NCBI GenBank assembly: GCA_030407005.1
Contig: JAUDYN010000004.1
Span: forward strand, 558,001 to 622,000
Direction of reading: 5' to 3'
DNA length: 64,000 nt
Origin: Desarmillaria ectypa
Taxonomy: Eukaryota > Basidiomycota > Agaricomycetes > Agaricales > Physalacriaceae
The notes under the pieces are model-generated. The model searched no databases, was not told the DNA's origin, and worked only from the letters and a program-made list of their open reading frames with translations. Numbering within the stretch: the stretch's first letter is position 1; each line of letters opens with the position of its first letter. Of the stretch, positions 1 through 64,000 are shown piece after piece. The translations under genes and the position numbers were made by a program.

Positions 1-2244
1 TCAGAATGGTTCCGGTCCCTCATTGTCAACTCCGCTAGCAATAATCACGCCATCGGATGCCCGACCAGGACTGAAGACATATGTACTGGTTCACCGACGT
101 CTATATCGATGTTATCTCCGGATCTGGACATAATTTAATCAGTCGCGAGACTTAAGACTACAGTTGGCGACCTTTACGACTCTTCCATCCTTCTATCCCA
201 TTTCATATTGGAGCCGGTGGAATGGGTATACCATCTTTCGGGTTCACGACCGGGAATATTCAAATTGATGAGAAAGGCGGCTTGTCAGTAGTGAACCAAA
301 ACTGAGTTGCATAGATCGAGACAGAGGTCTTGAGGTACAGTAGACCCCGCTGTAAATGTCCACGTTGATCTTTCCTCTCATTCGTGGTTGTTTGTGAAGC
401 CACTTGAGCTCCCGATATGATGATGGTAGACCCGATATTTCCAATGTCGGGCTTTAATTTGTGAGGATTTTTTTTTTCACAGACCGTCGCAACGGCGATG
501 ACGTCCAAAATCTTCAACACATATACTCGCCTACCGGGAAATAAAGTCATTTTATCCGTTGGAATATTTTTGTTGCCCGCTTGGACGATTTCCTTTGGGC
601 CAACTGCAATCAAGGGCGGCCTGGGATCGAAATTGGTTTTCGTTCGCTTTTCGGGGCTCTGTCATAGGCGAAGAGGTTGATTCCCTCCCGCTGGAGCTCC
701 TCCAACGTTGTCGCACCCCGAGGACGCCGCCGGGCCGTTTCAGCAAGTGCGCTCGTGTTCAGACTCTCCTGGACCGTGCCCCTCTACCTTGTGCTCCAGT
801 CATTCACGCTCAAAAATGCCTCGACCTTTTACGCCTTTCATCAACCTTGATTCCCGCTCCTATTTCCGGTAAGGGGCACCAGGAAGGGAGCTACAGTATA
901 ACTCCGACTTCTCTCACTGCGGAAGAAGGTGCGCCTTTATGTGCTCCCGACTGTGGGGATAAATGCTCATTCATGCGCCTTCTTCTAGAAGGTGTGCTCT
1001 CCTCGTGTGACTCTTTTTTTTTGGGGGGGGGGGGCGCTCCTCGAACCAGAGGCAGACGGCAGCGTATCGGATGTATCAGGTCCGTCATATGAGGCTCGAA
1101 GGTGCTCCACAGTGCCGGGGTTAGAATATGTGCGATGTGCGACAGGCTATTGAATAAGAGTCTAATCCATCCTTTTAAGCTTATCGTATTGACAGATATG
1201 ATGGAAGACTCGAGTTCCAACACGTCAAGTCAGAAAATGAAGATACATGATTTATTGGGGAATGGACTCATGGAGAAACTGCAAGGTAATATTTCATGTA
1301 AGTTTGTACAGCCGGCTGATATATTGGATAGACAGAATTCGAAAGCTTTACCTGGAAATTGAGCTATTCAGTCTAGAAAAGAGGCCTATGGATCAGGGAA
1401 GACCCTACATCTGAAATACCAAGACTCGGAGAGGTTGATACCCCTTACACCCGCATAAGACCACTACCAAATCCCGGCTGTATCCTGTGGTCTTGAGGCC
1501 TGAACCCCGGGCCATGGCCATGGCCCACATCGGTTATTGCCCATTGCATTGTAAGGCGACACTCGGCATCGCGGCGACTTTGGGTCGTTGAGGCGGTCCT
1601 CGTGGGGGCAACTGGAGCCTAAATAGTAGTCTGCCACGACGCGTTCTAGCGCCCCCCTAATTCGCACGGAACGGATTGCCATCGACACGAAGTAGACGAT
1701 ATCTGAAGCTGCTTAGGGAACGATCAGAATTCAAGAATGATACGACGGCAGACTCTCCATTTCTTATTTGGTTTTGGTCGCCTTGCCATGGCCGCAGTCC
1801 GACTTGTTGTCCCAGAGTTGTTAGCATTATCTACCCGTTTCACGCGATTATTCTGTTAGTATTCTTGACTCCATCAGACGTTCGATATATCGGGTGCAGT
1901 TCGTTGTTGATCGGAGCTATGATTCCAATAGAACAGTACTGGTGCGTTTATCATGTCATATTTCATGATAATTTGCTTCTTGTTAAGCTTACCTGTTTTC
2001 GGAAGTCTGGATGCCTGACGTCAAGAAATGAGCGCCTTCATTAAGGCTTAGCTTTACTAATATCCGGTTTTCCAAGTTCTTACTCAGCCTCTCGATGTCA
2101 GTGCGCCCTCGCTCCGCATCATATCGATCACCTAATCCATGTGGCTGGCGCACCGTCTCTTATGGAAACACCGCAGATCTTCCCTCGACCCTGACAAGTA
2201 CGCATCACAGATCCCAAGTGACGATGATGATACTCTAGGTTGGT
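1..2244. other. stretch without an intact gene
   Basis: Only short open frames on both strands, none with a recognisable motif or a plausible exon chain. Local oddities are a run of nine T followed by twelve G at about 1014-1034 and an 18-bp perfect palindrome at 1509-1526. I see no RNA gene or repeat copy shared with the rest of the window. Confidence 0.5.
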
Positions 2245-2646
2245 CTATCTATTGGCAGCCAAGGAAAACCTTGCGAAGTGTACACCTGCCAAGGGTCGGC
2301 AATAGAGGCTCTTGAATTTCTCAGCGCCCGTTTGCGCCCTGTAAACGGAAAGTTCGGATGGATCAAAGTTGAGTAAGCCGCTTTCATTACCGTTACTCAA
2401 GCGGCCTTTTAATTGAATGCGGTAGTTATTGATATCCTTGTCATTCATAAAACCTTCTTCATCATAAACGGTGACAATAATTTGTGATTCGCAATACGAG
2501 ACAGTTTCCAAGAGTGCTTCTATGGGTTTGCCTAGGAGCTGTGGGGTATGTGAGAGTGAAAGGCGAAGAAGGGGCGGCGTCTTTTGACTGTGGCCGAATT
2601 GCCCACGACATTCAGGGAAAGAATCTGTGCCCAGATCTTTTACCAC
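2245..2646 (-). pseudogene. possible gene fragment, function unknown
   Basis: A 133-codon open frame. Its middle part (residues about 40-110: an I-I-V-T-V-Y stretch, then D-K-D-I-N-N-Y, then F-D-P-S-E-L-S-V-Y-R) has the alternating hydrophobic pattern of a small beta-rich domain. It is loosely reminiscent of the ubiquitin-like N-terminal domain of Crinkler (CRN) family proteins, in which a short D-x-x-D/E-L-x-[LV]-[WY] segment ends the domain. The N-terminal 35 residues look non-coding. I see no neighbouring exon that extends it. It could be a decayed fragment or a chance frame. Confidence 0.25.
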
Positions 2647-3287
2647 GCCTATCGCAGGTCATGAGAAGTACAGCTGCAGCAGCTGGCATGATGTTGCATC
2701 ATGCCAGTCTTACTTTGACATTGCACTTTGGCGTTTTTCGCACTCTCCGCGGTGTAACTCTGATGGTCAAAGTTGGCCGTCTCGCAATAGAGAATGCATC
2801 GTTATTTATTTAATGGATGTACTCCGCAGTTTACTATACATCTTACCTACGTATCCAGCTTACTGTTTTCCTTCGAAGAAATGCATCATACTGATGGGTA
2901 CAGGATCGAGGAGCGGTGAGAGGCTCCTTACGTTCGCAGGACAGCGGCGATCAATATTAGGGCGAAGTGCCTTTTTCGGCGAGCTTCGCCTGATGGATGG
3001 GCACGAGAGGTCGACGGGCACAGATAAAATATGTATATTCTACTGTCAAGGCGAGGCGAAAAGAGGGATATGGGGACAGAGAAAAATAATGCAGACGGCC
3101 TTTATTAGAAAAGGGACGCCCTTGTTAGGTACCGTGATTGGGGACAAATACAGATCAATACGGGATTTGCCGAATCCAATGAAGGAATCAAGGTAATCGG
3201 AGTTTACCATCACATTTAACTCGACCTCGCCATGAATCTGGCCTTCTCTTCGTCCTACATCGTCTCCTCCGTCTTTATTCATGCAGC
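2647..3287. other. upstream region of the F-box gene
   Basis: No supported gene. The last 60 bases before the ATG at 3288 are pyrimidine-rich (several TC/CT runs), as is common just upstream of basidiomycete start codons. Confidence 0.4.
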
Positions 3288-5525
3288 ATGCCCACCATTC
3301 TTTCTTTACCAGCGGAACTCATCGAGGAAACTGCTCTTTATGTTGCCTGCTCGACTTTGGAAGGTCGTCCGAACTCTATCCGTTCATTTCGCCTGACATG
3401 CAAGGCCATTAACGACGTCTTTGTGCACTCAAATGCTATCCATAGGTCGATTTTTAAGCGGAAATTTAGTCATAGCGCCGTAGCTAGACGGTCATTCGAG
3501 CCCACGTCGAAAGAGTATCGCCAGCTGCTTCAGCTGTACGACGACAGTCTGCAGTTTATCGAGGAAAGGCGGGGCCTTGATGCAAAGGATCCTGTGGATG
3601 CCGATCATATGTCCACAGAAGAGGTCCTGTGGGTGCTGACGTTCATGTGCTTGGACGACGATGGTGCCAATACCCTCCAACTAAATGCCGTCGGTGCATA
3701 TGAATGGATTCACGAACTCGTCACCAAGCGTTTGTACGATGGTGCTAGCGATAATGGTGGATGGCCGCTCGACAACTGCAAGAATTCTTTAGCGTTGTGG
3801 GTGTTCTGGTCGTTGTCGACGAAAGGTATGTGTCCCGCTACGTCGAACTCTTTCTTCCCTGATATTGTTATATGTAGAACGAATTTTGTCTGAACCGGAG
3901 GATGTTTCTGACAAAATTGTAAACTTGATCCTCCCTTTCGTTACCATCCCCTTCCGGTATGCCATGGCCTTTGCGCCCCCCAATCACTTTACCCTCCCGC
4001 TGGTCTCCCAGTCTGGGGACTTCTCCAATGCCAATACCCATATACCCTTCCGTACACGCCAAACGCACCTTCTCTCCGTTCTTACTCCCCACGGGCCCTT
4101 CCCTATCTACCGCTCCACGGACCCGATTTGGCTCCAGGTGTACTTTACCAGGCGCGTAGAGATAACATGGCCCCTCATCACTGCAGCGGCAAAGTTGCTA
4201 TACTTTGCGAGGAGAGAGAGGTACGCGTTGGGCATGATGCCTACTCTTCCTAGAGATCGCGCAGACGCCATACAGAGGAGAATGACAGGTGCCACGCAGG
4301 CCGATATCATTGAGATCAACCGGAATCGACTGGGTGGTCCCAACGGCAAGGATGGTGGCACGAAATTGCCTGACAGCGTCACGAGCGTCGGTCCTGATGG
4401 CATTGATGAACGGTCGCAAGCCAGCAGGCTGTACGATGCGGACTGGTATCGGTTGAGGTTATGTGGGAACGTCTGGGATAACAGCCATGGAGATGACGAC
4501 GAGATTTGGAGGCGTGTCAAGCTGGGCAAGAAGATGCTTGTCCGACGCGGATGTGGGACTCGCAGGTTAAAGTTTCGACGCGGGGACGTGTACACGCTCG
4601 GCTCATTAACTGGACTCTGGGCCGGACGTATGCTGGTAGGTGTTCGTTTTGTATTCAGGAATCATTCACTGATCTGCCGTATTTCTAGATTCCAAACGAA
4701 CAAGCTCTTGCTCAACTTCTCATGGTCCAGAACCCGAATCCCCACCAGCACAACGGTCATCCTGTACCTCTACCTGCAGGTTTCGACGAAATGCTGCTGT
4801 CGCTCACGAATCGGCCCATATATATGAGACTGCAAGAGTTCGTATCGTATGCGGGAGGGGATATTGTTCCTTCTGGAGCGCGGGGACCACAGCCGCTATC
4901 CCTTTACGAAGATGCTGAAGGAGACGAAGAGGATGATGATGATGATGATGATGATGATACGGATGACTCGCCTGTTCCCGAGATCAACGACCAGAGGCTC
5001 CTCGAAGAGTTTGATCAGGGCCTTCGCAATGCCTATTTCCCTGACGGCGTCGCGGAAGAATCTTTCAAGGGCACATATGATGGCACTGGCATGCGCATGA
5101 CTTGCGGTGGGAAGGAGTATGTCTACCATAAACTGGGGGGTACACAGCATGATCCTAATTCGTGTGTGGGGTGTGCGATGAAGGAAAAGCAGGTGATGCC
5201 TGCGTGGTCGGAGGAGGAGCACCCAGCGGATATGGTCCCTCTGCCTCCTTGTACAGGCGTGCAGGATGTAATTGTGACGGGATCGACGGACGATAGACAC
5301 GGGCAAGCGTGGAATCATTACACGTACTATGGTCGTGTGCGGCGATGGGATGGTATGATTGGAATTCTGAGAGTCCCACGAGATAGAGGGTTGGGAAAGT
5401 GGTTCTTCTACGGATATATCGTGGGTGGGAAGAATTTTGTGGGGAATTGGAGGATTACACACGAAGATCCGGGGATGCCAACGGTTGAAGGAGCATTTTG
5501 TTTATCGAAGGTGACGGAGGAGTGA
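3288..5525 (+). CDS. F-box protein, three exons, 710 aa
   Basis: Probable substrate-recognition subunit of an SCF ubiquitin ligase. Exons 3288-3825, 3878-4635 and 4689-5525 are separated by introns of 52 and 53 bp with GT..AG ends; the joins keep the frame throughout. Residues about 4-45 form an F-box-like segment (L-P-A-E-L-I-E-E-T-A-L-Y at the start, then R-L-T-C-K-A-I-N-D-V-F). The rest matches the long basidiomycete F-box family by character: helical middle, acidic linker with nine consecutive Asp, and a C-terminal beta-rich block around W-F-F-Y-G-Y-I-V-G-G with a closing E-G-A-F-C-L-S-K. The start is the first ATG of the frame and lies directly before the F-box. The substrate cannot be inferred. 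Confidence 0.88.
4932..4958 (+). repeat. (GAT)9 trinucleotide microsatellite in coding sequence
   Basis: Nine perfect GAT units encode nine Asp in the acidic linker of the F-box protein. Length changes here would add or remove Asp without shifting the frame. Confidence 0.95.
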
Positions 5526-6952
5526 TTGAATATTAAGTATTTGCCATATACCCTGTGAATTTTGGAGGCCTGTTGTAATTTCTACTGTACTCTTTGTTTT
5601 AATGCTATTGAAGGCATTTGCTATTTTGTATTAACTTCATGATTGGAATCTGTACGGCGAGAAGTCTTAGTTTTGTTATTCTAATCATCGATTAAAGCCT
5701 GTCACCTAGTCCATATGATACCAGTTTGTGTAGCACATTTCGTCGAAAGAGCATATAAGCACAATAACACGTGAAAGAAGATTTAAGATTTGCCCCGTCG
5801 TCAACCCGGCGCGCGTTACGATGTATTTCGACGTCGGATACCTAACTGACAGCCCCGAGGTACAAAAGAATGAAGTAATTTTTTTTGTGTACGTCCTTTT
5901 GTGTCAGCAGATCAAAGACGAAAGGATTCTAGATTTCGCTTAGCGGTATCTGGAAGGGGTATCCGTATCCGATTCGTGCCATATCACATTCACCGCATTC
6001 ACCGCCGGCGCGGGATCACGAGTTGGCTATTGCCCTGAATATCAATAAGGTCAGTGTTCACGGTGATGGCGATTAAAATTTGTCCTCCCGCCGGCAGCTG
6101 AAGCGCGGCGGCCCTGATACCTATGACCGTCAAGCTTGTGAACACGATGGTACTCAAGAGGCGTGGGAGTTGCAAGACCAAAAGCTAAGCGCCTCGAGCC
6201 GGACATTTCGCGTCGACATCTTTCCATGGAATCCAAGTGCTCTTCCCGCAGCCATCTTATCGTGGAGCAGTGAGGTTCCCGCGAGCCTAGATCGACACGG
6301 AAAAACCTTTGCTACGCAACTAAAAAGTCCACTTACACGCTTCGCGGCCCCAGTCTCCCCATATTTTTAGCTGTGGAACATGCGCGTTCCTGGTTCGCCG
6401 ATATTCCTCTCAAAGTCCTACTGACCTGATCACGGATGTGGGTTGCTCCACAGGAAAATGAGAACGGAACTCCGCGAGCGCGGACGTTCAACGGTACCGA
6501 TGTTGTGACATGAACGGAGAATGTCCAGGGTCTAAGAACATAATGCTTGATATACCGCAAAGAATTATTGATTATCAGAACGTGTGGGGCGGAGAGGTTC
6601 CGAGGAGTTATTTTCATACTAACGGAGGATAATAACGCCAGTAAGGTTTACGGGAACGGAGAGGCTGGATGCCGTACTATGCTGTCAGAGGAAGTTCGTT
6701 AGATTCCCCTTCTTCCCGGAGAAGCCTACCTCTTCATAACGTATTTTACGGCCCTGTAACACACGAAATAATGAATTTCCTCGATCCGAGGCACACGATG
6801 AGTCACTCACCGTGAATATGAGATAGGGTCGAAGGAGAGATAGGGTCAACAGAAATCTTAAGGGGCATTGTTATCGAAGGCACAACGACCACATGACATA
6901 TGCGCCATAATCTCTGATTAGCATCTAAACGAGTCTCCGGTACAATTCGTGG
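5526..6952. other. intergenic stretch, no intact gene
   Basis: Contains the 3' end of the F-box gene and many short frames. The minus-strand frames at 5999-6181 and 6333-6617 are interrupted and I cannot connect them to a family; they may be relics. No RNA gene seen. Confidence 0.45.
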
Positions 6953-7969
6953 CTAGTCCTTCTTGTCCTTTGCTTTCTTCCCTCCCAGAGAGTACCATAT
7001 TGTCCCTAAGAGAACCATGGTCGCGCCGGCCCACAAAAGATGCATATCAACGTTGTTAGCCGTTTGGTGCATCGCTATGCTCAAGACAAGGCTAACAGCT
7101 TTGCGGACAACGAGAACGAGTGTGACGGTCAGTGAATTAACCTGCGTAGTCAAGCGGTTCACACCTGCGACGCAGACGAGCTGTGTGAGGGTGTTGAGGA
7201 GGAGGGCGGGATAAGCGGTGGGTATGAATGCAAATGACATCTTTGGCCCAGCGTGGACGAGGTGAAATTGCATCGCAAGGTCGTTTCGGAGTAGGAAGAA
7301 CATGGGAAGGGCGAGGAAGTGTAGGTAGAACATAGACTCTTGCCATGATGACGCGCTAGAGTATTTGGAGTATGTGTGGTCCTGGACGAGACCGAGAAAG
7401 CCAGAGAGGATAAGGGCTAGTGATAGGATGCATATGCCTGTTAGATATGTGTTGGGACCCGTGTGAGAGTCAGTGGAAGATGAATTGGATGCGGATAGCG
7501 TTGTACAAGCGACACCTAGGGTGACGAGAAGGATGGATAAAACTTGGTGTATATTATACCTAAGATCATCAGATGACATGACATTGTGAGCAAAGAAAAA
7601 TGCGTACTTTTTACCAGCAACAGACCACCCTAGTATCATACTGACAACCAAGCCCCCGCTCCGGAATATTATATGCACAGACATGGGTATCTGGTATGCA
7701 AAAGCGGCATTGTTCAAGAGGGATATGATATAAAACAGAGCAACCTGAATAAGATAGCGAGAGATGGGAATTCTAGTTGGCGCAAGACGAGGTCTGTACG
7801 GGGTCCAGATAATGTGCTTCGGGAGACCGTACAATGAAATGATAGAGAACTGGAAAAAGGTAATGAGGGATCCAGCTGAGGGGTAGTCAGAGGTAAGCTG
7901 CTCAAGACTGACGGCATTGCTGCAGCACCCGCCAAATACGAGGCCCAGCGCCGCCAGCCAGTCGTACAT
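6953..7969 (-). CDS. UAA-family (SLC35B-type) nucleotide-sugar transporter
   Basis: Multi-pass membrane protein of the drug/metabolite transporter superfamily, probably moving UDP-N-acetylglucosamine or a related nucleotide sugar into the ER or Golgi (YEA4/SLC35B4 type). It opens with F-G-G-C-C-S-N and E-Q-L-T, as this family does, and has about ten hydrophobic helices, a mid-protein motif S-V-H-I-I-F-R-S-G-G and a lysine-rich C-terminal tail (G-K-K-A-K-D-K-K-D), which could act as an ER-retrieval signal. The open frame runs up to 8041, but the Met at 7967-7969 directly precedes the conserved N-terminus, so I use it; the upstream 24 residues are Pro/Arg-rich. A 48-nt in-frame intron (7560-7607, GTACGC..CTTAG) is probably removed, giving about 322 aa. 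It is divergent from the cyclin gene. Confidence 0.85.
   Translation of the reverse strand: MYDWLAALGLVFGGCCSNAVSLEQLTSDYPSAGSLITFFQFSIISLYGLPKHIIWTPYRPRLAPTRIPISRYLIQVALFYIISLLNNAAFAYQIPMSVHIIFRSGGLVVSMILGWSVAGKKYAFFFAHNVMSSDDLRYNIHQVLSILLVTLGVACTTLSASNSSSTDSHTGPNTYLTGICILSLALILSGFLGLVQDHTYSKYSSASSWQESMFYLHFLALPMFFLLRNDLAMQFHLVHAGPKMSFAFIPTAYPALLLNTLTQLVCVAGVNRLTTQVNSLTVTLVLVVRKAVSLVLSIAMHQTANNVDMHLLWAGATMVLLGTIWYSLGGKKAKDKKD
7560..7607 (-). other. 48-nt intron with no stop codon, in the transporter gene
   Basis: On the minus strand the segment starts GTACGC and ends TTAG, and its length is a multiple of three, so the open frame reads through it. Removing it joins G-K-K to R-Y-N-I-H-Q-V-L-S, the loop-to-helix transition expected in this family. 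Retained, it would insert 16 residues including F-F-F-A-H-N. Confidence 0.75.
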
Positions 7970-8210
7970 CGTCGTGGTCGTGTCTACGTCGTGAATTCCT
8001 CGTGGATGTCGTGGTCGAGGAGGTTGAAGGTAACGTGTCACACACGTGATATCGCGTTATTTGCTTGTGTTTTGCACGTATAAGAAGGTCTCCGTCGGTT
8101 GTCGTTCGTCCCGCCCTTCTTTCCTTCCCTTCCACGTCCCTCTTGCCCGCTTGCTGCTTTATATCCAATATTACGCATTATCTATACATTCTATTTCTCA
8201 CTCTCTTGTG
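7970..8210. promoter_or_regulatory. shared divergent promoter with a CACGTG box
   Basis: About 240 bp separate the probable start codons of the transporter (minus) and the cyclin (plus). It contains CACGTG at 8043-8048, the core of bHLH (Pho4/Cbf1-type) sites, a long pyrimidine-rich tract at about 8095-8165 and TTTATAT near 8159. Control by a bHLH factor is inference. Confidence 0.5.
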
Positions 8211-9743
8211 ATGTCGGCTCGTTCGTCCCATCGCCGTCATCCGGCTTCTCTCATCCCAATTTCTGCGCATAATCCGTATCTCGTGAATCTTATGGCGTCC
8301 CGAATCTCGCCGGACATGATAGATTATGTTGCCCGCCAAGCCACAAAAGTTATCCGTCTTGACTGTGACTCGCCTGTCAATGGAACTCCGCGGACATCGT
8401 ACAAATCGTATTTCGACCCAACGACCTCGCCGCATTCACTTCGAAATTTCATCTATCATATTGTCAAGGAGTCTCATGTGCAAGTCTCAACCTTCATGTC
8501 TTCCCTCGTGTATCTCGAGCGACTTCGAAGCAAGCTGCCTACGCTCTCCGAAGGTACGTTGTTGTTTTGACCACCCTTTTCATAGTATCGCTTAGCTTGA
8601 TTTACTCCAACAGGTCTGCCCTGCACAATCCATCGCATATTTCTTGCCACACTTATTGTGACCGCCAAGTACCTCAACGATTCGTGTCCGAAGAACATTC
8701 ACTGGGCGACATATTCGAACCTCTTTACCGTCACAGAGATCAATTTGATGGAGATTCAGCTATTGTATCTGTTGGACTATGATCTGCGGTTCAGCGAGGA
8801 GGAAGCGTGTGCTCTTTTTGCTCCGTATATGACTATTGTGGCTCGTCAAGCCAGTACGCGAGCATCCGCAGTTGACAAGGTTGCAAAGGCAGGCAAAGCA
8901 AGAGCACTCTCTCAGGAGCAGAATCTCCGACGGCCTCTCACTCCATCGGAGGATGTTCCCTCTATGTCATGCCCCGTTTCTCGGCCAATTTCTCTGGTTC
9001 GTGGACTCGCTAGACGCCTTTCCATGGCTCATATACGTGCGGATTCCGTTGCCCCCTTGCCTATGCCGAGCGCTCTGACATCAAAATCAACGTCGACCAC
9101 CTCGTCTTCATCAACTTCATCAAGTGATATCTGTTCACTGGTAGATGATACTGGCTCGTCGTCTAGTTCGTCATCTGGAATAAGCTCGGAATCAGAATCA
9201 GAGAACGAGGAACACGTCGAGCCGCGCATCTACTCAAGCTCGTATGGTGACTACCAAGCTCTGGCACAGGAAGAGATGGCGGGATCAAGCAAGAAGCCTT
9301 TTCTTCTTCGCCCGTCGCCCATATACGCGCACAGACATCAGCACATCGCTCAGAATCGATCTCGAAAGCTTTCAGACGCGTCCTCTGTACGCACAATAAC
9401 AGCGCTCTCTCCGACGCAGTCTTCCTCAATTTCATCGCTGCAGTCGCGTCGAACCTCTGGCAAGCGTTCAGTATCAGGAGCTACGACTATAGCTACTGGA
9501 GTCAAGGAATCGTCTATCACGACAAGCATGACAATGCCTGCGATTACGAGAAGTGCTGCTTCCGGTGGCTTCCTCAGTAGGATGTGGGGCGCTGCAAAGG
9601 GTCAGGCTCTTGGACACGACAAGAGTGCGTCATTGGACTACGACGCGACCTACTCCGGGCAAGGACCAAATACGTTAAAGAGACTCGTGCTTGTGCATTC
9701 GAGGGCGGCGAATACGCGAAATGGAGGCGCTTCCAACGTTTAG
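8211..9743 (+). CDS. Pho80/Pcl-like cyclin, two exons, 490 aa
   Basis: Probable regulatory partner of a Pho85/CDK5-type kinase. Exons 8211-8553 and 8614-9743 flank a 60-bp GT..AG intron; the join keeps the frame. The PHO80-type cyclin fold spans residues about 45-190: Y-V-A-R-Q-A-T-K-V-I-R, S-L-R-N-F-I-Y-H-I-V-K, F-M-S-S-L-V-Y-L-E-R-L, then after the intron H-R-I-F-L-A-T-L-I-V-T-A-K-Y-L-N-D and N-L-F-T-V-T-E-I-N-L-M-E-I-Q-L-L-Y-L-L-D-Y-D-L-R. The helix order and the A-K-Y-L-N-D and L-L-Y-L-L-D-Y motifs are those of Pcl1/Pcl2-like proteins. The C-terminal ~300 residues are low-complexity, rich in Ser and Glu, and probably disordered. The ATG at 8211 follows a pyrimidine-rich leader. Confidence 0.9.
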
Positions 9744-10730
9744 AGAGTATTGCCTTCGGACGATGGTTCGGACCCACGGCTCGATTTTCGGTACTACGCA
9801 TCAAAAGCCAGCATTTGGCTCATACTCTCATTTTTCGCATGGACAACGGGTTTGGAAGACTTCGATTTATTATCACTTCGTTAGAAGTGCAAGGACACTA
9901 CTCATCTTTCATCTTCATTGCTATCACATCGCATCGCTATCCTATCATTATTCATCAGCATTTGGGACTTTTTCATTGGGACGCTACTATAGAGGATTAT
10001 CATACCATTGCTATATAGATACCGTTCATCATCCATACATTACTATCTTGCTCAGACTATGCCACATGACTATTCTATGTATTATTCCCTACATTATATA
10101 CTCCTTAGGTACTTCATGTACGCGTCAATAAAGACATCCAGATCAAGGCATAACCAAGAATGTGCAGCGCGAAGGGTAATGAGAGTGAAAAAGACAATGG
10201 GCGTGTCTCATGCCCAGTTTGCAAATTCGAACGCTCGTAGTGCGCTGATGTTAGATCTTGGTAGATTGATTATCCACCATGACAACGATTCCTCTTGTTT
10301 CCTCAACAGCCGGGCGATCCGAGTCATTTATCGATGCGAAGGCGAGATGCTACATGTGAGCCTTGAAGCAAGTGTCCATACTAGGTAGTGAACTCACGTG
10401 GCAGAACAGAGAAAACACCGCCCTGAGACGGATGTGGCGACAGAAGTGAATTCTTGAATCAAATCATTAAAAGTACCGTAGGGAAACAAGTAAGAGCTCA
10501 TGGAGAGTACCAGTAGTTATCAGCTCTGGCATAGCGGGATGTGAGGGCGAGAAGTCTGAAAAATGCTTAGGCAACCAGTCTGCAAAAAGTCCCGGCGTTG
10601 AATGCTAAATCGGGAGTCACGATTGTGCGTAAAAAAACAATGACATCGATCACGTGCGCGAGCAGGAAGTCGTGTTCCTCCCACCATATCAGTAACAACC
10701 ATTGTTCTCCGGTTCCATATATTATTCGAC
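9744..10730. other. intergenic stretch
   Basis: Probably the 3' UTR of the cyclin and the upstream region of the kinase gene. Small overlapping frames only. An AATAAA lies at about 10126-10131. Confidence 0.45.
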
Positions 10731-13637
10731 ATGGCTGTCCTGATATTCATCGGAGCCCCCCCACCATCTTACGCTAGAATGGCGACGCGTTCGTCTACCT
10801 CCAAACGCATCGAACGACGTCGGAGTAAACGAATCCTGTCGCGCCAATCTCGCGACAATGGCTCATCATCGCCAGACCCGGTGCCCACTACGCCACCCAA
10901 TAAAAACAACCTCTCCTCTGATGATGACTCCGAGGACGACGACCTCCCTGTACATGGAACATCGCAGCAGCCTCGGGCGGCAATACCCAAGCCCAAACTC
11001 CAGAATACCCCGTACGGCCATGGAAGTGCGAGCCACTCGGTGGTCGAGTTGCAGACGCAAGATGGCCACAAACATAAAGTCGTTGAAGCAGATGCCTACC
11101 TCAGGGAGGACCTTCGCCATCGCGTATTTATCGAGTTCGAGACGTTTCTCATCAATATCCTACATCTTCCCGATGACTGGCGCGTCTCTCTCAAGCCGGT
11201 CATCGATGCTGTCCAGAAAGACAAAAGCTTCCGACAATTATTTCGGCACTACCTGGGCCTATGTGACGTAGTCGGAACAGGTTATGAGAAGGAGAGGAGT
11301 CTGTATACTCCTCATGCGGACCTCTGCAATCGTGTTATTGAGGTGGCTCAAAAACGACCGAAAACTCGAGTTTCGAATGGCAACATCATTCAGTTTCACC
11401 GTATGGACCCTTGTGTCGTCCGAGGGTCAAGCGACATGGTTCGCCCTGACATCGTGGGCATGCTGCGTACGATATTTAGTCTTCCCCGGAACTTTGCAGC
11501 TCGGGAATACATCAAAACCATCGGCGAAGACAAATCAAATCCTTCAAATGCCCAATGTATTCCTGGGTGGCCTCATATTATCGAAGTCAAAGAGATGAAA
11601 GCCACTGATGATACCATCGACGAAGGTTATGATGCGATTAGACTATTAACTAAAGGTAATACTTTCCTTGCTAAAGCCAATGTCTTATGTCCTTATTCTT
11701 CATGTCAGATGGCAAGGATCCCTTGACGACTCGACCGCAGAAGAATCGTACATACGAGAATGGTGGAACCAAGCTTGCCGCATCATCTGGTCCGCCCTCT
11801 GCACAGGAAAGTGAGAGCTCACAGGGTGCTTCTCGAGGTCGAAAGCGCAAAGCGGACCCATACAATGAGGTATGCACATGCTCTTCCTGTTCTTGACACT
11901 CACTGATCCTATATGTTTAGCAATCGTCTTCAAAATTTTCTCGAGTAGCCAAGACAGTATCGTCCAAGGGCAAATTGGCGCGCGCCAGGGGCCAGAAAGT
12001 CCTCGATGAAGACGGGTTCGCGCTAGGGACGGATAGGGCAGAAAAAGCTCGCATTCAGTGTGCACGCTATGCTCTCCAGATACTATCAAACGCCGGACTG
12101 AGATCCCATGCACTTGCAACCCTTATTGACCGCGACCGCATCCAGCTATCCTACTACGATCGATCCGCAATTATTGTTTCCCAAGCCATCGATCTCGCGA
12201 ACAAAGATGATGAGATCCTGTTCATTGCCATGTTAATAGGATGTCATCGTCTTACGCTCAAACAGCGCGGTATCCTTCATCATATCATCGAAGACCCGTA
12301 CATCACCGATTTCAACCGATTCAACACTGTTTCGAAAGACCCAAAGACGCTGTTCTGTGGACTCATTATGAACCTTGATAGGAACGGCAAAGCCATCAAG
12401 CTTAAATTGGGCAAAACCGTCTACCGTCAGCGAGGTCTCATTGGTCGTGATACATGTGTCATCTGTGCGACGTGCGCTGAGTGGAGTGGCATGAAGTTGG
12501 TTGTCAAAATCAGTTGGCCGAGCGCCTCGCGGAAGTCAGAAAAAGCGTTGCTTGACATCGCCAAGGCGAAAGCCAAACAGTTGGCTGGTGACGACAAGAG
12601 GCACTGGATTCTAGATCACCTCCCGAATATACTCCACGAGCAAGACTTCGATTTCGATGATGATTCGGCGCAGAAGATAATCGCAAAAATGATGCACGAC
12701 GGCAAGTTCGTTGGTACAAGAGAGGGCGCGTACGAAGAACGCGTTCTCCGTATTACTGTTCTGGAAGAGCTGTTCCCAATCACAAGTCTTCGAAAGGACA
12801 GTGACTACGCACAAGTCTTTGTCGATATTCTTCAATGTACGCTTTTATCTTCTCTTTTTCTGTATTTTGTTCTGACGTTCACTTGTAGGTCACAAGTGGC
12901 TTTACGATCATCCTCGCATACTTCATCGAGACATCAGCATGGCCAATCTCATGTATCGGATTGATAGCAAAGGGAATATCCTCGGAGTGCTCAACGACTT
13001 TGATCTGTCGTCCCTAGTTCCCATCATCGAAGCTACGTCACTCCGTCGCACCGGTACGCCGCCTTACATGGCTTTCGATCTTCTCAAAGAACAAGAGGAT
13101 TGCGGCCCACATCTTTACCGCCATGATTTGGAGGCGCTATTCCATGTCATGCTGATGATATGCTGTCGCTACTCTATCATCAAAAAGCCCCAACCCCAAG
13201 GCATCTCGCAATTGGAAGAGATCCCTAAAAGTTTTTCCCGGTGGTTTGACCGTGAGATATCTTGGGGCGACTTGGCTGAACTCAAGACATCTTTTTTTGT
13301 CAATACCCAACCCCTTCGTATTGCTTCATGCTTCAAAGCCTTCCATCCTTGCCTCACGGCCATCCGCAGTGAGTTTGCAGAAGGAATCTTAGCGCGAGCG
13401 AGATCGAAGGTGCCTCGCAATGTAATTCAGGGAGTCGAAGATGAATTCGATCTCGACAGTGCTCAACCGTCCTCCGAGTCTGCACCACCGCAGGGGCCAC
13501 TGCACACACCATTTAATGAAGAGACCCTAGGTGGATTTATATCATATCGGATGTTCCTCAACAACATGCAGAACTTTAAAGGGAAAAGGCTCGTTTTGAA
13601 GAACAGAGATAAGCCCCCCGCATTGAAGTCCTCGTAG
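10731..13637 (+). CDS. FunK1-type fungal protein kinase, four exons, about 916 aa
   Basis: Member of the fungal-specific FunK1 kinase-like family. Exons 10731-11655, 11709-11869, 11921-12836 and 12889-13637 are joined by introns of 53, 51 and 52 bp, all frame-consistent. The N-terminal ~120 residues are basic, Ser-rich and acidic linker (a second ATG at 10779 may be the true start). Residues ~120-330 are the family's helical N-terminal part. Between exons 2 and 3 lies a basic nuclear-signal-like stretch (R-G-R-K-R-K). The kinase core has H-R-D-I-S-x-x-N at about 680-687 and D-F-D at 704-706 in place of DFG, as is usual in FunK1, followed by R-T-G-T-P-P-Y-M-A, the P+1/APE-like region. The last ~60 residues are unstructured. 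Substrate unknown. Confidence 0.93.
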
Positions 13638-14209
13638 ATACCGCTAATTCTATCGCTGTACATGTGACATATCATTATTCAAGACTGGTCCCTTCGACCC
13701 TTGTAGCGGTTTTAGTTTGCCAGATATCAATGTGAGATATTGATGCTTGTACTGCTCATACACCAAGCGACACCAAAATGGACAGTCATGCTCAAGTCTT
13801 AGACACGAGAAGACAAACAGTAAAGTACGCTTTTGAAGTTCGCGGTCATCGTGCTCACTAATTCCTCTCATTAGATTCCATGACGACGAGACCACCAGCA
13901 AAGAACGAATGACCTCAACCAGTAAAAACGTCCCTTCCGTGCCCTCTCCTACCTTGACGACACCGAAATCACACCGCCATAAAAGACATCGATAAAATTT
14001 GACTCTCCACAGAATGTCTTCGCTGGCTATATTGATAGCGCTCTGCTTGCCATTGTTTCTCTTACAAAGCCTGACCATAAAAATAAGCAACAAGTGATAC
14101 GCATACATACATTCACAGATGATTTGGGTTTCCACCGAACGAAGATAAGCAAGTCATTCTATGGTAAACAAATATGACAGCATGCTTTCCCATTTATGCA
14201 AGACATTTT
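13638..14209. other. convergent intergenic region
   Basis: Lies between the 3' ends of the kinase gene (plus) and the xylanase gene (minus). A 161-codon minus frame at 13650-14135 has no recognisable feature and is probably non-coding. Confidence 0.5.
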
Positions 14210-16265
14210 TCAGCCTAGCGCAGCGATGACTGCATTGTAAGCCGATTTTGGCTTGTAGTTGGTATCAAACAATAGCGGCGTCGAACTGGCCCGCCAGGAA
14301 TTCTAAAGACACATAACATCAGGCAACGAATGCAGTATGAGTGTTTGCCTTACAGCATCGCTGACTCCCCAGCTAGTAATTGAAACGCAAGCAGATTGTG
14401 CAACACAGGCATTTGCAACGGTAGTATAGTCCGAAGGACTGGCCCCTGCAATATCAAGTTCGGTGATGGCCACTTCCGTGCCAGCTGAGGCAAGCGCTGA
14501 CAGAGCTGCCTGGGCACCTCCAGCACCTCCAGCCTATAACACGTGTTAGACATGTCAAGCTAGGCATTTGAACTTACTGAGAGATGCATTTGGGTACCAA
14601 TACCATCAATGAGCTTCCCGTTCGCGTTGATCCGTTTCACCAGAGCGACCATTCCTAAGGTACATAAGAACAAGTCAGGATACGTTTAAGCCTCACGAAC
14701 CTTGGACTTTTGCGTTGTTCGAATCGAGGTTATAATCGTTGATGTATAATCTGTCCAACGGCGTTATCAGCAAGTCGAGAAGCCCTAGGTGTTGACCGAC
14801 TTTGCCGTGGGATCAGCAGCCCTCGCAGCTTTGAACGCAATAGTGACAAAGGACTTAAAGACAGGATCAGTAAGATATTGATGACAACAGTTAATTCGCA
14901 TACCTCTCCGAGTACGTTGGAGAAGACACTCGATCGCAGACTTCCGTCCTCGTTGAGGATCTCACTGAGAAATTGTCAACTAACCAGAATGATCAAGCAA
15001 AAACTGTCGTACTTGCAGACGTCCCACTATTATGAGGCATTAGTGAGTTCTAGAAACCTAAACAGCGGGGACCACGTACAGCTGCATGAAATGTATGAGC
15101 CACAGAAGGTGATCAGGTTTGAATGGGTGCATACCATACAACTTTCCCTTGTACCGCCCCGCAACATTAGCGATGTGGTTTTGAATAACAGAAGTCTTTG
15201 GATCAGGATAAAAACCTGGACAGCTGACTGATCTGCACAATAAAACTCACCAGTGTAGCTGCATCTCCAATAGCGGAGACCCATGAAGGAAGCTGAGAAT
15301 GCCATACTTGGGACGAGTGTCAGAATTATTCATAAATAGGTAAACTCAACAAACCTAGAGTATGTCCACGAATCATTTTGTTATGAGATACCGCCCAATT
15401 GACTAGGAAGTCCGAGCCAGAGAAAGTAAAGACTCCTCTGGTGTTCTCGGTTGCGTCCCACTGACATTCGGTGAGTGTGCGGAACAGAGTCGGTCGTGCA
15501 CCATCTGACCTTCATAGAATTCTCAGGTGTCACCTTCATCGATAACGCTGTTAGTTCAGTTGGAAACCGAGAAGTAGTCTTACCTGGCCAAAATCAGAAA
15601 CCAAAAGGGCTGAGTTCGCTAGTGAGTATACCTGTCAGTGTGTATGTGGTGAATCCTTCGACCAGCGACAAACCCGCAATGTTGATAGTACCCTGATCGG
15701 CACAAGAACCCTATTGCACCAGTGTTAACATTGGATATCGTTGACGGTCAGACACGAACCCAAAAACGTTTGCCTTTGGCAACAAATTTCCCGTTCAGAC
15801 CACTCCCAGTAGAAACGGGTCCAGAAGCTGTTGTGGTAGACGCAGGAATTGTAGTAGTCGGTACATTAGAGGCTGGCTGGCATCTAACAAGTGAGCGAGG
15901 ATCGGTTTTGTACTCCAGGCTCATCCATTAGAATATACGTACTGATAGTAATAGGCGTTTATAACTGTACATGTACTGCCGCTATCACCTAGAAAAGAGT
16001 AAGTGAGGATCGAGCGCTGATAAAATCTAACGGTTGATATTTACAGATGGTCTAGAAGTTAAAAATCAGTTATTGAAGAAAACGTCGGAGTAAGGTTATA
16101 GCTTACACTGCCGGTGTATCCTATCCCTCCGCCTTAAAGACGCAGAACAATCAGTACGAGGTCACCGTTAACATATAGAGAAGGCACACATTGGCCCCAC
16201 ACAGCAACAGCGGTGGTTTGTTGCAAGATGCAAGCCAGAGTAATGATAGACAGGAGACCAAACAT
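14210..16265 (-). CDS. secreted CBM1-GH10 endo-beta-1,4-xylanase, 19 exons, 375 aa
   Basis: Cleaves xylan in plant cell walls. I rebuilt it exon by exon; all joins keep the frame from the ATG at 16263-16265 to the TGA at 14210-14212. Exons, in transcription order: 16265-16190, 16132-16107, 16051-16045, 15988-15943, 15883-15760, 15710-15674, 15618-15584, 15533-15510, 15460-15355, 15306-15251, 15195-15135, 15081-15080, 15026-15013, 14964-14904, 14853-14801, 14750-14701, 14654-14578, 14533-14354, 14302-14210. Residues 1-~20 are a signal peptide ([11 protein letters not shown]). Residues ~21-57 are a cellulose-binding CBM1 (W-G-Q-C-G-G-I-G-Y-T-G, then C-Q-P). A Ser/Thr/Pro linker follows, then the GH10 barrel with P-E-N-S-M-K-W-D-A-T-E, G-H-T-L-V-W-H-S-Q-L-P, W-D-V-C-N-E (acid/base Glu about 206) and I-T-E-L-D-I-A-G (nucleophile Glu about 310). 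Exon 12 is only 2 nt. Confidence 0.95.
15080..15081 (-). other. 2-nt microexon (CT) of the xylanase gene
   Basis: Two 53-nt introns flank it: 15082-15134 (GTATGC..TGCAG) and 15027-15079 (GTACGT..AATAG, with a CTAAT branch-like site). Exon 11 ends in phase 1 (K-L-Y plus G) and exon 13 starts with TGG. Only the added CT gives GCT (Ala) and the family motif Y-A-W-D-V-C-N-E; skipping it shifts the frame. No other AG in the interval restores the frame without a stop. Confidence 0.85.
16045..16051 (-). other. 7-nt microexon in the CBM1 of the xylanase gene
   Basis: ACCATCT, preceded by TTCTAG and followed by GTAAATATC on the minus strand. It supplies Thr-Ile and the first base of a Cys codon (T-I-C-D-S-G), completing the conserved CBM1 cysteine spacing. 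Confidence 0.9.
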
Positions 16266-17520
16266 AACGAGAGAAGATTTACTCGACGAGATATCAGTGG
16301 TCCTGTATGTTATATACCATTCTCCTTAGTCATTGAGCGGAGCATCAGTGAAGACCAGAGTTTTTCACACCGAGGTAGTCCATTGAAACGGATAAATCAT
16401 GACAGGACGTACGCGACTGAATAATCGCGCTGACGATGTGAGTTGAACATTATTCCGATGATGAACCTTGGGAAAGAGGATGCTGATGGATTATGTAGGC
16501 ACGGGATCGCCAGTAAGGCCTCGGGCTCACAAGCGAGACTTCGCTGGACAGGGTCAAGCTGAAGCAAGACAAAAATATGCACGGGATGAGCGAGCTAGGG
16601 ACATCTCGGAGAAAATCATGGTGCACAAAAACTAGGGAGCAAATTTTGTGGGAATTACTGACTTGAAATCCCCGCAAAGTCAACGGAGAACTGCCGTCAG
16701 ATGAAACTTGACGACGCGATGAGATCAGTGATGAGAAGAACGGAAAGAATCGGCCATGGTCAGCTACCAGTGACAGTAAAGTCAGGAGATCGTGACCATT
16801 ACGCGTCTTTACCACTTTTTATTGTGTTGACATCAACCAACCTGACACGAAGCTTGGACCAATGAGCTCGAAGAAGCAGAATGTAGAGCAACTTGTGGCT
16901 ACAATCTCTGACTACACCGCCACTGCTCCAAGTCTCAGAAAGATTGATAACGCCTTGCGCTGCCTTGTGTAGGTTCGCGAGTACGTTGGCTTCTAAATTT
17001 CGCCAGGCAGTGGCAGGCACAATAGGCGAAGGACAGGCAGTCGCATCGAGGCCTTGCGGGAGCCTGAAAGCGAAGAAAGTCCTTAGCCGGTGAAATCGTG
17101 GAACTATGAATACCAAAGGAAGCCTCATAGAGTAAATGCTCCACTAGTTCCTTTCCGCGACTTTTGCAATAACAGCGATGTCACTGATAATGTTCCAGGC
17201 CCAGACCGACTTCATCGCTGACGCCCTTTGCACTGGCCTTTAGTGTGACTATTCTCAATGGAAAAGCCGAGTCGCGATTGTGTCCATGCGCGTTATCTAC
17301 ACCTCTGCATCGTGCATCGACAACCACTAGACTGGCTCACCTGATGGTTTCCATGAAAACCAAGATATCAGCTGGACGTTTTTCCGGGCTCTGCTACCTT
17401 TTCATCAGTTGAAGACTTGATGTCCTATTGAACTCGCGACTTTCTGCACGGACGACGCATGCGTCACGACCAATATAATTGAACCTGATTCGAGCTAGAT
17501 GGTTTTGCTATCCCTCCGAG
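16266..17520. other. upstream of the xylanase, no intact gene
   Basis: Minus-strand frames of 121 and 109 codons (16450-16815, 16799-17128) show no motifs. The sequence is GC-balanced and unlike the transposon block. It probably holds the xylanase promoter in its first few hundred bases. Confidence 0.4.
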
Positions 17521-17770
17521 GGGTCACGGTGTTGCAACGGAAGGGTCCTCAATGATACGATGAGGGATACTCGGTGCTGAGGAAGCGCAGGATAGTGGCA
17601 TTACAAGAATAACAATGAAAAGGGTCTCACTTCATTCGCCAGGTCGATGTCTTGAGAAACGATGAACGAAGGATGATATTGGTCAATGAGAGCGGAGATG
17701 AAGTGAGATCTGAATCTGATGTTTTCCAGACCAAACTGTCGCGCACACTGAAAATGGCCATTTACAAAGC
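17521..17770 (-). pseudogene. FunK1 kinase fragment (relic)
   Basis: Read on the minus strand, this keeps two neighbouring FunK1 segments in order: R-S-H-x-x-x-A-L-I-D followed by S-x-I-V-S-Q-D-I-D-L-A-N, then, after an intron-like GTGAGA.. interval, I-P-H-R-I-I-E-D-P and a stop. The intact FunK1 gene at 10731-13637 has R-S-H-A-L-A-T-L-I-D, I-I-V-S-Q-A-I-D-L-A-N and I-L-H-H-I-I-E-D-P in the same order. No kinase core follows, so this is a truncated remnant. A plus-strand frame over the same bases (17652-17864) is judged a shadow. Confidence 0.72.
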
Positions 17771-18132
17771 TATGCGCAAGGCCGTCTTGGCCGAGTACAT
17801 TCCTGGCTTTGCAGACAATCTGCCTGTCAAGGACATTCACAGGATCTTCAAGTCAGCTTGCTAATCAGACAGATATTAACGAGACCATGACCAAAGAGAG
17901 GCAACATAACTCATCACTAATATTTGTTTTGTGGTTTTGAATATTGTGATGATGTGCTGAGGAGCTCGCGCCTGAGTAATTAGAGTCCCGTCTTTATCAG
18001 TACGTCTAGGCAAAACATCATGGATTTCTTGAATTCTTCACTCTTTAGGATGAAATTTCTCAAAGATGCTTGATGATCAGATTCGATGCAGCCGCTGGTT
18101 GATGTGCGACTTGGTTTTCCAAGGAACCAGAC
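17771..18132. other. spacer between the FunK1 relic and the retrotransposon block
   Basis: AT-richer than the gene region to its left; no frame or RNA gene that I can support. The copia LTR begins abruptly at 18133. Confidence 0.5.
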
Positions 18133-18343
18133 TGTTGGGATAGCAATCCCGAGCAAGTACTAGAATGTACTCGAAGGATTGGCTTACTCAGCAGGATCAA
18201 CTTTGGACCATAAAAGTGGACATATATGGTATTTCATAGTAAGTTCTAAAAGTAGTACAACATGTATTTAAGTAGGACACCTCTTGCTTGAGAGGTAGTA
18301 TTTTTACCATCCTTTCTATGTTCTCCTCACTCTCATTACAACA
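18133..18343 (+). repeat. 5' LTR of Ty1/copia element (211 bp)
   Basis: Begins TGTTGGGATAGC, ends TACAACA, and matches the copy at 36249-36459, which is also 211 bp and in the same orientation. GGTTATGGGCCC follows at once; it could pair with the anticodon arm of an initiator tRNA-Met half-molecule, the primer type used by several copia elements (inference). Confidence 0.95.
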
Positions 18344-18427
18344 GGTTATGGGCCCTGGCCCTAACTGAACTACTTACATTATCACCAACTTTGCACTCTT
18401 GTACTTTACATACACACATAGAACCAA

Positions 18428-19198
18428 ATGGATAGCCGGTCTGTGTATAGGATTGAACCCCTTAAGGGCCCAGAAAACTACCTGACATGGAAAGTCAAGA
18501 TGATTGATATACTAACTGATTTAGGTCTAATTGACTATGCTGATGGAAGCTCTGTGGCCTTGGCAGAAGTGGCACTGGTGGCAGATTGGAAGAAGAGTGA
18601 TAGGAAGGCTCTTTCAACAATAAGGTTGCAGGTTTCAGATGGCCTGCTCATATATATTGCTGGTTCTAAGACTTTGGCAGAAGCCTGGAAAGCTCTAAAG
18701 GATATGTATGACCCATGGGAATTATCCTTGTTAGAAAGAAATTCTTTAGAGCTCAGTGTGAAGACAGGAAATATAGAGGAGCATATTAGGACTATGAGGT
18801 CCTATCAGGAGAAGCTGGCATCCCTTAAGCAGACTGTTGAGGAGGAGGACTTCTTAATCACACTGCTTACATCACTTCTGGAATTATGGAATTCATTCAT
18901 TTCATCAGTGAACACTGTAGACTTGAAGGATTCATACAAGTTGATCTCCCAAATTCTCCAAGAAGATATCCAATTGCAGAAAAAGACTTCTGACCTGACA
19001 ACAACACTTGCAGCATATGGCAAGAAGAAGTTTAATCCAAAAATCACATGTTATGGATGTGGAGAAACCAGCCATATTAGGGCCAACTATCCAAATGGGA
19101 AAAAGAATTCTGGGAAGCAATGGAAGGAGAAAGGGAAGGGCCAGACTCAGGCACATATTGCCAAGTCAGATTTTAATGAAGAAGATTACACATTTTAG
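18428..19198 (+). pseudogene. gag: copia Gag region
   Basis: A 256-codon frame typical of copia Gag (UBN2/DUF4219 type): N-terminal L-K-G-P-E-N-Y-L-T-W-K-V-K-M, then A-W-K-A-L-K-D-M-Y, and a C-terminal zinc knuckle. The knuckle reads C-Y-G-C-G-E-T-S-H-I-R-A-N-Y: the fourth ligand, normally Cys, is Tyr. The frame ends at a TAG (19196-19198) that lies in frame with the downstream protease, so it is probably a decayed Gag-Pol sense codon. A nucleocapsid role is known for the family; this copy is unlikely to work. Confidence 0.9.
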
Positions 19199-19698
19199 GC
19201 AAAAGACACCATACCCACTGCACTTGCAGGGTCATCATGAATCAGGGACTCAGGCACCACCAAGCATATAGTCAAGAACAGATTGCATTTTTCTGACTAT
19301 GTTGAGACCCCAAGACATGAAGTTATTAGTGTAGGAAAGTTAAGAGGCTTGATAAGAGGGACAGTTAAGATTAAAATGACTGAAGAGAGCAAGACTACTG
19401 CAGTCACTCTAAAGGACTGTATTCATTGCTCCAAAGCATTATTCAATCTTATATCATTAGGGCACATCACAGATGCTGGGTTTGAACTCAAATTCAAAAA
19501 ATCCTGAATAGACATTATCTTATCATGTGGCAAAAGGATTGGCTATGGAGATAAAGTATTGAAGCTGTATAGCCTAGATATTATTGTGTCAGAAATAACC
19601 CAGGCCCATGTGACAAAACTGGCCCAAACATAGCAGAAGTGGCATCAGATAATGGGTCACTTAAATATGAGATCAGTAAAGAGACTATTTAGGAGGAA
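19199..19698 (+). pseudogene. pol: copia protease and GAG-pre-integrase region, broken
   Basis: In the same frame as Gag: protease active site D-S-G-T-T-K-H-I-V from 19247, followed by L-K-D-C-I-H-C-S-K-A-L-F-N-L-I-S and, after a TGA, a pre-integrase zinc motif with W-H-x-x-M-G-H at about 19640-19665. Several in-frame stops (TGA before the D-S-G, TGA at 19504, TAG near 19631). The copia sequence stops at 19698, where the gypsy LTR starts, and resumes inverted at 33212. Confidence 0.88.
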
Positions 19699-20090
19699 TG
19701 TTATAATTTTTCCATTTTCCTTATCTTATCTACATCTGATCATTTTTCATCCCTTACAAACCACTTGCTCATTGATAACATCATCAATCTCTCCATGCTG
19801 TCACTATGATTCCACCACCTGATCATGGTAGCACTCCAATAGCACTCTGAACATATGGTTCATGTATGACATACACACAGAAAACACTATTATTAGTCTC
19901 TTAGCTCTCAGTATATAAGTAGGGTACTTATTGTATATATTCTGCATCTTTCAACTAAACTTAAATAATACACTCTTCTTCACTCCTTTAAAGATCTATG
20001 CTGTGCTCTTATTATGGGTGATTGTCCAAATATGAGACAGCCCAAGAGTCATGCCTGATCCCAAGATCACATGAGAATGAGATCCTAACA
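19699..20090 (+). repeat. 5' LTR of Ty3/gypsy element (392 bp)
   Basis: Begins TGTTATAATTTTTCC, ends GATCCTAACA, and has a TATATAAGTAGG box near 19911. Its partner, also 392 bp, lies at 33213-33604 on the minus strand. Left flank AGGAA and the flank beyond the partner LTR (AAGAA, read on the minus strand) form a 5-bp target duplication with one G-to-A change, showing the gypsy element inserted into the copia pol region. Confidence 0.93.
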
Positions 20091-21158
20091 TTAGTTGAAA
20101 GATTTCCCAACCACTTTATTACTGCTAGATGCAACAAAGCACAAACATATGCCTGAAGAAAGAAAAAACCAGCAATCAATAACACTCAGCACTGCTATTG
20201 GTGGCACAATTTTATTGGTGATATTCACCATCTTGTTTATACTAGCTTATGAAGAGGAAATTAGAGTGTGCCTATGCAGACAAAGAAACCTGCAACCATG
20301 ACTCCTCCCTTGCCCTCTCTGTCACCCTCTCCATGTTTTCCAATAACCAGAAGCCACAAGTCTGGACATCGAAGTCCAAGAAAATCTCCCCCACCCCCAG
20401 GCCCACTTCATGAATTCCTCTGAGGAGTTCCTGATGTATAATAGGTCCCCCTCCAACACCAACCACCAGATGGAATGACTCACCTCTCCTATGCCAGAAC
20501 ACCCATAGAATGTACAGGCTATGATCCAATATCAAGAGTCTCCTCCCCCCCCCTATATCCCACCTGCCTATCCAATCCAAGCCAGGGTTAAACACAGATA
20601 ATCCCAGGATGGGTAATACCCATCCCTGGACTCATCCTTATAGCCCCTGGGCCATCAAAACCTAAGAGTGAGGCTCTTGGCCTAGTGGAGGAATAGACTC
20701 CTCCTCTTCCCTCCCTCTCATCAAAATCTGCAATGACAACTCCTCCAATGGCAAAACCTCAGCCCCTCCCCTCACCACCAACAGCCCCTTCAATATTGAT
20801 GAGGCTGATTATAAGTGGCCTGAGCTATCAGATGTTGACAGGGGCCTATTCAGCCCCTTTAGGACTGCCACATGGGAGCTCTGATGTGCTGACATGGAGG
20901 CTAGGACTGCTTGGCTCTGAATTTGCCCAGAAATGGATGAATGGTTGGCCTTTAACAGGGGTGATTCAGTACAGGGACCCAATCTGGATCTCAACATTTG
21001 GGCCTGGATATGAGCCAATAGGTTCCATGAGCTTTATCCACTCACAGTAAGAGACCTGGCCCCAGATCTATGACTAAGGATGATTGAGGAACATTGAGTA
21101 CTGGGATGAGCACTCCAGGACCTGAAGAGAAGAGAAGCAAATCAATGAGAGTAGGTGG
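20091..21158 (+). pseudogene. gag: gypsy Gag 5' part, decayed
   Basis: Starts directly after the LTR. The frame at 20095-20301 has a strongly hydrophobic segment (G-G-T-I-L-L-V-I-F-T-I-L-F-I-L-A) followed by basic residues, unusual for a gypsy Gag N-terminus. Pro-rich coding-like sequence with many stops follows (20733-21050 is one open piece). The reading breaks at the GTGG at 21155-21158 where repeat copy A begins; it continues on the minus strand from 25460 (S-R-W then S-L-K-P). Confidence 0.75.
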
Positions 21159-22570
21159 TGATATGCCATCTATGCATTCACATCTAGATTTTGCGATTTT
21201 GTAACAATACTATTGCACATCTATCCTATACTAGTGATATATAGAGGACTATAGCTGAGGCTTCAAGCTGATAGTTAAAAGCAGTAAGCAACTGGTAGAG
21301 CCAGGACTTAGATGCAACACTATTAGTGGGTTAAATCTACCAGCCGGCCAGACTAGTAACTCAAATGCTAGCAGGACTAAGTGAAATACAGCCACTAGCA
21401 AATGAAGGCTGCTACTAGCACACAAAAACCAGGAGCAGAGTACACAGATCTCATCAAGTTCTGTCACTAGCAGCCCAGACTGGGCATAAATGCCTAAGTC
21501 AGGATAACTAGTCACATGGCAATCTTGAAACAGGACTTAGAAATAAATTAGGAATGGATTAACCTTGAGCCCAGATCTGACTATTGCAATATAGATCTCT
21601 TATGATTGATACTTGTGGAGTCAGACTGCACCCTTGATCATGATCGAATAGCTGTTATAGGCACCAATATCTGGATATCCATATAACCATATTACTAAGG
21701 CAGGTAGTTGGGCCAAGGGTGCAGAAAGACCAACTGTGGAGTCTCTAGACCAAATATTTGAAAAGAAAACAGACTAGACTGACTATTGTGTGATTATTCA
21801 TCATTATTCATAATTAGCTAAGAAATTCTTACCAATATACTCTATACCCAGATAATATTTATAGTTCTGCCTCAGTAGTATATAAGTAGTGGGATGGGTG
21901 CTCATGCAAACCAGGCAAGCCATCCCTGCAGTTGAGCCCTCACTGGTAGTAACTGGTGTCCCCAATTAAAGGCTTTTGTGCTTAACCTCGACAAAGTGAT
22001 TAATAGTCACTAAGTCACCAATAGAATTGCATTGAATTGAAGTCCATTAGAGTCACTGTTGTGTCCTGCAAAGGTCTGGAGTGTTTTAAAGTTAGTTCAA
22101 GCAAAGTTCTTGGAGTTATAGTATTATTCTTAGGCCAAGAGCATGACTAGTGAAGTGTTTATCACTTGTAGGAAGCAGTATAGGGCCAAGAGTGCCACTA
22201 GTGAGCCAAGAGTGCAGCTAGCCAAGTGTTTATCACTTGTAAAAAGCAGTATAGGGCTAAGAGTGCCACCAGTCTGAAGCAGTTTCAGTCAGAACAAGTG
22301 CAGTAGCTCAAACCAAGTCACTCTTATCCAATTGTATCTTACCCACCCCACTAGTACAAGTAGTACTTTGTATAAACTCACTAGTAATGAATAAAACGTC
22401 TTTAAGACAATTGTACTTGATTATTGAAGTCTGCAGAGTGCTTCCATCATACTCAAAACCACCCAAATTCAATATTGGTGATTAAGTGTAGAGTAGTAAG
22501 AGGTTTAGTGTGATTGGTGTTCATTGCCATTCTCTAATTCTTTTGTCACTCACCATTACCAAGCACATCA
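21159..22570 (+). mobile_element. element E, copy A (1,412 bp; solo-LTR-like)
   Basis: Ends TGATATGCC...GCACATCA, an 8-bp imperfect terminal inverted repeat (TGATRTGC). It contains a TATATAAGTAG box near 21880 and an AATAAA near 22390, the layout of an LTR with promoter and poly(A) signal. No protein-coding frame is supported. It has two copies of an internal ~70-bp tandem repeat (about 22130-22280). Flanks are GTGG on the left and CCAC on the right. It appears identical to copy B (inverted) over the long stretches I compared. Confidence 0.88.
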
Positions 22571-25460
22571 CCACTAGGTCAATTCATTTAGTATGACCAC
22601 CAATAGTCATTCAGAGTTCTACAAACTCAGTGATATCACCCATCTTGTTGTGGGTTCTATCTGCATTGTATACTTGGATGAGAGTGGCAGACTTTTAGGT
22701 GTCTAGTTTGTGCTGTTGAATATAAGACTGATTAATAGAGCTGCCAGTGCAGCCACTATCCAGCAATGCCTTGGTAGCCAAGGCTTTCTTCCCTGTGTAA
22801 GGAGCCAACTGTATGTTCACCAAGAAGTTCCAACCTGAACTCTTGGTTCCTCAGATATACCAAATGGGTTCATGAAGTTCATAGAGCTGCTCTCAAGCAT
22901 GACTCTCTCCAGTCTGTAAGCTCATTGTGAGCTCATTGGTGATCTCTCCAAGTCATTTGGGATGGACCCACATGGAAAGAGCAGCATTGGCAATTGCCAA
23001 ATTTCTGGCAGTGTGAATAGTTTATAGAGTCCAGTTGACTCCAAAAGGTTTATACCACATGTGATCAGATACCCTCTTATTAGGCAGGATTTTGTTTTCA
23101 GATATCAGAGTCAATAGACTTGATTGGGTTTGTCGTGCTTTCCAGATTAGGAAAGCTGTATTATCTTCTTTGTCAGGTACTTCAATAATAGTGGTTTTAT
23201 GAAACTGCCTCCTTTTTACCACCTGGGCACTAGCAGGTCCTCCCTGTTCTTTGGCTGTCACTACCACTTGTGAAGTGGGAGTCATAGCACTGTCCTCTTT
23301 AGAGGTGTCAACATAGTCATCAGGGTTAGGTCCTGCTGCAGTCATGATATCTGTCGATGCCAGCATTTTAACTGACCCCTTTTCTTAGGCTGAGTCTGGT
23401 AGTATATAGCTTTTCTTCAGGGTAGTGTGCTCTATACTGAGAGGGTATAGTGGCCTATCTTGAGAGTCCCAGGATTCTTGTGGTTCCTATGAGTCAGTTG
23501 ACCTATCTCTTTCTTCCTTCAGTCTTCAGGCTTGGTGGGCCTGATCCCCCAATGGCCCTGGTAAAGTATGACTTGGCTCCCTAAATAGGAGCACAGAGGT
23601 GTTCAGCTTCAGAGGTCCAGGGATGTCCCATCTACTAACCCCAGTCCACAGTTTTACCCACATATCCAGTGCACTCTGCATAGCAAGTCTGTTGGACTTT
23701 GTTGCAGTGTCAGCATCATCTGACACTGTGGCCACTTCATCAGAGGCTCAGGAGTCACTATATATAGTTGTGTCAGCATCTTTTAACAGGATGATGTACC
23801 TGTTCTTATTCAATTCTTTGGGTGTTTTCAGCTTCAGGTTCTATAACAAAGTCAGGGTTTTATTTGTATGTAATTGTCTATATACATGTATATCAGTCTG
23901 ACCTGCAGAAGCTGAGGACTCACCACTCAAGGCTTTGGTCAAGCAAGAGAAATCAAACTCTTATTGACCTAGTCTTTTGCCTTCTCAACCTTGGCTATAG
24001 GTGGCACCACTTCATTAGTGGGCCCTACTGACCAAATGTCCTTGAACTCTTTTCTCTTGAGACAATCCTTTGCCATGTGACCCTTCTTATTGCATCAGAA
24101 GCAGTGACCTTCTGCTTTTCATTGGTCAACTTCCATCAGCTATCCTGATCTCCCATATGTTATCTATTGACCCATGCCCAAATTCTGACTGAGACTGGTG
24201 TTGGCTATTGGCTTTGCAGCTGGGGAACTTGTCACCCCAGTGGTGGTTTTGCCACTAGGTTGATGTTGGGGGTGGGAATCCTTCTTTTGTCCTTCTTGAG
24301 AAACTCTGGCAGTCTGGTCAAAGACCCATTTGTGCTGTCATTCCTTGTACATGCACATGATCCATTCCTTCCATTCTGGATAGGTTTGGGGAATATTGAC
24401 ACCCATGCTTGAAATGAATGTTGTGTATGATGAGGGGATCCCTAATCATACTGCCTTGACCATTGTGCTCCAATCATGTTTGTCAGTGCAGTGGTCTGCT
24501 AGCTTGGCTTCTTCCTCAAGTTTCTGGAAGTAATGAGAAGTGGGCTGCATTCCCATGTGAAGGTTGAACATTCATTTCTCATATACTTTCTCAATTGCAG
24601 GATCTCAGAATTATCAGGTAACTATGTCAACAAAGTCTTCTTAGGCAAGATAGTGAAAGTGGGCAGCAGTGCCATCCCAGGCATTACCAACCCAGAATTC
24701 AGGTCTCTTATAGACCCATCAGTCCTTGGTAGCTCCCTCAAAGTGAAAAGTTGCAAATAGCACCAGATGTGATGGCATCTGGAAATAATGATGGAACACT
24801 TTGAAGTAGATGATGCAATCACTTATAAAGTGTTCTATGTTGTCATGGTCCCCCTTGAATGGCTTTGGGGGCTGGACGAGGATTGGTTTGATGCCCATAT
24901 ATGGGGCATTATTAAGGATGTTGCTAACAGGGTTGGGAACAGGGTTGGGTGGACTCTTTCCCAGGAGTGGCCTTGAGATTGAGAATTGATCCAGTCATAA
25001 GGTGGACAGATCTCATGAGGGTTCTATCAGTCTTCCTCTTTCAGGCTCCTTCTCTTTTTCTCCAAGTCTAAAGATCTCAACATGGAGATCTTGAGCAGCC
25101 TCTGCTTTGATGATTTCTTGATACATTTGTTGAATGTGTTGTTCTTTATTGGCTAGCTTGCTTCTAGCCACTTGTAGAATTTTCTCTATTGTTGGTTGCA
25201 ATAGTCCTACAGGAGTAGAAGAACTCACTTTAGGTTCTTCGTCTGCACCTGTGAATAAAGTGCTACCACCCTGGTAGAGCTGATAGCCTGTTTGTCAGAC
25301 CCACTTTTGCAGTGGTGAGTTGGGAAGGGGTTGTGGCTGAATAGCTGGAGTATCAGATGGATAGTGGGGATAGTATATATTTTGGGGCTGGAAAGTTTCC
25401 AGCCTACTATAGTAGCCTGATAGATGTGTGAAGCTATTGAAATTAGGCTTCAGACTCCAC
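22571..25460 (-). pseudogene. gag-pol: gypsy Gag and protease N-terminal part, inverted segment
   Basis: On the minus strand this continues the gypsy polyprotein. First comes a Gag N-terminal stretch (Y-Y-S-R-L-E-T-F-Q-P-Q-N), then the retrotransposon-Gag domain (F-K-G-D-H-D-N-I-E-H-F near 24860, W-W-V-Y-K-R then F-H-Y-L-A), a CCHC zinc knuckle at about 24068-24115 (C-F-W-C-N-K-K-G-H-M-A-K-D-C, intact), a Lys/Thr-rich linker (frame 23022-23366) and the start of the aspartic protease near 22600-22800. Frequent TGA/TAG/TAA codons make it non-functional. It is opposite in strand to both flanking gypsy pieces. Confidence 0.85.
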
Positions 25461-26872
25461 TGATGTGCTTGGTAATGGTGAGTGACAAAAGAATTAGAGA
25501 ATGGCAATGAACACCAATCACACTAAACCTCTTACTACTCTACACTTAATCACCAATATTGAATTTGGGTGGTTTTGAGTATGATGGAAGCACTCTGCAG
25601 ACTTCAATAATCAAGTACAATTGTCTTAAAGACGTTTTATTCATTACTAGTGAGTTTATACAAAGTACTACTTGTACTAGTGGGGTGGGTAAGATACAAT
25701 TGGATAAGAGTGACTTGGTTTGAGCTACTGCACTTGTTCTGACTGAAACTGCTTCAGACTGGTGGCACTCTTAGCCCTATACTGCTTTTTACAAGTGATA
25801 AACACTTGGCTAGCTGCACTCTTGGCTCACTAGTGGCACTCTTGGCCCTATACTGCTTCCTACAAGTGATAAACACTTCACTAGTCATGCTCTTGGCCTA
25901 AGAATAATACTATAACTCCAAGAACTTTGCTTGAACTAACTTTAAAACACTCCAGACCTTTGCAGGACACAACAGTGACTCTAATGGACTTCAATTCAAT
26001 GCAATTCTATTGGTGACTTAGTGACTATTAATCACTTTGTCGAGGTTAAGCACAAAAGCCTTTAATTGGGGACACCAGTTACTACCAGTGAGGGCTCAAC
26101 TGCAGGGATGGCTTGCCTGGTTTGCATGAGCACCCATCCCACTACTTATATACTACTGAGGCAGAACTATAAATATTATCTGGGTATAGAGTATATTGGT
26201 AAGAATTTCTTAGCTAATTATGAATAATGATGAATAATCACACAATAGTCAGTCTAGTCTGTTTTCTTTTCAAATATTTGGTCTAGAGACTCCACAGTTG
26301 GTCTTTCTGCACCCTTGGCCCAACTACCTGCCTTAGTAATATGGTTATATGGATATCCAGATATTGGTGCCTATAACAGCTATTCGATCATGATCAAGGG
26401 TGCAGTCTGACTCCACAAGTATCAATCATAAGAGATCTATATTGCAATAGTCAGATCTGGGCTCAAGGTTAATCCATTCCTAATTTATTTCTAAGTCCTG
26501 TTTCAAGATTGCCATGTGACTAGTTATCCTGACTTAGGCATTTATGCCCAGTCTGGGCTGCTAGTGACAGAACTTGATGAGATCTGTGTACTCTGCTCCT
26601 GGTTTTTGTGTGCTAGTAGCAGCCTTCATTTGCTAGTGGCTGTATTTCACTTAGTCCTGCTAGCATTTGAGTTACTAGTCTGGCCGGCTGGTAGATTTAA
26701 CCCACTAATAGTGTTGCATCTAAGTCCTGGCTCTACCAGTTGCTTACTGCTTTTAACTATCAGCTTGAAGCCTCAGCTATAGTCCTCTATGTATCACTAG
26801 TATAGGATAGATGTGCAATAGTATTGTTACAAAATCACAAAATCTAGGTGTGAATGTGTAGACGGCATATCA
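25461..26872 (-). mobile_element. element E, copy B (1,412 bp; solo-LTR-like)
   Basis: Inverted relative to copy A, with the same length and the same two internal ~70-bp repeats. Flanks are CCAC on the left and GTGG on the right, the mirror of copy A, consistent with an inversion between two opposed insertions each with a GTGG target duplication. Confidence 0.88.
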
Positions 26873-29139
26873 GTGGTCACCAACTTAGGCTCTAAGACTG
26901 TCTACTTAGGCCACAATTGGCTTAAATGCCATAATCTGATAATCAACTGGAAAACTGGATCAATGATTTTTGCACACTGTCAATATGTAAAAAATCCATT
27001 CCCACTCCCTGACTCTGATGAAGAAGACCAGTAGAATGAAAAACTGGAGGATGGTGAAACTATCCTCACAGTTAACATGCAGGAGGAGCTCATCATCTGA
27101 GCAGTACACCATGTGAACAAATTAGCAGCCACTGCTAATGCTGAAAAGCCAAAGAAAACCTTCAAGAAGTTGGTACCTCCTCAGTATCAAAGTTTTAGAG
27201 ATCTATTCTCTAAAGAAAGCTTTGATGAACTTTCAGAATGAAAACCTTGGGACTACATCATTGAACTAGTCTCCAACACAAAATCAACCCTAGACTACAA
27301 AGTCAATCTGCTCAATCAAAATGAGCAAGAACAACTTGACAAGTTCTTGGATGAGAACTTAGACTTGGGATGAATCCATCCTTCAAAATCCCCATTTGCA
27401 TCATCATTCTTCTTTATCAAAAAGAAGGATGGTTCCCTTCATCCTGTTCAGGACTATCAAAAACCCAATAAAATGATGATCAAGAATTAATATTCCCTCC
27501 CATTAATTTCTGAACTCATTGACAAATTATGAGGAGCCAAGTACTTTTCCAAATTGGATGTTTGTTGGAAATATAATAATGCATGCATCCATGATGGAGA
27601 TGAAGAAAAAGCCACATTCTGAATGAACTGAGGACTCTTTGAGCCCACAGTAATATTCTTTGGACTAATAAATTCACTAGCCACTTTTTAGTGGATGATG
27701 AATGACATATTCAAGGACTTGATTGCTAGAGGAAAAGTAACAATTTACCTTGACAATATTCTCATCTTCACCAAAGGACTAGATGAGCATTGACATATTG
27801 TCTGACAAGTTTTCCAATGCCTATGGGAGAACAAATTGTTTCTCAAAGCCAAAAAATGCGAGTTTGAAGTACTTGAGACCAAATACTTAGAGGTCATAAT
27901 CAGCAAAGATGCTATTCGCATGGATCCAGTCAAAGTTGCTGGAATTATGGAATGGCTGACTCTGACCAAGAAGAAGGAGCTTCAGTCTTTCCTGGGATTC
28001 ATGAATTTCTATCAAAAATTCATACATGATTATTCCAAGATTGTCAAACTGCTTATGCAGCTGATAGGAAAGGCAGAATGGAGTTGGGGACCAGAACAAG
28101 AATAGGCATTTTCCCAACTCAAACTACAGATGACAACAAACATCATCTTAATGATTCTCTCTGATGAAGGGAAATTTTGAGTGGAGGCTGACTCAAGTGA
28201 TAGAGCCATAGGTGCTGTCCTGAGTCAGGAACAGAATGGGAAATGGAGGCCAGTTGCCTTTATGTTTAAAGCATTAACAGCCACTGAATGCAACTATAAA
28301 ATTTATGATAAAGAGTTGCTGGCTATAATGCTCATGTTAGAAGAATGGTGCCATTATCTAATGGGTGCCAAGAAAGAAGTCAAAATCTGGACAGATCATC
28401 AGAACCTCCAGTATTTCCAAAAACCCCAGAAGCTGAACCATTGACAAGCTTGATGGGTTATGGAGTTGGCTGAGTATCATTTTACTCTCCAACATAAGGC
28501 AGGAACCATGAACAAAAAAGCTGACTTACTCAGCTGATGAGATGACCATGACCAGGGAAAACAAGATAACCATGACATGATCATCCTTACCCCTGAGCAT
28601 TTCCACACACTTATCCTACCTACTGCAGAGGAACAGACTGAGCATATAAAAGATGCTACTTGACACAAGAATCACTCAGGAAAAAGGGATCCTATATTAT
28701 GATGGATGAATATATATCCCATGCAATAACTCTCTCCCAATATCATGATCACATTACTGCAGGACATCTGAGGATAGCCAAAACTGCTGAACTAATACTT
28801 CAAGATTACTGGTGGCCCAAGTTGAAGAAAGACATTGAGACATATGTCAAAGAATATGAAACTTATCAACAAACAAAGAATGATACATAGGCAAAAGCAT
28901 CCCCACTTCATCCCAATGCCATTCCCACATCCCCCTGGACTCATATCTCAGTTGATATGGTCACTAGACTCCCAGAATCAGATGGCTATGATGCCTTATT
29001 GGTAATTGTAGACCAATTTTCCAAGGCAATCATCCCAGTAGCCTGTCACAAAGAACTATCTGCTGAGGGATGGGCTTGTATCCTCCATGATCACATCTAT
29101 GCAAAACATGGAATGCTGCAAGTGGTTATCTCAGATCGG
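26873..29139 (+). pseudogene. pol: gypsy protease end, reverse transcriptase, RNase H and integrase start
   Basis: Plus-strand continuation of the gypsy element. Order: end of protease (L-G-H-N-W-L-K-C-H-N-P), RT with K-K-D-G-S-L and Y-L-D-N at about 27745 in place of the catalytic Y-x-D-D, RT connection and RNase H (F-L-G-F-M-N-F-Y; V-E-A-D-S-S-D near 28180; W-T-D-H-Q-N-L near 28390), integrase zinc-binding (H-D-H-I-T-A-G-H-L near 28745) and the start of the core (V-D-Q-F-S-K; V-V-I-S-D-R at 29130). Many in-frame TGA codons sit where the family has Arg (CGA). It is cut at 29139 by repeat copy C. Confidence 0.9.
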
Positions 29140-30570
29140 TGATGTGCTTGGTAATGGCGAGTGACAAAAGAATTAGAGAATGGCAATGAACACCAATCAC
29201 ACTAAACCTCTTACTACTCTACACTTAATCACCAATATTGAATTCGAGCAGTTTTGAGTATGATGGAAGCACTCTGCAGACTTCAATAATCAAGTACAAT
29301 TGTCTTAAAGATGTTTTACTTGTTACTAGTGAGTTTATACAAAGTACTACTTGTACTAGTGGGGTGGGTAAGACACAATTAGATAAGAGTGACTTGGTTT
29401 GAGTTACTGTGCTCATTCTGACTGAAACTGCTTCAGACTGGTGGTGCTCTTGGCCATATACTGCTTCCTACAAGTGATAAACACTTGACCAGTCGCACTC
29501 TTGGCCGACTAGTGGCACTCTTGGCCCTATACTGCTTCCTACAAGTGATAAACACTTGACTAGCCACACTCTTGGCTAACTAGTGGTGCTCTTAGCCTAA
29601 GAATAAACTATAACTCCGAGAACTTTGCTTGAACTAACTTCAAAACACTCCGGACCTTTGCAGGATACAACAGTGACTCTAATGGACTTCAATTCAATGC
29701 AATTCTATTGGTGACTTAGTGACTATTAATCACTTTGTCGAGGTTAAGCACAAAAGCCTTTAATTGGGGACACCAGTTACTACCAGTGAGGGCTCAACTG
29801 CGGGGATAGCTTGTCTGGTCTGCACGAGTGCCCATCCCACTACTTATATACTACTGAGGCAGAACTATAAATATTATCTGGGTATAGGGTATATTGGTAA
29901 GAATTTCTTGACTAGTCATGAATAATGGTGAATAATCACACAATAGTCAGTCTAGTCTATTTTCTTTTCAAATATTTGGTCTAGAGACTCCACAGTTGGT
30001 CTTTCCACACCCTTGGCACAACTACATGCCCTAGTAATGTGGTTATATGAATATATGGATATTGGTACCTGTAACAGCTATCCGATCATGATCAAGGGTG
30101 CAGTCCAGCTCCACTAGCATCAATCATAAGAGATCTATATTAAAATAGTTGGATCTGGGCTCAAGGTTAATCCATTCCTAATTTATTTCTAAGTTCTGTT
30201 TCAAGATTGCCATGTGACTAGTTATCCTGACTTAGGCATTTATGCCCAGTCTGGGCTGCTAGTGACAGAACTTGACGAGATCTGTGTACTCTGCTCCTGG
30301 TTTTTGTGTGCTAGTAGCAGCCTTCATTTGCTAGTGGCTGTATTTCACTTAGTCCTGCTAGTATTCGAGTTACTAGTCTGACCGGCTGGTAGATTTAACC
30401 CACTAATGGTGTTGCATCTAAGTCCTGACTCTACCAGTTGCTTACTGCTTTTAACTATCAGCTTGAAGCCTCAGCTATAGTCCTCTATGTATCACTAGTA
30501 TAGGATAGATGTGCAATAGTATTATTACAAAATCGCAAAATCTAGGTGTGAATATGTAGATGGCATATCA
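29140..30570 (-). mobile_element. element E, copy C (1,431 bp; solo-LTR-like)
   Basis: Same termini as copies A and B, more diverged. Left flank TCGG lies in the gypsy integrase; right flank GCAC lies in the copia RNase H. The internal ~70-bp repeat is present twice (about 29440-29590). Confidence 0.87.
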
Positions 30571-33212
30571 GCACTCATGAATGAAGTGGTGCCATATGTC
30601 TATATGCTTCGATTGTGCATGGAATACAGTGTTCTCAGCGAATTTGATTGTTGACTGATTGTTGATAAAAATAGTGGTTGCACCATCAGGTGGCAATCCT
30701 AATTCAGTTAAAATTGCCTGCAACCATATTACTTCTTGGGTTGTTTGTGAAAGGGCCATATATTCTGCCTCCATAGTAGATAAAGCTACAGTGGGCTGTT
30801 TCTTTGAACTCCAAGTAACAGCTCCCCCTGCATAGATACAGACATAACCAGATGTTGATCTTCTATCTGTCCTGTCTTCTCCCCAGTCTAAATCTGAGTA
30901 GGGTATCAGTTCATCTGTAGTCCCTCTATATGTGATTCCACAATCCAGAGTCTCCTTCAAGTAACAGCAAACTTATTTCAGAGCTGTGACATGCTCAGCA
31001 GCCGGATTTTGTACGTATTTGCTCAATTCTGTGACAGCATATGCAATGTCAGGCTGAGATCCATTGGTGGCATATATCAGAGATCTGACACCAGTATGGT
31101 AATATTGCCTGGTGGCTGTGTCAGCACCCTGGGGATCATCTTCGGGGATTTTCTCTAGCTATACATTTGGGTCTATAGGCATTTTGACTGGTCTGCAGTC
31201 TTTCATGCCCATTCGCTTGAGTACCTTCAAAATATATGCCTTCTGAGATAAGGTAATGGTACCCTTCTCCCAATTCCTGTCTATCTTCATGCCCAATATA
31301 TATTGAATCTCCCCCATGTCTGTAACATTTAGCTTCTTCTTAAGCTCTTCCTTCATAATAGACATGGTTTCATTATCTGAGGCAAGCAGTGTCATGTCGT
31401 CTACATGCACAGCTACAATTATAGGACCAGAATCCATCTGTCTGATATACACACATTGATCGCTAATCAATCTCATGTATCTGAGTCCCAAAAAGGTAGC
31501 ATTTAATTTCTCATTCCAAACTCGGCCAGATTGCTTGAGTTCATATAATGTCAACTTGAGGTGTGCCACCTTGCCACTCCCATCGGAATATTCGGGTGGC
31601 TGTGCTATATAAATGGATTCATTAAGCTTTCCATTTAAGTAGGCTCCAATGACATCCATTCCATGAATAATCAGGTTTCTTTGTGCAGTAATGGCCATAA
31701 GTAGGTGGAATGTGTCCAGCCTAACTATGGGTGCATATGTCTTAAAGAAATCAATTCCAGGTTTCTGCAAAAATCCTTTCGCAACGAGTCTGGCTTTGTG
31801 CCTGGTGATTTTCCCATCACCATCTCTTTTCAGCCTGTAGGTCTACTTGCAATCAACAAGCGACCTATCCTGAGGTAATTTTTCCAGCTGCCATATGCCT
31901 AAAAAAGTCAATAGATTATATTCTTCATCTATTGCTTTCTTCCAATGATGCCAATCTGACCTTGTTTTAGCTTCTTTAAGGCTTAATGACTCATCACTGA
32001 AGTTATCTGCAGTCTCCCCCATACATGCATATTCTACTGCAATATTTGCAGTCTCTGGTAGTTCTTTTGTTACTTTATGCTGCTTCTCTAGCAATTTCAT
32101 GCCTCATGAGGCTGGATTATTAAGGAACTAGTAACTCAGTGGGGCTACTGATGCAATCTGGACTAATTTGTCATGTGGCTGAATCACCTTCCCATACTAT
32201 ACAGGTAACTTTAATTTGGTTGTCAGGGCATCAAGGGGCATTTCTTCTTTTGTTTTGGCATTCTCAGCATCTGTGGATTTGTCTGAAATATCATCATTTC
32301 CATCCAGAATCTACTTGACTTTGCTCTCTGACTCTCCCTCAAGCAGTGAAGGATGGGACACAATGTATTCATCATTGTTAGCATTTAAAATGCTCTCTTC
32401 AGGGAATATAATATTTCTTGAGGTCTGAATCTGCATGGTTTGTGAATTGTAGTATCTCTAGGCTCTTGATTCATCTGTAAGACCTGTAAAGATAAATTCC
32501 CTTGATTTCAGGTCGAGTTTTAACCTTTTGTTATCCTGTTGCAACACTCAACACTTTGTTCTGAATTCCTGGAGTGTTGAAATATCTGATTTTATTTTAT
32601 GAAACACTTTTTTTGGGGTTAGATCATTTCTGATGGCCCTGGTTGGTGATCAGTTCTTTAAATATATGGTATATGCCACTACCTTAGGTGATAAAAATTT
32701 TGGCAGGTGATGTTCTTCTAGCATGGTATGAGCATGCTCCACAAGAGTCTGATTGACTCTTTTGACAACTCTATTTTGGGATAGAGAATATGTGGCAGTC
32801 AGTTCCAACTGGATATCATTGCTCTGGAGGTATTCCTTCATCTTCTCATTGATATATTCCTTTCCATTATCAATCCTCATAAACTTCAGATCCCTTCTAG
32901 TGTGAACTTTGATGTATTTTTGGTACTACTGAATCTTCTTTCAGATTTCTGTACTCTGTTTCAACTTCAGAAACTATAACATTGTCCTCCAGGATTTCCC
33001 ATCTGTGAAGCTTATGTAATATCTTTCTCCATGGATACCCTGAGTTCAACTGGCCCTCATAAGTTCAAAAATGTCATTTCACCTATTTCAGTATAATTTC
33101 TTTCAACTTCTTGTGAAAATGGCTCAGCATGATGCTTGGCCTGTATGCAGGCTTTACAATCCTTCTGGAGCATCACTGACTCATCCACATCCATTCTCTT
33201 GACTATTTTCTT
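30571..33212 (-). pseudogene. pol: copia integrase, reverse transcriptase and RNase H, inverted segment
   Basis: Read on the minus strand from 33212: rest of the pre-integrase zinc region (C-K-A-C-I-Q-A-K-H-H), integrase core (R-I-D-N-G-K-E-Y at about 32870; V-N-Q-T-L-V-E), RVT_2 reverse transcriptase (frame 31159-31770: F-F-K-T-Y-A-P-I-V, G-M-D-V-I-G-A-Y-L-N-G, A-V-H-V-D-D-M) and RNase H (frame 30568-30960: S-T-M-E-A-E-Y-M-A-L-S, ending S-K-H-I-D-I-W-H-H-F-I-H-E). The RT keeps its D-D pair. Stops between frames make it inactive. The last part of RNase H is on the plus strand beyond copy D. Confidence 0.92.
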
Positions 33213-33604
33213 TGTTAGGACCTCATTTTCATATAATCTTGGGATCAGATGCAACTCTTGGGCTGTCTTGCATTTGGACAATCACCTATAATAAGAGTGT
33301 GGCATAGATCTTTAGAGGAGTGAAGAAGAGTGTATTATCTAAGTTTAGTTAGAAGATGCAGAATATACATGATAAGTACCCTACTTATATACTGAAAGCT
33401 AGGAGACTAATAATAGTGTTTTTCATGTGTATGTCATATATGAACTATGTGTTTGGGATGCTATTGGGGTGCTACCATAGTCAGGTGGTAGAATCATAGT
33501 GACAGCATAGAGAGATTGATGGTGTTATTGATGAGCAAGTGATTTGTAAGGGATGAGAAACAATAAGATGTAGATAAGATAAGGAAAATGGAAAAATTGT
33601 AACA
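33213..33604 (-). repeat. 3' LTR of the gypsy element (392 bp), inverted
   Basis: Reverse complement begins TGTTACAATTTTTCC and ends CCTAACA; same length as the LTR at 19699-20090. The purine-rich AACAAGGGGTTAA precedes it on the minus strand, a typical polypurine tract. Confidence 0.93.
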
Positions 33605-34747
33605 TTAACCCCTTGTTAAAGCAGTCATCCTGACTGCTAAGGCTCTTCTTGTGGGGTTTTGAGTTGCAAAGTGACTTGATCGATCCAGTATTGGTCAATT
33701 AGGTTTTTCCACTGGTTTTGGTCCAGATTAATGATCTATTTCTGGAGTCCATCTTTTCATTGGGTGAGGTATGCAACATTGCCATTACTGGAGTATTTGT
33801 GGCCAAATATTTTGACCACTATCTTGTCCATAGTTACAATTTTGGTAGAGTGTAGAGTTCAGTTAATATTTTTCTCATACTCTGTGATCACTCTCTAGGT
33901 GTTGCTCATCTTAGTGTCTCATACCCAAGAGTTGTGCTCCTAGGTCCATCCCTTCCACTTGACAAAGTAGTCTATGTCTTCCTTTAATGGTTGTCCTCTT
34001 TTTCCTCATACTCAACAGGTTTGAGAATCTAATACTTCTTTGATTTTGTACTCCTCCTGTCTATTGACAAGGTCTGGGGGAGGGGGTGGCAGTTGTTGTT
34101 GATTGGGGAAAATGAGTGGGATATATAGTGTCAACAACTTCTCATTGAACCAGGGATGAATTTTCCAGTGTAGTGGTAACTTCAGCTTGTATAATGAAGT
34201 GCTGGCTTTCTCAAGGATCATGAATGGACCTGTTTATTTATTGTCAAGCTTCTTCTTAGGCCATGGGAGGTGAAGGTTGACTGTATCAAGCCAGACCTTG
34301 TTGCCTACTTAGTATTCCCATGCTGTCTGCTTTCCTTTGTCATATTGATGCTTCATTTGCATCACTGCTTCTTCTAGTGCATCATACACTTTCTTGTGAA
34401 CTTGCATCATAGTTTCAGTAAATTCTATGGTGGCCAGGTTTGTGAATGGAGTCATTTGGCTAGAGTCAGGAATAATTCATGGGTTTTGTCCATATAAAGT
34501 CATGAAGGGAGTTTTGCCTGTGGCTGAGTGGACTCAGTTGTTATGAGTGAATTCTGCTAAGGATAACCACTCATTCTAATCCATTTGCTAGTGATTGATG
34601 AAAATATGGAGATATTTTTCAATCTCCTGGTTAACACATTTAGTTTGTCCATCTGTCTGTGGATGATAAGCAGTAGATGCATTTTGGGAAATGTTGAGCA
34701 TCTGGTATAACTCCTTCATAAAGATCAAGATAAATTGTGGTCTCCAA
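33605..34747 (-). pseudogene. pol: gypsy integrase C-terminal part, inverted segment
   Basis: Minus strand: R-P-Q-F-I-L-I-F-M-K-E-L at 34740, A-Y-H-P-Q-T-D-G-Q-T at about 34660, then the C-terminal L-K-L-P-L-H-W-K-I-H-P-W-F-N-E-K-L-L segment and an E-E-Y-K-I-K-E-V-L-D-S stretch near 34040 that resembles the start of a chromodomain. It continues the integrase cut at 29139. Stops are frequent. Confidence 0.88.
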
Positions 34748-36108
34748 TGATACACTGTCTGCATGTTCACACCTAGATTTTGCGATTTTGTAACAATACT
34801 ATTGCACATCTATCCTATACTAGTGATATATAGAGGACTATAGCTGAGGCTTCAAGCTGATAGTTAAAAGCAGTAAGCAACTGGTAGAGCCAGGACTTAG
34901 ATGCAACACTATTAGTGGGTTAAATCTACCAGCCGGCCAGACTAGTAACTCAAATGCTAGCAGGACTAAGTGAAATACAGCCACTAGCAAATGAAGGATG
35001 CTACTAGCACACAAAAAACCAGGAGCAGAGTACACAGATCTCATCAAGTTCTGTCACTAGCAGCCCAGACTGGGCATAAATGCCTAAGTCAGGATAACTA
35101 GTCACATGGCAATCTTGAAACAGGACTTAAAAATAAATTAGGAATAGATTAACCTTGAGCCCAGATCTGACTATTACAATATAGATCTCTTATGATTGAT
35201 ACTTGTGGAGTCAGACTGCACCCTTGATCATGATCGAATAGCTGTTATAGGCACCAATATCTGGATATCCATATAACCATATTACTAAGGCAGGTAGTTG
35301 GGCCAAGGGTGCAGAAAGACCAACTGTGGAGTCTCTAGACCAAATATTTGAAAAGAAAACAGACTAGACTGACTATTGTGTGATTATTCATCATTATTCA
35401 TGATTAGCTAAGAAATTCTTACCAATATACTCTATACCCAGATAATATTTATAGTTCTGCCTCAGTAGTATATAAGTAGTGGGATAGGCACTCGTGCAAA
35501 CCAGGCAAGCCATCCCCGCAGTTGAGCCCTCACTGATAGTAACTGGTGTCCCCAATTAAAGGCTTTTGTGCTTAACCTCGACAAAGTGATTAATAGTTGC
35601 TAAGTCACCCATAGAATTGCATTGAATTGAAGTCCATTAGAGTCACTGTTGTGTCCTGCAAAGGTTCGGAGTGTTTTGAAGTTAGTTCAAGCAAAGTTCT
35701 TGGAGTCAGAGTTTATTCTTAGGCCAAGAGCACCACTAGTCAGCCAAGAGTGCGACTGGTCAAGTGTTTATCACTTGTAGGAAGCAGTATACGGCCAAGA
35801 GCGCCACCAGTCTGAAGCAGTTTCAGTCAGAACGAGCACAGTAGCTCAAACCAAGTCACTCTTATCTAATTGTATCTTACCCACCCCACTAGTATGAGTA
35901 GTACTTTGTATAAACTCACTAGTAACAAATAAAACATCTTTAAGACAATTGTACTTGATTATTGAAGTCTGCAGAGTGCTTCCATTATACTTGAAACTGC
36001 CCAAATTCAATATTGGTGATTAAGTGTAGAGTAGTAAGAGGTTTAGTGTGATTGGTGTTCATTGCCATTCCCTAATTCTTTTGTCACTCACTATTATCAA
36101 GCACATCA
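34748..36108 (+). mobile_element. element E, copy D (1,361 bp; solo-LTR-like)
   Basis: Plus orientation, about 70 bp shorter than copy C because it has only one internal ~70-bp repeat. Left flank CCAA (complement TTGG, a decayed TCGG) and right flank GCGC pair with the flanks of copy C. Confidence 0.87.
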
Positions 36109-36248
36109 GCGCATGGCTTCAAATGAAGTCAAAGTTCAGCACTGCACATCAGAGGAGAACTTAGCAGATATATTCACTAAAGGGCTACCAAGACCATTGC
36201 ATGACTATCTATCTGCAGGTATTTTAGGAGCTCAGAATTGAGGGGGAG
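36109..36248 (+). pseudogene. pol: copia RNase H C-terminus and polypurine tract
   Basis: Plus strand: M-A-S-N-E-V-K-V-Q-H-C-T, then L-A-D-I-F-T-K-G-L-P, the usual end of copia RNase H, then a TGA and the purine tract GAATTGAGGGGGAG just before the LTR. Confidence 0.93.
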
Positions 36249-36459
36249 TGTTGGGATAGCAATCCCGAGCAAGTACTAGAATGTACTTGAAGGATTGGCT
36301 TACTCAGCAGGATCAAGTTTGGACCATAAAAGTGGACATACATAGTATTTTGTAGTAAGTTCTAGAAGTAGTACAAAATATATTTAAGTAGGACACCTCT
36401 TGCTTGAGAGGCAAGTATTTTACCATCCTTTTTACGTTCTTCTTGCTCTTGTTACAACA
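36249..36459 (+). repeat. 3' LTR of the copia element (211 bp)
   Basis: TGTTGGGATAGC to GTTACAACA; direct copy of 18133-18343. Several differences are C/T or G/A. The outer flanks (CAGAC before the 5' LTR, GAGTC after this one) do not form a clean 5-bp duplication. Confidence 0.95.
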
Positions 36460-37070
36460 GAGTCAATCATGTAGCAGAAGTTCATCTTAGTCCTCTCAAC
36501 TGTATTGATACTAATCTACATCTCTGCTAGTGTGATGGGTGTCGTAACCTTCCCTCATAGACACTTGGACTGTTGGGATCATATTTTGGGACCAAATGAA
36601 GTGAATGGCACAATCCATGGTCTTATTCCAGCAACAGCATCATTGTTCTTATGATTAACTTTGGAAAAGCATGTATTGATATGTGATTGACATACAGCCT
36701 ATTGGTACAACAGGCATCGACAATATCAAGAAAGCTCTTGAACCAGTTGCTCAAGACTGTATGGGTTGCATCTATTTGAAAGCTGAATTTTTGAAGACAT
36801 GTAGCTGTTTAATCATACTGTCATCAAACAAGATCTAAGCTCAAGTGAGCCTGACATGATTTGCCATAATGCCCGATGGAGTCTGAACAGCATGGTGCTT
36901 TGGCCTATGGCCAGGAGAAAGCTCCAAGTACCCAAAATAATGACCCACCCCAGACTTTGAAACCACCCCATGTTATGTTTGAACACGTGCCAGTAAGTAT
37001 TTAACAACAGCACGTGCTTAAGTGCTCTGTTCTTCTCTCTTCTCCCATGATCTACTACTAACATCCAGCA
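36460..37070. other. spacer upstream of the F-box pseudogene
   Basis: AT-rich and CpG-poor. No supported gene. The last ~100 bp include a pyrimidine-rich tract that may be the old promoter of the following gene. Confidence 0.4.
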
Positions 37071-38052
37071 ATGGCACCATGACATACTCGTGTAGGCAAG
37101 CTCCAAGAGATTTTATCCATGCCTGTTGAGATGTGGCTTGAGGTGAGTCTTCATCTCATACAGCATTTTCATTCAGCACTTAACTCTTTTGCTTGTAGAT
37201 TTTGAGCTTCCTTACCCCACAAGATGTCTTACAGCTCGCACAATCCTCGAAGGAGCTTCGCTCTATATTCATGAGTCAGTCATCAACAGCTATCTGGATG
37301 GCCACTTGCAGAATGGTGGAATGTCCTCCCCTGATATCAGGTTTCTTGGAGCCAGCATGGGTGAACCTATTGTTCATGAATATGTGTCATGTATGTTTAG
37401 CTTACTCCAGTTAGCTACAAGTCACTCAAAGTGTTGCTAGTTTTGTTGTAAGAGCATCATTTGCCATATTGACTTTGTGTTCTAAAAGCGAATATGTTCA
37501 AAATGCATGGGCAAGCAGTGAAGTATCCTGCTCACCTCTTTTTGTCATGACACTCATACATCTACATAGTGTTATGCATCATCCAGAGGTAGCTGTCAAT
37601 GAAGACCAGATTTCACTGATCATGATGCTCTTATCTACTAAAGTGTGTCCAAGTAAGTTTCACATCTTCGCTTGCCAACAGAACAGATGTTAAATAGACC
37701 AACAGCTCGACATATAGGATGCCTACCCCTTCAATATCTGCGAGAAGAATTCAAGGCTGTCCAAGCCCAGTTTCTTTTTCTTCCACAAGACCTGAAAGAG
37801 AGATACTGTCAAGAAAGGCAAAAATATGTCCAGGAAGTGAACAGCATACATATTCTTCATACTCTAGTTCATCTTTGTATGACCAAATACGAAGTTAGTT
37901 TGTATCCATTGGTAAAGCATGGTGTCAAAAGATGGAGTATGAGTGCCAAGCAGAGCTTGAGCAGCTGAAAGCGGATAAAGCATCTGAGTAAGTGCATTAT
38001 ACAATTTGCTCACTACTTTCCTGGATAAGTATTCAATTTCAGTATAAAGGAG

Positions 38053-38522
38053 TGTTGGGATTTGAGAGTTGAGCTGAGATGATGGCAATCTGGCATTATG
38101 CTGAACTTGCTGATTAAGAAAGAAATATTAGGAAACTTGTAGAAGATTCTAGTAAATTAGTATTTAGTATATAAGTAGGTACAGTAGTGTACATCTGCAT
38201 GTGTTTGCAGAGCTCAGCCAAGTGCAATACTATTGGCCTAACATTGTGCTGTTGGAATCCTGGGTGTTGTGTAGGGTAGACTCCAGGCTGGTAAAGCCAG
38301 ATGTAAGGAAATTGTTATTTTATGGCTCCTACAGAGCTCATATTTATACTACTTCACATGAGAATCTAGAATGTACTACAACTTTCTACAACTCTCATGC
38401 TTACTCATTGACTCTCAGCATGATGCCAGATTGCTCCTTCTAGAACTTTCTGGCAAAATCCCAACACACACATATACTAACTGGGAATGAACTGATCTAT
38501 TCATCCCCCGTTTTTCACAACA
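38053..38522 (+). mobile_element. solo LTR S1 with perfect AGGAG duplication, itself interrupted
   Basis: TGTTGGGATTTGAGAG...TTTTTCACAACA, flanked by AGGAG at 38048-38052 and 38523-38527. A second copy, uninterrupted, is at 45526-45773. A different LTR (38250-38466) lies inside it. Removing S1 and one AGGAG restores an open exon (Y-K-E-R-L-K-A-L-G) of the F-box pseudogene. Confidence 0.92.
38250..38466 (-). mobile_element. solo LTR S2 nested in S1 (217 bp)
   Basis: Reverse complement begins TGTTGGGATTTTGCCAG and ends GGATTCCAACA, so the ends form an inverted repeat. Flanks are TGTGC and CACAC; the intact S1 copy has CGCGC at this place, so both are decayed copies of a CGCGC target duplication. 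A related plus-strand copy is at about 61315-61480. Confidence 0.88.
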
Positions 38523-39735
38523 AGGAGAGGCTGAAAGCTCTTGGTTATGGAAAGGCTTTTAATTATCCTGATTTTCCATATCAGTTTCACTACCACCCTC
38601 TCGTTAAGCAGCCGAGAGCTCTTACACAGAAAGGTGAGATCTTCTGTTGTTGCCTCAGGGAATTACTTTTGTCAGTACATATATAGGCTGGTCCAAAATA
38701 TCTGATCCCCTCATCCAGTTTGCAAAAGACGCAAAGGAGAAACAGATACATCAGGAGCGCATATCTCAAGTTTGTGAACGTATTCTTATGTCTCGAGCAT
38801 GTGCACGCCAGGGCCACGAATGTTCTATACAGACTGCTCTTAAACACGCTTCGGTCGTTAAAGCCCGCTTGGCCCTTGCTGGGTCCATTTTTGAGTCCTT
38901 CCCATCTGGGTCACCTTATGCCACCACCATTCCTTCCCCCATGGATTTCTGTACCTTCCACCTGGTCAAAAATATCCTCAACCTTCCCGACGATGCCACC
39001 ATTGACAACCAGAGTTTTGTCCCCCTTCTGGGATTGTTCCACCAACAATGGATGGAGCATACACACAATGAGCTTATCAGTATCTCTGTGGATTCTCAGA
39101 GTCACTCAAAGATAGAGTCTATGGAGCAAAGGACTGCCTTTCTCGCACTTGCTCATAATGTATTTGCCTGCCAAGAATGTGTGGCTCATGAATTGTTCTA
39201 CCCAGAAGTGCTAGCATACGAGTGCTGTATGCACTCACAAAATCCTCCACATATGGTCATTGCAGAAGTGTGCCTGGAATTCAAACTGCTTGTCTCGACA
39301 TGAAACCCTAACATCTTTCATGCTGACCTTGACACAAGTGGTCGGTCTTGACCCAGAAACAGTGACAGTACGAGATATCGATACTTTGGAGTACTACTAT
39401 CACTGTCTCATCTGCCAGAGATTGAATCTTTGTTCTGGAGGACTCAAGAATGTATATGGATGGCGCTCATTTGTGATTCTTTTGCTTATTTCACTTACTG
39501 CATGACTAACATTCATGTTGTTAGATTCAGCACATGGATAAATGGCATTACTATTCACAGGCAGGAATGTTCCCTTCTCACCCTGAAGATTTCAAGATCC
39601 TGTCGTCAGAGAGTGTTGAGTCTGATCCCTCTAATGGTGTGCAGGTTGAGCTGTTCTGATGGCGATGCGTGTATTGCCAAGAACTTCTCAGACCAGAATG
39701 CTTTGACATGATTTGAGAATATCTGTTGAATAAGT

Positions 39736-42700
39736 AGGTCGCCTTTCTAGGAACTATGATCTTGTATCTAAAAGATTCATCAGACATAATGTCCTCAAAC
39801 CAATTCTCAATGTAAATTATTATGAGGACTTTGGAATTTGTCACTCAAGTTTCAGAGCAACAGCCAGGATAGGGACGGTGTCTTCATGAATCATATTTCT
39901 ATATTTCATGTTGAATGGCAGATCAAAGCTTTCATTGAAATTCCGGACATGAGATGATGCGACTGTATGCACGGCCATCACTTGAAAGAAGCGGGGGTAG
40001 TACTTGGTTCAGTCTGATTACTCAATACAGTTGGAATCTAATAGCTAGTCATTAACATTGTTTTGGTTTCGCCATGTTGTTTGAACATGGACTCAACCTA
40101 TCAGTAATCCCACTGGAGACATGATGGTTACCCTGGCATTGTGCCAGCTAGGGGCTAAATTAGTGGACATTGGCGCTGGAACAACCCTGTCAATAAAACT
40201 AGAATCATTCAAAGTGAATTTTGGAACTGAGACTCAGAATACATGACTATATTGGTGCATGCAGCAATATGAAGCAAGTGTGGATATTCTGAAAACCAAT
40301 GAACACAATGATTTACAATATTAAGAATGGAGCAAAAAGGACGCATGACTCATGTGGGGTTAGAATTTAACTGGTTCATCCCTATGCATGACATACAACA
40401 ATTTCCTATACCTTCAGCACTAATTCTACATTGCTCCTCAGTTGCCTCGCCATGGGGAGATAATGATCTAGTGATGGTCAAAGATTGTTGAGAATACAAA
40501 AGTCAGATGTGCGCAGTTATCTGGACTATGTGAAGACGATGTGGCCTGTTAGTGGTGGAAAGACTATTCTCACCAATAGACATCCCAGGAGCAAGTCATG
40601 CATGGTGGAAGAGGTTAGTGCATTGCCACATGACTCGGTTGGCCTAAGCATGGGTCCAATTAGATGGGTCCCCTTCTTCCACTATATCAATTATTGACAA
40701 ATGTATAGGGCTGCTTCCTTGGGCCCGCCTCCCCGATTTCTTGACTTTCCAGTCTCTTCCTCACATATACCCTCAAATTACCAGATAACTTGCTTTTCAA
40801 ATTGCTGGCAGTTCAGCACCACGAACGATCTGGTCTGTTACCTTGCTGCTCATCAACAGAGATGTTCATGCTTGATGAGATATTTTGATGATGAGTAAGA
40901 GTTCTCCATGCTGTCCAAAGGGATCACATGGCCTAGGTGTTATCAATTCATCCTTGTTTCGTTTTCACTCCTAAGCTGACCAGCCAGATATTCTCGACGA
41001 GCAGCAATGAGAATAACATATCGACTACTAATGTCAGAAAGAATGCAGTATTTGATATCTTCTCCTGCTGGTCTCCATAGGATCTGCCTTTGCCCCACAA
41101 AAGTTGTTCATCGCTGTCTCTGAAACGAAGAGATTTACCTGTAGCATGGGCCTGGAAGTATGGAATTGCAGATTGTTGACTGATTCATATATGTGTACTT
41201 CTCTATGTCTCTGCTAGCATCTGAGGATTTGGCACCTCATAGCATCCACCTTGCTATTCTGCACTGTGCTCTGCCATATGGCCCGTCGATGAATGTCACA
41301 TTTGCGACGTAATCACCATTGTCGATGGGACACAAAAGATGTGGCATCTACAGAGGGTTATCATTACAATGATTGGCTATCTCGTAGGCTAGCTCTTGCC
41401 TCAAATGGGATTTACCTGCGTCCAGGCATCCAGGCGCTATAGATTTTCCAGATGCTCCTTACAGCCAACCCGGCATTTCACATATACATGTTGTGCTTGA
41501 AGGACTGAATCAAGGACACCTGTTGAGTGATAGTTATAGTTTCAACATTGCAGCACCTATGGACAAAACCAAAAGATACACATGTGAGGGTATGTGCCAT
41601 CTGGAATCTGAAGCTGAAGCTGCTAGAGACTAATGGGTTCTAAAATAGGTGTTGTCTGTGACAGTTTCTTTAGCCCAAATGACAGTGGTGTGATACATTG
41701 AGCCATGATGCTACCTCAGTGCTCGTTTCCTGATGCTTTCCCTTATATTCGACCATTGCTGTCTATAACATGGTGTCCCACACAATGAGGACATAATTAA
41801 TTGTCGATGGTCTAAGCATGCACCTTCCCTTCATGTTGCTGGTCCTTTGCTCATGAAAAGCTATGGATCGAGTCGCATATCTGGTGATCTGAAAGCTACT
41901 ATTCTTCTCAGGCCAGCAATTGATGAACCGATCCCATCTCTGCCTTGCTGTTTGAATGAGATCCACATTCCTTAGTGGGCAAGTATATTTGTGCCGCTGA
42001 GGCAAGCAGACTCATGTTCATCATCAACATTGGATAAGGACTCAGTAAATTGATAAATGATATTGTCTGTGAGTGGTTGGAGCAGACAAAATACTATTAT
42101 CGTGATCTGTGGGAGAAAGATCATGACCACAGTCTAATGGCTGAAGACAAAGTCATAGACTTGCCGGTGAAGTATGCATCCCTTGGCTATTAGTATTGGC
42201 ATGTTGTCACTTATGCGATATACACCAGCCAGGTTAGTATCATCCCATCCAGCATTACATTACAAAGCCAACTGTTCAACCTTGCACCAATGTCCATTGT
42301 AATATTTAACTTGCTGGCAAATGTTCAGCATTACTGGTGCATCTCAGTGATCGAACTCCAGTTTAATGGGTATCGAGAGCAGCATTCTATTGTCCTTCCT
42401 TCATACGTGCTCATGCAGTGTTGGACATGTCATAATAGCAGCAACGTAACTGTCATACTCTCCTCCAGTATCTACCATGTACGAATGTCTATATCCCAAC
42501 AAGGCCTAAGTGCATGCTTACTCTCTCGTTCGACAGGGGAAAAACAAAAAGAGCATGATGTGCCATAAGGCATGCGATGTGTTACATCGCCACTACAATG
42601 GCCTGCCTTTCACCATTCAGGCCTAGGTTCAGAATTACCAAGATGTCAGAAGGGTAGCTTGGCCTCTACCAGCTAAAGAAGGATCACCATTTTCTTGTGT

Positions 42701-43811
42701 TTGGAACACCAGCCTATGGCTCCCATCATTTTTCTTGCTCATGACCTCACAGATATTCTTATAGCACTCTGGATGAAAAATTCTCATCTAATATTCCCTC
42801 ACATGCCTCAATGTCATAGAAACCTGTGTCGCAATGCCAAAAAGCAAGGGAATATGGAATAAAGTGCCAGAAGGAAGGGTCTGCCCAACCAATGCTCACA
42901 CTCTGAGCTTTGCTGCTGCAATACTACCCCACATAATGTGCCTGAGCTTATGGCTCTTCTCATTAACATTAAAGAATTTGGTCCAGAGAACAGTGGGAAA
43001 AAGTTGTAGGGTGGCCTTCATTTCTTAACATCACAATTTACCATGTCCTGACAACATGATCATAACAACGATCAAGTTTCCTTCTAATACCAATTATGGG
43101 CTTGGGGCGTGTGCTATTGGTTTATTTCATTCCTGCAAGGTGCTGTTGCTGGCTGTATATATGCAATAACGAGAATGACTGTTGGGTGTCTTATCTCAAT
43201 GCATCAGTCCTGGGAAAGTACTCGAAGGCTCAATAACATTAGATGACTTCTGGTGCTGCCATCAAACAAACATCACAGATATACATTTAGCTAGCGTCAT
43301 TTCTTAGGCTGTGAACTTTCAAGTACATATAGGTTAGCACCCAGCATGCTATCCATCCTGATCTCCCATGTTACTCTGGCAGGAGGGCAGGAGCAAGTTG
43401 TTTCAGTCGTGCTGGTATCCCTGCACCTGTTCACAAAGGCTGGTATCTGATCAGGGAGAAGGAGAGCATGGAGGAGAGAGAACAACAAGGCATATCTCTG
43501 TTAGCTATGTGAAGGATAGGAATAATTGTTTGCCTAGCTTTGAACATTTGCATAGGCTGCTCAGTAGAGCACGAACACATCTATTTGAGGTACGTTTCCT
43601 GCCACAAGACTTGAAGATTATATTTGAACCAATGTAAATATAATTTGGCAGCAGAGAAAGCAAGATACAGTGCAAAAGCAAAATCAAAGGTATACGAAAA
43701 GTTAGTCAAAAACCCTGTTTCTACGAGGAAAAATCAATGTTGTGGCATGGAATTTTGTGACCTGAAGGGTTGTGAGTGTTGTTGATCAAGCTTGCAAATC
43801 CATTCACTTAC
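39736..43811. other. decayed sequence without an intact gene
   Basis: Only short frames, none with motifs I can place. The segment at about 40570-41100 is a diverged duplicate of 48585-49110. The stretch is CpG-poor like the transposon block, so it probably consists of old, mutated genes. Confidence 0.45.
40570..41100 (-). pseudogene. relic of an unidentified gene, copy 1
   Basis: Shares blocks with 48585-49110, for example the 14-mer CCCAGGAGCAAGTC, then TCATGCATGG here against TCGTGCATGG there. On the minus strand both encode a segment of the form Y-x-(V/F)-(I/L)-x-A-A-R-R-x-Y preceded by an F-V-G-containing stretch (near 41000-41110 here). Frames are broken. The family is not recognised. 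Confidence 0.5.
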
Positions 43812-44452
43812 CTGCCATCAAACCATGCCATCGGTGTGTCCTAGGTGTCTTAGCATGGCCTGCTCATTAAATTCTGTGTCTTCAAGCAATTTAATCTGCC
43901 ATCCATGAGACATAAGTGCAACACACATTTCTCAGAGCATACCTCTATCTTGGCCTTTAAGTTGACAATTCCTTTGTGATACTCACGAGCTTTCTTCCAG
44001 GTATCCTTCACTTTAGATGCATATGTTATCCAAGAACAAATGTTGGTATTTGAGACACATTGATAGACATCAAGATGACCTGCGGTGAGTGTGTATGTCT
44101 CAGCTTGCAGTCTACCAAGGATTTAATAAGATAAATATCACCAGGGAAAGTGACACACTTACTCTCCTAGTGCCTTCTCCATTGTAAACAACAACATATG
44201 GTGTTCATTGAAGAATGCAGTAGTCTCGTCAATGGTGGCCTTGAGCTGACCTAGGACCATGAAAGGCAAGATGCATGGATGGATAAAGAGCATGTAGAAG
44301 AGGAAGGTGTAGACCACTGTGTGTTGTGTCATTCCTGCACCGACTGCCTGCAGTATGACTGACATGAATACCACTATATCTGTACTCTTGGAATGTCTGG
44401 ATATTGGAAGGCTGGAACCTATAAATGTAAGTGGATGATGAATCATTGCCAT
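43812..44452 (-). pseudogene. unidentified three-exon gene with a premature TGA
   Basis: Exons 44452-44163, 44111-43943 and 43895-43812 join in frame through introns of 51 and 47 bp. The product is helical: D-E-T-T-A-F-F-N-E-H-H near the first junction, then S-W-I-T-Y-A-S-K-V-K-D-T-W-K-K-A-R-E-Y, N-L-K-A-K-I-E and L-L-E-D-T-E-F-N-E-Q-A-M-L. The third exon holds an in-frame TGA shortly before its donor, possibly a decayed CGA. An upstream exon is likely, since TTTATAG near 44420 looks like an acceptor. I do not recognise the family. Confidence 0.5.
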
Positions 44453-45525
44453 TGCTTCAGAATGAGTACTTTTATATCACAATACAGCATCTCAAAGAGA
44501 GAAGCGCCAGTTGCTTGGGAGTGTATGGGGTCTTCCAACTCGAGAAGGTGTTAATGAATCTGGACTCAGTTGATGATGCCCCAGGAAAGAAGTCAGTCAT
44601 GCCTCCGCATTGCTGAGGCCATGGTGGAGACTATAGTACGTATGATGGGGTTTGATGTTGGTTATACAGCAGTTAGTAATCAACCCTTATATTACTCAAA
44701 TAAGACCAGTACACTTTGTAAATAGCTCTGTAGTAGTGAAATTTTGTACACTTAACAGGGGCATATACTGAGAAATGCCAGGAACAGCTTTGTATCATGA
44801 AGAGTTCACATCACTTTTCAAGCTGCCCAAATCAATGATGACTGTCGAAAGCATTGGGAACAATGTCTCACAGATAGTTAATTTGATTGATCCGAGTAAA
44901 GCTTAATAGTCAAGGATATTTTGGGGAATGACTGAATCATAAACCAAAATTTGGGGACTTGCAGTACATGAAAGGGCATTCCAGATCGCCAAAAATAACC
45001 ATAAACCAACCAAACCATGGTTTATGATGAAGCCAAAGCCACTGTATTCACTCGCATGAAATACATGTCACTGTCAAGCCTTATGCAAATATACAATTTT
45101 AATTGTCCTGTAAATAAGTGCTCTACACAGATGGAGATGATTTCTGCAACTCACTCAATCGCAACTTGTCACTCAGGTGCTTGATATGAGTTATGCCTCA
45201 CTAAAGCTAGTCCTAGCACAGCACTGTCTTCTTTACCACTGAGATTGCCATGAATAGGTGTTGTAACTATTGCAGTGGGAGGCTTGCTGAGTAGAAAATA
45301 CTAAATTGTTAGCTACTAGAGCTCAAGATGAGCTCCTTAAATACTACAGAATGTATCTAGAATGTTCTACTAAAGTACCTAATTATATCCTAGTATCATG
45401 CCAAATTGATGGTACTGAAGGTTTGGGAATCTTCTGGCACATGCTTGAAGTTGCAAATCCCAACAATAGGCATGGTACGGCATCTACACTACATACAGAT
45501 TGGGCAGAAAAGCACAGTTTAGGTG
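44453..45525 (+). other. mostly empty; partial unidentified frame at the right end
   Basis: A frame from about 45306 (V-P-N-Y-I-L-V-S-C-Q-I-D-G, then L-H-T-D-W-A-E-K-H-S-L-G) runs into the solo LTR at 45526. After removal of the LTR and one AGGTG it continues V-Q-G-L-P-W-H-T-E-C-F-L-A-Y-Y to a stop at about 45850. It is therefore probably an exon of a once-real gene of unknown function. The rest of the interval shows nothing. Confidence 0.4.
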
Positions 45526-45773
45526 TGTTGGGATTTGAGAGTTGAGCCGAGATGATGGCAATCCGGCATCATGCCGAACTTGCTGATTAAGAGAGAAGTA
45601 TTAGGAAACTTGTAGAAGATTCTAGTAAATTAGCATTTAGTATATAAGTAGGTACAGTAGTGTACATCTGCATACGTTTGCAGAGCTCAGCCAAGCGCAA
45701 TACTATTGGCCTGACACCGCGCATGTACTAACTGGGAACGAACTGATCTATTCATCCCCCGTTTTTCACAACA
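45526..45773 (+). mobile_element. solo LTR S1 (248 bp) with perfect AGGTG duplication
   Basis: TGTTGGGATTTGAGAG...TTTTTCACAACA flanked by AGGTG at 45521-45525 and 45774-45778. TATATAAGTAGG lies in the middle. The copy keeps more CpG sites than its relative at 38053, so it is probably younger. Confidence 0.95.
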
Positions 45774-46329
45774 AGGTGTCCAGGGTCTTCCGTGGCACAC
45801 GGAATGCTTTTTGGCTTATTATAAAGTACGATCACTTTTATCGCTTCAATAGGTCAACGTTTATAAATATGGTTGCCATGAGACTCTCCACGAGTCCGAT
45901 TGTCTCGAGCTTAGTGTGATGCACCCGTTGTTAGACAAACTAGGTGAGGCGAGGTATATTTATTCTGGTGCTCCCCGCACGTTGGGGAGCCCGAATGCGA
46001 TTGCGACGTGTATGATCACTAGGGATGGCATACAAATCGTGTGATTACCATAGGTACAGTGTCCGCGCGCTAAATGAAGTAGAAAGGGCGTTACGGAAGG
46101 AAACAAGTGAAGTACCCGATATGTTACAAGCGGGATAGGATTTTCTGAGTCGCAATCCCGTGCATGACTCTTTTTCAATATGTTTTGTAGCCGATATCTA
46201 ATCCAGGATCTCTATCACCTCATCAGGTTGGTGACAATGATTATGTCTACGTGGGACCCGAAGGAACTACGTAAGTGGAAACACCTGTACTTCGAAGGAC
46301 AGGTACTTAGTTTGGTGACTGGATCTGAG

Positions 46330-47116
46330 ATATGCCGCAGTGGTCCCCCTATACCTGAACAGTCAACAAACCCGCTACCACCCGGCAATTATGGCTGGTA
46401 TTCAGCCAGTAAGTCTAGTATCTCGAGGTAACAGCACTTCTGACATGGCCTCCCAGGCAGATAGGAACACCGATACCTTCCGGAGGCGCTTCAGGCATCA
46501 GGCCCATATATTTCCTGATCATGAAGCAGAACGCATCCGATGGTCATTGCGGTCCAGAAAAGATGGTAAGCATCGTCGCGTCCTTGCATCACTCATCGGC
46601 ATTGACGCATATAAAGCACCTCCGTTATGTGGTTGTGTGTCAGATGCCTCAACGATGGAAATTTACCTCGTTAACGATCTGGGCGTGCCAAAATAACGCG
46701 CCCAGCTTCTCCTTGGTTCTGTGGAATATGGCTCAGTTTACGATTTTTCTGTTCCTTCCCACACGAACATAGTCTCGTCCTTCCTCGGTCCCGCTCGCGA
46801 CCCCACAATCGAGATGGGAGACAACATCGTTATATACTTTTCGGGACACGGCTCGTGCTACTCCCCGTCGGACTTGGACCACACCGCAGAGATAGGATCA
46901 ATTGAAGCACTCTGTCCCATGGACCGTGAAGATCTCGACGCGGACGGCGTCCCAATCGCTGACATCAGCGATAGAGAGATCAACAGCATTCTCAAAGAGG
47001 TCTCTCGTAACAAGGGGAATCATATCACGTTCATCCTGGACTGCTGCCATCCTGGTTCTCTTTCTCCTCCATATCGTTCTCAGTCGGGTGTGCTCCTGAA
47101 GATTCCGAAGACATGA
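46330..47116 (+). pseudogene. metacaspase (peptidase C14) pseudogene
   Basis: Paralogue of the intact gene at 58781-60333. It keeps the start of the caspase domain (L-I-G-I-D-A-Y-K-A-P-P-L, then C-V-S-D-A), the His motif Y-F-S-G-H-G-S and the Cys motif D-C-C-H. A TAA at 46694-46696 replaces the Glu of the paralogue (P-K-E-R). After the catalytic Cys, C-H-S-G-S has become C-H-P-G-S and the sequence diverges, ending in a stop at 47116; the small subunit is missing. From about 46800 to 47055 the DNA is nearly identical to the intact gene; outside it the match is much weaker. Confidence 0.9.
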
Positions 47117-48490
47117 AGAACAAATTGTGCAAAAGGAGGCTCTGCGGCAGGTAACTGCAACAGACAATCCAGCCGTCCCTCAAGGATAGCAGCAGATAAT
47201 CCCAGTATCCAGTAAAAATAGTGGAAGACACTTATAGCTCTCTGAAGAACGGACGCCGGCCTCCAGAATGTTTCTGTTCAGGAGCACGGACGACAAGCTG
47301 AAGTACATTGAAGATTGATGTTAGTGGAAATTGTCGGAATCGAACCGGGATCATAAGGTCGCATTCACGATTGCACCAAAGCACCCTGGCAGCAATATAG
47401 CATCTGAAGCCTCGCCTTCCATCCGCACGCCGGGCAACACAGAAATGTCAACTGCTTTCCTTCCGAAGCAATTTTGCCTACGTTGCGAATGCACATGATA
47501 ATTTGTAATAGCCGCAACAATGACCAGGAAGGGCTTTACACAGAAAGAGGTAAAGACTACCATACAAACAGTCCAAGGCAGGTCTCTACTATCCAAAGTC
47601 TGCCGCACCGATCCCTCCGCCTAGATGTTGACGGAAGGTCTTTAGCAGAGAGGCAGCAGCTGCATGATAGTGAATGGGAACTGTGCTTGAAGCATCTTCA
47701 CCTCCCGGACCTGAACGTCCACCCTCGCGCTAGCCTTGGAAAAAAACATTGGATGACGACACAGGCTCAGTAAAATACATGGCGCTGAGAAGAACTTGGC
47801 CCGGCGAAGGTGAGAAATTGGACAAAGACTCACAGAACACTGAAAACACTCTCTGTCTGTTCCTAAGAGACGCTCTCCTTCAGCGAGGGTAGGACTTCCT
47901 ACGGAGCCTGGAGTAGGATAGAACGAAAGAAGTCCCACCACGTCATCGCGTACTCGGGAAACTTCTACTCACAAGCGTTTATTCTTCTTAGGTATCTCAG
48001 GTCGTATGCAGGAGTTAGCTGGGTCCGAGTCTTAGCTGAAGTTCATCGTGAGAAACCCCGTGAACGTGCGTACGTCCATCATCCGGGTATGTTCTATGCG
48101 TGAACTCTGTCGAAGTAAACAGAACAATCATGGGATTACTAGAACAAGGTCAGCTTGCGAGTCAGAAAGCACTGGAAAGTGCATAATAATATTTACCTCG
48201 GGTGAAGTTGACCGCTTTTCTCACTATGATCTCTCCTCGCAAATTTATGCCTCCCGAGGCCCGGGCAGCATTGACATTTCTTGCGTTTCAAGGCATGGAA
48301 AAGCTGCCTGTATATTCGATACAACAATCTCTTCTACGCCTTCAACACTCAGCGGTAGCCCTATTTTTCTGCTCGATCGTCTCGCCACGAAGGAGTAGAA
48401 ATCACATGCTTTCTGCCAAAACCAGGGAAGGCTGAAGGCGAAAAGGCGAAAAGGCGAGAAACAAAAATGACAGTAGCCCATGAAATGCCA
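47117..48490. other. no intact gene
   Basis: Only short overlapping frames. A B-box-like GGTTCGATTCC on the minus strand near 47340 is not backed by a tRNA fold. A GGCGAAAA motif is repeated in tandem at about 48435-48460. Confidence 0.45.
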
Positions 48491-48584
48491 CTAGCTGTTG
48501 TTGGTCGAGGAAGGGTTGGAGTACCAAAAGGCCAGGTGCATGCGTATCGTTATCCGCAAACTCGATACGACGTGCGAACGATGG

Positions 48585-49110
48585 AAACGGTTCTCAGCAA
48601 TAGACAGCCCAGGAGCAAGTCGTGCATGGTGTAAGAAGGAAACAAGGAGTCGTCGCATGGCCACGTGGTACGGTTGACCTGAATTGTAGATCCACATGGG
48701 TCCCTTCTTCCACTTTGTCACCGTCACTCACCTCCAAACGAATAAGGCTGCATCCCAAGGCTTGCTTTCCTCTTCTATTCATTCTGTCCGCTTGCGACGA
48801 CATCCTCTTTCTTATGGATATTTTCAAAATGGAGGATATCCGTTTTTCAAATCCCTTGGCAGTTGCCACCGAGGTCCGATAATTCACTAGCCTACTTCTT
48901 CAACAATAATTAAGGCAAGCAACAAATTCTCTTGAAAAAGAGAGAATCACAGTTCCATATTGGCCCCAATGATTTCAAGGCCTAGACTTGTATTATGAAT
49001 TCATCCTCATTTTCATTATCCTTCCTATAAGCTAGCCGGTCATATATCCACGACGGGCAGCAAAAAGCACAAAATATCGATGATCTACGCCAGAAACAAT
49101 GGAGGCTTGG
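48585..49110 (-). pseudogene. relic of an unidentified gene, copy 2
   Basis: Diverged duplicate of 40570-41100. The minus strand has F-V-G-P-G-K-T-I-I-G-R near 49150, Y-F-V-L-F-A-A-R-R-G-Y-M-T-G near 49060, and T-A-K-G-F-E-K-R-I-S-S-I-L-K near 48850. Less decayed than copy 1 but still lacking a continuous exon chain. Confidence 0.5.
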
Positions 49111-49519
49111 AAAGCTATTCCAACCGACCGCCCTATAATCGTCTTGCCTGGCCCCACAAAAATTGCAAGTTACGGTGGATGTACAAACTTTCGTACAGCC
49201 CAGCTAAGTTCCCTATATCAATAATAGCCACCTCCAATATCCTCTCTGTCAAGTCTTTGCAGAACAACAATGATACGTTTATGTTCTCACACGCTTTACC
49301 CAGTGAAGTAGTCATAGGTGAGTGTATCATCTTCTCGCGGTGATTTCTCAAAATTCAACACCCTTATTTTTTATTCAGCATTCAATCAACGACTCATCCC
49401 CTTCACTGGCGCCTTCGTACATCGATGGATGTCATTCCTAGATCTGTATACCTCGCCCTTTTGTCTTTACCCAGTCACTGTATACCGCATGGGCATCATG
49501 GCCTAGAGTGTATGTGCCG

Positions 49520-49775
49520 CAACATTCCCCCATACCTGAACATCGACAGACCCGCTACCCACCGGTGATTACGGTTAGTATTCAGCCAGTAAGATACATA
49601 TCTCGAGATAGCAGCGCTTCTGACATGGTCTCCCCAGGCGGATAGGAACACAGATATCTTCCCGAAGCTGCATCAGGCATCAGCCTAAGTGTTTCCTAAC
49701 CATGGAGCAGAGTGCATCCGGTGGTCATTGCGATCCAGAAAAGATGGTAAGCCTCGTCGCGTCCCCGCATCTTTG
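49520..49775 (+). pseudogene. second metacaspase relic (5' part only)
   Basis: Matches 46330-46590 base by base over long stretches (for example ATTCAGCCAGTAAG, and CGATCCAGAAAAGATGGTAAG against CGGTCCAGAAAAGATGGTAAG). It stops before the caspase domain, so only the 5' exon and intron region was copied or survives. Confidence 0.75.
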
Positions 49776-49789
49776 GCTGACTGAGGGTT

Positions 49790-50570
49790 ATTCACATAGT
49801 TTGACGTGATACTGAAGGTGGCGCAAGTGGTGATGGAAAAAGATCGACATCGGTGCTTTGTCACTGGCTCCGAAGAAAACAAAGTTGGTCTGGATTTTCA
49901 TACCATACTATGTTCGCATAGTAAGTCATTTGTTGGTGTGTAATGGCACCAGTTCTTATTTGTTCTTGCAGATCTATGATGTCTATCTTGATATATGTTC
50001 TACGCTGGCTGAATTCGAAAATACACCAAATACGGCCTACCTGCATAAGGAGCACATTTCTTTCTTCTTAGGCAACGCGTTTAGCATCGACGTCGACGTG
50101 AGCAAGCACTTGCACTAGCTCCACATTCACGCAGCTCACCCAACTTTAGGATAACCACCGTGTCGTATCATTTCGCGATATTGGTCCTACTCAATCACTC
50201 CTTCCATCCTACCTCACGATAAAAGGGCACGACTGTTTTCTCAGAGAGGATTTCCGGCTATTGCTCAGAGTGAACATTGTGGATTGTGATATTCGCAAAC
50301 AGTATCTCAACGGGGTTATCTTTGAGATGATGAGGGAGTTTAGCGTAGATTAAAAAGACCGCGAGATGGAAGCTATTGCACCGCTGAGTGATCCACGTTG
50401 GCACACTGTGCTAGGCTAGACTATCTTGGAGGATGTCATAGAGATGAGGAGTGCTGCAAAGTACAAGCCTTGGGATGACGAAGGCGCGGCAGAGATGGAT
50501 TGAATTGTAACTGAGCGAGTTCTGACATACGATGCGGTGTGGAATTTGCACTTTGGATTTTCGCGTTGAT
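49790..50570 (+). pseudogene. relic, possibly of an HNH-type endonuclease-domain protein
   Basis: At about 49800-49920 the frame V-M-E-K-D-R-H-R-C-F-V-T-G is followed by a GTAAGT donor. R-D-x-x-R-C-x-x-T-G is how many fungal HNH domains (PF13391 type) begin. At about 50230-50530 another frame reads F-R-L-L-L-R-V-N-I-V-D, then D-R-E-M-E-A-I-A-P-L and K-P-W-D-D-E-G, broken by TAA, TAG and TGA. No His-Asn-His core is visible, so the assignment is weak. Confidence 0.35.
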
Positions 50571-50693
50571 TAACTGTTCTTCTTACTATCTATCGCCGAA
50601 CAACGATTTATTTAAATAATCAGGTACAGCCCCCGAAGTCGAAGATGTCGTTATACCCGGACCACAGCATTCCAAAATTGACAGCTAACTATC

Positions 50694-53622
50694 ATGACGA
50701 CCATTTCCATCGACATCGCTGGCGTCGTAGGAGAGATACGTGACATTATAAGCTCGATCAAGGAAAACCGCGTGGCGCAGAAAGAGAAGCGGAAGACAGC
50801 ACAACTATTAGTTTACAGGGCGCTGTCGCTTCATCCTGCACTCGAGAGCATGAAGCCGCCTACAGGAATGCTCGCTGATGTCGACTGGTATCACGAACTA
50901 CGGAAGCCGTCATTCGTTGCTGGGATCTTTCGGAAACTCGGTATGTGATAGTCATCTACTGTGCGTTTTAGCTCATGGATTGGGTTGCAGGGCAGAATGA
51001 ACATTTCAAGACTACAGCACTTCTCGGTGAAACTGGCACGAGAGCGAGGATTATGATGCTGTTACTTTGGATCATCGGACATCGCCTTTCAGAGGACGAA
51101 GTCGGAAGGCTACTCTCACACACCCTCGGTGATGCGTTCCGAGTAACCAACAGCCTGAGTGTTACCTTGGCCACCGAGCTGATGCAGCTCGATTCTGTCA
51201 AGCCTGTCCTGGTTAGCTTGAGAAAGATGATAAAAACGAAACTGCCTTTACCACCAGGTGAATAATTGAGTAACACCCTTGCGTATGAGTTGCTAACTTG
51301 AGTCTTACAGACCGTAACCCGTTTGTAGGAGAAGACTACAACCCGGCCGATGAGGACAAGGTGTTGCCTCATGCGGAGCTCTGGGGATACGAGCTTCCCG
51401 AAGAGATGAGATACGAGTATGACGTTCGTCGGAACCCGTCCTTGCTACTCCAACCATTACAAGGCAGTGTTATCATTCCTCAGACAAAACTGACGCTCTT
51501 GCTCATTCGGTGGGCGTCATCAAATTTTGGTCTGGGAAAGAAGATCTATTCTGCAGAGGAACTAGACTCTACAGCGTTTTGGAACGCCGATCCTCCCGAG
51601 AGTGACGAGGAGATGTTGGCAATGGAATGGTCTTCTGATGAGGATGATGATGATTATGCATTCGAGGTTCACGATGGGATGGCGGCCCCAATATATGAAG
51701 TCGTATTTGACGGGCCTCTTGAAGGTTGGATTCATGAACGCTTTTGTGCCGTTTACCCTGTGCATGGTTGGGCTCATAATAGCTTTGCTCGCATTCTGCT
51801 GTTTAACGCATTCTGCAGCACTCAGTCATTTCCAGAAGAACGAGATATCGTTTCTGCGATTCACATCGCCGATCGTCTGTGTCAGAAATACCCTCTCGAG
51901 GTCATCCTCTACATGCAACCTTTCGTCGTGGCGCGATCCCTGTTGCTGTGGAAAGAGAACTTTGAACATAAGCCTTGGGTGACGAATTTCTCGGAATGGA
52001 CAAGGCGCCAGCGAGGGATGGCATTGATATTCTCTGATCCAGTGAAATGGGACATGGAGCAGAACGTGATGGACGTCGAGCTTAAAATTTTTCGTGAAGT
52101 CAGGCAGTTTCTCTTTGATCCGCTGAGATCCTGCCAGCATGTCGGAGACATTCTTTCTCTCCCCCTTCTCAGTGAACCACAACGGCCATCTGAGGGAGAG
52201 CTACTTTCCCTCGACTTCTCTGGGTGTATATGTGGGGAGTGCGCCTCCATATATTCCTCGTTTTCTCCATCGCTGCAGACCTTTCATCAGCACTACTATT
52301 TCGTCACGGAATCCCGTCCAGATGGATGTACGGCATGGGTTGATGCCTGGGAGCCGATACTTGAAGAGGCGGAAGACTGGTTCGGCGAGTTGACCTCACG
52401 AGTAGAGAGTCAATTTATGCTCTATCCAATCCTTGACGCACAAAGAGCAGGGCCAGCCGTGCTAGAAGTGTGTCGGAGAATGGGAATAGATGTGGGTGCC
52501 GACATCTCAGACGCTGATCTTCTTCGGTTTTTGGTGGCTCTGACCACAATAGGAGACGACAGGCCGGATTCGACAACAACGCGCTTGCCAGCGACGACCA
52601 GTGTATCGCTTCCCGTTCATCGGGGCGATTCTGGACTCGGATACGTGGTGAAGAGACCATGGGCTGACGATCGAGAGGAATATCTCGACGATCTTGAGGA
52701 GAGTCCTGTGGACCATGTCCTTTTCGTCACAGGAGGATGGTTGTATGACCTAGTAGGCATTGATGGAGTTACGCTGCTTCATTCACGAGAAGATGTCTCT
52801 ATTTCCTATCACACCCTCTTTCCTGGAAAATTCTCTGCCGTCTGTATGCCTAGCTTCAGGCCCGACTTTCCTGGATGGGTTCCTCAACTGCACGACGAAG
52901 AAGAACTACAAACAGTTGATCCCATCCGAGTGAATGACGATGGTGATCAAGGACACATGTCTATATTCCTCAGCAATTTAAAGAGTGATGGCTTTCCTCT
53001 GCTATCGGTTTTAGACAAAGGATCGACTACACCGCGCGGTGCTGTTGCGGTGTTTATACAAGTGCGCGTAGCAGGAAGGGTTGTCGAGACGGCATATCGT
53101 CCAGTCGTGAGGTGCGGACGCGCATGTGAACATCGCGAGCAATGGGGACGCATGACGCATTGTGCCCGTACTTCATACGAAGTCTTAGAGCGTGTTCTCC
53201 CTCCTAGCGATGACGAGCTATCAACCAGTGCTGATAGCAATATCTTGGAATCAGAAATATCAGCGGCAGGTCAAGAAGCATATATTTTGCGAAAGAGAAT
53301 GCAGGTCATTTCTGATAGGCTGGTGAAGCTTTCCGAGGCGGGCGCCCTTCTGGAGAGAAATAGGGCATGTATAATCCGATGTGGTGCTAGAGATGGGCCT
53401 ATCGATCCTATTATCGTGTTGGCCGCGTCGCTGAAGAAAAAGATTTATGTTATCCACCGAAGGTGAGGTTGATATTACTAGTTTGAGAAAAATCCTGACC
53501 ATTAAATCAGCGAGTGCTGGGACTGTGCAGTTTCTATGATGCAAGAATTTGATTGCACCGTTGGATTGGCAGAGGATGTCAAAGTCGTGAAATGCTGTCG
53601 TGATTGTCTCATATCCAGATAA
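50694..53622 (+). CDS. unidentified protein, four exons, 925 aa
   Basis: Exons 50694-50940, 50991-51257, 51311-53462 and 53511-53622; introns of 50, 53 and 48 bp, all in frame. The N-terminal ~170 residues are helical, opening with I-D-I-A-G-V-V-G-E-I-R-D-I-I and a K/R/E-rich stretch. An acidic loop (E-D-D-D-D) lies near residue 285. A cysteine group C-I-C-G-E-C occurs near 485. The C-terminal exon adds two Cys pairs (C-W-D-C and C-C-R-D-C), together suggesting a small metal-binding module at the extreme C-terminus, which would be lost if the last intron were retained. No signal peptide or membrane helix is evident. I know no family that fits; lineage-specific is likely. Confidence 0.82.
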
Positions 53623-53911
53623 CCGAGCTTTCTTTTCTTTCGATCCTTTTTTACGCTAGCGGGAATGCACACGGAAATATGCCGAACAAAGTATTCATCA
53701 AGCTAGCGTCAGCAGACGAGACTTTTTAGCCTGTTATTTCCTTGCTTGGTCTTCGAAGACCATTGACGATTCGGGTAACACACCTGACCTAATTGAACCT
53801 TGTAGTAAAATACCCTTCATTTAATATCTAATCTATGATCAACACGTCTAACCTAGGAAAGAGGGAAAAGGCACTTTGGGACTCGGAGATAGTCAAACAA
53901 TCGTCCTTCCA

Positions 53912-55384
53912 TCAGAAATCCACCCCATCATCGAGAGTCAACGTCTCCGAACGAAGAAAATGAAGTGACGGCGACGTAGATGTTGCCGCATCCATAAACA
54001 TTCGTTCGGGCACTGGCTCTGATTCGGACTTTCCCTCCACCGCCATAATCAAACTTGGTGCCTCGAAAATCTGTTTACTGTACACCAATACTAGCGTACG
54101 TGAAGCTACCAAGGACCACATGACCAGGGTCGCGACCGCATATACCGATCCCCAGACCCGAAAGAACGGAGAGTCCAAAGTTTTCGCAAGACCCAGAGTA
54201 AGGTTAGCATACACGCCCTGAACACCGAGTTTGAGCATGGAACAGGACGATTAGCCAAGCACTTACGTTCGGGAAAATGATCCCCCAGATTTCCAATTTG
54301 AAGGGGACACGGGTTTGGCGAAGTACAGTGTACATACCGAGGATTGCGAAGAAGAACCACATTGATTCGAGCGACCACAGGGCGAGAGCAACTGTGGTGC
54401 ACGTTACACTTATTGACTTCCCCGTTGTTATGGCAGTCAAGAATTCGGAGGAGCCGTACGGGAGCGGTAGCACGGCTCGGAAGAATTGTCCCAGAAGTAG
54501 GATAGTGTACCCTGATCGACCTGTCGGTCCGAGGGGGAGGAATACAGAATATATACCAGTTCCCGACGGGAGGCCACGAACAATAAGGCGGAGGAGGTAT
54601 ACTGTTAAAATCATCAAGTTGACCGATAGACCGATGGATACGAGGTATATAGAGAAGGTAGCCGTGATAAGCGCATAGTTGAGGGAGTATTTGGATAGTG
54701 AAGCGGATAATACAGCGCCGCCTGAGGATGTGACGATCAAGCTAATAACGGGCAGCAGCCAGGCCGATGTCATCGTTTGCATTGTGGGATGTTTGTGCGC
54801 TATCATCCTAGAAAGGCCAGATCGGCGCCCATAATCAACCACAAAAAGAGATTGTCTTTAAAGGCCCACTTACATTCCGTGGAGCGTGCCAAAGAAACAC
54901 AGAACAGAACCTGCGACGTCCAACCACCAAAATGCCCAAATGACATACAAAAATGGCTTGTCACCAAAACTATAGTCCTCATGAATGAGACTGACCGCAA
55001 TAGCAAGAAGCGTGATTGCACCTGTCGGGAAGGCACAGATGAAAAGCCTCTCGACGGGATGACGACACAAGACGCCCCATATTTCCGGGAACATGATGAA
55101 GCGAACGACGGAAAGGACGGTGAAGAGGATATACAGACAGAAATTAAGAAAGAAGAAAGTAAGTGTGGCGAACCTCATTCCCCGGGATCCCGCCCCATAG
55201 GGAAAGTCATGGAATAGGATACTGAGTATCCCAGTGCTCATGTTCACGGTGAACCACGCTGGAGAAAAATGTCTGAAAGTAACCATTGAATCCAATTGAG
55301 ATAGTCGTCAGTACCGACAGATACTCGAAGAAGCCGTGCGCACCTGATAACATCTTTGAGGGTTTTATTAGAAATATCTGCCAT
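53912..55384 (-). CDS. SSU1/TehA-family sulfite (anion) efflux transporter, four exons, 428 aa
   Basis: Plasma-membrane exporter of the voltage-dependent anion channel/C4-dicarboxylate family (PF03595 type); fungal SSU1 members export sulfite. Exons in transcription order: 55384-55344, 55272-54874, 54807-54267, 54217-53912; every join keeps the frame. The short first exon (M-A-D-I-S-N-K-T-L-K-D-V-I) splices to R-H-F-S-P-A-W-F-T-V-N-M, the family's N-terminal signature. About ten hydrophobic helices follow, with F-P-T-G-A (helix 3), W-L-L-P-V (helix 5), F-L-P-L-G-P-T-G-R-S-G-Y in a loop and F-P-N-G-V-Y near the end. The tail from about residue 375 is hydrophilic and Ser/Glu-rich, probably cytosolic. 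The start was chosen because an in-frame ATG at 55295 would omit the first exon and ignore a strong TTTCAG acceptor. Substrate by homology only. Confidence 0.92.
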
Positions 55385-58320
55385 AAAGCCTTGTTGTCCG
55401 GGTGAAGAGGGCGGATAATGCAATCATTTCTGTTATGCAAAGGGCAGCTTTATACTTGAGGAGGAATTCAATAAGCGCTGATGAGTACGGCATCATCGCG
55501 GAGCTTACCTATTTTTTTTTCCTCCCCTACGGATGGAATAAGGAACGACCGACCTACAACGTTATGGACCTGGGAACGGTCCGTTAGACCCGTAAATCAA
55601 ACCATAGCACTGCCACAATTCAGAGAGAACTCACGAGCGAATCTCCCAACACCTTTTCATTAGTAAAGAACCACTGGCGTAGACGATCATGCTATCAAGA
55701 AGCAGCCCCACGGACATCCATGCTTCAATTGGAGCAGGAAGATGCATCAGATCGGCGTACGTTAACTTTCTAGCAGACGGGGGTATTTGCGTCGTGTTTA
55801 CCGGTCTGGTTATACATGTCAAAAGCAGTTGAGGTTGGCACCATGGATTAGTCCTGTGGTGTGGCGTTGAGTCTCGTTGAGTCCAAACTCGGGGGAGATA
55901 GGCGGAAAAGCGTACGGATTTTCCGTAAAGATGACAGAGTCGTTGATCCCCGAACGGACCTCAGCGCCAGGTTCCTACCGACGATTCGGGACATAGCCGA
56001 TAGGGGTCCCATGTTTGTTGAGTACTGGCTTCACTTGGTGAACAACAAAAACGCTGTCGAGTACCATCGACCCCGTACTTGCTCTACAAGATATGAGGTA
56101 TCGAAGCACGGAGAGGACGTGACCGCAAAAATCGACGCCCTGAAATTCGTATTTCCAGATAGGTACGGCCCTTGAGTGGCCTTCTCACGAATGGCACTTT
56201 GAAGCGGATGCTGTACAATCTACCCACCGTGAGCATGCAAGTTTCTGTTTGCTAGTGCTGACACATATCACGCATCGTACTTCAAAATTCGAATACAACC
56301 TTTCCAAAAAAAATGGAGGATTATCTTGAAAGGTAGTCGTGTTCCAATTTTTTGAAAGCTTCTGCAAGGCAGTGTCATGCAGCTTCTTCCCTTGGTGCAA
56401 AGAATTACTCGAAATGTATTGTCCGCAAGTGTTATACATGGAAAACGCTATATTGCGCCGAATCTTGGGGTCAGTTGTAAGATGCCAGTAATAGAAAAGT
56501 CAAAAGACAACACACCCTAACGCACCCGTCCTCTAGGTACTAGTGTACCCCGTAACCAAGCCAACCAGTGATAATTCAGAGTCACCATGGTCCGGACATT
56601 GTAGCCAGAGCATATCCAGAAATCTGCCCTCCTCACGAACACACCCGATTAGGACTATGCTTGTCAAACACTGGCATACGTACACAATAATTTGAGTGTA
56701 ACCCAAGAGTGTAGGTAAAGCGACCTAGACGTTTAATCTCCAATGAAGGTCGTGGTTGTCGACGGAATATTTTCGCCCATGCACTGAGCAGAAGATACTT
56801 ACGATATGAGCAAGCGAGGATGCACACTTCATAGCCTCCCTCCTCCATCAAAGAGATAGTGTTATAGTTTAGTTCTCTCCCTCGCCAGATACGAGGTAAA
56901 GGTGGTGGATAGGTCGGAAGATATAAGGATGATTACCGAGGGCAGACCACGCAGCAGAGCGGATGCAGATGGGCAGAGAGGAAAAGCGTCGCTTACACGA
57001 AGAGCAATGTAACTTGATCTCGTGCTGGATGATTGCTTTGCAGTAGGCAACAAATTTCATGCTGCTTTGCGAGACGTGACATGGAAGACTCAGCTGAGCG
57101 AGCCAGGGCGACCTGGCCTCTTTTTGGCGAGGATACACCATAGGTGGCGTGGTTGGGTAGAGGTGGCAGCGAGAACAAGGCATATGCAACTCCGCGTTAG
57201 GAACGAATATCACAGAATCACAAGAGCCACATGAATCTTTCCTGCCAATACCCTCCGAAATTTCACGCTTGAATAGGCGACTTCCTTGACTCTTGCTTCG
57301 ATACCTTGAGATGACATTCTCTTTCTTTTTGTCGACATCTCTTGTACCTTGGTGCGGGGCAAATGGACAATTTTCATCGACTCCGTTAGAACGTACTAGA
57401 AAAGACATTGCAAGTTACACGCACCTCGCGTCCACCATCGACACCTCTGGTCAGTGAAATCTCGTACTGACTCATCGTATTTGTTACTGTAGCTTTTCGT
57501 AAGGGGTCTGTCGTTATAATGTGGGACTACGTACCCCATGCCATAGCCTCCGCGGCCCAAATTCGTTACTCATCCGAAGGGACTAGAAACCTTGGGATTG
57601 TCGTTAAAATGCAGCAGAGTGTCAACTAAGCCCTAAAAACTGAATATATGCGCCCAAAAAAGAAGAAATTCGGCATGGAACTCACGGAGGAAAATTGAAA
57701 CCCCTCTATGCATCCATAATCTATCCACCACGACAGTGAAAGTAAAAAATTCTCGCTTTCCAAATGCTGTAACGTATATCTTTGTGAGAAGGAATCAAAG
57801 GGCTAACAGTTTCGGAGCAAGACTTACCCACTGTTAGTCGAGTACCTTTTTCTTCTCCCGTCGCAGCTCCAGTGGCAATATTATGGATCATTGTACAGTG
57901 CGGCAGCATCGTATGGCATCGGTTTGGTGGTCCTTGGGTAAAAACTGGCGAGCAGACGACAGTCTGCGACCAAGAGAAAAGTCGAAACTGGTCGTTCAGT
58001 TGAATTATTTAAACTTCATGGAATATGTTAGTCACTAATGAGGTAGATACAGACGAGCAATACGCACTTGAGCACATCCCATTGACATGCCCGAATAAAG
58101 TTGGAGCATTGCATAGAGGAGGAAGAGGAAGAGGTATCTGTCACGTCCCAGAAAACCACGTGGCCGCCACAAGCGCCTACCAGCCCAAGGCTTAACTCCA
58201 GATTCTTGGCAGCAACTTGGCGGTCGCATCTCTGAAAACGTACGCACTCGATTCTGAGTCATGTTGATATCTTATTTGATTGAACTAAACGGGAAAAAAT
58301 GAAGACAGGATATGCATGAA
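55385..58320. other. stretch with fragments but no supported gene
   Basis: Minus-strand frames at 55631-55822 (one hydrophobic helix), 56869-57408 (179 codons, with Cys pairs C-G-S-C and C-S-R-C about 20 residues apart) and 57721-57909 show some coding-like character, but I find no consistent exon chain. The 56869-57408 frame is the best candidate for a small zinc-binding protein or a relic. Confidence 0.4.
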
Positions 58321-58412
58321 TGAGCTAAAGGGATTCGAACCCTTGACTAAGATTTACGACTCAGCTGCGCAAGAGTGCCCGGCGATGCAAGCAGATGCTT
58401 CCTTTAGCCATG
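58320..58412 (-). tRNA. tRNA-like sequence, probably degenerate
   Basis: Minus strand begins GGCTAAA and ends with a B-box arm AAGGGTTCGAATCCCTT followed by TAGCT; the ends GGCTAAA and TTTAGCT can pair with one G-U. TCGTAA suggests a threonine CGT anticodon, but the anticodon loop would have 8 nt, the D arm is abnormal and the length (~91 nt) would need an intron or long variable arm. It may be a pseudogene. Confidence 0.3.
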
Positions 58413-58780
58413 CCTTCTTTGCCGTACCACTGGAGAAGACAACTATATTGTGACACTGAATGACAGCACAGGAATGAATGTCAGTCACGGTGATGAGACT
58501 GGCTTTGCCTTCTGAGCCTGGTCACGGATGCCGTGTATTGTACAGCTCCCAGCAGAGAGCAGGAACGTGATATTTTATACAACGATAATGTGTAGCAGAG
58601 CAGGAAGCGAAATGAATGAGGTAAACAAAGAGAGACAAAAACAAGACTCGGAAAAGGGGTAGTCACCTTTATTGACATTAAATAAAAACGTAGAAATGGA
58701 TAGGTAAGAAATCTTTATTGGGGGAATTTCAGCTATGCATAGTGCTGAATAAAAAACTGAACCCACCCTAGAAGTTCAGG

Positions 58781-60333
58781 TCACTGATACCAGAGACGTG
58801 CATCTTTATGTCTTCCAGCAACAACCGGCGCCTGGTACGTCGCACGAGGCATGGCACGAATAAGATCAATATACGTCGACTCCTCCGTCAAGTCGTTCGA
58901 CCTAAGAGTACGAAGGAGAGCCTGTGTGAAAAACCCATTGAATCCATCCTTCCCTTTCACCTCCCTCGCAAACTGGTACTCCTTACACGCCACCAAAACA
59001 ACATGAGACGTCATATCAGGCCGCCAGTCTTTCGCTAAGACTGAACGATACCCAGTGAAGGATTTCATCTTCTCCTCCGCGGTATCGAGCATGCTTTTGA
59101 GCGAAGTGCATGGCAATGGAGGGATGGTGCGTATTCCCGACTCTATATGTCTGGTGAGGCTACCAGAATGGCAACAGTCCAGGATAAATGTGATATGATT
59201 CCCCTTGTTACGAGAGACCTCTTTGAGAATGCTGTTGATCTCTCTATCACTGATGTCAGCAATTGGGGCGCCGTCTGCGTCGAGATCTTCACGGTCCATG
59301 GGACAGAGTGCTTCAATTGATCCTATCTCTGCGGTGTGGTCAAAGTCCGATGGGGAGTAGCACGAGCCGTGTCCCAAGAAGTATATAATGATGTTGTCTC
59401 CCATCTCGATTTTAGGATCGTGAACGAGATTAAGGAGGGTCTCTATTATGTTCGCACGGGTAGGAACAGAGGAATTTTTGAAAGTTCTGTGTTCTGTAGA
59501 GCCAAGAAGGCGCTGAATACGTTCTTTTGGAACGCCGAGGTCACTGACGAAGTAGTTTTCCATCATCAAGACATCTGACACGCAACCACGTAACGGAGAT
59601 GTTTCATACGCGTCAATACCTATGAGAACCGCCCAAAATCGGGAGGCATCTACACGGTGTTGTGGCTATGTGATTGATTTTCAATGCCAGAATTAACGAA
59701 CATAAATATACTTACACCTTGACAATCTAGAGAGGATTCAAGTCGCAACTTTTGCATCTGTTGAACGCCCGCGAACCTGAGTCGGAGGTGATAGAGTTTA
59801 TGGAGATTTTCCAAAGCCTTAACTGAGTCGTTATCTTTCCCTGATAGCGCCCTAGCCTTGGCCTCATAAAAAACCTCCACAGAGTCGGCCCCGTCCATCC
59901 CGTACTGCTCCGCGAGATCTTGCTCGATCTTTTCTAGGCAGAGGATTTCCTCAGAGTCTGATAGTTCCGCATCTCCCTTTGTCAAACGTTAGAATGGAGA
60001 TCCCAGGAGAGGCATGAGAATATATGAGAATACATACCTACCGATGATTCCTCTTGGGGGAAAGATGGTGTGGAGGCATCTTTATATGGGAGAGCCTCAT
60101 GGACAGCGTAAGCCGAAGTGATCCAAATGAAGATGAGAAAAGTTCATACCTACCATCCAAAGTCGTCGACTTGTAAAACGCTCCCTACCCAACAAAAGCC
60201 TTCTTAGCAAGAACAACGTTGCCAGCGCAATCAACGCTGCTAGCACGAGTTCCGAATTGTAGGCCAATCGTTTAAAGAATAGTAGCACCGCTCTCGCTTG
60301 GACTGCGAAGATATTTTTTCTGAGGACAGACAT
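58781..60333 (-). CDS. metacaspase (peptidase C14) with N-terminal membrane helix, four exons, 449 aa
   Basis: Caspase-fold cysteine protease cleaving after Arg/Lys in this family. Exons in transcription order: 60333-60150, 60079-60042, 59976-59718, 59649-58781; joins are frame-consistent (1,350 nt). Residues ~27-48 form a hydrophobic helix (L-V-L-A-A-L-I-A-L-A-T-L-F-L-L) bounded by basic residues, suggesting membrane anchoring. An acidic helical pro-region follows (residues ~75-160). The catalytic domain starts W-A-V-L-I-G-I-D-A-Y at ~166, with His about 254 (Y-F-L-G-H-G-S) and Cys about 320 (D-C-C-H-S-G-S). The small-subunit region holds H-V-V-L-V-A-C-K-E-Y-Q-F-A and G-F-F-T-Q-A-L-L. Fungal metacaspases are usually tied to stress and aggregate handling (family knowledge). 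Confidence 0.93.
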
Positions 60334-61314
60334 ACAAGCTATACCAGGTGGAATATCAGTAAGAAGTGCGGAACGGCATCGTCAGCACAGAGCTGTAGAA
60401 AGCTGTTGGTGCACGTGCACACTGATCGCTAGATTCAGACTTGCGGCCTGGAATACCGGGATACTCTCGACTCATACTACGTCCATCGCCCCGCGCCGAG
60501 AAGTATGCAATTACCAATCAAGAAAGGGCAGAGTATAACTTCGGAGTGGGATGCACATGCGAGTTTTGGGGCAGGTGGTATCATCACAACAATGCTGTAT
60601 GTAGATACAATTACTGAACTTCATTCTTCAGGCTGTGAAAATTATGCTTAGTCTTCACTTGCCCTCAAGACTCAAGACAATTCTCTGACAGGCGATTGTG
60701 GCATTTGTTTATTCCCAATTATGGATCTCCTTTGCTGAGAATGTCAATGTTTCTTCCAGCTTAAGAGGCAGGCAAGAAAGTGTTTATCTTTGGGTAATGT
60801 AAGTTGGGGAATAATTTGGTTGGTTAAATATCAAGTATAAAATGAGTTAGTCAAGCTTGAGCAGTTGTTACTAGCAGAGCATCATTGAGGTACAAGAAGG
60901 TGTCTTGCCCAGGTAATCCACTATTGTGCATGCTGCCTTGGTTCTATGGCAGCCAGTCTTCCAGTTGAACATTGAAACTACAGCATCCAGAGAAAGGTAT
61001 TAAGAATAAATATTAGTGTCATTCAGCCATGAGTAAGAAATGAGAACCACACATTGCCACCTGAGACTACATGCAAAGATGTTGGCAGCAAAGGTAGTTT
61101 TATTTTAATCATCTTTCTCAAGCTAATTAGATTTGATGGAATCAAGCTGTATCATTTAGTGTCCAAGGTGATGTTGGTTACCCAGAGTGTATGGCCAAGA
61201 GTGTGAGAGCAACCAGCTAACTTTGTCCTCTGAAAGGTGTTGTCCAATGACCCTGAGTAACAGCATCATGATCATTACCCTTATTCTGATTTCTCCAAGC
61301 AATACTATTGGGAT
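60334..61314. other. promoter side of the metacaspase, then transition to repeat DNA
   Basis: To about 60550 the sequence is ordinary intergenic DNA, and CACGTGCAC lies at about 60411. From about 60600 base composition drops to AT-rich, CpG-poor sequence like the transposon block. No gene seen. Confidence 0.45.
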
Positions 61315-61480
61315 CTGCTGGAAAGTTCTAGAAGGGGCAATCTGGCATCATGCTGAGAGTCACTGAGTAAGCATGAGAGGAGTAGAAAGTTGCAGTACAT
61401 TCTGGATTCTAGTGTGAAGTAGTATAAATATGAGCTTTGTAGGAGCTATAGAATAACAAGTTCTTTACATGGCACATGAG
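61315..61480 (+). mobile_element. fragment of solo LTR family S2
   Basis: TTGGGATCTGCTGGAAAGTTCTAGAAGG...AGTAGTATAAATATGAGC matches the reverse complement of 38250-38466 over roughly 150 bp, including the TATA-like AGTATAAATATGAG. The right part diverges and no target duplication was identified. Confidence 0.75.
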
Positions 61481-62433
61481 TACCAGTGAAAGATTGATAG
61501 TTTAAAGAAAAGGCTTTAAATAATCATTTATAATGATCTATCTATTCTTGTCAAAGAATCTTCTTCTTATATGCACTATTGAAGATGAAGATACTTAAAG
61601 AGAAAGAAAGAAAAATCCAAGACTCTATTTTGCATCACAGAGCTGCTCATGACTGGGGTGATGATAATTACCTGTCTAGTGATGACCAAACACCTGCAAA
61701 CACTTGCACTAAGTCTAATGACTCAGCAAGTATGCAACTGATTGACACTAGTGTCCAACAATCTAACTGAAGAGCAGAGGATGAATAGGAATGGAGGACT
61801 AGTAGGCACTGATGATAAGTCCACACTAGAAGCCTCAGTTGTGGGAGATGAGGATAAAGGGGTATAGGTAGATACCAAAGTTGGTTCACACCTGGAGCCA
61901 AGGAGGTTTAGTCAGTATTATTAACTTAGCTTGAGACTAAGATACATTGAGAGCTAACTACATACTTAAATACTAAACTAGAAAGTCTTGGCCCTACAGG
62001 CCAGTACAGTGTCCAAACAGTTCATAACAAGCATGTCCCAATAGCAATAATCTCTATAACTGTGCATGCAGTGTGCTGAGAATAATAGTGAGTAAGCCTA
62101 ATAGAAATAACATGGGTCACAGCATATAATGCATAGACTAGACCATCTTCACAAGTTAACCATTCAGTAAATGACTTGACTATGAGGTCATCACAGTCTG
62201 TCCTGCTTGAGTCATCCTGACTTCATGAGTAATCCAACAGGTAAGTGATGTATCAGTGATGAAGGCATAGTTGGCATGCCTATAGTGTATGTGATCCTCT
62301 TGCTAGTCATATGGTGGGTATAGATAAGATGTTGATGAGGAATAGATATTCAGATAGTGGATTGATAAGATAGGCACCCATGATAAGATAAGATAGCAAA
62401 GATTGTGAAGTGAAAGGCAGAAAAATCATAACA
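61481..62433 (-). mobile_element. retrotransposon debris, probably a third gypsy-type LTR at its right end
   Basis: At 62433 the minus strand begins TGTTATGATTTTTCTGCC directly after a purine-rich GGATGAATGGGTAA, an LTR start after a polypurine tract. The left limit of this LTR is not clear. A 63-codon plus frame (61579-61770) shows no recognisable domain. Confidence 0.5.
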
Positions 62434-62566
62434 TTACCCATTCATCCATCACTCATGGTAGCACTCTTGCATTGTTTGAGGGACTGTAAATTTGTGATTG
62501 ACTTTTATCTGAATTGACAACATATCAGTGCTTCAGCCCCAGCTCCTCAAACATGGTGCCATACTT
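62434..62566 (-). mobile_element. 3' internal remnant of that third element
   Basis: Lies between the purine tract at 62434 and the second gypsy LTR at 62567, so the second gypsy element appears to have inserted into the end of an older one. No coding sequence is recognisable. Confidence 0.45.
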
Positions 62567-62961
62567 TGTTGTGGCCCAGTCTAACATGTGATCTTGGGAC
62601 TGTGCATCACTCTTAGGCTGTCTCATATTCAGACAATCACCCATGGTAAGAGGATGGCTTGGTCTTTGGAGGAGTGTAAAAGAAGGTATATAGATTGAAT
62701 TTAGTCAAAAGATAGAGAGTATGTACAACAACTACTCTACTTATATATGAAAAGCATCAGGTTATTAATAGGTGAAATGATAGTATGCATGCATGCAACC
62801 ATAAGAGTCATGGGATAAAGGTCCAATTGTGGTGAGACTATTAGGAATGGATGAGATGTGAGAGGTCTGTTAGGACTGAATGATGGTATTTTGGTTGACT
62901 TGTTGATGATGTGTGAGTGACATGACATGAAACAAGATAAGATAATGGAAAAATTGTAACA
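62567..62961 (-). repeat. LTR of a second gypsy element (395 bp)
   Basis: Minus strand begins TGTTACAATTTTTCC like the LTRs at 19699 and 33213, shares the GTGATTGTC..TGAGACAGCC block and ends CCACAACA. Length 395 against 392 bp. The purine-rich AACAAGGGGGTAA precedes it. Confidence 0.9.
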
Positions 62962-64000
62962 TTACCCCCTTGTTAAAGCAGTCATCCCAATTACTAAGGT
63001 TCTTCTTCAGGGGTTTCAAGTTGTGATTCTGCTTGCTTGATCCAATATTGATCAATCAGGTGTTTCCATATGTCTTTGTCTGGATTAATGATCTATTTTT
63101 CAAGTCCATCCTTGCATTGGGCTAAGTATGTGATATCATCATTTTTGGAATATTTGTGGTCAAGTAGTTGAGTCATGGCTTTGTCCTTGGTTATGATTTG
63201 GGTAGTGTGTAGAGCTCAGTTAACATTTGCTTTGTACTCCATAATCACATTCTTGGCATTGGTCATTTCCATTTCTCAGACCCAGGAATTATGTTCCCTA
63301 GTCCACCCTTTTCATTTGACCAGATAGTTGATGACTATTCTTAATGGTTGTCCTTTCTTTGCTCACACTCATTGAGTGTGAGAATCTACTACTTCTTCAA
63401 TTTCATATTCTTTCTTCCCATCGATGAGGTTGGGGGGAGGAGGAGGTGTTTGATGTTGATTCATGAATGAAGGTGCAATGTAAGAGGTCAACAATTTCTT
63501 GTGGAACCTGGGATGTATCTTCCAGTGTGGCAGTAATTTTAGTTTGTATGCCACTACTTCTGCCTTTTTGAGGATTTTGAATAGTCCTATTCATTTATCA
63601 TCAAGTTTTTTCTTTGGTTGAGAAAGGTGGAGATTAGCTGTATCAAGCCATACTTTATCACCAATTTGATACTGATGAGTTGGTTGCTTTTTTTTGTTAT
63701 ATTGCACCTTCATTTGCACTGCTGCTTTCTCCAAGGCATTATGAACTTCCTTGTGGACTTGGGCCATAGTTTCTGTGAATTCTATGGTGGAGGGATTAGC
63801 AAATTGAGTTTTTTACATGGAATTGGGAATGAGGTGGGAATTTCTTCCATACAGAACCATGAACAGGCTTTTTCCAGTCACTGAGTGCACTCAGTTATTG
63901 TGTGCAAATTCTGCAAGTGGTAACCATTCGATCCAATCAGTTTGTCTGTGATTGATGAAGATCCATAGGTATTTTTCAATTTCCTGATTAGCCTGCTCTA
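62962..64000 (-). pseudogene. pol: gypsy integrase C-terminal part, second element, truncated by the window edge
   Basis: Minus strand: [12 protein letters not shown] end of the integrase core near 63960, then L-P-H-W-K-I-H-P-R-F-H-K-K-L-L at about 63520 and K-K-E-Y-E-I-E-E-V-V-D-S at about 63400, a chromodomain-like start, matching 33605-34747 in order. Stops are present; the rest lies beyond 64000. Confidence 0.88.

What the first reader, a model, noticed from the sequence alone, without database searches (positions are those of the whole stretch)
15027..15134. 2-nt microexon encodes half of the Ala next to the GH10 active site
In the xylanase gene, exon 11 ends K-L-Y plus one base and exon 13 starts W-D-V-C-N-E. 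Between them lie two introns of exactly 53 nt, each with good donor and acceptor, separated by only CT. Including CT gives the family motif Y-A-W-D-V-C-N-E and a frame that stays open to the stop 175 codons later; omitting it destroys both. This would be among the smallest exons known, and its recognition, probably by sequential splicing, is unusual.
Basis: partly seen in the sequence, partly recalled or inferred. Interest (0 to 1): 0.88.

Follow-up and report, generated by a model that had tools for sequence, protein, structure and literature searches.

The report
Two-nucleotide exon in mushroom xylanase genes
A mushroom xylanase gene appears to use an exon only two bases long to encode part of its active-site motif; the sister genes found in the same genome do so too, and many public gene predictions for related fungi break at exactly this spot.

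Summary
On the minus strand lies a complete 19-exon CBM1-GH10 xylanase gene (375 aa). Exon 11 ends K-L-Y plus G; two 53-nt GT-AG introns follow, separated by CT (15081-15080), then a 14-nt exon. With CT the protein reads Y-A-W-D-V-C-N-E and stays open for 175 codons; without it the frame breaks. A spliced aligner given relatives' proteins picks CT unprompted; 0 of 400 shuffled gaps match its score. Deposited genome models carry an indel here in 52 of 105 window-type and 42 of 112 distant-type cases, against a median of 1% or less, and 0 of 21 environmental or UniProt-only proteins. No RNA of this gene was available; stepwise splicing is inferred. One-nt exons are proven in plants and Fusarium, and 2-nt exons are already mentioned in print, so this is a well-replicated new member of a known kind.

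The parts
14210..16265 (-). CBM1-linker-GH10 xylanase gene, 19 exons, 375 aa (ATG at 16265, stop ends at 14210)
   Evidence: manual model, all 18 introns GT-AG, no internal stop; the catalytic part is recovered independently by the spliced aligner; residues 81-374 match PDB 1b30 at E 3.1e-119
15135..15195 (-). exon 11, 61 nt, ends ...K-L-Y plus G
15082..15134 (-). intron 11, 53 nt, GTATGC...CATGCAG; possible branch site CTCAT 15099-15095 (CTAAT in four of the six close copies)
   Evidence: the branch site is a pattern match only
15080..15081 (-). exon 12: the 2-nt microexon CT, second and third base of the Ala codon of Y-A-W-D-V-C-N-E
15027..15079 (-). intron 12, 53 nt, GTACGT...CATAATAG; possible branch site CTAAT 15043-15039
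   Evidence: the branch site is a pattern match only
15013..15026 (-). exon 13, 14 nt, TGGGACGTCTGCAA = W-D-V-C-(N)
14965..15012 (-). intron 13, 48 nt, GTACGA...TTCTCAG
14904..14964 (-). exon 14, 61 nt, begins T-GAG: completes Asn and carries the Glu of the N-E motif
16045..16051 (-). exon 3, 7 nt, ACCATCT, in the CBM1 part
   Evidence: the deposited model P0001 of a paralogue has the same peptide GYTGSTICDSGST

Best explanation
CT at 15081-15080 is a real, constitutive 2-nt coding exon of a GH10 xylanase gene. It lies between two ordinary short GT-AG introns, each with its own donor, acceptor and possible branch site. Shown from sequence: the parts, the frame, the family motif, conservation in paralogues. 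Inferred: both introns are recognised as short introns (intron definition) and removed one after the other, since spliceosomes cannot sit on both sides of two nucleotides at once. If intron 11 goes first, TATG+CT rebuilds a normal upstream exon for the GTACGT donor; if intron 12 goes first, CT joins the 14-nt exon. The three bases next to that donor read GCT in both orders, so sequence does not tell them apart. The product is Y-A-W-D-V-C-N-E, the strand carrying the catalytic acid/base Glu (role recalled from GH10 knowledge). The exon most likely arose because two introns came to lie two nucleotides apart in one conserved codon.
For: Complete model with 18 GT-AG introns of 44-59 nt; one fused gap of 108 nt would be nearly twice the longest. 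With P0009 (jgi source) as query, the spliced aligner chose CT unprompted in L024-L031, eight of eight copies (window copy included), with no frameshift or stop in any; forbidding its donor cost 33 score units in L024-L029 and 13.5 in L030/L031. Five other usable queries (two environmental, two UniProt-only, one genome model) gave CT in all four loci tried, 20 of 20 usable runs; a sixth query failed at cropping. Synonymous sites between L024 and L030 are saturated and their intron interiors are 46-66% identical, yet AGCTGTACGTG is unchanged. Downstream of CT, dN/dS is 0.05-0.12 in four comparisons with L024, so the frame restored by CT is under selection. The 13 window-type proteins of environmental source (jgi/lgn, one also metaclust) and the 2 UniProt-only ones among the best 120 all have the clean motif. 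Those 13 sit on contigs of 1207-2040 nt, shorter than the 2056-nt span of this gene from start to stop codon, hence probably transcripts (inferred). Two solved xylanases align as YAWDVLNE and YAWDVVNE.
Against: No RNA from this gene or species could be examined. Some exon of 3 nt or less can be placed in 58 of 400 shuffled gaps, and the best shuffle scored 252 against 255. None of the four deposited models of window-type own-genome paralogues has CT as a separate exon; three of them (P0001, P0008, P0022) keep intron 11 as coding sequence. In L030/L031 the alternative costs only two inserted residues.
Confidence: 0.93

Rival explanations
1. Intron 11 is really coding: the mRNA keeps it and splices from TAC|GTGGTC to TGGGAC, putting 20 residues ([20 protein letters not shown] in P0001) in place of the Ala, as in deposited models P0001 and P0008.
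For: Two deposited models read this way, a third (P0022) keeps intron 11 and drops W-D-V-C-N, and intron 11 is open in that frame in L024-L029.
Against: In L030/L031 the same reading hits an in-frame stop. Variable sites among the six close copies fall 3/4/3 over codon positions in intron 11, against 11/6/47 in the CDS. None of the 15 environmental or UniProt-only window-type proteins has such an insert. The models of copies that are 90-99% identical disagree with each other.
Confidence: 0.03
2. The 108 nt are removed as one intron and CT is skipped, either as the normal product (frameshift, no active C-terminal half) or as a regulated off-switch leading to decay.
For: The outer donor and acceptor are canonical, so skipping is possible in principle.
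Against: The C-terminal 175 codons are under purifying selection in the CT-restored frame. A 108-nt intron would be nearly twice the longest of the gene. Both halves hold a possible branch site, which is weak evidence since the pattern is short. Constitutive skipping is therefore very unlikely; low-level or regulated skipping is not excluded.
Confidence: 0.02
3. Pseudogene, assembly error or sequencing error: the gene is broken here and CT is a coincidence.
For: One related locus, L032, is degenerate with indels and stops.
Against: Ten of the 11 loci give models of the catalytic part with no stop or frameshift; the same arrangement in eight copies on two contigs, and GT in two more genes, cannot be one error; dN/dS is low among close copies.
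Confidence: 0.01
4. A nested intron (stwintron): one intron sits inside a splice element of another, with no exon between them.
For: Two adjacent introns in a fungus; stwintrons are a known fungal arrangement (search listing and starts of abstracts).
Against: After removal of intron 11 the junction reads ATG-CT-GTACG: no donor is rebuilt across it, and removing everything loses CT and the frame (sequence).
Confidence: 0.01

Closest known systems
1-nt exon of Fusarium CYP621A P450 genes (PMC12940212; parts 1 and 2 of 3 read)
   Same: Fungal gene; ultra-short exon in the middle of a conserved motif; needed for phase; fused intron more than twice the median size; conserved in orthologues; gene models nearly all wrong at the site.
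   Different: One nucleotide instead of two; supported there by SRA reads from two species; P450, not a glycoside hydrolase; one orthologous exon rather than two exons at different places in two lineages of one family.
1-nt exon of Arabidopsis APC11 (PMC4674806; part 1 of 3 read) and of plant VPS55 (PMC8831610; passages)
   Same: Exon shorter than a codon, flanked by introns, missing from annotation.
   Different: Proved by cDNA and reporter constructs (APC11) or RNA-seq and RT-PCR (VPS55); plants; in APC11 the base lies 333 nt into a 422-nt interval, so the introns are longer.
Exons of 2-5 bp in Arabidopsis, Drosophila and humans (stated in PMC12940212 with a citation that I did not see)
   Same: Exons down to two nucleotides have been reported before.
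   Different: I saw only the one-sentence statement; genes and evidence were not checked.
[quoted passage not shown] passages) and Phanerochaete chrysosporium P450 microexons of 2-10 aa (PMC1184071; passages)
   Same: Basidiomycetes with many short introns and very short exons.
   Different: In the passages seen, Phlebia is a general statement about predicted genes (BRAKER1 with RNA-seq) with no locus given for a 2-nt exon; no GH10 active-site exon is described in them.
Plant microexon misannotation (PMC8831610; start of abstract and passages)
   Same: Conserved microexons pervasively missed, giving wrong proteins.
   Different: Plants, RNA-seq based; in the passages seen the cases shorter than 3 nt are 1 nt.
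Recursive splicing (PMC13149111, passages; ratchet points of zero exon length are recalled)
   Same: A 3' splice site next to a 5' splice site, so stepwise removal is needed.
   Different: Here two nucleotides stay in the mRNA and both introns are about 50 nt.

Membership tests
Ultra-short coding microexon (shorter than one codon) | Flanked on both sides by canonical splice sites of introns of viable size | tested here: met
   GTATGC...CAG|CT|GTACGT...TAG, 53 and 53 nt, gene range 44-59 nt
Ultra-short coding microexon (shorter than one codon) | Needed for reading frame and conserved motif | tested here: met
   Forbidding its donor forces a frameshift and a lost residue in L024-L029 or a two-residue insert in L030/L031
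Ultra-short coding microexon (shorter than one codon) | Conserved in related genes while the surrounding introns diverge | tested here: met
   CT in eight of eight intact window-type copies, window copy included; AGCTGTACGTG identical in L024 and L030 although intron interiors are 46-66% identical and synonymous sites saturated
Ultra-short coding microexon (shorter than one codon) | Present in mature mRNA | not testable with these tools
   No RNA of this gene available; environmental proteins of relatives have the clean motif, 13 of 13 and 8 of 8 in the two lists
GH10 xylanase | Whole-domain similarity to solved GH10 enzymes | tested here: met
   Residues 81-374 match 1b30 at E 3.1e-119; PF00331 matches inside this locus
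GH10 xylanase | W-D-V-x-N-E motif intact | tested here: met
   YAWDVCNE with CT; 1b30 has YAWDVLNE in the alignment
Stwintron, [D1,2] type | Removal of the internal intron joins the two halves of a donor of the external intron | tested here: not met
   Junction after intron 11 removal is ATG|CTGTACG; the GT of the next donor lies wholly downstream (sequence; definition from abstracts)
Recursive-splicing ratchet point | Zero-length exon inside a long intron (recalled) | tested here: not met
   Two nucleotides lie between the sites and are needed in the product; total gap 108 nt

The most novel reading that the evidence does not exclude
Exons of two nucleotides at the catalytic motif are a widespread, old feature of mushroom GH10 xylanases that arose at least twice, five nucleotides apart, in two GH10 lineages. 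They would make up a natural series for asking how a spliceosome handles exons shorter than a codon, and would be a main reason why close to half of the deposited mushroom GH10 models examined here are wrong at the active site. DNA of other species was not available, so the spread beyond this genome rests on where protein models break and on what intron remnants they contain (for example KLYGK and KLYGM, as expected from a phase-1 donor after TATG).
Probability: 0.5. Interest if true: 0.75.

Novelty: new member of a known kind. Interest (0 to 1): 0.62.

Why it matters
Exons shorter than a codon test the limits of splice-site recognition, and few are well documented. This family offers ten clean loci with two different exons (CT and GT) at two positions, a CC variant in a degenerate copy, and varied intron lengths, all tied to one catalytic motif, which suits a minigene study. 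It also has a practical side: the catalytic motif is broken in a large share of the deposited mushroom xylanase models examined here, so enzyme surveys that rely on such models will discard or misclassify working enzymes.

Tried and rejected
Single 108-nt intron, intron 11 retention, pseudogene and stwintron were considered and rejected (see rivals). Duplicate origin of the two 53-nt introns: a global alignment of the two shows scattered matches only, no sign of duplication (read by eye), and the equal length is not kept in paralogues. RNA structure around the exon: z-score 0.10, nothing unusual.

My first full model ran into an early stop because I had chosen a wrong acceptor for exon 7; one search is the mended model, with the acceptor 13 nt further on giving A-A-N-S-A. 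My first aligner run on L034 needed a frameshift elsewhere in the gene, because only GT donors were allowed; with GC donors allowed the model is clean. The GT microexon was found both times.

Those bearing on 2-nt exons or microexons in fungi, mushrooms or GH10 are; none listed a paper on a 2-nt exon in GH10. The library holds open-access papers only, and (20 of 67; 15 of 89; 15 of 17; 10 of 119) listed only part of their hits.

L032 was given to the aligner for description only; it is degenerate and its CC exon is weakly supported (loss 1.5 units). The homologue lists are the best 120 of 5171 and of 3402 hits, so the breakage counts are not a random sample. The clean/broken labels come from a hand-made pattern; one search is the alignment-based check. 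The GH10 count of 11 loci is a lower bound by the tool's own note. No structure prediction, and no scan of viral, prokaryotic-genome or metagenome contigs, was run (the metagenome cap was 0).

Full report
What is there. The gene is on the minus strand. A full model runs from ATG at 16265 to the stop ending at 14210: N-terminal leader, CBM1, linker and GH10 domain, 375 aa, 19 exons, 18 GT-AG introns of 44-59 nt. The stretch that encodes K-L-Y-A-W-D-V-C-N-E is cut into four exons...AAGTTGTATG (end of exon 11), CT (exon 12, 15081-15080), TGGGACGTCTGCAA (exon 13, 14 nt) and TGAG... (exon 14). The two introns around CT are each 53 nt. After CT, 175 codons and the stop follow in one frame.

Is it more than chance. 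Shuffling the 108-nt gap 20,000 times gave a suitably placed AG-nn-GT in 5.9%, one restoring Ala in frame in 1.9%, and one also with pyrimidine-AG and GTANG in 0.02%. For the GT exon of L033 and L034 the same three figures are 15.5%, 7.9% and 0.23%, and 11.0%, 5.0% and 0.035%. A spliced aligner that I wrote (free exon length) found some exon of 3 nt or less in 58 of 400 shuffled gaps of the window copy; none reached the real score of 255, though the best had 252. One locus alone would be good but not decisive evidence.

Paralogues. The window's own assembly (G000, 40.6 Mb; the window is C27:558001-622000) holds at least 11 GH10 loci (23 matches in 11 places, all fetched). With an environmental protein of a relative as query (P0009 for the window type, P0121 for the distant type), the aligner placed a 2-nt exon at the catalytic motif in 11 of 11 loci without being told to: CT in L024-L031, CC in L032, GT in L033 and L034. 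Ten of the 11 models have no stop or frameshift. L032 is degenerate (16 stops in its model) and counts for little, although GCC would still encode Ala. Forbidding the donor after the 2-nt exon cost 33 units in L024-L029, 13.5 in L030/L031, 19.5 and 21 in L033 and L034, and 1.5 in L032. Five further usable queries (P0007, P0013, P0026, P0033, P0115) gave CT in L024, L029, L030 and L031 in 20 of 20 runs; the P0013 runs also needed 8-10 residue deletions, because my crop of that query was too long. Two queries (P0121, P0125) gave GT in L033 and L034 in 4 of 4. The remaining 8 of 32 runs failed at cropping.

The second exon is not at the same place. In L033/L034 the parts are AGAGT | GT | ATTCGTGGGATGTC, giving R-V-Y-S-W-D-V-I-N-E. 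Its introns lie 7 and 5 nt before the Trp codon, against 2 and 0 nt in the window-type genes. The donor after GT is GTAAGT. Protein P0121 (lgn source, 12 member sequences, a 1384-nt contig) reads GHYAGKVYSWDVINEP there, as the GT model predicts. It is probably a transcript, but for this shorter, less intron-rich gene the contig length alone does not prove that. Whether the two exons are independent inventions or one block that slid by five nucleotides is open.

Conservation. L024 and L030 have saturated synonymous sites, and their intron interiors match at 46-66% of aligned positions (18/39 to 23/35 over the 14 introns of the catalytic part). AGCTGTACGTG across the exon is nevertheless identical. 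dN/dS downstream of CT is 0.05-0.12 for L024 against L025, L026, L028 and L029. L030 versus L031 is less constrained (0.22 downstream, 0.60 upstream, on few changes). With the loose pattern CTNAY each of the eight window-type copies has at least one possible branch site in both introns, but so short a pattern is weak evidence. In L024 and L028 the one near the end of intron 11 is CTCAT where four close copies have CTAAT, and in L026 the CTAAT of intron 12 is TTAAT. L033 has no CTNAY match in either intron, and L034 none in its first.

The rival in the databases. The six listed deposited models of its GH10 genes are all broken at this site: P0001 and P0008 keep intron 11 as coding sequence, P0022 keeps it and loses W-D-V-C-N, P0002 loses the motif, P0122 gains three residues, and P0123 loses the strand before S-W-D-V. 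P0001 appears to be L028 rather than the window copy (KAKSAY against KPKSAY); I saw no separate entry for the window copy in the listing. Reading intron 11 as coding fails because L030/L031 have a stop there, and because variable sites in it show no codon pattern (3/4/3 against 11/6/47 in the CDS).

Beyond this genome. In an alignment of 105 genome-derived window-type models, 52 carry an indel of two or more residues in the 8-residue window KLYAWDVC; the median window has 1% and the next peak 4 of 105. In the L033/L034 type, 42 of 112 do at AGKVYSWD, the median is 0 and the next peak is 9 of 112. At that next peak 2 of 7 environmental proteins differ as well, so it is probably natural variation. 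Environmental and UniProt-only proteins show 0 of 14 and 0 of 7 at the catalytic site, the reference row left out. A pattern count agrees: 58 of 105 and 53 of 112 broken, against 0 of 15 and 0 of 8. Environmental proteins come from uninterrupted frames and are in part clean by selection; what counts is that such full-length frames carry the predicted motif. Several broken window-type models begin their insert with YGK or YGM, as expected from running on into GTAAG or GTATG after TATG. Others begin YAVS or YAVR, which fits a single intron after a complete Ala codon plus a short next exon. So the 2-nt exon is probably present in some but not all of these species, and the 14-nt exon may also contribute to the breakage. 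No DNA of other mushrooms was available, so this part is inference.

How it works. Each intron has its own splice sites, so ordinary short-intron recognition could be enough. Two nucleotides cannot hold two spliceosomes at once, so removal must be stepwise (inference). The three bases before the intron-12 donor are GCT both before and after removal of intron 11, so sequence does not tell which goes first. No unusual RNA structure was found around the sites.

What is known. One-nucleotide exons are proved in Arabidopsis APC11 (PMC4674806, part 1 of 3 read) and supported by RNA in plant VPS55 (PMC8831610, passages) and in Fusarium CYP621A (PMC12940212, parts 1-2 of 3 read). The Fusarium paper also states that exons of 2-5 bp are known in Arabidopsis, Drosophila and humans. 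[quoted passage not shown] This case is therefore a new member of a known kind. What is unusual is its repetition in all 11 GH10 loci found in one genome, at two positions, inside a catalytic motif, together with the matching breakage of public models.

Noticed in passing
L033 and L034, before SWDVINE: The distant GH10 genes on C28 and C29 have their own 2-nt exon, GT, flanked by GTTTAG and GTAAGT, five nucleotides upstream of the window-type position.
   Followed up: yes
Public GH10 protein models (P0001-P0240): Genome-derived models break at the catalytic motif in 52 of 105 and 42 of 112 cases against 1% or less in the median window; the 21 environmental or UniProt-only proteins compared do not.
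   Followed up: partly
G000 contig C27, about 515-751 kb, and C12: A recent expansion of GH10 copies (six copies about 90-99% identical over the aligned stretches, five of them on C27 on both strands); L025-L027 lack CBM1 sequence (models P0008 and P0022).
   Followed up: partly
L032 (C6): Degenerate GH10 copy with indels; intron 13 is cut to a remnant of about 11 nt and the microexon reads CC.
   Followed up: partly
window 16051-16045: A 7-nt exon (ACCATCT) in the CBM1 part of the same gene.
   Followed up: no
L033, L034: Probable GC-AG introns: GGACAG|GCAAGT in both near the 3' end, and AAATGG|GCACGT in L034 where L033 has GTACGT.
   Followed up: no
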